Shown: positions 1 to 35,990 of the stretch, one piece after another
How positions within the stretch are numbered: position 1 is the first letter of the stretch
Layout of the letters: each line of letters opens with the position of its first letter
Source of the DNA: Candidatus Pacearchaeota archaeon
GTDB lineage: Archaea > Nanobdellota > Nanobdellia > Pacearchaeales > GW2011-AR1
DNA: 35,990 bases
Direction: 5' to 3'
Assembly (NCBI GenBank): GCA_018303845.1
Contig: JAGVXH010000007.1
Location: 1-35,990 of the forward strand
Notes under the pieces: generated by a model
What the model was told of the DNA's origin: nothing
What the model saw: the letters and a program-made list of their open reading frames with translations, nothing else
Database searches by the model: none
Translations under genes and position numbers: made by a program

Positions 1-300
1 GTAACTCAAGGAGACATGGTTTACATATCATTAAAAAAAGACAGCGAAGGAATATCCAGATTTGAATCAATCTCAAAAAACAAACCAGCTAGCGGAGACT
101 TTATCAGAGGAACCGTAGAATACCTTCGCGGAAACTCAATCGGAATTCAGTACGGAATAGAATCATATTACTTCCAAAGAAGAGCAGTAGTCCCAACCGA
201 AAATATAACAATGAAAGTAGTGATAGCATCTTCAGGCAGAGCAAAAATTTCCGAAATTCTACAAAACGGAAAACCAGCAGAAATAAAATATGAAGATTAA
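1..300 (+). CDS. GDYXXLXY-like protein, C-terminal part (cut by window edge)
   Basis: The frame is open from the first base, so this is the C-terminal part of a gene starting outside the window. It reads VTQGDMVYISL at its left edge and contains YGIESYYFQ near residue 50. Both resemble the GDYXXLXY family, membrane-associated proteins of unknown function with a GDxxxLxY motif followed by a YGIESYF motif. The first ATG (base 16) lies inside the motif and is unlikely to be the true start. The gene ends 57 bp before tRNA-Gly. Family assignment comes from recognised motifs only. Confidence 0.6.
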   Translation, partial: VTQGDMVYISLKKDSEGISRFESISKNKPASGDFIRGTVEYLRGNSIGIQYGIESYYFQRRAVVPTENITMKVVIASSGRAKISEILQNGKPAEIKYED

Positions 301-357
301 TCCTACAAAATCAACTCAAGAAACTTTTTTAAATCATTAAGATGTCAAACATTAGAA

Positions 358-428
358 GCAAGATTAGTTTAGTGGTAGAACGGGACGTTGCCAACGTTCA
401 AACACGGGTTCGATTCCCGTATTTTGCA
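358..428 (+). tRNA. tRNA-Gly (GCC)
   Basis: A complete cloverleaf can be folded. The acceptor stem is GCAAGAT/ATTTTGC, the D stem GTTT/GAAC, and the anticodon stem GGACG/CGTTC with loop TTGCCAA (anticodon GCC, 390-392). The T stem is ACGGG/CCCGT with loop TTCGATT, and the discriminator is A. The elbow is canonical: GG in the D loop and C56. No intron and no encoded CCA. A T-rich TATA-like stretch (about 323-332) lies roughly 29 bp upstream. The last 19 bases recur exactly at 522-540. Confidence 0.95.
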
Positions 429-437
429 GATTAATCG

Positions 438-516
438 AACCCCCTGGGGTTAAAGAAAATTACGGAGTAACTTTTCTTTAGAAATCTTTGATTTCGTGTC
501 CGAGCTTTCCAAAAGC
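438..516. repeat. Cluster of four hairpins between tRNA-Gly and the copy of its 3' end
   Basis: Nearly all of this stretch folds into four consecutive inverted repeats. They are AACCCC-CT-GGGGTT (438-451); a 12-bp stem with loop GGA and one bulged C (452-479); GAAATC-TTT-GATTTC (481-495); and GCTTT-CCA-AAAGC (504-516). Three have three-base loops. There is no ORF. The cluster fills the space between the tRNA and the repeated tRNA 3' end, so it may be the content of a very small insertion. Confidence 0.75.
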
Positions 517-521
517 GAAGG

Positions 522-540
522 TCGATTCCCGTATTTTGCA
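522..540 (+). repeat. Second copy of the tRNA-Gly 3' end (att-like direct repeat)
   Basis: Nineteen bases are identical to 410-428, i.e. the T loop, the 3' T-stem strand, the 3' acceptor strand and the discriminator. The copy sits 112 bp downstream in the same orientation. No other tRNA part accompanies it. This is the geometry left by integration at a tRNA 3' end, but the intervening DNA is only about 93 bp and encodes nothing. Confidence 0.85.
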
Positions 541-549
541 TGTTATAAT

Positions 550-612
550 TTAACCCTTCCGAACATCACGCACAGCATCCATCAACCCCCGAACCAATCC
601 CCTATCAACCTT
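550..612 (-). pseudogene. Copy of the last about 20 codons of the btpA-like gene
   Basis: This stretch aligns without gaps to 1214-1276, the 3' end of the btpA-like gene, with only a handful of mismatches. Read on the minus strand it encodes VDRGLVRGLMDAVRDVRKG then TAA; the intact gene ends VDRGLVRGLMDAVREVRKD. No upstream part of the gene is present. The 112-residue membrane gene at 652-990 lies between the intact gene end and this copy, so the copy marks the far edge of a possible insertion. Confidence 0.85.
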
Positions 613-651
613 CCCCAGAATAAAAAAAATAAAATAAAATAATTTATGTCC

Positions 652-990
652 TCAATGTTTTGCTATTGCAAAAACATTTTTAATCGCAACAATTATCACC
701 GCAGGAACAAATATTAATAAGAAACTATCCAAAATCCTACTTAACAAAGGACTTATTGAGAAAGCTCCTTGTCCCATAGAAACAGCGATAATCAAAACAA
801 TCCCAGACATCATAAATGAGTGAGCTTCATCTTCGGTAACATTCATAAGACCGACTACAAGACCGACTACAAGAAAGATCCAAAGTACAGTAGAGTTAAT
901 AGCACTTCCTAAAAGAGCAATAGCAATAGCTAGAACTACACCAATAAGAAAAGCCCAACCACCAATTGCACTAGTTTGTTTTTTCACCAT
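652..990 (-). CDS. Small four-helix membrane protein, unknown function
   Basis: A 112-residue, very hydrophobic protein with about four membrane helices (roughly residues 12-30, 33-52, 58-80 and 85-108) and a short basic N-terminus MVKKQ. The start is supported by a strong Shine-Dalgarno sequence (AAGGAGGTGA) a few bases upstream. A TATA-like TTATAA near 1036 would give a leader of about 20 nt. I do not recognise the family. It lies between the intact 3' end of btpA and a second copy of that end, so it may be insertion cargo. Confidence 0.75.
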   Translation of the reverse strand: MVKKQTSAIGGWAFLIGVVLAIAIALLGSAINSTVLWIFLVVGLVVGLMNVTEDEAHSFMMSGIVLIIAVSMGQGAFSISPLLSRILDSFLLIFVPAVIIVAIKNVFAIAKH

Positions 991-1151
991 TCAACTTCAC
1001 CTCCTTATAATAAATCTAAAAATAATAACTAATTATAAGCACAACTGTAAAGATATCCCTCTTTATAAGTTTTAGCAAAGATTAACAAAAATTATTCAAT
1101 ACTCCCCCGATCGCATAAATATCTATAAAACAAAATATTTCTTAAGTTTTA

Positions 1152-1217
1152 ATGGAAAACACACTCGTAGGAATTGTAAAAGAAATAATAAAAAACCAAA
1201 TAATCAAAACTATTTAA
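1152..1217 (+). CDS. Possible 21-residue micro-ORF or truncated gene
   Basis: An ATG at 1152 opens a 21-codon frame (MENTLVGIVKEIIKNQIIKT, then I and stop). A TATA-like CTATAAAAC is centred at about 1127, exactly 25 bp upstream, which is the spacing used by the window's leaderless genes. The frame runs into the 3' end of the convergent btpA-like gene and stops there. It may be the promoter and first codons of a gene whose remainder was lost at the junction. No homology is recognised. Confidence 0.3.
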   Translation: MENTLVGIVKEIIKNQIIKTI

Positions 1218-1930
1218 TCCTTCCGAACCTCGCGCACAGCATCCATCAACCCCCGAACCAAACCCCTATCAACCATAGCATAAGTATCTCCCCTCGGCTT
1301 AAAATAACTTCCAACTATAGCCCCGTCCGCATATTCCAATTGCTTCTTAACATTATCCAAATTAACTCCAGCCCCAACAATTAAAGGAAACCCCTCAGAA
1401 ATTTTATCAAGTCCTTTCCTATATTTAGCGAGTTTTTCAATCGGTGTTTCAACTCCGGTCCCACTTCCAGTCGTAACGATAGCATCACATCTTCCCATTC
1501 CTTCTCTCAAGTCAAATTCCAAAGAATTCCCACTTTCAGGCTGATATTTAAAACCAACCCCACCCAAAACAAACTGTCCAAAAGTCCGCATATCATCATC
1601 AAAAAAGTATCCCTGAACACTATCATATTGAACAAACTTCCCCTTATAACTATTAGAAACAGCAGCACTAAGCCCAGGATTCTGCAAAATATTAACTCCT
1701 ACAGTAATTTTAAAATTAGCATTCCTAATAGCCCTCATAACACTGCAGACATCATCAATAGAAATAAACTGATGATAATCTTCAACAATTGCGCCAGAAA
1801 CACCCTCTTCCTCATAAATTCGCATTTCTTTCAAGGCATCATTTATCATCTCCCCATGCTGTCTTCGCGCCAAATGAATCATTCCAATAATCGGCTTCTG
1901 GGCTCCAAACAATTCTTCTAACTTTCTCAT
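1214..1930 (-). CDS. BtpA/SgcQ-family TIM-barrel protein
   Basis: A 238-residue protein of the BtpA family (TIM-barrel proteins named after a cyanobacterial photosystem I biogenesis factor; archaeal members have no settled role). Family-like segments are KPIIGMIHL (12-20), TTGSGTGVETP (153-163) and ADGAIVGSYFKPRGD (201-215), the last resembling a phosphate-binding loop. The usual proline-rich motif after MIHL is replaced by ARRQHGE, so this is a divergent subgroup. A TATA box (1953-1958) centred 26 bp before the ATG supports the start. The 3' end is duplicated at 550-612. Confidence 0.8.
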   Translation of the reverse strand: MRKLEELFGAQKPIIGMIHLARRQHGEMINDALKEMRIYEEEGVSGAIVEDYHQFISIDDVCSVMRAIRNANFKITVGVNILQNPGLSAAVSNSYKGKFVQYDSVQGYFFDDDMRTFGQFVLGGVGFKYQPESGNSLEFDLREGMGRCDAIVTTGSGTGVETPIEKLAKYRKGLDKISEGFPLIVGAGVNLDNVKKQLEYADGAIVGSYFKPRGDTYAMVDRGLVRGLMDAVREVRKD

Positions 1931-1999
1931 ACTAACATAAATAATCTTCCAATTATAAAAATTTAGATACTTGGGAGTATACGTGATTCGTCAAAAAAT

Positions 2000-2033
2000 A
2001 TCATTAATCCTCAAAATCATGACCGCAAAACTT
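2000..2033 (-). pseudogene. Fragment resembling the thermosome 3' region
   Basis: Bases 2001-2028 match thermosome positions 3929-3956 at 25 of 28 bases. On the minus strand they encode AVMILRINDIF then stop, against [11 protein letters not shown] in the thermosome. No other part of the gene is nearby. It sits between the TrmB-like gene and the btpA-like gene, about 1.9 kb from the intact thermosome. It looks like a remnant of the same duplication process that gave the fragment at 3601-3672. Confidence 0.55.
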
Positions 2034-2058
2034 AACTTATTCATATATCTTGTTCTGA

Positions 2059-2802
2059 TTACTTACTTGCCAATCCCCACTGTTGCATAAAAAATTTCCT
2101 ATAAAACTCCAACAATTCATCACTCTCAATAACAATCGCAGTCTCAGGATCAGAAAGTAAATTAAGAAGTATAATTCTGCCTTGAAAAATAATCGTAGTA
2201 GTAGGAAACAACGTTTTCCCAAATCGCATAATCTTAGAAATATACTTCCACCTTTCTCCATAAGTTCTCCTAATTTTTTCCTTATAATCCTCATTATCTA
2301 AAAGCTTAACCCTCAAACCTTTTTCATATCTAGCAACCCCAACTTTATCCCAAAAAATCTCGCCTTTCTCAATCAACTCATCCTCACCAACAGAAAAACT
2401 CAGCCACTCTTCCCCTTTATCCGCTTCTTCAATTAAACCAATTAACAAAGAAGTTATTGCCTTCATTCCCTCAAAAATCTCCACACTTTGCTTCCCAGAA
2501 ATATTTTTCAAAATCTCAAGTTGCCCTATCACATTTTCAACTCTCTTCTCCTTCTCCTTCAAAATTCTTCTCAAAATTCTAACATCAACAGCCTGAAAAT
2601 ATTTTGTCTTGCCCTTAATAACATAACTGACAAATCCTTTCTTGCTTAAAGAATCCAAAACATGATAAATTTTAGAAACAGGAACTCCAGACTTCTTCAC
2701 TAATGGACCAGTCGTGCTACTACCCAACTCTAACAAAGAAACATAAGCTCTACTCTCCCATCTATTCAAGCCCAACTCCAACAAGACTTCTTCATATTCC
2801 AT
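2059..2802 (-). CDS. TrmB-like transcriptional regulator
   Basis: A 247-residue TrmB-type regulator from the ATG at 2802. A winged helix occupies about residues 5-75 (LGLNRWESRAYVSLLELG, PLVKKSGVPVSKIYHVLDSL). A short coiled coil (about 75-112, KEKEKRVENVIGQLEIL) and a C-terminal effector-like region follow. TrmB proteins usually sense sugars and control transport or glycolysis; the ligand cannot be read here. The frame extends 17 codons upstream, but MEYEEVLLELGLNRWES is the usual N-terminus of the family. A TATA-like stretch (2816-2822) lies upstream, closer to this ATG than usual. Confidence 0.8.
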   Translation of the reverse strand: MEYEEVLLELGLNRWESRAYVSLLELGSSTTGPLVKKSGVPVSKIYHVLDSLSKKGFVSYVIKGKTKYFQAVDVRILRRILKEKEKRVENVIGQLEILKNISGKQSVEIFEGMKAITSLLIGLIEEADKGEEWLSFSVGEDELIEKGEIFWDKVGVARYEKGLRVKLLDNEDYKEKIRRTYGERWKYISKIMRFGKTLFPTTTIIFQGRIILLNLLSDPETAIVIESDELLEFYRKFFMQQWGLASK

Positions 2803-2916
2803 AAAAAAGGATACATTATATAGAATAAAAACCTTTCTATAACTAACCACCAAGGTAGTAAATAAAAATTAAATAATAAATAATATTACCACTAACAAGT
2901 AAAACAATGAAACAAA

Positions 2917-3594
2917 ATGGCAACGAATGATAATGAAAAAACAAAATTATCAGAATTGGAAAATCTCGTAAAAAAAAGAATCAAACAGGCAAAAGACAGA
3001 CAATTAATAGAAAAAGTTTCTCTTATAGGAATTTGTTGTAGTAACACTGGCTATTATAAAGGAAAAGATATTATGATTAAAAATTTAACACCAATTATAC
3101 AAAGATGCAAAACATACCGTGGTGGATGTGATAAGATTCGTGAAAGTATCGAAGGCTCTCTCTGTGATCATAAAGAATATTTTGATTTTAAACTAGAATG
3201 CAATCAAATAAAATATGGTAGTTTGATTTTAGAAAGTTTTTACGCAAGAAATTTCTACGGTCAAATAAGAGTAAGTGATAAACCCCTCCAGGGTTATTGT
3301 TTATATGAAATAAAAAAGTATAAGGTCCTTTTATCAAATAACAATGAAATAGTACTTGAAGGTGAATTCGGGAATAGTTGGGATAATGGTATAAAATCTT
3401 ATATTCCAGGAAAATGGGAAGATCAACTTGTTCCTTGGTTAGAAAAATCTTTCAATGAATATAAAAAAGAACATAGGGGAAGAATAGAGGAAGAAGAATT
3501 ACAACAAAGAGAAAAAGAAAGAAAAAAGGATGAACAAAGAAAGATAAACAATGATAAAAAAGAAGAAGAATTAAGGAAAAAATTTGGATTATAA
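2917..3594 (+). CDS. Orphan hypothetical protein with a charged coiled-coil tail
   Basis: A 225-residue protein I do not recognise. The first about 35 residues are a charged helix. The middle (35-170) has several cysteines (GICCSN, RCKTYRGGCDK, LECN) and beta-rich segments. Residues about 178-222 are an almost continuous Glu/Lys/Arg coiled coil. No signal peptide or membrane segment. A+T-rich TATA-like sequence (2868-2885) lies upstream. It faces away from TrmB and ends 7 bp before the thermosome 3' copy. Could be recently acquired. Confidence 0.7.
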   Translation: MATNDNEKTKLSELENLVKKRIKQAKDRQLIEKVSLIGICCSNTGYYKGKDIMIKNLTPIIQRCKTYRGGCDKIRESIEGSLCDHKEYFDFKLECNQIKYGSLILESFYARNFYGQIRVSDKPLQGYCLYEIKKYKVLLSNNNEIVLEGEFGNSWDNGIKSYIPGKWEDQLVPWLEKSFNEYKKEHRGRIEEEELQQREKERKKDEQRKINNDKKEEELRKKFGL

Positions 3595-3600
3595 ATAACT

Positions 3601-3672
3601 TCAATCATATCTCGCCATATACTTAAGCTTCCTACCTCGCCCGCCCATTTCCTTACAACAATAATCACATCA
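3601..3672 (-). pseudogene. Diverged copy of the thermosome 3' end
   Basis: This aligns over about 70 bp with 3863-3935, the 3' end of the thermosome gene. On the minus strand it encodes GGRGRKLKYMARYD then TGA, against [14 protein letters not shown] in the intact gene. Its upstream half continues in another frame (IIVVRK against VIAARK), so it is frameshifted and non-functional. The 65-residue gene at 3665-3862 lies exactly between intact end and copy and takes its stop codon from the edge of the copy. Confidence 0.8.
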
Positions 3673-3862
3673 AATATCTATTATACTCTTCCATCAAGCC
3701 ATCCAAATCTTTTTGAAGAATTCTCATTTTATCTAAATTCATTATAGGATCGCTTTTCCATTCAACTGAAAATTTATCATGTCTGGTAATAGTATAGGGG
3801 TCTTTCCTCTCAATAGTAATAGTAAAATATTCTCTTCCCAATCTTCTAATTTTTCCCCCCAT
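3665..3862 (-). CDS. Small unknown protein translationally coupled to the thermosome
   Basis: The ATG at 3862 overlaps the thermosome stop codon (TGATG), so translation is probably coupled; 65 residues follow. A TTG one codon earlier is a less likely start. The sequence is basic at the N-terminus ([19 protein letters not shown]) with a helical C-terminal half (LDKMRILQKDLDGLMEEYNR). I recognise no domain. It is bracketed by the thermosome 3' end and a decayed copy of it (3601-3672), suggesting it was inserted precisely at the thermosome stop codon. Confidence 0.6.
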   Translation of the reverse strand: MGGKIRRLGREYFTITIERKDPYTITRHDKFSVEWKSDPIMNLDKMRILQKDLDGLMEEYNRYLM

Positions 3863-5451
3863 CAATCATACCCCGCCATATCCTTAATCTTCCCGCCTCG
3901 CCCCTCCGACTTCCGCGCCGCAATCACATCATCAATCCTCAAAATCATAATCGCAACCTCAGTCGCACTAGAAATCGCCTGCGTCTTAACCTTCAACGGC
4001 TCAATCACCCCATTTACCATATTATCCTCCAATCCCCCACTAAATAAATTCAACCCAACGTCACGCCCGCCCTTATCATGTGCAGCCCTAAGTTCAGTCA
4101 AAACATCAATCGGATCCATCCCAGCATTTTCAGCCAAAGTCGTAGGGATAAACTCCAGCGCCGAAGCATATTCCTCAACAGCCAACCTCTCACGACCAAT
4201 CAAACCCTTGGCATATTCTCGAAGCCTCCGCGCAACCTCAATCTCAACAGCCCCACCTCCAGCCACAATCTTACCACTTCTAACCGCAGCCGCAACATCT
4301 CCAAGCGCATCCTCAACAGCCCGGCCAACCTCATCAACAACATGCTCAGTCCCTCCACGAATCAAAATCGTAACAACCTTGGGATTCGAACAACCCAAAA
4401 CATAAGTCATCGCATTTTCCCCATCTTTCCTTTCCTCAACCAAATCTGCACTCCCCAAATCATCCGGCTCAATCTCACTCAACTTCGAAATAATTCTTCC
4501 CCCAGTTGCCTTAGCCAAATTCTGCATATCACTTCGCGGAATTCGACGAACCGCATAAATCCCCTCGCGCGCCAAATAGTGCTGAACCAAATCATCAATT
4601 CCCTTCTGAACAAAAACAACATTCGCCCCACTCATCTTAATCAAATCAACCTTCTCCCGTAAAGTCGCGTCCTCACTTCCCAAAAAACTCCTCAACTGCT
4701 CTGGACTTGAAACCGAAATCCGAGCCTCCGAAGAAGGCGACCGAACTTCCAACGCCTCTTCAATCAAAGCAATCCGCGCCTTCTTAACGCTAACAGGCAT
4801 CTCCAAACTCAACCGTTCCTTGTCAACCACAATCCCCCGAATCAATTCCGACTCGTTTAAAGCCCGACCTTTCTGCTTTTCTATCTTTATATCTTCCAAA
4901 TCAATCCGTCCTTTTTCCGCAACAATATCAACCGCGTCCACGACAATTTCCGCCATGACCTCTCGCAAATACTCAACACCCTTTCCAGTCATAGCAGTCG
5001 CCGCAATCTTAACCAGCTCATCACGACTATCCAATTCAACCGCAAGTTCTTTCAAAATCTCCTGTGCCCTTTCTTCAGCCCAACGATACCCTCGGCAAAT
5101 CACAGTCGGATGAATCTTCATATCAAGCAACCTCTCAGCATTCTCCAAAAACTTACCCGCAAGCATCACGGCAGTCGTAGTCCCATCGCCAACCTCTTTC
5201 TCCTGAGTCTTAGCAATTTCAACAATCATCTTTGCAGCCGGATGTTCAATTTCCATCTCCTCCAAAATAGTCACCCCATCATTTGTCACAATAACATTCC
5301 CAGCCCGGTCAACTAGCATCTTATCCATTCCTTTAGGTCCCAAAGTGGTCTTCACAGTTTCACTAATAACTCGCGCCGCCAAAATATTGTTCCGTTGAGC
5401 ATCTCGACCAAGCATTCTACTATTTCCTTCATTAACAACATCCTCACCCAT
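3862..5451 (-). CDS. thsA: Thermosome subunit (group II chaperonin)
   Basis: A 529-residue subunit of the archaeal double-ring ATP-driven folding chaperonin. Visible motifs are [14 protein letters not shown] (15-28), [13 protein letters not shown] (36-48), VTNDGVTIL (55-63) and GDGTTT (88-93, with the nucleotide-site Asp). A GGG motif (VAGGGAVE) lies near residue 400. Length is normal for the family, but the usual Gly/Met-rich tail is absent; it ends [14 protein letters not shown] chose ATG 5451 over the open extension to 5496 because a TATA box (5472-5480) is centred 25 bp upstream and it matches the family N-terminus. The stop overlaps the next start. Confidence 0.97.
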
Positions 5452-5471
5452 CTTAGATAAAAACTTAATTT

Positions 5472-5480
5472 CTTTATAAG
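5472..5480 (-). promoter_or_regulatory. TATA box of the thermosome gene
   Basis: CTTATAAAG on the minus strand, centred 25 bp before the ATG at 5451. This implies a leaderless mRNA and decides the start codon, because the longer frame would begin upstream of the box. Confidence 0.75.
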
Positions 5481-5516
5481 AATTATTATACTCCAATCCT
5501 TACTTCTATGACTATC

Positions 5517-5933
5517 TCAAAACCAATTCTTCAAATCCCCACTTAACTCCATAAGCCCACAATTTTTCCGAACACAAGCTGTAGAATTAAGTAAGAATCC
5601 AACTCCATTCTTCAAATCAATATCGGCCCAAGTTAAGATATGGCTATATCGCTTCCCCCATAGCTCTTTCTTCAACGCCTCATAAGCCACCCCAACATCA
5701 CCACATCCTTCAGAATCATATTCAAGTTGAGCATTAACCCTCTCATGAGAACGCCCGACCCATTTTCCATTATTAAACCTCATCTTGTCAATGCCTTTAG
5801 CATTAAGTCCAAATCCTCTAAGCTCAGAAGAACATTCTTCTTCCCAAAAAACTTTCGTATCAACAATCCGAACATAAAACCTATCCAAATCGACAGGCAA
5901 GTCCATAAGCACCGTATAACCCAGATTTTCCAT
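5517..5933 (-). CDS. Hypothetical protein
   Basis: A 138-residue soluble protein beginning MENLGYTVLMDLPVDLDRFY. I see no recognisable domain, signal peptide or membrane segment. Four cysteines are scattered through it (CSS, CGD, CVRKNC). The frame extends four codons further, but a TATA box (5953-5962) centred about 25 bp upstream of ATG 5933 supports the shorter start. It lies upstream of the thermosome but has its own promoter, and the thermosome promoter lies in the gap, so they are probably separate transcripts. Confidence 0.7.
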   Translation of the reverse strand: MENLGYTVLMDLPVDLDRFYVRIVDTKVFWEEECSSELRGFGLNAKGIDKMRFNNGKWVGRSHERVNAQLEYDSEGCGDVGVAYEALKKELWGKRYSHILTWADIDLKNGVGFLLNSTACVRKNCGLMELSGDLKNWF

Positions 5934-5952
5934 GCAAACCCTCACAATTTTA

Positions 5953-5962
5953 CTTTTATAAG
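5953..5962 (-). promoter_or_regulatory. TATA box of the gene at 5517-5933
   Basis: CTTATAAAAG on the minus strand, centred about 25 bp upstream of ATG 5933. It selects that ATG over the ATG at 5945. Confidence 0.65.
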
Positions 5963-6041
5963 AATTATTGCACCAGACTTTTCACTCCAAAATACTAATA
6001 AAATTATATAAACCCTGTAGCCTAAAAGATAATAATATACA

Positions 6042-6599
6042 ATGGACACAGGAATAAAAGTTGGCGACCTAATGACCCGAAATTTTGTCCACGTTTCTCC
6101 AGACACAAATCTCAAAGAATGTGCCAAGACCATGGTAAAAAAACGCGTTGGAAGTCTTTTGATAACAGAAAATGATTCCCTCAAGGGAATCCTTACAGAA
6201 AAAGACATAGTCTGGGCAATGGTCAAAAAATCCTATGACAACTTAGAGAAAGTTAAAGTCAAAGACTTAATGAAACGAAAAGTCACAACAATAAAACCAG
6301 GAGCCGACATAACTGACGCTATGAACAAATTCAAAAGAAAAAAAGTAAGGCGTCTTCCAGTAGTAGAAAAGAAAAAACTAATTGGTTATATAACCATAAA
6401 CGATATCCTAAGAATAGATCCAGGTCTTTTCCAGGCAATCGCGGAAACAATCAAAATCAAAGAAGAAAAATCCAAATTCAAACGACACGGAATCCAGGCA
6501 AAAAGAAAGTCTGGAATCTGCGAAGAATGTGGTATATTCGAACTCCTTTATCAAGACGAAGCCCAATGGTTATGCGACGAATGTTTCTCCAAAAGATAA
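6042..6599 (+). CDS. CBS-domain pair protein with C-terminal zinc ribbon
   Basis: A 185-residue protein with two CBS motifs (about residues 8-60 with VGDLMTRNFVHVSPD and GILTEKDIV, and 74-125 with VKDLMKRKVTTIKPG and IGYITINDIL). A basic linker and a small zinc ribbon follow: C160-x2-C163 and C178-x2-C181. CBS pairs bind adenosine nucleotides and act as energy sensors; the zinc ribbon suggests nucleic-acid or protein contact. A TATA box TTATATAA (6004-6011) would give a leader of about 9 nt. It starts a run of rightward genes. The regulated target is unknown. Confidence 0.85.
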   Translation: MDTGIKVGDLMTRNFVHVSPDTNLKECAKTMVKKRVGSLLITENDSLKGILTEKDIVWAMVKKSYDNLEKVKVKDLMKRKVTTIKPGADITDAMNKFKRKKVRRLPVVEKKKLIGYITINDILRIDPGLFQAIAETIKIKEEKSKFKRHGIQAKRKSGICEECGIFELLYQDEAQWLCDECFSKR

Positions 6600-6634
6600 T
6601 CTTTATATAATCTATCTTCTTGAGAAATGAAAAG

Positions 6635-7132
6635 ATGGCGCAGAAGAAATTAATATACAAAGAAAAACTAACCCAAGTCGGTTATTGGGACTACAACGAG
6701 GTCTACACAATGCTTTACAACTGGCTAAAAGATTACGGCTATAACATAAGCGAAAACGCATACAAAGAAAAACTTTCAGGAGGGGGCAAAGAAATTATAA
6801 TTGGCTGGGAGGCATCAAAAAAAGTAACAGATTATTTCAAATATAAAATAGAACTAGACTGGCATATTCTTGGAATGAAAGACGCCGAAGTAGAAATCGA
6901 TGGGAAAAAAGTCAAAACGAATAAAGGCGAATTAGAAATTGTATTCAAAGGAACAGTCGTAAGAGATTACGAATCAAGATGGGAAGACAAACCTTTTCAT
7001 AAATTTCTAAGAGGGGTTTATGAAAATTATGTCATAAGAGGGACAATAGACGAATACGAGGGCGACTTGGAAGATGAAGTGAAAGGGTTAATCGCAGATG
7101 CAAAAGCGTTCTTAAGAATATCCGGAAGTTAA
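6635..7132 (+). CDS. Conserved-looking hypothetical protein
   Basis: A 165-residue protein (MAQKKLIYKEKLTQVGYWDY) with alternating strand-like and helical segments, many Tyr/Trp residues and a Gly-rich turn (SGGGKEIIIGW). No signal peptide or membrane segment. An open frame extends to a TTG at 6620, but TTTATATAA (6602-6610), about 29 bp upstream, favours ATG 6635. The alpha/beta pattern might fit a START-like or similar small-ligand fold, but no motif proves it. It lies 35 bp after the CBS gene with its own promoter. Confidence 0.7.
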   Translation: MAQKKLIYKEKLTQVGYWDYNEVYTMLYNWLKDYGYNISENAYKEKLSGGGKEIIIGWEASKKVTDYFKYKIELDWHILGMKDAEVEIDGKKVKTNKGELEIVFKGTVVRDYESRWEDKPFHKFLRGVYENYVIRGTIDEYEGDLEDEVKGLIADAKAFLRISGS

Positions 7133-7220
7133 ATTTATTCCTTTTCCCATGAAAATAAAATATTTCCAACAGATTCCAGACAACATAAATGTTTATAAAA
7201 TAATCCTAACATCTTAACGC

Positions 7221-8579
7221 ATGAAAAATATCTTTTTAATCTTTGCAGCAATATTTTTTTTAGCTCAAGCCTCAGCAATTCAAATAACACCAGAATATCC
7301 AACCAATATAATAGTCCGGGATTTTGATAATTCAATTCCACTAACACTAGAAATCACAAATGCAACACCAGGAACCTACAACCTCTACACTCTAGCTGAC
7401 ATTAAAATAACTCCTTCTCAAACATTCGAAATAAATGAAGACCCATTCACAAAAACTTTCCAAATAGAGCCTAACTCAAATCTAAAGCTTGAAGGAAACT
7501 ACGCATTTACTTACACATTAAACCAACGAGGTGTAGAAAAATTCGAACAGAAAATCCTATTAAGACTTCTAAATTTAGAAGACATAATCGAAATCAGTTC
7601 GGAGTCCATTGACCCAGAATCTGGCCAAGTCTCATTTTATGTTAGAAATAAAGAACCAGTTAGGTTAAATAATATAACCGCAACATTCTCATCAATCCTT
7701 TTCGACGTAACAACAACTTTTGATTTAGGGCCAAATGAGAAATTTACAATTCCAGTAAACGTAGAGCCTTCTCTACTTGCAAAAACTTCCGCCGGAGTCT
7801 ATATAATAAAATCAGAATTCCAAACAGACAAGGGACGAAAGTCAATAGAAGGAACTTTGTACCTTGGTGAGAAAAAGGGAATCACATCTCTCGAAGACAA
7901 ATCGGGATTATTAATTAAAACTGAGACTATAACAAAAGTAAATGCAGGAAACGTTCAAGAAAGCGTCCAAATAAAAATCACCAAAAATATTTTCTCAAGA
8001 CTTTTCACATCTTTTAATATTGAACCAACATTCACAAAAAGAACAGGAACAACAGTTGAGTACCTTTGGACAAAAGATAAGCTTCTCCCAGCAGAATCTT
8101 ATACAGTGAAGGCAAAAACAAATTATGTTCTACCTTTCCTAGTGTTTGTCGTATTAATTCTAGTAATCGTTGGTTATAAAAGATTTTATGAAACAAAACT
8201 AGAAATAAGAAAATCAGTAACGCCAGTAAAGACAAAGGGTGGAGAGTTTGCATTGAAAGTAACTCTTTCGTTAAAAACACGACAAGAGATTCAAAACGTA
8301 ACACTTATGGACAAAATCCCAAGCATAGTAAAAATATACAAAAAATTTGGAATCGTAACGCCAAGCAAGGTAGACGCGGAGTCAAGAAGAATCCATTGGA
8401 ATTTAGGAGATTTAGAAGCAGGGGAAGAAAGAACATTAAATTATATTGTATATTCAAAAGTTGGAATTGTTGGGAAATTTTCTCTACCAAGAGCGCTAGC
8501 AGTTTTTGAGAGTGGCGGCAACATCCATGAAATAGATTCAAACAATGTTTTCTTTATGAACGAACAGGCAAACAATTAA
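7221..8579 (+). CDS. Secreted/membrane-anchored protein with DUF11-like C-terminal domain
   Basis: A 452-residue protein with a signal peptide (about residues 1-19, hydrophobic core then ASA), a beta-rich region (20-300), one strong membrane helix (about 303-321, YVLPFLVFVVLILVIVGY) and a C-terminal beta domain (about 330-450). The last part, with VTLMDKIPSIVKIY, WNLGDLEAGEERTLNYIVYSK and HEIDSNNVFF, resembles DUF11/archaeal surface-protein beta domains. Unusually, that domain lies after the helix and so on the opposite side of the membrane. The TATA box (about 7191-7200) is centred 25 bp before the ATG. Probably part of the envelope; exact role unknown. Confidence 0.7.
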   Translation: MKNIFLIFAAIFFLAQASAIQITPEYPTNIIVRDFDNSIPLTLEITNATPGTYNLYTLADIKITPSQTFEINEDPFTKTFQIEPNSNLKLEGNYAFTYTLNQRGVEKFEQKILLRLLNLEDIIEISSESIDPESGQVSFYVRNKEPVRLNNITATFSSILFDVTTTFDLGPNEKFTIPVNVEPSLLAKTSAGVYIIKSEFQTDKGRKSIEGTLYLGEKKGITSLEDKSGLLIKTETITKVNAGNVQESVQIKITKNIFSRLFTSFNIEPTFTKRTGTTVEYLWTKDKLLPAESYTVKAKTNYVLPFLVFVVLILVIVGYKRFYETKLEIRKSVTPVKTKGGEFALKVTLSLKTRQEIQNVTLMDKIPSIVKIYKKFGIVTPSKVDAESRRIHWNLGDLEAGEERTLNYIVYSKVGIVGKFSLPRALAVFESGGNIHEIDSNNVFFMNEQANN

Positions 8580-8603
8580 TAACCAAATTTTCGAGTTTCT
8601 TAA

Positions 8604-9629
8604 ATGGAAAAAATACAAGCAAAATTAAAATATAAAACTGAGGACTTCATAGTGGAAGAAGTCCAAGAAGAATGGACCTGTAAAATATCGCAACCCTTTG
8701 TCCCGTCAAAAATTAAAGTAGATACAAGCGAAAGAGATTTTCTCTGGTGTGAAATGGAAAAAAAAGATATTGACCATTTTGCAGCAATTAAGGCGATAGC
8801 AGACAGTATCGGCAAAAACGTACAGGCGATAGGCTACGCTGGGACCAAAGACAAGGTCGCTCACACATCCCAAAGAATTTCAATAGAAAAACCAAGCATA
8901 GAAAAAATAGAAGCATTCTCTCATCCAAACATTATCCTAAAAAATTTCAAATGGAACAAGCGAAAAATAAAAATAGGTTATCTAGACGGCAATCATTTCA
9001 AAATCACGCTTAGAGATATCAACAAAAAAGACGCAATAAAAATTTCATCCCAAATAAGAAAGAAAACCTTCTTCCCAAACTACTTCGGTCCACAAAGATT
9101 TGGCATAAACCAAAGCAACATAAAAATAGGAAAAGCAATCATAAAAAGAAATTTTGACAAAGCGCTTCAACTAATTCAAGAAGATAACCCATACACAAAT
9201 AACATAAAGAATCTAAAAAATATTCCAAGAAAAAATCTCCTTATGTATGTAAATGCAGTCCAGTCAATCATCTTCAATGATATAGTCGCCCAAGCCTTAG
9301 AAGAAAACTTAAACCTCGAAGACAAAGGTCAGCAAAGCGGAATCTTAGCGGGTTACAAAACAAGATTTTCAAATGGAACATTAGGACAAATAGAACGAAA
9401 TGTTTTGAGCCAACACGGACTAGAATTAGCAGACTTCGACATCCAAGAAATTCCATATCTCAGGATGAAAGGTTCCTTCAGAAAAGCTATAACAAAAATT
9501 GAAGACCTAAAAGTAGAAACTGAAGACGATGAAGAGTTTATTGGTTCTAAAAAGATAATCCTAGAATTTACACTTCCCTCAGGTGTCTACGCAACAACAT
9601 TTTTAGAAAACTTTTTCATATTTTCTTAA
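8604..9629 (+). CDS. truD: tRNA pseudouridine synthase D (TruD)
   Basis: A 341-residue TruD-family enzyme, which converts U13 of tRNAs to pseudouridine. The family signature GYAGTKDKVAHTSQ is at residues 77-90 with the catalytic Asp at 83. NYFGPQRFG is at 159-167 and MYVNAVQSIIFNDI near 213-226. Length equals bacterial TruD and is shorter than many archaeal members, so the inserted domain is reduced. It starts 24 bp after the preceding stop; a TATA-like TTAATAA overlaps that stop. It could also be co-transcribed with the upstream gene. Confidence 0.95.
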   Translation: MEKIQAKLKYKTEDFIVEEVQEEWTCKISQPFVPSKIKVDTSERDFLWCEMEKKDIDHFAAIKAIADSIGKNVQAIGYAGTKDKVAHTSQRISIEKPSIEKIEAFSHPNIILKNFKWNKRKIKIGYLDGNHFKITLRDINKKDAIKISSQIRKKTFFPNYFGPQRFGINQSNIKIGKAIIKRNFDKALQLIQEDNPYTNNIKNLKNIPRKNLLMYVNAVQSIIFNDIVAQALEENLNLEDKGQQSGILAGYKTRFSNGTLGQIERNVLSQHGLELADFDIQEIPYLRMKGSFRKAITKIEDLKVETEDDEEFIGSKKIILEFTLPSGVYATTFLENFFIFS

Positions 9630-9667
9630 TCATCAATATTTAAATACTCAGTTTAAGTCAATAACCG

Positions 9668-10237
9668 ATGGCATTCGATTACGCAAATTACCTAATACTT
9701 CCTCTCTTAATTTTCCTAGCAAGAGTAGCCGACGTGAGCATTGGAACAGTCAGACTAATTTTCGTCTCGAAAGGTTTCAAGATTCTTTCCCCAATTCTCG
9801 GGTTTTTCGAAGTTCTAATCTACATAATAACAGTGACAAAAATATTATCCGACATGACAAATCCATGGCTTTATATCGTATACGCATTAGGTTACGCGAC
9901 AGGAAATTATGTGGGAATGTATATCGAAGAAAAACTTTCTATAGGAAAAGTAATGATAAGAATAATTACACAGAAAGATTCTAAGCAACTAATAGCAAAA
10001 TTGAAAGAAAAAAATTATAATTTAACTATAGTGAATGCAACAGGAAAAAGGGGAAAAGTAAAATTAATATTTTCAGTGATAGACAAAAAAGAACTAAAGA
10101 AAGTAATTGGAATAATAAATGCGACAAATCCAAAATCATTTTATTCAATAGAAGATGTGAGATACGCGCAAGACAACAATTTACTTTATGACAAAACATT
10201 TTCAGAAAGGTCAAAATATAGCTTGAAGAGGAGATAA
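9668..10237 (+). CDS. UPF0316 family membrane protein (DUF5698 plus DUF2179-like)
   Basis: A 189-residue protein with three N-terminal membrane helices (about residues 8-30, 38-58 and 66-84), then a soluble alpha/beta domain (about 95-180). The stretches LARVADVSIGTVRLIFVSKG, GFFEVLIYIITV and GYATGNYVGMYIEEKL match the UPF0316 family. In bacteria the soluble part is the DUF2179 domain, suspected to bind a nucleotide ligand; function is unproven. A TATA box ATATTTAAATAC (9636-9647) is centred 26 bp upstream of the ATG. Confidence 0.85.
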   Translation: MAFDYANYLILPLLIFLARVADVSIGTVRLIFVSKGFKILSPILGFFEVLIYIITVTKILSDMTNPWLYIVYALGYATGNYVGMYIEEKLSIGKVMIRIITQKDSKQLIAKLKEKNYNLTIVNATGKRGKVKLIFSVIDKKELKKVIGIINATNPKSFYSIEDVRYAQDNNLLYDKTFSERSKYSLKRR

Positions 10238-10287
10238 CTTCTTCCATTCACATAAACATTATAAATACCCTAATCTTAAGAAAATCA

Positions 10288-10761
10288 ATGGAATCCTCCA
10301 TAAAAACAGGCATTGCATTTGGTATGACATCTGGCGTCATCACAACGCTAGGAGTCATAATTGGATTAAGCGCAGCAACAAATCTTCGTCTAGCAGTAAT
10401 CGGCGGAATCTTAACCATTGCAATCTCCGACGCATTCTCTGACGCTTTAGGCATCCATATCTCACAAGAATCCTCAAAGCGAAACAATCACAAACAAATC
10501 TGGGAGGCAACCATCTCAACCTTCCTAGCAAAACTAATTGTCGCCCTAACTTTCTTATTGCCAATCCTATTCTTTCCATTGGAAGTTGCAATCAAAATAA
10601 ATTTGGCATGGGGCCTAATCCTCATAGTAATATTCAATTATTATTTAGCAAAATCCAGAAACGAATCCCCATCAAAAACCATAGCTGAACATCTCGGGGT
10701 AGCAATCTTAGTAATTATAATAACCTATTACGTCGGAAAACTTATCTCAATATATTTCTAA
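10288..10761 (+). CDS. VIT/CCC1-like iron or manganese transporter, short form
   Basis: A 157-residue membrane protein resembling the VIT1/CCC1 family, which moves Fe2+ or Mn2+. GIAFGMTSGVITTLGVIIGL and the acidic helix AISDAFSDALGIHISQES recall the first helices of the family, including the metal-binding acidic residues. Four or five helices are seen. The cytoplasmic metal-binding insert of eukaryotic VIT proteins is missing. A TATA box ATTATAAATAC (10257-10267) is centred 26 bp upstream. It converges on purM with only 5 bp between the stops. Confidence 0.75.
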   Translation: MESSIKTGIAFGMTSGVITTLGVIIGLSAATNLRLAVIGGILTIAISDAFSDALGIHISQESSKRNNHKQIWEATISTFLAKLIVALTFLLPILFFPLEVAIKINLAWGLILIVIFNYYLAKSRNESPSKTIAEHLGVAILVIIITYYVGKLISIYF

Positions 10762-10766
10762 TCTTG

Positions 10767-11924
10767 TCATTCAAAAATCAATTCCTTTTCCCCGCCAACG
10801 CCACGACTCAAAATCCGAATCCCTTTTTTCTTAACTACCTTCCCACAAATCTGCGCATCAATTCCAAATTTCTTCGCCTCTAAAATCACCTTCTCAGGTT
10901 CTGGACTAATCACCAGCAATCCTTGTCCCATATTCCAAGTTCTATAAGCTTCCTTGGCATCAACATTTCCAACCTTCTGACAATACTTCATAATCTTACA
11001 AGGCTCAAATAAATTATCTAAATCCGCACCAAATCCACTAGCCCTCAAAACCCTTCCAAGTTTCCCCGGAACTCCGCCTCCAGTGATATGAGAAACCCCA
11101 TTTATTTTACAGCTACCCTTCGTCTTAAATCCGCCATGCATACTAACAACCGCCCTCGAATAAATCTTAGAAGGAACTAAAACCAAATCACCCAACTTCT
11201 CGCCATCCAATTCAAAATCATGCCACTCACTCCCGTGCACACTCTCCAAAATTTTCCTAACTAAACTGAGTCCATTCGACCGAAATCCATTTTCCCGAAA
11301 AGCCACAATATGATCCCCGACACAAACTTCTTTCCCAGTAAACAATTTATCTTTACGCCCAAACCAAATGAGCGCACTACTCCAACTATACTTAAAATTG
11401 CCATGTCCTCCAACAGCACTCCCAAGTTCCGCCAGCTCCCCATTAACAATAGCAACATTAGCATCCTTAGCAGCCTCGACATAACCCTTAGCCAATTCTT
11501 TCAACATTTTAATATTCCCCCCCAAAGAATTAACATCCAAAACACTTCCAACCAAAACAGGCTCAGCCCCTCTCACGATCGCGTCGTCACAAACCATCGC
11601 CAACAAATCAAAAGCAATACTATCATGCCTATTCATCCTCTGCGCAATTTCAACCTTCGTCCCGACCCCATCAAACCCTATAGACATAAAACTTCCTTCA
11701 GGCAAATTCGAAACATCAACACATCTAATCCCACTAAAATCATCAAAAGGAACTATCACCTCCCCAATATTCCCATCCCTATTCTCCCAAGTCTTCTTAG
11801 CGGCCTCATACAAAATCTTAGAAGCCTCGTCTCCAGTCTCAATATCAACTCCAGAACTCGCATAATTCAAACTCTCTTTAACATCCCCACAAGCTTTATC
11901 CGAACAAACTTCAATTCGCCCCAT
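10767..11924 (-). CDS. purM: Phosphoribosylformylglycinamidine cyclo-ligase (AIR synthase, PurM-like)
   Basis: A 385-residue PurM-superfamily enzyme; PurM closes the imidazole ring of AIR in purine synthesis using ATP. Visible motifs are YASSGVDIETGDEAS near the N-terminus, MSIGFDGVGTKVEIAQ, CDDAIVRGAEPVLV, the Gly-rich HITGGGVPGKLGRVL and the C-terminal WNMGQGLLVIS. I chose ATG 11924 because the TATA box TTTTAAA (11947-11953) is centred 26 bp upstream; the frame extends five codons further. No other purine gene is in the window. A specialised AIRS-related enzyme is a possible alternative. Confidence 0.85.
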   Translation of the reverse strand: MGRIEVCSDKACGDVKESLNYASSGVDIETGDEASKILYEAAKKTWENRDGNIGEVIVPFDDFSGIRCVDVSNLPEGSFMSIGFDGVGTKVEIAQRMNRHDSIAFDLLAMVCDDAIVRGAEPVLVGSVLDVNSLGGNIKMLKELAKGYVEAAKDANVAIVNGELAELGSAVGGHGNFKYSWSSALIWFGRKDKLFTGKEVCVGDHIVAFRENGFRSNGLSLVRKILESVHGSEWHDFELDGEKLGDLVLVPSKIYSRAVVSMHGGFKTKGSCKINGVSHITGGGVPGKLGRVLRASGFGADLDNLFEPCKIMKYCQKVGNVDAKEAYRTWNMGQGLLVISPEPEKVILEAKKFGIDAQICGKVVKKKGIRILSRGVGGEKELIFE

Positions 11925-11946
11925 ATCCCAAGAAGACACTCAATAG

Positions 11947-11953
11947 TTTTAAA
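11947..11953 (-). promoter_or_regulatory. TATA box of purM
   Basis: TTTAAAA-type box on the minus strand, centred 26 bp before ATG 11924. It lies in the short gap between purM and tRNA-Tyr. Confidence 0.6.
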
Positions 11954-11970
11954 CATTATTATAATCAATA

Positions 11971-12041
11971 TCTCCCCACCCAGAATCGAACTGGGACACA
12001 TCGGGTTACAGCCGACTGCTCTACCACTGAGCTACAGGGAG
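11971..12041 (-). tRNA. tRNA-Tyr (GTA)
   Basis: Cloverleaf on the minus strand. The acceptor is CTCCCTG/TGGGGAG (C1-G72, the archaeal tRNA-Tyr identity pair), with discriminator A. The D stem is GCTC/GAGC. The anticodon stem is GTCGG/CCGAT with loop CTGTAAC, anticodon GTA. The T stem is CCCAG/CTGGG with loop TTCGATT. The elbow is canonical (G19, C56). No intron and no encoded CCA. A TATA box CTTTATAAAT (about 12064-12073) lies about 28 bp upstream. Confidence 0.95.
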
Positions 12042-12083
12042 AATACCCATCAAACCCCAAATCGCTTTATAAATTTTTAGATG

Positions 12084-12533
12084 TCACTTCCTAGCCTTCA
12101 AAACAATTCGCGAAATCTCCTTTCGCCCCTCGTCACTAAACTCACTTTCCAAAACCCCACTCAAAATATCGTCCTCATCTTCCATATGTTTCCGAACAAC
12201 ATCAACAAAAACCCTCATATCATCCGCCAAAGCCTTCCGAACTTGGGCATCACTCCCCGAATTAATCGCATCCCCAATTCTTTTAACATGCTCTCTCAAA
12301 TCCTTATGCTCTAAGAGAATCGCCTCAATCGGAATCTCAAAACCTTCACTCTTCATAACTGCAAAAAGTTCCTCTTCCAATTTCTCATGCGCCTCCCAAA
12401 GCTCGCAAATCTTCCAAAAAGTATGCACCAAATTAGAATAATTAATCATATCACTAGCAATAATAAAGTCCAACTCAGACAATTCCATTTCTATTCTTTC
12501 ATGCTCATCCCCTAAAATAACAATCGCATTCAT
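12084..12533 (-). CDS. Hemerythrin-like (HHE) protein
   Basis: A 149-residue four-helix protein of the hemerythrin/HHE cation-binding superfamily, which holds a non-haem di-iron site for O2, NO or redox sensing. Candidate ligands in order are His11 (DEHERIE), His49 and Glu53 (WEAHEKLEEELF), His76 (LLEHKDLREH) and His116 with acidic residues at 118-122 (RKHMEDEDD). All canonical positions are present. No extra domain is attached. A TATA box (about 12553-12563) is centred 26 bp before the ATG. Possible roles are oxygen or iron handling; the exact ligand cannot be read. Confidence 0.9.
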   Translation of the reverse strand: MNAIVILGDEHERIEMELSELDFIIASDMINYSNLVHTFWKICELWEAHEKLEEELFAVMKSEGFEIPIEAILLEHKDLREHVKRIGDAINSGSDAQVRKALADDMRVFVDVVRKHMEDEDDILSGVLESEFSDEGRKEISRIVLKARK

Positions 12534-12666
12534 AACAAACTAAAAGTATCCATATATTTATACTTTGGCAAATACTGTAATTAAAATGATAAAAACTTAA
12601 AAGTTAAAATAAATTATTAAAAAATAGTATCTAAAAAGATATAAATCAAAAAATAGACTTCTAATT

Positions 12667-13233
12667 ATGAATATAGGATTTGACTTCGATGGAGTATTCT
12701 CAGATTGTGGACAGCTAAAAAGTGAATGGGCAAAAAAACTTCATGGACTAAATATCCCAGCTGAGAAATTTAAAAAAGAATTAATAATTGAAACAGGAAC
12801 TTTAACGCTAAGTCAATATGGATATCTGCAAAAACAAATATATGAGACAAGAGAAATCGGCCTAACAATGTCTCCGGTAGAAGGAGCTTTCGAAATATCA
12901 TCTAGGCTCCAAATGGAAGGACACAACTTAAGCATCATAACATCTCGTGGAGAGTCGGCATCAGAAATAGCAAGAGAATGGATGAGGCTAAAAAAATCAT
13001 ATATACCCATAGTAGGAATCGGAGGCGGAATAAGCAAAGCAGAAGCATGTAAGGGTTTAGATGTATACATGGACGATGACATGGGCAAACTTATAGAAAT
13101 AGGCGAGATAGTGCCAAATAAATATCTATTTTCGTGGGGATATAACAGCCATATTAAGCTTCCAGAATCCATAGGCAAAAGAGTAGAATCCTGGCAACAT
13201 TTTTACAAAGAAATTTCAGCTCTAAACAAATAA
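12667..13233 (+). CDS. HAD-superfamily phosphatase, 5'-nucleotidase-like
   Basis: A 188-residue HAD hydrolase. Motif I is DFDGV (nucleophile Asp6, acid Asp8), motif II SIITSRG (Thr92/Ser93), motif III the Lys in GISKAEA (124), and motif IV DVYMDDD (132-138). The compact form with MDDD resembles the NT5C/5'(3')-deoxyribonucleotidase group, so a nucleotide monophosphatase is plausible. A TATA box ATATAAATC (about 12638-12646) is centred 25 bp upstream. It converges with the MBL-fold gene across a palindrome that may end both transcripts. Confidence 0.8.
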   Translation: MNIGFDFDGVFSDCGQLKSEWAKKLHGLNIPAEKFKKELIIETGTLTLSQYGYLQKQIYETREIGLTMSPVEGAFEISSRLQMEGHNLSIITSRGESASEIAREWMRLKKSYIPIVGIGGGISKAEACKGLDVYMDDDMGKLIEIGEIVPNKYLFSWGYNSHIKLPESIGKRVESWQHFYKEISALNK

Positions 13234-13263
13234 AAACTTATCTCAACAAGCCCCACCATCCAC

Positions 13264-13276
13264 CAGCGAAGCGTCC
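13264..13276. repeat. CAGCGAAGCGTCC repeat, copy 1
   Basis: Thirteen bases identical to 19478-19490. The core GCGAAGC (13266-13272) is the sequence of the well-known, unusually stable DNA mini-hairpin. It sits in a C-rich stretch of CCCACC-like words between two convergent gene ends. Confidence 0.6.
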
Positions 13277-13290
13277 CACCTCCCACTCCC

Positions 13291-13310
13291 CAAAACGACT
13301 AGTCGTTTTG
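13291..13310. terminator. 20-bp perfect palindrome over the MBL gene stop codon
   Basis: CAAAACGACTAGTCGTTTTG is its own reverse complement, and the TAG stop of the MBL-fold gene (13299-13301) is at its centre. It lies between two convergent genes and could form a hairpin in either RNA, so a bidirectional terminator or 3'-end stabiliser is plausible. A protein-binding site is the alternative. No T-tract follows. Confidence 0.5.
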
Positions 13311-13904
13311 CGCGTCTTCCCAATACCCATGCCCAGGACAAAGCCCAAGTCCCTTATCGATAACCAACCTTCGAAGCGCATGAACGCTTTCCTCCATCTT
13401 ATCAGGAATAGAATTCGGCAAATCAATCCTTCCTTCTATCCCTCCGCCAAAAATCGTATCCCCACTAAACAACAACTTCCGCTTCTCATCCAAAAAAGCA
13501 ACACTTCCTCTTGTGTGCCCAGGACACTTAATAATCTTCAAACCAAAACCACTCCCCTTAAGCCTCTTCGCCTTCTCCCTCAAAATCTTATCAACTTTAT
13601 CATTCGCATAAAAATGAAAACCTCGAGCATTCTCCACATAATCCTGCAACTCTTCGCCACTCGCAAAAACCTTAGCATTGGGAAACAAGTCCAGTCCACC
13701 CAAATGATCATAATGCAAATGCGTAAGCAATACAATATTAATCTCGCTCAACCCAACAACCTTAGAAATTTCTCTTCCCAACTCATCTCTATCCATCGGG
13801 TCCCCAGCATCAATCAAAACCCATTCCTCAGGATTTTTAATCAAATAAACAGAACCCTTCCCCTTAAACTTCCAAACATCATCTCGAATTTTTGTAATTT
13901 TCAT
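13299..13904 (-). CDS. MBL-fold metallo-hydrolase
   Basis: A 201-residue metallo-beta-lactamase-fold hydrolase. The metal-binding motif THLHYDHLGG gives His62, His64, Asp66 and His67. Further ligands are His130 (CPGHTRGS), Asp149 (FSGDTIF) and His192 (CPGHG). This is the glyoxalase II-like or quorum-lactonase-like layout, but substrate cannot be assigned. ATG 13904 is chosen because MKITKIRDDVWKF is a typical start and a TATA-like ATTTAAAT (about 13928-13936) lies 27 bp upstream. It ends in the palindrome at 13291-13310. Confidence 0.9.
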   Translation of the reverse strand: MKITKIRDDVWKFKGKGSVYLIKNPEEWVLIDAGDPMDRDELGREISKVVGLSEINIVLLTHLHYDHLGGLDLFPNAKVFASGEELQDYVENARGFHFYANDKVDKILREKAKRLKGSGFGLKIIKCPGHTRGSVAFLDEKRKLLFSGDTIFGGGIEGRIDLPNSIPDKMEESVHALRRLVIDKGLGLCPGHGYWEDAQND

Positions 13905-13915
13905 AATTAATAAAA

Positions 13916-13936
13916 CCTTTAAACCCATTTAAATTT
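13916..13936. promoter_or_regulatory. Compact bidirectional promoter between MBL and radical SAM genes
   Basis: Only 40 bp separate the two divergent ATGs. CTTTAAAC (centre about 13920) is 25 bp before the rightward ATG at 13945. ATTTAAATT (centre about 13931) is 27 bp before the leftward ATG at 13904. The two boxes are about 11 bp apart, so pre-initiation complexes probably exclude each other and the two genes could be expressed alternately. Confidence 0.55.
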
Positions 13937-13944
13937 TTCTAAGA

Positions 13945-15039
13945 ATGCACTATCACATCATATTAACAGAAAAATGCAATCTTCAATGCAAATACTGCTA
14001 CGGAAAATCCATGGAAGAGTTCGACAACGGGTTGCAAGACAAATTCAACTACGACCTAGAAACTCCCATAGACAGCCAAGTCAAAGCAGAACAACTTAAA
14101 TCCTTCCTAAAATCAGAAGACACCTTAATCTTCTACGGCGGAGAGCCCCTAACAAAAGCCGACCAAATAAAAGAAATAATAGATAAAATAAAAATAAAAG
14201 CATTCCGTATTCAAACAAATGGTCTTCTAATAAAAACCCTGCCAATTAAATATTGGAACAAAATCACAAAAATATTAATCTCAATAGATGGGACGGAAGA
14301 AAGAACTGACACGAATAGAGGAAAAGGAATTCATAAAAAAGTATTAGAAAATATGGCCTGGTTAAGAGAAAATAATTACAAAGGAGAAATAGTCGCAAGA
14401 ATGACATTAAGTCAGCCAGACATTTACGACCAAGTTCTTTATCTTCTTGAAACAAAACTCTTCAACTCAATTCACTGGCAACTAGACGCCGAATTCTACA
14501 AGTTCGATTACAATAAAGAACAATTCACAAAATTCAAAGATGAATATAATATTCAAATAACAAAGCTCTTAGATTATTGGGTAGAGCAAATACAAAAAGG
14601 AAAAGTCATAAAACTTTATCCATTCCTCGGAATATTCGATACAATTTACCACAATAAAACCTCCTTACTTCCATGCGGTTCTGGCCACGCAAACTTTACC
14701 ATAAATACCAAAGGTGATCTCTCAGCTTGTCCAATAATAAATTCCGCAAAAAATTTCTACTGTGGGAGCCTCAAAGAAGGAATAACAAAAAACATTCACG
14801 CCGACGGCTGGTGCAAAAATTGCGACTACTTAAAAATTTGCGGAGGACGATGCCTATATTCAAACAAAGCCCAACTCTGGCCAAAAGAAGGTCATGATAT
14901 GGTATGCCAAACTATAATTCACCTAATTAAAGGAATCCAAAAAAGAATTCCAAGAATACAAGAAGCAATAAGTCAAAACAAAGTTTCAACAAAAGATTTC
15001 AACTACGAAAAATACTTCGGTCCAGAAATCATCCCATAA
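13945..15039 (+). CDS. Radical SAM/SPASM-domain protein, putative peptide-modifying enzyme
   Basis: A 364-residue radical SAM protein. The 4Fe-4S motif C11-x3-C15-x2-C18 (TEKCNLQCKYCYG) binds the cluster that cleaves SAM, and YGGEPL is the GGE motif. The C-terminal third carries SPASM/twitch-type cysteines (LPCGSG, SACP, WCKNCDYLKICGGRCLYS, MVCQT). The N-terminus MHYHIILTEKCNLQCKYCYG resembles the archaeal AF_0577-type subfamily annotated as putative peptide-modifying. No candidate precursor peptide is evident next to it. The last 23 bases recur twice downstream (15113 and 15262). Confidence 0.85.
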   Translation: MHYHIILTEKCNLQCKYCYGKSMEEFDNGLQDKFNYDLETPIDSQVKAEQLKSFLKSEDTLIFYGGEPLTKADQIKEIIDKIKIKAFRIQTNGLLIKTLPIKYWNKITKILISIDGTEERTDTNRGKGIHKKVLENMAWLRENNYKGEIVARMTLSQPDIYDQVLYLLETKLFNSIHWQLDAEFYKFDYNKEQFTKFKDEYNIQITKLLDYWVEQIQKGKVIKLYPFLGIFDTIYHNKTSLLPCGSGHANFTINTKGDLSACPIINSAKNFYCGSLKEGITKNIHADGWCKNCDYLKICGGRCLYSNKAQLWPKEGHDMVCQTIIHLIKGIQKRIPRIQEAISQNKVSTKDFNYEKYFGPEIIP

Positions 15040-15297
15040 AATAGCAAAACTCGCCAAGTCGGGCAAAGCCCTCTACTTTCTAATATCTAAAATCTATCCT
15101 CTCGCAAAGCGTGGTCCAGAGATCATCCCATAAAACATCTAATCCCTACTTTCTAAAATCTACTCTATTCTACGCGGGCGCAGCTCTCCTAATCTCTAAC
15201 TTCTAATCCCTAATTTCTCGCGCAGCGCCTAATATCTAAAATCTATCCTCTCGCAAAGCGTGGTCCAGAAATTATCCCCTAAAAATAAAAAAATAAA
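15040..15297. repeat. Mosaic intergenic repeat region after the radical SAM gene
   Basis: About 260 bp without a gene. It contains two direct 56-bp repeats (15080-15135 and 15229-15284, about 3 mismatches), each ending in a copy of the radical SAM gene's 3' end (GGTCCAGA, then ATC ATCCCATAA-like). There are mini-hairpins GGGC-AAA-GCCC (15061-15071), CGC-AAA-GCG (15103-15111 and 15252-15260), GC-GCA-GC (15178-15184) and CGC-GCA-GCG (15219-15227). Words of the CTAATCT/CTAATCC type fill the rest. A run of A bases (15281-15307) closes it. Confidence 0.8.
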
Positions 15298-15314
15298 AAA
15301 AATAAAAAAACGTT

Positions 15315-16262
15315 TTAATCTGATTCGTTTTCTCCAGAATTGTTGCCTCTGCTTTCAAGTTCATCTTCGATAACATCTCTCAACCTTTCAGTCCTATTCT
15401 CCATGAACTCTTCTCTGGCCTCAAGTCTTTCCTGAATAAATTCACTTCTGTTATCAAGTCTTTCTTCAGTATTCTCAAGCCTTTCTCTAAGTCGCTCCTT
15501 CTGCTCCTCGTCAAGATTAGCATTTTCAATTCGAGTCCTCATTTGTTCAATATTCTTAACGCCCCTTTCTTCAAGCTTTTGAATACGTTCTTCAGCTTGT
15601 TCCATTCTCTTTTCTCGAGCCTGAATCAAGCCCTCATCACTATCAATCTTTTCAAGTAACTCATTCAATTCCTCGTCGCTCATCTCACTCAAAGCCTTAT
15701 GCTTTCGAACAGCATTTTCTCGTTTCTCAATAGCTCTCTGTTCCATCTCATAGCTCCTATTCAATGCTCGTTCACTAAACATTTCAAATCGCTCAATTTT
15801 CTCAGCACTAGCATTATTAGCAGCAAATCTTTCAAGAGCTCGAGAGTAAATCTCATCAGCATGGTCCCTGTGTCGCTCAAACTGATTCTGAATCCGTGCA
15901 ATTCTTTCCATATTCTCAATAGAAGAATCCAAATCATCAGCATCAGATTCAATTTCACTTAAATCCTCTTCAGCCTTAGCAACAAGTTCATCATATCTAG
16001 CCTGTGCTCTCTCGTAAGCCTCCGGATTTTCTTCAGCCAAAAGTTCAGCTTCAGCCAATCTTTTTTCAGCCATCTCAAGAGCTCGCTCGATATGCTTCTC
16101 CTTATTAAAAGTAAAAGCCAGCTTCATCCGATCCATCCTGTCTTCAAAGAATCCTATCTTCTTTGCAACGGGAACGGCCGCTTCATCATCTGCAGCCACA
16201 ACTCCGCCAAGAGTCCCGACTAACAAAAACGCCATCAAAAATAAACTAATTATTTTCTTCAT
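15315..16262 (-). CDS. Secreted coiled-coil protein, DUF5667-like
   Basis: A 315-residue exported protein. The signal peptide MKKIISLFLMAFLLVGTLGG is followed by VVAA and the mature part. Residues about 40-110 (RMKLAFTFNKEKHIERALEMAEKRLAEAE) resemble DUF5667, common in DPANN and bacterial candidate-phylum secreted proteins. The rest is an almost uninterrupted Glu/Arg-rich helix to residue 300 with an acidic tail. ATG 16262 is chosen over GTG 16268 because GAAAGGGGGT is a suitable ribosome-binding site. Likely a cell-surface structural protein; function unknown. Confidence 0.75.
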   Translation of the reverse strand: MKKIISLFLMAFLLVGTLGGVVAADDEAAVPVAKKIGFFEDRMDRMKLAFTFNKEKHIERALEMAEKRLAEAELLAEENPEAYERAQARYDELVAKAEEDLSEIESDADDLDSSIENMERIARIQNQFERHRDHADEIYSRALERFAANNASAEKIERFEMFSERALNRSYEMEQRAIEKRENAVRKHKALSEMSDEELNELLEKIDSDEGLIQAREKRMEQAEERIQKLEERGVKNIEQMRTRIENANLDEEQKERLRERLENTEERLDNRSEFIQERLEAREEFMENRTERLRDVIEDELESRGNNSGENESD

Positions 16263-16383
16263 ATACACATACCCCCTTTCAACACATCAATTTTCATAAT
16301 AACTCTAATATTAAACAATATATAATACCTACCTGAAACTAAATGAAACTATTCTAAAATAAAACCCAGCAAAAATATCGCGA

Positions 16384-17178
16384 CTAATTCCTTTTCCTTT
16401 CAATCAACTTAATTCTCGCCTCTCTTCCCATTCTCTCAATAGAAACTAGTCCCTTCTCAACCAGCACCCTCACCTTCCGCGTCGCCATTACTTTCGACAT
16501 ATCTAGCTCCCTGACCAAATCCTTCATCCAACAACTTTTTCTTTCAATCAAGAATTCAATAATCTTTTTTTCCTCCCCAAACAAATTCCGCGTCAAACTT
16601 TTTTCCCTATTATCCTTTTCCTTTTCAAAAGCTTCTTTTTTCATTCTTTCAAGCTCAATAAAAAATTTCCTTTTCTGAAACTTAAAAAATCCAAACCCAA
16701 AAACAACTAAACCCAAACCAAGAATCCAAATTTCAAAATATGAATCACTAGTTCCCTCATAGAAAACAATAACTTCTTCTGCCACATCTTCCCAGTCCAA
16801 AATAATATTTTTCCCGTCGCTAGAAACCTTATAATTCTTAGGATAAATTAATCCATCACTTAAAATATGATTCTGTGGCAAATAAACTTTCAAATCATAA
16901 TTACCACTAACCACTTTAGGAAAAACAAAAATACACTCACTATCTTTTCGCAAAAAATCTTTAGAAATAAAACTAACCATATTCCCATTTCTTTCAAGCA
17001 AAGAATATTCTTCAGGAAGAATAACTTCATCCCCATCACTCAAAACCACCTCGACCAAAACTTTATCTCTATCGGAAATAGAACCAGAATATCCATCCTC
17101 AACAATCGTGCAAGTCACACTCGAAGCACAAGCAAACCCAATCGCGAAAACCAAAACTAAAACCAATCCATATCTCAT
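16384..17178 (-). CDS. Membrane-anchored winged-helix regulator
   Basis: A 264-residue protein with a signal peptide (1-18, MRYGLVLVLVFAIGFACA), an outward beta-rich domain (about 20-145), one membrane helix (about 149-167, IWILGLGLVVFGFGFF), a basic coiled linker and a C-terminal winged HTH (about 200-262: EKKIIEFLIERKSCWMKDLVRELDMSKVMATRKVRVLVEKGLVSI in overlapping parts). The layout suggests an outside sensor coupled to a cytoplasmic DNA-binding domain. A TATA box ATTTAAATT (17201-17210) is centred about 27 bp upstream. Target unknown; it lies beside the DUF5667-like gene. Confidence 0.75.
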   Translation of the reverse strand: MRYGLVLVLVFAIGFACASSVTCTIVEDGYSGSISDRDKVLVEVVLSDGDEVILPEEYSLLERNGNMVSFISKDFLRKDSECIFVFPKVVSGNYDLKVYLPQNHILSDGLIYPKNYKVSSDGKNIILDWEDVAEEVIVFYEGTSDSYFEIWILGLGLVVFGFGFFKFQKRKFFIELERMKKEAFEKEKDNREKSLTRNLFGEEKKIIEFLIERKSCWMKDLVRELDMSKVMATRKVRVLVEKGLVSIERMGREARIKLIERKRN

Positions 17179-17211
17179 GTCGAGTAAACAAATAACAACT
17201 ATTTAAATTTT

Positions 17212-17625
17212 TCAAAAGGTTCTCAAATATTTAGAAAGATAGTTCACAACATCACAATCTAGATTATCGAAAAATTCCCTGCGGAACCCTCCTCCAAGAC
17301 AAGATTTTTTACGAAGTTCTACTTTTGTAAATCTAAAATCTGGCAATTTCTGCGTGGCACAAAAATTATTAAAATAACTAAATTTTTTTATCAAGGGAAC
17401 ACAAAATTTAGGAAAATTACAAGAGCCTAAATCATTCTCCTTAAAGTCATAAAGAAAATCCTTGTATCCATTACAGCCATCAAGATAAATCATCATGACA
17501 TTTGGAAAATTCTTAAAAGGAGAGTCAGACATATCCGAAGTAAGCATATCCATTTCCACATGACTAGGAACAACAAGCCCAGATTTTTTTATGTCTTCAA
17601 TCAAAGAAATAAGTTCAACTCCCAT
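17212..17625 (-). CDS. Hypothetical protein
   Basis: A 137-residue soluble protein starting MGVELISLIEDIKKSGLVVP, with several cysteines (DGCNG, GSCN, FCVP, FCAT, SCLGGG, LDCD). I do not recognise a family. ATG 17625 is preferred because a TATA box CTTATAAAG (17646-17654) is centred 25 bp upstream; the frame extends two codons further. Immediately upstream of this promoter lies the stray gpmA 3'-end copy (17665-17694). Confidence 0.65.
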   Translation of the reverse strand: MGVELISLIEDIKKSGLVVPSHVEMDMLTSDMSDSPFKNFPNVMMIYLDGCNGYKDFLYDFKENDLGSCNFPKFCVPLIKKFSYFNNFCATQKLPDFRFTKVELRKKSCLGGGFRREFFDNLDCDVVNYLSKYLRTF

Positions 17626-17664
17626 ATCCAATAAAGATAACTCTACTTTATAAGAACTATCGTC

Positions 17665-17694
17665 CTACACCACATACTCATAAACTTTATCATG
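17665..17694 (-). pseudogene. Copy of the last codons of gpmA
   Basis: On the minus strand it encodes DKVYEYVV then TAG. The intact gpmA ends GKVYEYVV then TAA, and about 28 of 32 bases match 18758-18789. Together with 18207-18262 it makes up pieces of one gpmA 3' region, separated by the 146-residue rightward gene. That is what an insertion into an older copy of the gpmA end would leave. Confidence 0.8.
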
Positions 17695-17764
17695 CGCAAC
17701 AATAAATAATAAATTATGCAACTATCACCAACAAATACTTAAATAACTCATCCAATCAAAAAAC

Positions 17765-18205
17765 ATGAACCTAAAAGAAGTAGTTTGCGAATTGACTAAA
17801 GAAGACGATACTCAATTATTAAGAGAAGTGATGGGGATGACAATTCTTCACGGAGCCATAATAAATGGTATACCAGGAATAATTTTCAATTCACCCAACG
17901 TTAGAAAATCCGTCAATCAATATCCTAATAGAATACAAGCAGTTTCAATGGGATACGATGGTCATTGCTTTAATCACGATGAGTTAAAATTAGCAATAGA
18001 AAAAGCAACAAAAGAAACCCTTCTCGTCTATAGAGACAAAAATGGAAAATTAATTTCCCCACTTTATTTGGGAAGGCAGTTTGAAGATGACCCCTTTACG
18101 AGAGCAATATGGACAGATAAACCGTATTCTAGAAATTACTACAAAAGAGATAGCTGGGGAAGACTACTCCCAACCGAAAACATTAATAATTTTTTCTTAG
18201 AATAA
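17765..18205 (+). CDS. Orphan hypothetical protein inside a broken gpmA copy
   Basis: A 146-residue protein with no recognised domain. It is mixed alpha/beta, with GIPGIIFNSPNVR, AVSMGYDGHCFNHDELKLAIEKA and a Tyr/Arg-rich C-terminus (YSRNYYKRDSWGRLLPTEN). A TATA-like ACTTAAATAA (about 17737-17746) lies 24 bp upstream, so it is probably expressed. It runs opposite to its neighbours and is flanked on both sides by fragments of gpmA, suggesting it arrived by insertion. Confidence 0.6.
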   Translation: MNLKEVVCELTKEDDTQLLREVMGMTILHGAIINGIPGIIFNSPNVRKSVNQYPNRIQAVSMGYDGHCFNHDELKLAIEKATKETLLVYRDKNGKLISPLYLGRQFEDDPFTRAIWTDKPYSRNYYKRDSWGRLLPTENINNFFLE

Positions 18206-18206
18206 T

Positions 18207-18262
18207 AATCTTCCGAAACAATCGAATAGAATTTCCATACGCCGAAATCGCTACGTTAACCT
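18207..18262 (-). pseudogene. Copy of a gpmA segment near the 3' end
   Basis: Fifty-six bases align without gaps to 18833-18888 in the intact gpmA with 10 mismatches. On the minus strand they encode VNVAISAYGNSIRLFRKI, against VNVAISAHGNSIRLFRKI. The catalytic-region His is Tyr here. Nothing of gpmA lies upstream; downstream the gpmA sequence resumes only at 17694, after the inserted gene. Confidence 0.85.
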
Positions 18263-18310
18263 AGTCTGATCGTATAGGCTTCTCAGAGCAAAACGAAAAG
18301 AGTAGAGTTG

Positions 18311-18712
18311 CTATGAAGATATTTTTTCACCAACATTAATTATGTTCTCTAGGGATTTAGCCCCAAATCTGAAAGAAATAACTGCGACAGAAGAATATGT
18401 CACAGTATTGAACAGGTGTTCCAGAAACTCTTTCTTATTCTCCATCTCACTTAATGAAGAAAGAAAAAGTGGGAGTTCTCCAACAAGTCCACCAGAAGAA
18501 ATTGCTCCCAAGGAAAAAAAACAAACAGCAACGGAGCTATATATTCTTCCAGCATGTAAGGCTCGACTTTCTTCATAATTTGTTCTAACTTTGATAGTGG
18601 GATCTATATCGCATTTTTCAATACCAGCAATATGGTTGATATAATAAGATATAATTTCATAGGTAGAATCTAATTTTTTCATTGCCCCAGAAAAGAATTT
18701 TTCGAAACCCAT
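18311..18712 (-). CDS. Orphan protein with two hydrophobic segments
   Basis: A 133-residue protein with two hydrophobic stretches (about residues 57-85, YSSVAVCFFSLGAISSGGLV, and 103-118, NTVTYSSVAVISFRFG). It may be a small membrane protein. The segment YSSVAV occurs in both, hinting at an internal duplication. A TATA box (about 18731-18741) is centred about 25 bp before the ATG. No family is recognised. It lies between gpmA and the copy of gpmA's 3' region, i.e. in the cargo position. Confidence 0.6.
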   Translation of the reverse strand: MGFEKFFSGAMKKLDSTYEIISYYINHIAGIEKCDIDPTIKVRTNYEESRALHAGRIYSSVAVCFFSLGAISSGGLVGELPLFLSSLSEMENKKEFLEHLFNTVTYSSVAVISFRFGAKSLENIINVGEKISS

Positions 18713-18757
18713 AAGAATTCTAAAAATCTATATATTATAAAGTTTACTACTTATTAA

Positions 18758-19432
18758 TTACACCACATACTCATAAACCTTACCATACGGAATCACCCAT
18801 TTCACAACCATCTTCTGATGTGCCCGCTCCATAATCTTCCTAAACAACCGAATCGAATTCCCATGTGCAGAAATAGCCACATTAACCTCATTCTTCCTCA
18901 TAAACTTTTCCAAATCTCGAGCAAATTTCCTAACTCGCTTTTCAACGTCAGCAAACGATTCCCCACCAGGTCCCGCAACCTTATATCCCCGATGAATCGC
19001 CTTATATTCTTCCGTACCCAAAAACTCTTCAACCCTAGCCCGATTCATCCCCTCAAGACTTACAACATAATCTCCATGAACCTGTAAATCATACTCTTGT
19101 TTACCAACTTTCCTAATAAACTCTTCGTGCGTCATCCCATTCAAATCCCCGTAATTTCTTTCAATCATTCTATCATCTTCCAAAATAATCTTACACTCTG
19201 GATGCTGCTTCAAAATCGGAGCCAACGTATCCTTACTTCTAGACAACCGAGTATGAATCGCAACATCAATCTGCTTATTCTTCAACTGCAAAGCAATCTT
19301 CAACGCATGCTTCTTCCCTTGCGCCGTCAACTTAGAATCCATCCAGCCAGTAAATCTTCCATCCCGATTAAAATCAGTCTGTCCGTGACGAAACAAATAG
19401 ATATGAAACCGCTTCTTCTTTTGCCCTAACAT
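18758..19432 (-). CDS. gpmA: Phosphoglycerate mutase, histidine-phosphatase type
   Basis: A 224-residue enzyme of the dPGM/histidine phosphatase family, interconverting 3- and 2-phosphoglycerate through a phospho-histidine. Motifs are the catalytic FRHGQTDFN (Arg15, His16), FTGWMDSKLTAQGKKHA, ERNYGDLNGMTHEE (the dPGM-type Glu loop), AGPGGESF and the second His in SAHGNSIRL. ATG 19432 is the best start; the frame extends 12 codons into repeat-like DNA. No clear TATA box is seen at the usual distance, because a C-rich octamer repeat (19455-19500) lies there. Its 3' end is duplicated downstream in pieces. Confidence 0.88.
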   Translation of the reverse strand: MLGQKKKRFHIYLFRHGQTDFNRDGRFTGWMDSKLTAQGKKHALKIALQLKNKQIDVAIHTRLSRSKDTLAPILKQHPECKIILEDDRMIERNYGDLNGMTHEEFIRKVGKQEYDLQVHGDYVVSLEGMNRARVEEFLGTEEYKAIHRGYKVAGPGGESFADVEKRVRKFARDLEKFMRKNEVNVAISAHGNSIRLFRKIMERAHQKMVVKWVIPYGKVYEYVV

Positions 19433-19454
19433 AGTATAACCCCACCTACACAAG

Positions 19455-19500
19455 CCCCGAACCTCCAAACCTCCGAACAGCGAAGCGTCCGAACCCCCTC
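19455..19500. repeat. CCGAACCT octamer repeat with GCGAAGC mini-hairpin
   Basis: Variants of an octamer (CCGAACCT, CCAAACCT, CCGAACAG) are followed by CAGCGAAGCGTCC (19478-19490), identical to 13264-13276, and then CCGAACCC again. The word on both sides of the mini-hairpin is the same. It occupies the expected promoter region of gpmA. Confidence 0.6.
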
Positions 19501-19558
19501 GATTTTTCTCATAAGAAGAAATCGTAAGCCTTATATAAAAGATTAACTATTAAATAAA

Positions 19559-19879
19559 ATGATAATTCAATGGATAGTGATAGCAATCTTTGTCTTTGTG
19601 GGCCTACTTTACATAAGACTAGAACACGGCATGAGCAAAATAAAAATCCTAATCATAATAATAGTCGGTTTCATTTTCTATTTTACAATCGTCAACCATT
19701 TTACCTCAGATCAAGTAGACCTAACCTCACCACGAGGGATCGTCAATGGAGTTTACCTCTACGTTGGATGGGTTGGCTCTACCGCCTCTAATCTTTGGAA
19801 TGTCGGAACAGATACTGTGCATTCAGTTGGAAATGCCGTGAAAATCAACAACACGGGAGAAGACACGGAAAAAAATTAA
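19559..19879 (+). CDS. Small membrane protein
   Basis: A 106-residue protein with two N-terminal membrane helices (about residues 2-18 and 28-45) and a polar C-terminal half with VYLYVGWVGSTASNLW and an acidic end. I do not recognise the family. A TATA box TTATATAA (19531-19538) is centred about 24 bp before the ATG. The stop is followed within two bases by a 3' fragment of a tRNA. Confidence 0.7.
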   Translation: MIIQWIVIAIFVFVGLLYIRLEHGMSKIKILIIIIVGFIFYFTIVNHFTSDQVDLTSPRGIVNGVYLYVGWVGSTASNLWNVGTDTVHSVGNAVKINNTGEDTEKN

Positions 19880-19880
19880 A

Positions 19881-19930
19881 GCCACAGGCGGGGCTCAAAC
19901 CTGCGACCTCCGCATTGCCAATGTGACATA
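19881..19930 (-). pseudogene. 3' half of a tRNA gene (copy of tRNA-Thr end)
   Basis: About 50 bases match 21000-21049, the 3' half of tRNA-Thr, with the first 21 bases identical and a few transitions after that. It contains the T arm (loop TTTGAGC), the 3' acceptor strand and an anticodon loop reading TTGGCAA (GGC rather than GGT). The 5' half is absent and the 5' anticodon-stem strand no longer pairs well. The position downstream of tRNA-Thr fits an attachment-site copy. Confidence 0.8.
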
Positions 19931-19981
19931 CTTTCAATTTTTAGCAACAAGTTTTATATATTTTAACTAATTGACAAAAAT

Positions 19982-20503
19982 ATGAAATACGAAATAGATG
20001 TAAGCGGTTACGACCTATTCCAAGAAGGATATACTATATGTGTAGCCTCTGATTGCGGAATAGTGAAAGGATTCAAATTTAAAGATAATCTCATTGCAGA
20101 GATACAAAATAAATGGTCAAAAGGATTTTATAGATATAGACCGACAAAGGGACAAAGAGGACTTCTAAAAGTTAGAATATATTGCATTATCATACATTAT
20201 TTAATAAAAGAACTCAATGAGAACAAAGAATTAGATCTAATAGTATGTAGAGATTTTCCAAGTCATGAAAATAATATTAAACAAAATTTTTATCACTTCA
20301 TAGAAATCCTCCAAGGTAAAAAAATAAAAAGTTTAAAGTTCGAACAATTGCCTAACAACTCCAATGCACATGGATATGCGTATTTAATGTCTAAAGATAA
20401 ATACAATCATTTAGGATGTTATGTTAACATAAAAATTGAAGATATAGAGCCGTTCCTAAAGAAAAAAATAAAAAATGTCAAGGGTACAAATACCGAATCC
20501 TAG
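19982..20503 (+). CDS. Orphan hypothetical protein within the tRNA-Thr element
   Basis: A 173-residue soluble protein of unknown family (MKYEIDVSGYDLFQEGYTIC). The alternating strands and helices, with an early VSGYDLFQEGYTICVAS and a middle DLIVCRDFPSHENN, could fit an alpha/beta nuclease-like fold, but no catalytic set can be proven. A TATA box TTTTATATATTTT (about 19951-19962) is centred 25 bp upstream, so it should be transcribed. It is the largest gene of the small element at tRNA-Thr. Confidence 0.65.
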   Translation: MKYEIDVSGYDLFQEGYTICVASDCGIVKGFKFKDNLIAEIQNKWSKGFYRYRPTKGQRGLLKVRIYCIIIHYLIKELNENKELDLIVCRDFPSHENNIKQNFYHFIEILQGKKIKSLKFEQLPNNSNAHGYAYLMSKDKYNHLGCYVNIKIEDIEPFLKKKIKNVKGTNTES

Positions 20504-20653
20504 TTTGCCCCTCCAAAACAAAATTTGGACGAACTCTCTAGCAATGACAATTATAAGTATATACTCAGATATTTAAACTTAATGGATTGCCAAACTCTGA
20601 ATAGAGCCTCGTTAAGCGATAATTTTTTATAAGTAAGTATCTAAATTAATCTT

Positions 20654-20949
20654 ATGGACAAGTCCAATCGACCAAAAAACAGATAGATAATAAAAAAATT
20701 AATGCAAAAGCTGACTCGATAGGATGGCAAATTGGGTCAAGATTAGAAAAAGTAAGGGATTCTCTTCAATCCAAAATGGTGGAGTTTGAATCTTTTAGAA
20801 GTAAGTTTGAAATGAACGAGTTTAACGAGGAGCAATTAGCAACTCATCTCAAATTTCTCACAGAGTTAAAATTTGAGCTTTACAATCTGGAGAAAAAATT
20901 CAATTCCCTAGGTCCAAGACTTAACATGAGGGCTTATGTGAATTCTTAA
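20654..20949 (+). pseudogene. Frameshifted small helical protein gene
   Basis: A TATA box TTTTTTATAAG (about 20623-20633) is centred about 25 bp before the ATG at 20654. That frame stops after ten codons (MDKSNRPKNR). Adding one A to the A-run at about 20673-20679 joins it to an open frame running to 20949: SIGWQIGSRLEKVRDSLQ, then FNEEQLATHLKFLTELKF and ending RLNMRAYVNS, about 98 residues and mostly helical. So either a homopolymer sequencing error, a recent frameshift or programmed slippage. No family recognised. Confidence 0.6.
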
Positions 20950-20998
20950 CTATCTGGGGTTTTAGAAGAAAATTATAATTCTAGGAAAGTTAGACCTA

Positions 20999-21071
20999 AG
21001 CCACAGGCGGGGCTCAAACCCGCGACCTTTACATTACCAATGTAACGCTCTGTCAGCTGAGCTACTGCGGC
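20999..21071 (-). tRNA. tRNA-Thr (GGT)
   Basis: Cloverleaf on the minus strand. The acceptor is GCCGCAG/CTGTGGC with discriminator T (U73, usual in archaeal tRNA-Thr). The D stem is GCTC/GAGC with loop AGCTGACA. The anticodon stem is TTACA/TGTAA with loop TTGGTAA, anticodon GGT. The T stem is GCGGG/CCCGC with loop TTTGAGC. Position 19 is A and position 56 is T, replacing the usual G19-C56 by A19-U56. A TATA box (21096-21102) lies 28 bp upstream and is shared with the divergent gene. Confidence 0.95.
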
Positions 21072-21123
21072 ACAATATTCACCATTCCCAAAATCTTATA
21101 AACCTTCCCCTCGCCAATTTACC

Positions 21124-21612
21124 ATGGAAGACCAAGACCAAGACGATTTCGATTTCGAGGCAGAATACGAGGAGTTAAAACTAAAACATAACCTTCCAGA
21201 TTTCAAAGCCCTAGCAGAAGATTTCGATATCGAAAAAATCGCAGACAAAGAAACCATATTCCTAGCAAGAGAAGTAAGAAGAGCAATTAACGAAAAAGTC
21301 ACAGCTTACATCCATCTATTCGAAACCCTAATCAACCCAACCTCGCCTCCAATGTTTGTCTTCAAAATCCTAAAAAATATGTCCGAACAAGAGAAAGAAC
21401 AAATCCAAGAATTCTACAAAGTCCTGTCCAAAACACAAATAGAAATCATGAAACTCGACACAGTCTATTCAGAAAAAGACGAGGTAAAATTCATAAACAA
21501 AACCTTCAAGGTCTGGCAAGAAATGAAAACAAAAATCTACTCACTTTTCGCCTCCTTCGAAATAAACTTTGAAAATGACGATATCTCAAAAAAACGAAGC
21601 TACTTTGATTAA
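21124..21612 (+). CDS. Acidic helical hypothetical protein
   Basis: A 162-residue protein beginning with an acidic stretch (MEDQDQDDFDFEAEYEEL), then predominantly helical (LPDFKALAEDFDIEKIADKE, FLAREVRRAINEKV, MSEQEKEQIQEFYKVLSK). No signal peptide or membrane segment, and no family recognised. A TATA box TTATAAA (21096-21102) is centred 25 bp upstream. It is divergent from tRNA-Thr and converges on the next gene across a heptamer repeat. Confidence 0.7.
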   Translation: MEDQDQDDFDFEAEYEELKLKHNLPDFKALAEDFDIEKIADKETIFLAREVRRAINEKVTAYIHLFETLINPTSPPMFVFKILKNMSEQEKEQIQEFYKVLSKTQIEIMKLDTVYSEKDEVKFINKTFKVWQEMKTKIYSLFASFEINFENDDISKKRSYFD

Positions 21613-21621
21613 TTCTCAGAA

Positions 21622-21677
21622 TCTAACCTCTAACCTCTAACCTCTAACCTCTAATCCCTAATCCCTAATCTCTAATA
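21622..21677. repeat. Eight-unit heptamer repeat (TCTAACC type)
   Basis: Eight tandem heptamers: TCTAACC four times, TCTAATC, CCTAATC twice, TCTAATA. It fills the gap between two convergent genes and includes the TAG stop of the leftward gene (21672-21674). Related CTAATCC/CTAATCT words occur at 15080-15240, 24541-24574 and 35653-35670. Confidence 0.85.
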
Positions 21678-22328
21678 CAAACATTTTTCTGGAACCCTAT
21701 CGCTATCAACAACACATTTCAAACTCGCCATATCAAACTCGCCATCAACAACAATTTCCGACATCAAAACAACCCTCTCTCTAGCTCCAACATCTTGCTC
21801 AATAATCTTAAAACTAACTTCTTCGCCAAGTATCTCGCTTCCAGGTGAAACCTCATTTCCAGAAAATAAAGAAAATCTAACTCCGAAAACTCCTCCAACC
21901 TCATCATCCAAATTAAAAATCTCAGCTCCGCAAATCGCCTTTACTCTTTCGCATCCTCCAACTCCATAAACCAAGCATTCAATATTGTCAACAAAATTAC
22001 CAATAGAATACTGAACCTGTTGCCATTCACTACAGACAAAAAGGGAATCACTAGAACTTCCACCACCTCCTCCTCCAGAAGCGCCGCCTCCACCAGAAGC
22101 GCCGCCTCCAGAAACAACATTTCCTTCTTCATCCAAAGCAACATCACTATCTCTCAAATCATTTTGTCTTCCATCTTCCGCACCCTGTTCCATTAGTCCA
22201 ACAACCGCAAGCGTATCTTCCCCAAAAATAAAAAACATCCCACCAACAGAAATCAAAGCAAGAATTCCAAAGATACCCAACCCGATATAAATTCGTCTCA
22301 AAATCTTATTCCCCTTCTCCTTCCTCAT
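21672..22328 (-). CDS. Membrane-anchored protein with Gly/Ser linker
   Basis: A 218-residue protein with a basic N-terminus (MRKEKGNKILRR), one membrane helix (about residues 14-36), an acidic spacer, a Gly/Ser-rich linker (about 72-92, GGGASGGGGASGGGGGGSSS) and an exported domain with several cysteines (FVCSEW, NIECLVYGVGGCERVKAICG, SLKC, EKCLY) that may form disulphides. ATG 22328 is chosen because a TATA box CTTTAAATA (22349-22357) is centred 25 bp upstream. No domain recognised; probably a surface protein. Confidence 0.7.
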   Translation of the reverse strand: MRKEKGNKILRRIYIGLGIFGILALISVGGMFFIFGEDTLAVVGLMEQGAEDGRQNDLRDSDVALDEEGNVVSGGGASGGGGASGGGGGGSSSDSLFVCSEWQQVQYSIGNFVDNIECLVYGVGGCERVKAICGAEIFNLDDEVGGVFGVRFSLFSGNEVSPGSEILGEEVSFKIIEQDVGARERVVLMSEIVVDGEFDMASLKCVVDSDRVPEKCLY

Positions 22329-22362
22329 AACAAACAAACCAATCAAAACTTTAAATAACTAC

Positions 22363-22695
22363 CTAAATATCAACTCGCCAGTGAAGAATATCTTCAACGC
22401 CCTTCTTTCTATCTTGCTCCATCCTATCAAGTTGAAGATTAACAAGACAGCATTGTACTCCAAATCTAACTCTATTCGCAACATAATACGCAGCCACAAA
22501 ATTGCATTCTCTCTTATTAGAACATTTTCCACTATTCAAATACTTAGCCTTCATCCTATCAGTATAACTCCCCCACCTCTTTAACTTATTTCTATAAAAC
22601 TCCATTTTATCTCCAGATGATGTCGCATGATTTTCAATTCTATTAAAAAAAGAATCAGCTACTTCCTTGTATCTCTTCATGTCTTCAGTGCTCAT
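22363..22695 (-). CDS. Hypothetical basic helical protein
   Basis: A 110-residue, mostly helical, basic protein with a Cys pair (GKCSNKRECN) and another (VQCCLVN). No domain recognised. A TATA box ATATAAAC (about 22716-22725) is centred 26 bp before the ATG. It lies just upstream of the Gly/Ser-linker gene but each has its own TATA box. Confidence 0.65.
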   Translation of the reverse strand: MSTEDMKRYKEVADSFFNRIENHATSSGDKMEFYRNKLKRWGSYTDRMKAKYLNSGKCSNKRECNFVAAYYVANRVRFGVQCCLVNLQLDRMEQDRKKGVEDILHWRVDI

Positions 22696-22758
22696 AGCAA
22701 AATCAACAATAATTCAGATATAAACATTATGGCACTAAATAACAACAACCTTAAACAA

Positions 22759-22782
22759 AATCCGTGTAATCCGTGGCTAAAA
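22759..22782. repeat. AATCCGTG repeat after pheT
   Basis: A 24-bp stretch with two units (AATCCGTGT AATCCGTGG) then CTAAAA, three bases from the pheT stop. It matches 31453-31476, which lies next to the pyrH stop, with two mismatches. Probably an intergenic repeat favouring gene 3' ends. Confidence 0.6.
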
Positions 22783-22785
22783 ATT

Positions 22786-24468
22786 TCAGTTTCCTAAAAC
22801 TTTCTCCAAATCCATCTCGCACGAAACAACAGGGAACCGAATCTTCCAATTCCTCAAAACTCTCGGGGCAACTTCACCAATCCGGCCAACCTCTTTCCCC
22901 CTAACTAAAATATTCCCACATCTCCCAATAATATAATTCGAATCTTCAATCATCTCAATCGAATATTCCAATCCCAACATCTTAAACAAATAATCCAATA
23001 CCTGCTTCATCTCAGTATACCCCATTCTCTCATCAACCATAGCAATCGCCAATTTCTCTAATTCAACAACCCCAGTATCCGAGCAATCTAATTTCTGACC
23101 TTTAATTTCTAATTTCTCATAATTTTTTTCAAAAATTCTGCCCATCTCAAATATCTTTTGCGGATAAGCAGCATCACTATTCTCCGAAATAATCTGCAAC
23201 ATATTAGTCGTCAAGTCCATTCTCAAAACATCTCGCTCAGTCTTCGAAGCCTCAACCTCAATAAAATTATTAAAATCAAAATGCATCTTTTTAATATTCT
23301 TCTTAGTCGTCAAATGAAAACTAGAACATTCCAACATACCAAGTCCAGCCAAACAATTCCCAATCATCCTTTTAGTCTTGTCAAAATTATCCTCTTCAGC
23401 AATGGTGGAAATTTTCGGAATAATAGGCACAAAATTATCAAACCCATAAGCAATTGCAACTTCTTCAGTCAAATCAATCCAATGCAAAATGTCAGCTCTA
23501 TAAGGAGGAATTTCAGCAAAAGTTTTCCCTTTTTCTTCCCTAGAGCCAATTCCCATTCGAGCCAAATGTTTTTTAACATCTTTAAAAGATAGCCCAATCC
23601 CCAAAGTCTTCTCGATATCTCCAACTTTAAATTCCAAATCCTCGTACGACATATTGGGAGAAACGTACGAATCCTTGCCGTCTTTAACATTCATCCCATA
23701 AACTTGGCCACCCATTTCCGAAATCGAAGCAATCAAAATATTCAAAGCCTTCTTCAAATAAACCAAATTATGCCCGGAGCATTCAATAAAAACATCCTTA
23801 GTAGTTTCCGTAATCCGCCCAGTCTTTTCGCTATTAATAATCGGAGGCATAGACAAAACTTCATTATTAGCATCCAAAAAAATTGGGTATACTTCGGTAT
23901 CCTCTAATAAATGCGCATAGTTCCGCCCAGTCGGATGATTTTTCAAAATCTGTCGAGCATTCATTTCGCTTTTCCCTTCAAGCGGCAAAAACTTAACATC
24001 TTCATTCTTCAACCCAACAAACCTAATCGGCAAACGAATCTTCTCAAGCGGGTAAATCCCAATCGCGACCTTCGCACGTTTACGCCCAATCGAATTATGC
24101 AACTTCTCCTGCAAATCAACAACATCCTTAATCTTCGCGTCGTCAAACTTCAATCCCTTAACAATAGCACAAACTGTATGCGGCCGAACCGCCTTAACGG
24201 ACTTATCAACAAAAACCTCAAAATCTTTCTCAGGTGGCAAAATCTTAAAACTAGCAATCTTCCCCTTCCCATTAAACTGCATTAAAGCTCGTGCAAAATT
24301 TTCCAATGAAAGTAAGTCCGGCCTATTAGGAAAAACCTCAACCGAAACCTCCGAATCCGTCACCTCTTCAATCGGCGTCCCCATGTCTGTTATTTTCTTT
24401 TCTAGTTCCTTAGTTATTTTCCCAACTCGTTTCTCTAATTCTTTTCTATCAACTGTTAAGATTGTCAT
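22786..24468 (-). CDS. pheT: Phenylalanine--tRNA ligase beta subunit
   Basis: A 560-residue archaeal-type PheT, the partner of PheS in the alpha2-beta2 enzyme charging tRNA-Phe. Motifs are MTILTVDRKELEKRVGK at the start, EVFPNRPDLLSLENFARAL (about 47-65, B1 domain), the B3/B4-like middle, a B5-like PPYRADILHWIDLTEEVAIA and the C-terminal catalytic-like core. Length is normal. A GGAGG ribosome site (24478-24482) supports ATG 24468. Around residues 451-465 a heptamer-encoded KLEIKGQKLD stretch is inserted. It is the last gene of the pheS operon, and its first 32 codons are duplicated upstream. Confidence 0.95.
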   Translation of the reverse strand: MTILTVDRKELEKRVGKITKELEKKITDMGTPIEEVTDSEVSVEVFPNRPDLLSLENFARALMQFNGKGKIASFKILPPEKDFEVFVDKSVKAVRPHTVCAIVKGLKFDDAKIKDVVDLQEKLHNSIGRKRAKVAIGIYPLEKIRLPIRFVGLKNEDVKFLPLEGKSEMNARQILKNHPTGRNYAHLLEDTEVYPIFLDANNEVLSMPPIINSEKTGRITETTKDVFIECSGHNLVYLKKALNILIASISEMGGQVYGMNVKDGKDSYVSPNMSYEDLEFKVGDIEKTLGIGLSFKDVKKHLARMGIGSREEKGKTFAEIPPYRADILHWIDLTEEVAIAYGFDNFVPIIPKISTIAEEDNFDKTKRMIGNCLAGLGMLECSSFHLTTKKNIKKMHFDFNNFIEVEASKTERDVLRMDLTTNMLQIISENSDAAYPQKIFEMGRIFEKNYEKLEIKGQKLDCSDTGVVELEKLAIAMVDERMGYTEMKQVLDYLFKMLGLEYSIEMIEDSNYIIGRCGNILVRGKEVGRIGEVAPRVLRNWKIRFPVVSCEMDLEKVLGN

Positions 24469-24508
24469 ATTCTAAATCCTCCATCAAGTTGCCCAAGCCG
24501 TAAAAATT

Positions 24509-24589
24509 GGCAACCGCGTTGCCTTAATTCAAACCTAACACCTACAAGCGATAGCGACCTAATACCTAATACCTGCGACCCGAAGTCGC
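24509..24589. repeat. Hairpins and CTAATAC words between the two pheT 5' ends
   Basis: The spacer between the pheT start and the duplicated pheT start has no gene. It holds GGCAAC-CGC-GTTGCC (24509-24523), CTAACAC/CTAATAC words (24534-24574) and GCGAC-CCGAA-GTCGC (24575-24589). The segment AAGTTGCCCAAG (24487-24498) before it recurs at 28362-28373 next to the antiporter hairpin array. Confidence 0.7.
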
Positions 24590-24590
24590 C

Positions 24591-24686
24591 TGGCGTCCCC
24601 ATGTCCGTAATCATCTTTTCAAGCTTCGCATCAATCTTACCAACTCGTTTCTCAAGCTCCTTTCGATTCATAGTCAATATTGTCAT
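24591..24686 (-). pseudogene. Duplicate of the first 32 codons of pheT
   Basis: Begins at ATG 24686, overlapping the NUDIX stop as ATGA, and encodes MTILTMNRKELEKRVGK then IDAKLEKMITDMGTP, 27 of 32 residues identical to the start of pheT. The similarity then ends abruptly in a hairpin. DNA identity is only about 75%, mostly synonymous differences, so this is either an old copy or one from another lineage. It may still be translated into a short peptide; a GGAG precedes it. Confidence 0.85.
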
Positions 24687-25180
24687 TTCATATACTCCTT
24701 TCCATTTATAACACAACTCAAAGTCTCTCCTTCGGCGGTCATAGAAATTCCAGCCTTAAAATACTTGCCACTCAAAAGATAAGGCATCCAAAACCGGTCA
24801 TTTTTCCACATTCCAAATCCATCACTTACCTCATTAGCATCATAAGGAATCTTATCAACATCAAACCATTTCCATCTCATCTCATCTGTTTCTCTAGGAT
24901 ATCCCTCGAAACAATCAGTTGTATAAATACGAACTAAATGATCTTGTTCATCACCCTCAAAAATATACAAAGTATCACCAGCATTTTTTAAATTTTTTAA
25001 ATCAATGCCACATTCCTGTTTAGTCTCTCGGCAAACACATCGCTCAAGGTCACCATTATCTTCTTTTTCCAACTTCCCTCCAAATCCATTCCATTTATTC
25101 TTACCAAAACCTCTTTTCTTTAGTCCGAGCAAAACCTTATTATCTCTATGAACAATAACTAATGTTTCAACGCTAGTCAT
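24683..25180 (-). CDS. NUDIX hydrolase, MTH1/8-oxo-dGTPase-like, with altered Nudix box
   Basis: A 165-residue NUDIX protein. TLVIVHRDNKVLLGLKKRGF and KWNGFGGKLE match the MTH1 (NUDT1) type, which cleaves oxidised purine nucleotides. The Nudix box is unusual: the stretch between GGKLEKED and RET is about two residues longer than normal, and the REUxEE glutamate pair reads QE (RETKQECGI). ATG 25180 has a GGGAGGCG ribosome site and overlaps the MazG gene's end. The stop overlaps the duplicated pheT start as ATGA. Confidence 0.85.
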   Translation of the reverse strand: MTSVETLVIVHRDNKVLLGLKKRGFGKNKWNGFGGKLEKEDNGDLERCVCRETKQECGIDLKNLKNAGDTLYIFEGDEQDHLVRIYTTDCFEGYPRETDEMRWKWFDVDKIPYDANEVSDGFGMWKNDRFWMPYLLSGKYFKAGISMTAEGETLSCVINGKEYMK

Positions 25181-25496
25181 TATATCGCCTCCCTCTAATG
25201 ATCTCAACCTTCTTCTCAAGTGCATCAACCACATCAACCCCATGTCGTCGAGCCAAAATACAAGCAACAATAATCACATCTGCAACCTCATCCCCAAGAC
25301 TTAACTTTGAAAAATTCCCCAACTTCTCCTTCCTAACTAACCCCGAATGCCCAAGAACCTCGCCCGCCAACTCCCCAACCTCTTCAACCAATTTAACAAC
25401 ATCCCAAGGTTTAGACTCCTCATTATTCTTCCCCGAAAATTCATTCAACCTCTTAATCTCCCAATCAACAAAATCCTGCAGTTCAATCATTTCCAT
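25173..25496 (-). CDS. MazG-like nucleotide pyrophosphohydrolase
   Basis: A 107-residue all-alpha NTP-PPase of the MazG type, which hydrolyses NTPs or dNTPs to monophosphates. The metal-binding signature is visible: KLVEEVGELAGEVL (first Glu pair, about 35-48) and GDEVADVIIVACILARRHG (GDExxD, about 68-86). A GAGGT ribosome site precedes ATG 25496. It overlaps the upstream and downstream genes, so it is a core part of the operon. Together with the NUDIX gene it suggests nucleotide-pool cleansing. Confidence 0.88.
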   Translation of the reverse strand: MEMIELQDFVDWEIKRLNEFSGKNNEESKPWDVVKLVEEVGELAGEVLGHSGLVRKEKLGNFSKLSLGDEVADVIIVACILARRHGVDVVDALEKKVEIIRGRRYND

Positions 25497-25806
25497 TTTT
25501 TACCTCATTGATTTTAATAACTTCTACATAATCAAACTTTTTAGCTAAACCACTAACGAGATTGCTACAATCACCAGAAGGCATTTCTTTAAAACCACTA
25601 ACTCCGATAGTATCAACTCTAGAATAAACCTCTCTTCCCATTAACTCAGCCATATCATCAATAATCCTATCAACATAACCAACCCCATTATATCTATCGC
25701 TAAAAGTTGTAATCATCGGTTTTTTCTGACTACCTAAATGCGCATACAAATAAACAATTCCAGAAAAAACAATATCATCAAGATTCAAATCAACTCTCGT
25801 TATCAT
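25483..25806 (-). CDS. Hypothetical protein in the pheS-pheT operon
   Basis: A 107-residue protein starting at ATG 25806, which overlaps the GNAT stop codon (ATGA) and has GGAG upstream. No recognised domain. Motif-like parts are ITRVDLNLDDIVFSGIVYLY, MITTFSDRYNGVGYVDRII and VSGFKEMPSGDCSNLV. The predicted alternating strands and helices suggest a small alpha/beta fold. By context it may act with the GNAT, MazG and NUDIX proteins, but that is inference. Confidence 0.7.
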   Translation of the reverse strand: MITRVDLNLDDIVFSGIVYLYAHLGSQKKPMITTFSDRYNGVGYVDRIIDDMAELMGREVYSRVDTIGVSGFKEMPSGDCSNLVSGLAKKFDYVEVIKINEVKNGND

Positions 25807-26354
25807 TTCCGCCACTCCTGTTTTAATAATCCCCAGCAATTAGTATCATAAATCTTTCCAGTAGATTTAGTTCTAGCAGATTGCCTAGTAGTTCCTTCTA
25901 GCGTGAAGCCCAATTTTTTAGCCAACTCATTAGAGCCTGTATTCGGGACATAAGCAGAAAGAATCAATCTATTAAGCTCCAATTTATAAAAAGCAAAATT
26001 AATCAACGCATCGATAGCTTCAGTCATAATACCTTGTCTCCAGTAGTTTTTCCCAATCCAATATCCCAGTTCAGCAGACCCAACATAAGTATCTATGTTA
26101 GACAGTCCGACCCCTCCAATAAATTCACCACTTTCCTTTAATGTTATAGCCATCTCATATTTATCTCTTGGAGTTTTTTTACTGTTCTCAACACAATGAT
26201 TTACAAACCACTCTCCATCTTCCGATGTATACGGATAAGGGACTACCTCCAAATATTTCGAGACATCTAAATCATTTATTTTTAAAATGATATCATTAAC
26301 ATCATTAGGAGAATATTCTCTCAACACCAATCTCTCTGTTTCAAGTTCCATCAT
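25803..26354 (-). CDS. GNAT acetyltransferase, RimJ/RimL-like
   Basis: A 183-residue N-acetyltransferase of the RimJ/RimL type. LETERLVLREYSPNDVNDI opens the domain. GELGYWIG-like SAELGYWIGKNYWRQGIMTE (motif A, acetyl-CoA loop) and LNRLILSAYVPNTGSNELAKKLGF (motif B) follow. Substrate may be a protein N-terminus or a small amine. ATG 26354 overlaps the pheS stop (ATGA). Its last bases TGGCGGAAATGA are identical to the pheS 3' end, so both proteins end WRK, which suggests the pheS end was duplicated when the gene was inserted. Confidence 0.88.
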   Translation of the reverse strand: MMELETERLVLREYSPNDVNDIILKINDLDVSKYLEVVPYPYTSEDGEWFVNHCVENSKKTPRDKYEMAITLKESGEFIGGVGLSNIDTYVGSAELGYWIGKNYWRQGIMTEAIDALINFAFYKLELNRLILSAYVPNTGSNELAKKLGFTLEGTTRQSARTKSTGKIYDTNCWGLLKQEWRK

Positions 26355-27889
26355 TTCCGCCACATCCTCATCTCTCGCAATTTAGAAATATCATTCTTAT
26401 ACATCTCTCTCAAGTCATCAATCCCAAAAAATTCCATTATAATCCTATCAAACCCAGGTCCCCAAGCAAGCACAGGAATATGCCTTCCAAACATTGGAAT
26501 CGTCACTTCTGGCCGAAACATTCCAGCTCCCCCAAGCTCCAACCATTTCTTCTTCCCCTCGTGCCAAACATCAATCTCAAGGCTAGGTTCCGTATAAGCA
26601 AAATAAGCCGGCCTCCATCGGAGCTTCTCGTAACCCATCTTCCCAAAAAATTGCTTCAAATATCCTAAGAGTTGAACAAAATTCGCGTTTTCGTCCACAA
26701 CAATTCCTTCAGTTTGATTAAACTCAAATCCATGCGACCAGTCAACAGTTTCATTTCTAAAACACTTTCCTAAAGCGAAATACTTAGCAGGATATTCCTT
26801 ATTCTTCCCAATCTTCATAATTTGTTGAGCCGATAAAGCCGTAGTGTGCGTTCGAAGTAAAACTTTTCTAGCATCCTCCTCAACCCACTTCTGTTGCCAT
26901 CCTCTGGACCCATCAACGCCACCTTCATGAGCTTTCCTAACAGCCTCCATAATTTTCTTAATTTCTGATTTCTGATTCTTAATTTCTACATTCGATTTCA
27001 AATTCTTGAGATAGAATGTATCCTGCATCTCCCGCACCGGATGATCCTGTGCCGTAAACAAAGCATCGAAAACCCAAAATCCACTCTGAACCATATCTCC
27101 CTTCATCTCCTTAAATCCCATCTCCAACCAAATCGACTTAGCATAATCCGTAGCCTGATTTACAAAATGTCTCTTCCCTCCATAAAGCCGCGGGACTGGA
27201 GCATTCAAATCATATCGCCTAAACTTCTTCCCTTTCCAACTAGTTCTCATTAGCATCTTCGGCGTCAAAGCCTCAAGCATATCCTCACTCAAATTCATCT
27301 TACTAATCCTAATCCCAGAATCAGTCAAACTAACTTCAACTCTCTTACCCTCGACAACTTCAACGATATCTTTCCTCTTCTTTAAATTCTCTAAGGCCAA
27401 CAAATCCAAATCCCTAACGTCTTTCAAATCCATCGGCAATTTACTCATAAAAATCTCTTCAATCATCTTCTTAGAAACATTTCCCTTAGAAACCAGCCTC
27501 AACTTTCCCTGCTCAATTCCAATCAAGCCCTTGCTCTTCAAAACACCCAAAGCAACCTTCGCCTCGTTCTCATTCAACCCACAAACATTCCTAATCTCAC
27601 CAATCGGAATCAGCCCCTTCTCGACCAACTTATCAAGCAAAGCCCGCTCTGGTAATTCCTTTTTCAAATAATTAACACCCAAAATTCCCAAATCAACTCG
27701 TTTCACCTCACTACTCTTAACCACAACCAAACCCTTCTTCTCTAAAAAACTCAAAGCCCTCAAAACCGTCGTCTTATCAAGCCCACTTTTTTCAGCAATA
27801 ATCTCGGAGTCCGAAGAGCCCTTTCCCAAAACAGGCAAAACACTGCGTTCCATGGGCGACAAGGATTCAAGCAACAATTTCTCATCCAT
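26351..27889 (-). CDS. pheS: Phenylalanine--tRNA ligase alpha subunit
   Basis: A 512-residue archaeal PheS. The N-terminal half has winged-helix tRNA-binding modules (LSPMERSVLPVLGKGSSDSE, GLIPIGEIRNVCGLNENEAK). The catalytic core has motif 2-like GKCFRNETVDWSHGFEFNQTEG and motif 3-like GPGFDRIIMEFFGIDDLRE. Archaeal signatures are AQDHPVREMQDTFYL and LRTHTTALSAQQI. A heptamer-encoded segment (EIKNQKSEIKK, about residues 303-315) sits between the last two. A TATA-like box (27911-27920) 26 bp upstream supports ATG 27889. First gene of a six-gene operon that ends with pheT. Confidence 0.95.
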   Translation of the reverse strand: MDEKLLLESLSPMERSVLPVLGKGSSDSEIIAEKSGLDKTTVLRALSFLEKKGLVVVKSSEVKRVDLGILGVNYLKKELPERALLDKLVEKGLIPIGEIRNVCGLNENEAKVALGVLKSKGLIGIEQGKLRLVSKGNVSKKMIEEIFMSKLPMDLKDVRDLDLLALENLKKRKDIVEVVEGKRVEVSLTDSGIRISKMNLSEDMLEALTPKMLMRTSWKGKKFRRYDLNAPVPRLYGGKRHFVNQATDYAKSIWLEMGFKEMKGDMVQSGFWVFDALFTAQDHPVREMQDTFYLKNLKSNVEIKNQKSEIKKIMEAVRKAHEGGVDGSRGWQQKWVEEDARKVLLRTHTTALSAQQIMKIGKNKEYPAKYFALGKCFRNETVDWSHGFEFNQTEGIVVDENANFVQLLGYLKQFFGKMGYEKLRWRPAYFAYTEPSLEIDVWHEGKKKWLELGGAGMFRPEVTIPMFGRHIPVLAWGPGFDRIIMEFFGIDDLREMYKNDISKLREMRMWRK

Positions 27890-27981
27890 ATCCAAACCAG
27901 TCATATAATCTTTTTAAGGTTTAGCCAAAGAATATTTTGAAGTATGCAAATCATTAAAAACAAGAATACTTATTTTCAACA

Positions 27982-28302
27982 ATGATAGAAAAAACTTTAG
28001 AATTAAAAGTAGAAAAGCAAGGCAGCCCATGGGATATTTCTTTAGAGCTAAAAGGAGATGTTATCAAGGGGCACAATAACTCAAGAAGTTCTAATTTTCC
28101 AGAAGCCGTAAGGACATTCGCAGATCTAATAGATAAATATCCAACTCATACAGTTGATTTAGTTGCGGAAAACAAAGATATAGGAGGAGATTATGCAAAA
28201 TCTCTTTGGTCCCTGGAAGCATATGCTACATTACATAATAAAGCTGCTCTATTAGAAAGAGGAGTATTAGCACTTGCCGAAGATTATATAAAAAATTCTT
28301 AA
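27982..28302 (+). CDS. Hypothetical protein
   Basis: A 106-residue soluble protein (MIEKTLELKVEKQGSPWDIS), partly amphipathic strands and then helices (FPEAVRTFADLIDKYP, KSLWSLEAYATLHNKAALLE). No recognised family. A TATA-like ATTAAAAAC is centred about 25 bp upstream. It is divergent from the pheS operon and precedes the hairpin array. Confidence 0.6.
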   Translation: MIEKTLELKVEKQGSPWDISLELKGDVIKGHNNSRSSNFPEAVRTFADLIDKYPTHTVDLVAENKDIGGDYAKSLWSLEAYATLHNKAALLERGVLALAEDYIKNS

Positions 28303-28371
28303 AAAAGTTAATGCAAAAACCAATCTGCATAAAGATAATCGTAATTTTTTTCATTTAGCAAAGTTGCCCAA

Positions 28372-28480
28372 GTCAATCTCTAGGAAAAGCAAAGCTTTTC
28401 CGTCTCTCTAGATGCAAAACATCGTCTCTCTAAAAAATTCAAAGAATTTTTGTCTCTCTAGGAACTCCGTTCCGTCTCTA
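28372..28480. repeat. Array of different hairpins separated by GTCTCTCTA
   Basis: Linkers GTCTCTCTA occur at 28402-28410, 28424-28432 and 28452-28460, with variant ends at 28374-28382 and 28474-28480. Between them are four inverted repeats of unrelated sequence: GGAAAAGC-AAA-GCTTTTCC (19 bp), GATG-CAAAA-CATC (13), AAAAATTC-AAA-GAATTTTT (19) and GGAAC-TCC-GTTCC (13). Spacer lengths alternate 19, 13, 19, 13, so the period alternates 28 and 22 bp. The last linker contains the antiporter's TAG stop codon. Confidence 0.85.
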
Positions 28481-30226
28481 GTAAAGCAATCTATGAATCC
28501 CCTTCAAATGTTCCAAATGCTTTTTCTTCGCCAACTTCAAATTCCCAAAATTCCCACGATGAATAATCCCAGCAAGCTCTCTCCCCGCCAAAATCTTCGG
28601 AGTCACAACATAGTCAGCCCCAGCCTCATACAACTTCAGCGTCTCACTAATTCGACCACCCGTCACAATAATCTTAGCTTTCGGAGCCAGCTTCTTCACC
28701 TTCTTCAATAAAAACATCGTCTGCTCATAATCAGGAATCGTAGAAATAACGAGCTTCAACTTCGTCATATCAATCTTATCAAGCATCTCCGGACTACAAA
28801 CATCCCCATAAACACAAGCAATTTTCTTAGCCATCAAGACCCCAATTATCTCAGGATTATAATCAATAACCAACAATTTATCTTGTTTAGAAAGCAACTC
28901 TTCCATCAAAGCCCCACCCATCCGATGCGACCCAACTAGCAAAATTTCCTTATCAGTTTTACTCTTATATTCTAAAACTTCACGAATCGGCAAGAACCCC
29001 AAGCTCTTTATCGGATAACGAAAAAAAGTATACAATCCACTTTTATACTTAATCAGATAAGGAGTAACTGACATTGTAATAATCGTAGCGAGAACAATAG
29101 TCGAAAAAAATGAAGCATCAAAAACTCCAGCCGTAAGACCAATCCCGCCGATAATCAAAGAAAATTCAGATAATTGCGCGATAGAAACCGCCGTCAAAAA
29201 ACTAGTTCGTGGCTGGTATCCGGTAATCCGAAGTAAAATCAAAGTAACAATTGGCTTCACAAAAAAAGCACCAACAAGCAAAGCGCTAAGCAAAACCAAT
29301 CGACTTCCAACTCCAACAAAAACAAGTTGCATCCCAAGAGCAACAAAAAACAAAATCGCAAAGAAATCACGAAGCGGAGAAATCCTAGACTCTAACTCCA
29401 ACTTAAACGGACTATTAGCAAGACTAACTCCAGCAATAAACGCACCAATCACAATCGAAACCTCAGCAAGGTAAGCCATAACAATAAAGAAAAATAAAAC
29501 AGCAAGAGCACACAAAAACATAAACTCATTAGACTGCGCCGCAAAATTAAACAGTCTATTCAAAACAAACTTTTGCAACAAAACAGCAACGAGCAATATC
29601 AATCCCAATTTCATAAAAGCAATAACTAGTGGAGCAACCGCAAAACTCCCACTCGTAAAAATAACAATAGCAATAATCGCAATCAAATCCTGCAACAACA
29701 AAATTCCTAAAATCAATCGACCATGAAGAGTGACAAGTTCATTCCTATCCGCAAGCAACTTAACATCAACCATAGTAGAACTAAAAGCCAAAATAATCCC
29801 GACATAAGCAGCCTGCAAAGAAGTCAACCCCAAAAAATTCACACAAAGCAAACTAATCCCAAAAATAATCCCAACCTGCAAAATCCCAATCAACGCAATC
29901 TTTTTCAAATTAGCCTCGCGAATTTTATGAAAAGAAATCTCTAAACCAGCAGTAAACAATAAAAAAGCAATCCCAATTTCTGAAAACGCATTAATCAAAT
30001 CCATTCCCTTAACAACCCCAAAAACAAGTGGACCCAAAACAAGTCCAGTTAAAACATATGCAGGAATCAAAGGTTGCTTCAATGTTCGCGCGACAAAAGC
30101 AAACATAGCAGACAAAATCAGAATCACAGCAATATCAAAAATTATAACTTCACTCGCTGGCAACGCTCCAATATGTCCCGCAAAACCATCCACAGCCTGA
30201 GCAACATTCCCGGTCAACCAATTCAT
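28478..30226 (-). CDS. KefB/CPA2-type cation:proton antiporter with TrkA-N domain
   Basis: A 582-residue membrane protein with about 12 helices (residues 25-400) of the monovalent cation:proton antiporter-2 family: PLIPAYVLTGLVLGPLVFG, FLLFTAGLEISFHKIRE, and LAFSSTMVDVKLLADRNEL with a transport-site aspartate. The C-terminal Rossmann TrkA-N domain (about 425-560) has VGSHRMGGALMEELL and LLVIDYNPEIIG, typical of NAD-regulated K+ efflux systems. A TATA box CTTTTATAAATAT (30246-30257) is centred 26 bp upstream. The ion is probably K+ or Na+; not decidable here. Confidence 0.92.
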   Translation of the reverse strand: MNWLTGNVAQAVDGFAGHIGALPASEVIIFDIAVILILSAMFAFVARTLKQPLIPAYVLTGLVLGPLVFGVVKGMDLINAFSEIGIAFLLFTAGLEISFHKIREANLKKIALIGILQVGIIFGISLLCVNFLGLTSLQAAYVGIILAFSSTMVDVKLLADRNELVTLHGRLILGILLLQDLIAIIAIVIFTSGSFAVAPLVIAFMKLGLILLVAVLLQKFVLNRLFNFAAQSNEFMFLCALAVLFFFIVMAYLAEVSIVIGAFIAGVSLANSPFKLELESRISPLRDFFAILFFVALGMQLVFVGVGSRLVLLSALLVGAFFVKPIVTLILLRITGYQPRTSFLTAVSIAQLSEFSLIIGGIGLTAGVFDASFFSTIVLATIITMSVTPYLIKYKSGLYTFFRYPIKSLGFLPIREVLEYKSKTDKEILLVGSHRMGGALMEELLSKQDKLLVIDYNPEIIGVLMAKKIACVYGDVCSPEMLDKIDMTKLKLVISTIPDYEQTMFLLKKVKKLAPKAKIIVTGGRISETLKLYEAGADYVVTPKILAGRELAGIIHRGNFGNLKLAKKKHLEHLKGIHRLLY

Positions 30227-30258
30227 AAAACTCTACAGTCAACATCTTTTATAAATAT

Positions 30259-30861
30259 TTAGAACTCCACACAATCTCGAACCTCTTCACTCGACATTCC
30301 AATCGTTACCCCAAAACTTTGCCGTCCCTTAACATCAACAATCCCGCTCTTATCCAAAGCAAGCGAAGCAATCCTTAAACTACATCCAGCCTTTCGACAA
30401 ACCAAAACATTCTGCATAATCCTAGCAATCTTTCTAGAAGCCTGCGCTCCAGAAGTCAGTTGTCTAATCTCACCCAAATCAATAACAATCTTAACTCTCT
30501 TTTCGGCCGCGATCTTCGCCACGACATGATTAAGCCCCGAATCTCTTTGCTTCAAGGTATCTTTAATTCTAATTTCTAATTTCTTATTCCCAATTTCTCG
30601 CGAAGCGCCCTCGGGGGAAACCAAATAATCAATCTTCAAGCTCTCAAGTGCCCGACGATTAAAAGCATCATCTCCACCAACAAGGGCAATTTTCCCACCA
30701 AACTTTTTATCCTTTAAAGAAGCAATAATTCGTCTAGCTTCACTCTCTCCAGACCGAATCAAAAACCCATCACAATCCAAATCTCTCAAAGCCTCCTCTT
30801 TATTTTTTACCTCTCTCAAATAAACCGAATCCTTAAACTTAAACAAATCCAAATCTTTCAT
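30259..30861 (-). CDS. rnp3: Ribonuclease P protein component 3 (p30)
   Basis: A 200-residue p30/Rpp30 subunit, one of the archaeal RNase P proteins that support the RNA in trimming tRNA 5' leaders. IDYLVSPEG, the signature KQRDSGLNHVVAKIAAEKRV (104-123) and a TIM-like pattern of strands support this. Residues about 85-103 (GASREIGNKKLEIRIKDTL) are encoded by intergenic-type repeat DNA: TAATTTC heptamers and a GCGAAGC mini-hairpin in frame. A TATA-like box (about 30882-30891) is centred 26 bp before the ATG. Confidence 0.9.
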   Translation of the reverse strand: MKDLDLFKFKDSVYLREVKNKEEALRDLDCDGFLIRSGESEARRIIASLKDKKFGGKIALVGGDDAFNRRALESLKIDYLVSPEGASREIGNKKLEIRIKDTLKQRDSGLNHVVAKIAAEKRVKIVIDLGEIRQLTSGAQASRKIARIMQNVLVCRKAGCSLRIASLALDKSGIVDVKGRQSFGVTIGMSSEEVRDCVEF

Positions 30862-30946
30862 AAAGAATTAAACCAAACATTCTTTTTATTACTTCTTATC
30901 GTATCTAAATCTAAATATTTATATACTCACACGGCTTAAATAAACA

Positions 30947-31126
30947 ATGGACTTAGAGGAAAAAACAGAGGATTATGAAAAGCCAATGATTAAAAAACAC
31001 GCTATTGTTATGACGATGTCTCCAGCAGGTTCAAAAATGGGGCATGGATTATTCCCCTTTGTAACAAAAACCCCAAAATACCAAACGCAATCTCCCTATA
31101 TTGAAACACAACAATACAGAAGATAA
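30947..31126 (+). CDS. Small 59-residue protein
   Basis: A 59-codon gene starting MDLEEKTEDYEKPMIKKHAI and ending PYIETQQYRR. A TATA box ATATTTATATAC (about 30915-30926) is centred 26 bp upstream, the same spacing as in annotated genes here, so it is very probably expressed. Acidic N-terminus and basic, Gln/Tyr-rich C-terminus, no membrane segment. No family recognised. Confidence 0.6.
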   Translation: MDLEEKTEDYEKPMIKKHAIVMTMSPAGSKMGHGLFPFVTKTPKYQTQSPYIETQQYRR

Positions 31127-31144
31127 TTTTCAAAGCAAAAAAGA

Positions 31145-31408
31145 CTATTTATTCTTTCCCCTAATTTCCGCCATACAAGCAACATCCGCAAAAAAAGTTT
31201 CCTGATTAATTCTTCCATAAGAAACAAAATTCCGCGTCACTTCATACATGTCATACCCTTTCAAAATAGCCCCTCTACAAAAATAACAAACATTCCCCTT
31301 CTCACTAACACTTTCCGCAATCAAAACCTCAAAATCACGAGCATCCAAAATCTTATCAATTAACATAGTCCGAGTTTTCTCATACGCGTCTCCAACTTTC
31401 CAAACCAT
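31145..31408 (-). CDS. Hypothetical protein with a CxxC motif
   Basis: An 87-residue protein (MVWKVGDAYEKTRTMLIDKI). A helical N-terminal half is followed by NVCYFCRGAILKGYDMYEV and a later single Cys (DVACMAEIRG). One CxxC could be half of a metal site or a redox pair. ATG 31408 is favoured by a TATA box TTATATAA (31429-31436) centred 24-25 bp upstream; GTG 31411 is the alternative. No family recognised. Confidence 0.65.
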   Translation of the reverse strand: MVWKVGDAYEKTRTMLIDKILDARDFEVLIAESVSEKGNVCYFCRGAILKGYDMYEVTRNFVSYGRINQETFFADVACMAEIRGKNK

Positions 31409-31452
31409 CACAAATTAATCTCTCCAAATTATATAAAACTTTTCCAATAAAA

Positions 31453-31476
31453 AATCCGCGAAATCCGTGGCTAAAA
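31453..31476. repeat. AATCCGTG repeat after pyrH
   Basis: AATCCGCGA AATCCGTGG CTAAAA, 24 bp, two mismatches from 22759-22782. It lies 9 bp from the pyrH stop, between pyrH and the next gene's promoter. Confidence 0.6.
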
Positions 31477-31485
31477 TTTTCTCAT

Positions 31486-32166
31486 TCACCCCGAAATTAA
31501 AGTCCCAACAAATCTCTTCCCTTTCAATACAGAATCCATCGCCCCCAAACTCCCAACAATATAAGTCACCGTCTTGTCCTTAGCAATCTCCTCAGCCGCC
31601 ACCCTATCCAAAACAAAATGTTGCCCGGCCTCGAAACTAATCTTCCGAGCAATCTTCAAAAATTCCTTCCAACTAATCTTCCCGATAAATCTCGCATTCT
31701 TATATTTAGTAGGATCCCTATCATAAAGCCCCCGAACATTAGTCAAATTAATAAAAGGACACTCTAAATATCCAGCCAACTGTGCCGCATTTCCATCACT
31801 AGTATTATTATCTCGCCATCTAAGTCCGCCACAAAACACAACCCGATTCTTCAAAAGCAAACTCTTAACCTTCTTCATATTTAGCGGAACCTCTTTATTC
31901 GCTTCCTTCCCAAAAAACCGAGCCATAAACCCAGCATGAAACCGAGTAATAGCAATTCCTTCTTCACTTTGATCTCGTAAACTCTTTCCCAATTTCCGAA
32001 AAGCCGAAATATACCGACGAGCGCTACTCCCTCCACCGCAAACAACAACAAATCTCTTATCCTTATGAGAATCCAAGAGTTTCTTAAACTCCAACAAAAA
32101 CTTATCATCGACATCATTGGGAACAATTCGACTACCCCCAAGCGAAATCACCCAAACTTTTTCCAT
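31486..32166 (-). CDS. pyrH: Uridylate kinase, archaeal type
   Basis: A 226-residue amino-acid-kinase-fold protein. VISLGGSRIVPND (6-18) and VVCGGGSSARRYI (41-53) are the phosphate-binding glycine motifs. SDGNAAQLAGYL and NLTNVRGLYDRDPTKYKNA match UMP kinases (TNVDGVYDxDP), which make UDP from UMP with ATP. VD is changed to VR in that motif, a small deviation. A TATA box TTATATAA (32187-32194) is centred 24-25 bp upstream. A related amino-acid kinase is the alternative. Confidence 0.85.
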   Translation of the reverse strand: MEKVWVISLGGSRIVPNDVDDKFLLEFKKLLDSHKDKRFVVVCGGGSSARRYISAFRKLGKSLRDQSEEGIAITRFHAGFMARFFGKEANKEVPLNMKKVKSLLLKNRVVFCGGLRWRDNNTSDGNAAQLAGYLECPFINLTNVRGLYDRDPTKYKNARFIGKISWKEFLKIARKISFEAGQHFVLDRVAAEEIAKDKTVTYIVGSLGAMDSVLKGKRFVGTLISG

Positions 32167-32199
32167 AGCATAACAAACCTTATCAATTATATAAACCTT

Positions 32200-32664
32200 T
32201 TACAACAACGCTTCTAATCTTTTAGGAATAAGATATTTTATTCTACTAGCATCATAATCAAAACCAATTCCATCCAAGAATTCGCGCTCTACCGAACCTA
32301 AAAAACCATTTCTATGCACAATAATAATTGGGTTTGTCCGTATAATAATTCCTAAATGGTAATAATGTAGTCCACCATCTAAATCGTTATGTTCCCAAGC
32401 CACAAACATCCCTTTGGCTAAATACCTTGTTTCTTCCAGCCCATTAAGAATTCTATTCGGCTCATTTCCTCAAAGATACATATCTCTATCTATTTCCCCT
32501 CCAACAAAAAGTCCAGTCCCAAGACAATTAGAAACATTGTCCTGCAAACTTTCTATTCTTTTCTTAACAAAAGTATAATGTTCTTCTATCCCAAATATCT
32601 GACGATTAGAAAAACAATGTTTCTTCGCTTCAGATATTTTACGGTTGGCAACTCCAATTTCCAT
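32200..32664 (-). pseudogene. Unknown gene interrupted by one in-frame UGA
   Basis: A frame starts at ATG 32664 (MEIGVANRKISEAKKHCFSN) and meets TGA at 32470-32472 after DRDMYL. It then continues in the same frame with GNEPNRILNGLEETRYLAKG to 32200, about 154 residues in all. A TATA box TTTTATAAAA (32684-32693) lies 25 bp before the ATG, so the gene is probably transcribed. The single TGA is the only interruption. No domain is recognised. It may be a new nonsense mutation, a sequencing error or read-through. Confidence 0.7.
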
Positions 32665-32780
32665 AAAAAAACATAATGTTTTATTTTATAAAATTATCTT
32701 TTTGTAACTACTCTAAAATTAATCAACCTCTCTAACTGTAAACAGATTTCACCAAATACAAATTATCATAATCAATCATC

Positions 32781-33191
32781 TCAACATCTCCAATACTCCA
32801 AATCCGAAATCTCATTAGAATCAAAAACAAAATCAGCTTCCTCCGGCCATCTACTTTCATACCATTTCAAAACCAAATTCCCAACATTATCTTTCCTAAG
32901 CAACTCAATCCCTTTCTGATAATCTAGCCCAAATTTCCAACTAGCAGACACATCTCCACTAGAAACAAGTTTCGCAGGATTAACAATAAGTCCTCCTCTA
33001 ATAATTTTCACAGGCTTATCCATATCAGGAACCCAGTGATAAAAACCACTCGACAACATCTCAGCATCAAATTGCTTCCCAATCCAAATCCCTCTCATCC
33101 CAACAGGCGGAGCCAAAGACTCATCAAAACAATTCCTAGACCTAACAAAAGGAACCAACTTAGGAACCCCAACAACTTCTATTAATCCCAT
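32781..33191 (-). CDS. Hypothetical protein
   Basis: A 136-residue soluble protein starting MGLIEVVGVPKLVPFVRSRN. It contains a Pro/Gly stretch (APPVGMRGIWIGKQFD) and an acidic aromatic C-terminus (DSNEISDLEYWRC). No family recognised. ATG 33191 is chosen because a TATA box TTATATAA (33213-33220) is centred about 25 bp upstream; the frame extends three codons further. It follows the UGA-interrupted gene's promoter region without an operon link. Confidence 0.65.
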   Translation of the reverse strand: MGLIEVVGVPKLVPFVRSRNCFDESLAPPVGMRGIWIGKQFDAEMLSSGFYHWVPDMDKPVKIIRGGLIVNPAKLVSSGDVSASWKFGLDYQKGIELLRKDNVGNLVLKWYESRWPEEADFVFDSNEISDLEYWRC

Positions 33192-33261
33192 GCCATCCAA
33201 AAGAATTTAGAGTTATATAAAATTACCCCTCAAAAACATAAACATCTTTTAGAGTGTCGCA

Positions 33262-33744
33262 TTATTTATTAAAACAACCGCATCCATAATCCAATCTCTC
33301 TTCCTTATCAGTATAAGAGTCACGTCCACGCAATCTTCTAGCGTTCATAGGATTACCACTTTCTTCAAATAAGTCAGCTCCGCGGGATAAGTATTCTCCA
33401 CCAAGATCCGCAAAAATTCCATACGCCAACCTATGATTTTTTCTCTTAAGTATTTCTTCCCCAACCCCGAACGCCTGTTCCTTATCTTTCAAGTAAGGCA
33501 CAAGATATGCCGCATTAGCCGATTGGCCAGCTTCATAAAGAGCAACAATAACCGCATGCAGAGTCTCTTGATCCTCGCATCCAGTAGTTATAGCTAACAC
33601 TACAGCCTTATGTAAATCATCATGATTACCGCGAAGTCCAGCCTTAATTTTATCCAATCTCGCCAAATCCATAGCTCCCGCAGAAGTATTCACAAGCATC
33701 GCTAACCCTCCAATCAAACATCCCATGTATCCAGCTTTTACCAT
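33262..33744 (-). CDS. Putative exported helical-repeat protein
   Basis: A 160-residue protein. A hydrophobic N-terminus (MVKAGYMGCLIGGLAMLVNT, then SAGA) looks like a signal peptide or a lipid-anchor-like start (Cys9). The rest is Ala-rich paired helices (LHKAVVLAITTGCEDQETLH, AVIVALYEAGQSANAAYLVP, KNHRLAYGIFADLGGEYLSR) of TPR/HEAT character. It ends YGCGCFNK. ATG 33744 is favoured by a TATA box ATTTATAAAAA (33766-33776) centred 26 bp upstream; the frame extends 22 codons. Function unknown. Confidence 0.65.
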   Translation of the reverse strand: MVKAGYMGCLIGGLAMLVNTSAGAMDLARLDKIKAGLRGNHDDLHKAVVLAITTGCEDQETLHAVIVALYEAGQSANAAYLVPYLKDKEQAFGVGEEILKRKNHRLAYGIFADLGGEYLSRGADLFEESGNPMNARRLRGRDSYTDKEERLDYGCGCFNK

Positions 33745-33806
33745 AAAGATATCACGAAAATGAATATTTATAAAAATTTGTAGAGTAGGGTATACACATA
33801 CAAAAA

Positions 33807-34088
33807 TCATTTAACCGTAAACAAATCCCTATCCGTCACATCAAACACCCCCAACCGAACCCCCGAGTCCAACCACCCATGCGCATAATTCAAAGCCGCA
33901 AACGCCAAAACCCATTCCCCTTTCGCTTCAAAATGCCGAGCATCCGAAAAATAATTGCTAACCATTTCAACAATCTCACAAGCCTCAGTCTCTTTCCCCT
34001 TAACGATATGCTTTCGAACTTCAGCCAAACCCCGCCCAGTCAAATCAAAATATCGATCCAACTTCTCTCGCGTAATCTTATCTTCCAT
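33807..34088 (-). CDS. DUF357 family protein
   Basis: A 93-residue helical protein of the archaeal DUF357 family. The signatures are TREKLDRYFDLTGRGLAEV, EIVEMVSNYFSDARHFEAKG, and AFAALNYAHGWLDSGVRLGV followed by FDVTDRDLFTV. Function unknown; the family is widespread in archaea and HEPN-like helical. A TATA-like TTTTATTAAT (about 34108-34117) is centred about 25 bp before the ATG. Full length for the family. Confidence 0.9.
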   Translation of the reverse strand: MEDKITREKLDRYFDLTGRGLAEVRKHIVKGKETEACEIVEMVSNYFSDARHFEAKGEWVLAFAALNYAHGWLDSGVRLGVFDVTDRDLFTVK

Positions 34089-34129
34089 AACAAATCATAA
34101 CATCAAACATTAATAAAAGTTACCAACCC

Positions 34130-34174
34130 GGGCGCAGCCCTCACCGAACCACCAAACCACCGAACCACCAAACC
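34130..34174. repeat. GGGC-GCA-GCCC hairpin and (ACCRAACC)4 octamer repeat
   Basis: GGGCGCAGCCC (34130-34140) is a hairpin with a GCA loop. Four octamers follow (34143-34174): ACCGAACC, ACCAAACC, ACCGAACC, ACCAAACC. The words resemble the CCGAACCT octamers at 19455-19500. It lies between the DUF357 gene's promoter and the 3' end of the next gene. Confidence 0.75.
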
Positions 34175-34178
34175 ACCC

Positions 34179-34200
34179 ACGGATTACTCAAGTAATCCGT
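34179..34200. terminator. Hairpin spanning a stop codon
   Basis: ACGGATTAC-TCAA-GTAATCCGT, a perfect 9-bp stem with a 4-base loop. It contains the TAA stop (34184-34186) of the secretion-ATPase-like gene. Same placement as the palindrome at 13291-13310, so a 3'-end or terminator role is plausible. Confidence 0.5.
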
Positions 34201-34993
34201 AAGCCGTCGCTTTCTTAATCACAAATCTAGAACCAACCATTTCCGAAATCACAGCGTTAATAGAAAATCCCTCAAGGCTCGCCCTAAACACACCTTCTAG
34301 TAACGGAATATGTGTCTCATCAGCAACCCTATTCAAAACTCCAAGAATTTCTTTGGCACTCAAAACAATCCGTGTCCTTTGTTTTTGCCCAGCCCGAATA
34401 ATCATCAACTCTTTCCCCTCACCCATGCACTCAATTGTTGAAACACTTGGGTCATTAAGCAATGGAGAAATCTTGCCATAATCTCCCTCGGCATCTATTG
34501 CGCCCTCGCTCATGATCATAGGTGAAATCATTACATCACTAGGTTCTTCAACTCGAATTGGCGGCGCAATCTGAACAGCTTGTCTCGGAGCACCAACCTG
34601 CCTAACCTGCCTAGGTGGCATAACAACCTGTTTCGGTGGCATAACAACCTGTCTAACTTGAATCGGTGGCATAACAACCTGCTCCGGAATTACCCTAGCA
34701 ACCCTGTCCCCCGTATTCATCTCTCTAACAACTGGCTCAATCGGTGCAACTAATTTACTCATATCCCTCTTGACAATTTTAGGCTTAACTTCAACATCCT
34801 TCATGGCCGGAGCAATACTGTCCATCCCCATCGAAGCCCTCATAACATTCTCCGAAACCTTCGGAACAAAATCGCTGTCAACAACAAACTTTTCACCGTA
34901 TTCAAATTCTTTCTCACGAATAGTCTGCACAATAGTCAAAACAAACTTTTTCACAAACGGATGCATTGAAATCAAAGAAGTCTCTTCATCCAT
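34184..34993 (-). CDS. Lone N-terminal domain of a type II/IV secretion ATPase-like protein
   Basis: A 269-residue protein. The N-terminus is helical; the middle (about 90-150) is a Pro/Val/Gln/Met-rich linker with repeated QVVMPP and QVRQV units. The C-terminal about 95 residues (YGKISPLLNDPSVSTIECMG, LSAKEILGVLNRVADETHIP, INAVISEMVGSRFVIKKA) resemble the N-terminal domain of GspE/PilB/archaellum-type ATPases. The ATPase domain itself (Walker A and B) is missing. GGGGGA lies 7 nt before ATG 34993; ATG 35008 is the alternative. Second gene of a pair with the coiled-coil gene. Confidence 0.65.
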   Translation of the reverse strand: MDEETSLISMHPFVKKFVLTIVQTIREKEFEYGEKFVVDSDFVPKVSENVMRASMGMDSIAPAMKDVEVKPKIVKRDMSKLVAPIEPVVREMNTGDRVARVIPEQVVMPPIQVRQVVMPPKQVVMPPRQVRQVGAPRQAVQIAPPIRVEEPSDVMISPMIMSEGAIDAEGDYGKISPLLNDPSVSTIECMGEGKELMIIRAGQKQRTRIVLSAKEILGVLNRVADETHIPLLEGVFRASLEGFSINAVISEMVGSRFVIKKATAYGLLE

Positions 34994-35023
34994 AACAAAG
35001 TCCCCCATAAAAATCTCTGATTT

Positions 35024-35563
35024 TCATATGCTCGGCAAAGGCCTAGGACCAAAATTAGCAGAAGAACCTTGTTGCATATTCGATGACATACTAGCTCTCA
35101 TATTAGGTTGCATACCCTGTTGCATAGAATTTTCCATTCTAGGTGGCACCATTTGTGAAACGCCTTCACTTCTGCCTCTAAGCTTCCCCTCCATCAAAAC
35201 CAATCCTTTCGCAATCGTCTTATTCTGATTCAATAACGAATCAATCTTCTCCAGCATCTCCTTGTCATCAGGCTTTCCTCCAGACACAAAATTCTTCGCG
35301 CTCTCTTCAAAAATTTGCAACAACTTAGAAATATTATCTGACAAAGCCCCAAACTTAATAGACATATTAGTCATAGCATGTTGCAACCCAACAAAATTTT
35401 CAATCAACAACTCTTCTCTCTCCTTGGCTGTCATCTTCTTTTCACCAGGAGACTTTTTCTTTCGAGTAACTTCTTTAACTGGATGTTCCTTAATAATCGT
35501 TTTCAATGTCCCCTCATCATCAACAGTCTCAGTAGTCACCCTCTTCACCACACTCTTCGTCAT
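35024..35563 (-). CDS. Hypothetical basic coiled-coil protein
   Basis: A 179-residue protein. The basic N-terminal region (VKEVTRKKKSPGEKKMTAKE) leads to a helical core (FVGLQHAMTNMSIKFGALSD, NISKLLQIFEESAKN, MLEKIDSLLNQNKTIAKGL). A low-complexity Met/Gln/Ser tail (NSMQQGMQPNMRASMSSNMQ) follows. ATG 35563 is supported by a TATA box (about 35585-35594) centred 26 bp upstream. The stop is about 30 bp before the next start, so both are probably one operon. The low-complexity tails in both suggest a shared surface or assembly role (inference). Confidence 0.65.
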   Translation of the reverse strand: MTKSVVKRVTTETVDDEGTLKTIIKEHPVKEVTRKKKSPGEKKMTAKEREELLIENFVGLQHAMTNMSIKFGALSDNISKLLQIFEESAKNFVSGGKPDDKEMLEKIDSLLNQNKTIAKGLVLMEGKLRGRSEGVSQMVPPRMENSMQQGMQPNMRASMSSNMQQGSSANFGPRPLPSI

Positions 35564-35644
35564 AACCAAACCAAGAACACATTATTTATAAAAGTATTGA
35601 CTATTCACCACCGTAAAAAACAAACCGCCAAGTCAAATCTAAAA

Positions 35645-35670
35645 GCGAAGCGCCCTAATCCCTAATACCT
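35645..35670. repeat. GCGAAGC mini-hairpin with CCTAATC heptamers
   Basis: GCGAAGC (35645-35651) followed by CCCTAATCCCTAATACCT (35653-35670). Same composite as at 15213-15240 and inside the RNase P p30 gene. Confidence 0.6.
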
Positions 35671-35680
35671 CGTGCAGTAT

Positions 35681-35836
35681 GGGCCCAAGGCAGGAATCAC
35701 ACCGAGCGCAAGCGAAGGAAGTCCCCGTGGGAAACCCCAGGTTTGGACCTCCTGTTATGGGCCCAAGGCAGGAATCACACCGAGCGCAAGCGAAGGAAGT
35801 CCCCGTGGGAAACCCCAGGTTTGGACCTCCTGTTAT
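35681..35836. repeat. Two tandem 78-bp repeats, each carrying a tRNA-Trp 3'-end copy
   Basis: Units 35681-35758 and 35759-35836 are essentially identical. Each begins, on the plus strand, with GGGCCCAAGGCAGGAATCAC, a decayed copy of the tRNA-Trp 3' end (GGGCCCAGGAGGAATCAAAC at 35837). Spacing to the tRNA end is again exactly 78 bp. Inside each unit are CGC-AA-GCG and GGG-AAA-CCC mini-hairpins. ORFs across the repeats are compositional and not genes. Confidence 0.9.
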
Positions 35837-35906
35837 GGGCCCAGGAGGAATCAAACCCCCGCCGCCCGGGCTGGAGCCGAGTAGACTATCATTATCCGAT
35901 GGACCC
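35836..35906 (-). tRNA. tRNA-Trp (CCA)
   Basis: Cloverleaf on the minus strand. The acceptor is GGGTCCA/TGGGCCC with discriminator A. The D stem is GGAT/GTCT with loop AATGATA. The anticodon stem is CTCGG/CCGGG with loop CTCCAGC, anticodon CCA. The T stem is GGGGG/CCTCC with loop TTTGATT. Position 19 is A and 56 is T, again A19-U56. No intron, although many archaeal tRNA-Trp genes have one. A TATA-like CTTTAAAAG (about 35935-35943) lies about 33 bp upstream. Confidence 0.9.
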
Positions 35907-35961
35907 GGATGATAAAAACAAGTAGAGAGTCCATCTTTTAAAGATTTGCAAGAGGAACAGC

Positions 35962-35984
35962 CCCGGGCTGGAGCCGAGTAGACT
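35962..35984 (-). repeat. Upstream copy of the tRNA-Trp anticodon arm
   Basis: Twenty-three bases match 35865-35887 exactly: the 3' D-stem strand and most of the anticodon arm of tRNA-Trp, 97 bp upstream of the gene. The sequence after the arm cannot form a T arm, so this is a fragment and not a second tRNA. Its 5' continuation is outside the window. Confidence 0.8.
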
Positions 35985-35990
35985 TTTCAC

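Follow-up and report, generated by a model that had tools for sequence, protein, structure and literature searches.

The end of an antiporter gene in a Pacearchaeota MAG (a tiny marine archaeon; assembly ~80% complete) is followed by a row of four perfect hairpins with different stems, separated by a short sequence that is repeated exactly. How does such a row arise, and what keeps its pairing perfect? The locus bears on a standing question, the origin and upkeep of perfect RNA hairpins, since a genome with many hairpins of different age at comparable sites would offer a direct natural test of the template-switch model. We analyzed a 35,990-nucleotide stretch of this genome (the window; the genome is called G000), in which the array lies between two convergent genes.

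The window array is composed of four hairpins with stems of 8, 4, 8 and 5 bp, loops of 3, 5, 3 and 3 nt and spans of 19, 13, 19 and 13 nt, joined by identical copies of GTCTCTCTA. An earlier sequence-only reading had given these linker, stem, loop and spacer figures, and all of them hold when the sequence is read again. On the plus strand the order is TCTCTA / GGAAAAGCaaaGCTTTTCC / GTCTCTCTA / GATGcaaaaCATC / GTCTCTCTA / AAAAATTCaaaGAATTTTT / GTCTCTCTA / GGAACtccGTTCC / GTCTCTA(G). Read on the antiporter strand, the stop TAG-AGAC is followed by GGAACggaGTTCC, TAGAGAGAC, AAAAATTCtttGAATTTTT, TAGAGAGAC, GATGttttgCATC, TAGAGAGAC, GGAAAAGCtttGCTTTTCC and TAGAGA, and then by the flank TTGACTTGGGCAACTT. 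Because the final CTA (28478-28480) is the stop codon of the minus-strand antiporter, the array starts at the end of this gene. Inspection by eye of the minus strand shows no T-run immediately after the array.

Table 1. Coordinates of the window array and its neighbors, of two stop-codon hairpins in the window, and of related arrays in G000 and in the sister species G015
Feature	Position	Strand	Remarks
Neighbor ORF, 106 aa	27982-28302	+	family unknown
Conserved distal flank AAGTTGCCCAAGTCAA	28361..28376		minus: TTGACTTGGGCAACTT; also after 12-bp hairpin at antiporter end in congener G015
Window array, G000	28377-28480		strict detector
Partial linker TCTCTA	28377..28382	-	gene sense: TAGAGA; distal end of array
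Hairpin 1	28383..28401		GGAAAAGC-aaa-GCTTTTCC, 8 bp
Linker GTCTCTCTA	28402..28410	-	minus: TAGAGAGAC
Hairpin 2	28411..28423		GATG-caaaa-CATC, 4 bp
Linker GTCTCTCTA	28424..28432	-	
Hairpin 3	28433..28451		AAAAATTC-aaa-GAATTTTT, 8 bp; loop and inner pair as in hairpin 1
Linker GTCTCTCTA	28452..28460	-	
Hairpin 4	28461..28473		GGAAC-tcc-GTTCC, 5 bp
Partial linker GTCTCTA	28474..28480	-	ends in the antiporter stop codon (TAG on minus)
Na+/H+ (Kef-type) antiporter	28478..30226	-	PF00999 and TrkA_N; window array is its 3' flank
Stop-codon hairpin, metallo-beta-lactamase-fold gene	13291..13310	-	CAAAACGA-ctag-TCGTTTTG; downstream arm copies last codons inverted
Stop-codon hairpin, gene 34184-35008	34179..34200	-	ACGGATTAC-ttga-GTAATCCGT
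Array, G000	L138:17587-17694		strict detector
Array, G000	L142:159-227		strict detector
Array, G000	L138:3369-3467		looser scans and inspection
Array, G000	L138:11950-12085		looser scans and inspection
Array, G000	L148:9590-9700		looser scans and inspection
Array, G000	L262		looser scans and inspection
Array, G015	L153:13389-13452		strict detector
Array, G015	L154:10005-10123		looser scans and inspection
Array, G015	L156:10339		looser scans and inspection
Array, G015	L308:3617-3723		looser scans and inspection

The window array is far beyond chance. GTCTCTCTA occurs three times in it (0.16 expected in the window), a count that no shuffle reaches, and the summed end-to-end pairing of the four units is 25, compared with a maximum of 14 in 200,000 unit shuffles. 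Matches at the Rfam 15 gathering score in the window are tRNAs only, the segment 28300-28520 gives only chance-level matches, and Tandem Repeats Finder does not detect the array. Internally it is built as a tandem duplication of a 50-bp unit made of hairpin A, linker, hairpin B and linker, with 35 nt at 77% identity. Within this period all linker bases are identical, while 11 of 19 bases agree between hairpins 1 and 3 and 3 of 13 between hairpins 2 and 4. Hairpins 1 and 3 differ by four two-sided (compensatory) pair changes without a single mismatch, and so display the multi-base compensatory stem change that template switching can produce. The spacers had been called unrelated in the sequence-only reading; each is indeed a distinct perfect hairpin, but the duplication and the 11 shared bases leave them not wholly so.

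We surveyed 400 kb of the same genome, about 40% of it, together with stretches of its relatives, and find about a dozen arrays in G000 and G015 that combine variable perfect hairpins with array-specific linkers of 7-9 nt (Table 1). The strict detector, defined by three hairpins with like linkers, yields nothing above shuffle level in the remaining relatives, nor in 413 kb of bacterial loci, and next to none in shuffles. With looser chain detectors, AT-rich chains arise by chance in large numbers, and we therefore counted only arrays with like linkers or a strong score; we are less sure of the L262 array, whose stems have 3-4 bp and which was read by eye. As the array detectors favor perfect hairpins, they account for part of the scarcity of G-U pairs.

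Read on the G-rich strand, most linkers by eye follow the pattern G-R-N-(N)-R-G-Y-T (e.g. GAAAGGCT, GGTGGCT, GGTGGTT and GAGAGGCT), of which the window linker TAGAGAGAC is an outlying purine-rich variant, and GRGGYTTGG terminates many arrays. The linkers are array-specific, since GTCTCTCTA itself is not reused elsewhere: the search for dispersed GTCTCTCTA arrays that had been proposed returned seven further copies in the genome, none beside hairpins, and only one other paired match among 378 genomes of the class (G064). The broader proposal, other arrays with short linkers between inverted repeats, was borne out in the same genome and in its congener. At L156 of G015, two identical adjacent units (CACgaaGTG-AACCCCC) are followed by one with an enlarged loop, as a recent tandem duplication would leave. 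In the literature on DPANN hairpin repeats we found nothing relevant. The window array is best explained as a member of a lineage-specific Pacearchaeota DNA repeat class, in which a short perfect hairpin and a linker of 7-9 nt are repeated in tandem.

Most arrays start at the stop codon of genes on the minus (G-rich) strand, and two of them, the lysS array (L138:3385) and that at L138:11950, extend into the end of the coding sequence. The RNase P RNA gene of G000, assigned with the archaeal model RF00373 at 55.7 bits (E 9e-15), under the Rfam gathering score, holds a multi-hairpin insert of ~140 nt between model positions 257 and 258. One short hairpin occupies this site in most of the 13 matching genomes of the genus, a separate row with the constant linker CTTTAGAG is found in G010, and a three-hairpin row in G004. 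These separate expansions in G010 and G004 indicate that hairpin rows arise repeatedly at this tolerated site.

Hairpins or arrays are present in both G000 and G015 at the ends of the antiporter gene, of a 229-aa gene (L142) and of a 212-aa gene (L153), with different stems and linkers. By eye, either species has five hairpins at the L153 gene end, and they share no stem; the stop-codon hairpin of the L142 gene is largely shared. At the antiporter end G015 carries a 12-nt exact inverted copy, which is absent from G000, G008 and G003. G008, about equally close, has no arrays or hairpins at these three gene ends. Loss of the inverted-repeat character in relatives had been named as a test of the sequence-only reading; the character is kept with wholly different stems at orthologous ends, though other congeners are without arrays.

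Perfect hairpins that straddle a stop codon number 14 in G000 (4.4 in shuffles), and 14 of 14 belong to genes on the minus strand, which holds 68% of the genes. With strand defined by local GC skew, G000 and G015 together have 22 such hairpins in 558 G-rich-strand genes (7.0 expected) and one in 244 C-rich-strand genes (4.0 expected). A share of 22/23 on the G-rich strand has p ~0.003 under the gene ratio, a bias that is based on these 23 hairpins. Their upstream (5') arm lies mostly in coding sequence, and the last codons reappear in the downstream arm as their reverse complement. The exact inverted copies expected of template switching are thus seen in the stop-codon hairpins, as distinct from the four hairpins of the window array. 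The strand bias is likewise that expected of a replication-linked process, with the G-rich strand taken as the leading strand, which is probable from GC skew and gene orientation. The polarity of the stop-codon hairpins fits a nascent strand that folds back when the gene end has just been copied in sense direction. Near stops, G-U and A-C pairs are balanced, without G-U excess, in small counts. The GC skew of these genomes is extreme in its own right, with plus-strand values of -0.2 to -0.5 over tens to hundreds of kb (contigs C2, C4, C6 and C7 of G000, C3 and C4 of G015, C2 of G008) and genes mostly on the G-rich strand.

We compared computed folds of the arrays as DNA and as RNA. In the window array, the four-hairpin form is the minimum-energy DNA fold of both strands, whereas the sense RNA has an alternative fold that is better by 13 kcal/mol and retains 8 of the 25 pairs. 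Across seven arrays most array pairs are kept in the DNA fold; in the sense RNA fold at most about half of them survive in the window, L142, L148 and L154 arrays, and the RNase P, lysS and L153 arrays do form as RNA. RNA folding z-scores are -3.5 and -3.6.

Several further repeats and gene ends were noted along the way. The lysS gene of G000 (L138:3394-4953) has a C-terminal tail (..ESKTPDDSKTKSSERLKK) encoded by array hairpins, and the ends of its congeners differ. A second hairpin family adjoins tRNA genes, in the order hairpin, GGAA..TTCC hairpin, GTGTCCGA, hairpin, GAAGG (window 448-530; L132, L135, L145, L149 and L151 of G000). Its linkers are nearly constant and its stems vary with compensation; the exact pattern has 13 genome copies, all on the plus strand, with a few in congeners, and several copies lie between partial duplicates of tRNA 3' halves. 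A third dispersed family is marked by a TTCCAC loop or a terminal TTTCTTTTTtctAAAAAGAAA hairpin and has variable stems (L143:7886-7975, L151:9037-9144 and L132:121-240 of G000; L163 and L164 of G008). Linker-only G-rich repeats (CCAAACCC)n, telomere-like GGGGGTTT on the opposite strand and possible G-quadruplexes, occur in G000 at L137:880, L137:5943, L136:14690 and L139:9545, and most adjoin stop-codon hairpins. G024, of the same order, has a multi-hairpin family with variable stems (L191:7695-10347, L187:16140, L190:19474), two copies of which have the linkers GCACA and AAGTGC. The contig L068, labelled Candidatus Dependentiae, is probably a mis-binned archaeal one: its antiporter has 68% identity to that of the Pacearchaeota, and a pheS-like start comes after it.

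On balance we think it somewhat probable that the arrays stem from recurrent replication-linked fold-back copying (template switching) together with tandem duplication, wherever extra hairpins are tolerated. Growth would take place where added sequence is tolerated, above all immediately after a stop codon if the gene lies on the G-rich strand, which is probably the leading one. At such a gene end the nascent strand would fold back and copy its own just-made sequence, giving a perfect hairpin in which the last codons recur, reverse-complemented, as the downstream arm. The hairpin would then promote slippage and thereby tandem duplication of hairpin-plus-linker units. Further template switches may copy one arm onto the other, creating a new stem sequence with pairing still perfect, while linkers would escape arm copying and stay alike within an array. 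An RNA function would be dispensable for these steps. As the survey covers 40% of an assembly that is ~80% complete, the detectors favor perfect stems and the leading strand is assigned from skew and orientation, we offer this mechanism as the best inference. It would imply that RNase P RNA and gene ends are repeatedly expanded by such copying, and it would warn that covariation alone is no proof of RNA function. More speculatively, and with considerable doubt, one may envisage an active, strand-specific process that repeatedly writes arbitrary perfect hairpins, with a linker particular to each array, downstream of genes and within structural RNAs, so that the repeat class is defined by form, with possibly a dedicated enzyme or a missing repair step. 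The Rad50 zinc hook, considered as a differential repair gene, gave weak sub-threshold matches and no clear pattern with array presence.

The main rival to fold-back copying is selection at the RNA level, in which a row of 3'-UTR stem-loops shields the mRNA from 3' exonucleases, acts as a terminator or uses the purine-rich linkers to bind a protein, the stems drifting freely by compensatory mutation while the linkers are conserved. The location at 3' gene ends and in an RNA gene, RNase P RNA, would suit this, as would the position behind stops conserved between G000 and G015, the compensatory changes between units, the folding z-scores and the formation of the RNase P, lysS and L153 arrays as RNA. 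Yet an RNA function would not predict that stop-codon hairpins are nearly confined to G-rich-strand genes; the transcribed-strand RNA prefers another fold in the window, L142, L148 and L154 arrays, a G-U over A-C excess near stops is absent (in small counts), the linkers vary between arrays and G008 is without arrays at the same gene ends. We consider RNA-level selection possible but rather unlikely as the principal cause; it and fold-back copying can act together. The sequence-only reading had suggested fold-back synthesis or selection on structure only. This pair of options finds partial support, and the inverted arm copies at stop codons, the 22:1 strand bias and the DNA fold lean toward the former.

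Mobile palindromic elements, accumulated at tolerated sites as REP/REPIN sequences moved by a RAYT-type Y1 transposase or as MITE/RPE-like inserts, would account for the many loci, the insertion-like gain in RNase P RNA, the further dispersed hairpin families of G000 and a constant tag beside a hairpin, which recalls GTAG-tagged REPs (PMC3733652). The copies, however, have no common stem sequence, units seem duplicated in place (the 50-bp period in the window, the identical neighbors at L156), dispersed copies of GTCTCTCTA with a hairpin are lacking, and the Y1 transposase (PF01797) was not found in the array carriers G000 (~80% complete), G015 and G010, whereas G014 and G009 carry several; this origin we judge unlikely. 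A constant repeat with variable spacers of regular length also calls to mind a CRISPR-like or integron attC-like array, with the linkers as repeats and the hairpins as captured units. CRISPR arrays have repeats of ~24-48 bp, unrelated and non-palindromic spacers, and cas genes; here the repeat has 9 nt and differs between arrays, the spacers are self-complementary and 13-19 nt long, and the arrays are sited at numerous stop codons and within RNase P RNA, which makes capture highly improbable. Hardly more credence is due to chance in AT-rich intergenic DNA or to an assembly artefact: single hairpins of this size show no excess in the window over random sequence, but the shuffle tests and the recurrence of this class, in conserved contexts, in a second, separate genome speak against both.

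Among known systems, Rickettsia palindromic elements and the cyanobacterial STRR repeats in rnpB are short palindromic or heptanucleotide repeats found within genes and RNase P RNA; they are sequence families, whereas the present hairpins share form and not stem sequence. REPs owe their mobility to RAYT transposases. The GTAG-tagged kind consists of small hairpins that bear a constant tag (PMC3733652); like our arrays, these are intergenic, may cluster and pair a short tag with a small perfect hairpin whose loop has 2-4 nt. Members of a REP family, however, have their stem sequence in common, while here the stems vary from unit to unit and each array has its own linker; a Y1 transposase was not found in the array carriers. 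The hairpin elements of sponge mitochondria likewise come in multiple copies, at times tandemly arranged, between genes and in rRNA genes, independently in each lineage, but their conservation is the opposite: stems are conserved and loops variable (PMC2800124), whereas here the stems vary and the linkers are conserved within an array. Borg tandem repeats (PMC9879509) share fast evolution, independent origins and an archaeal context; the abstract of that work describes them as direct repeats and does not mention variable hairpins with constant linkers. Template switching is described as a process that can produce a perfect stem in a single event and keep it perfect through compensatory changes of several bases (PMC8794818; Monttinen and Loytynoja 2022), and quasipalindrome mutation in E. 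coli is strand-biased (PMC7202029). Perfect inverted repeats, multi-base compensatory stem change and strand bias are all features of our hairpins as well. Template-switch hairpins have been described mainly as single ones in rRNA and microRNA genes, whereas here they would form tandem rows with a constant linker at many gene ends of one genome.
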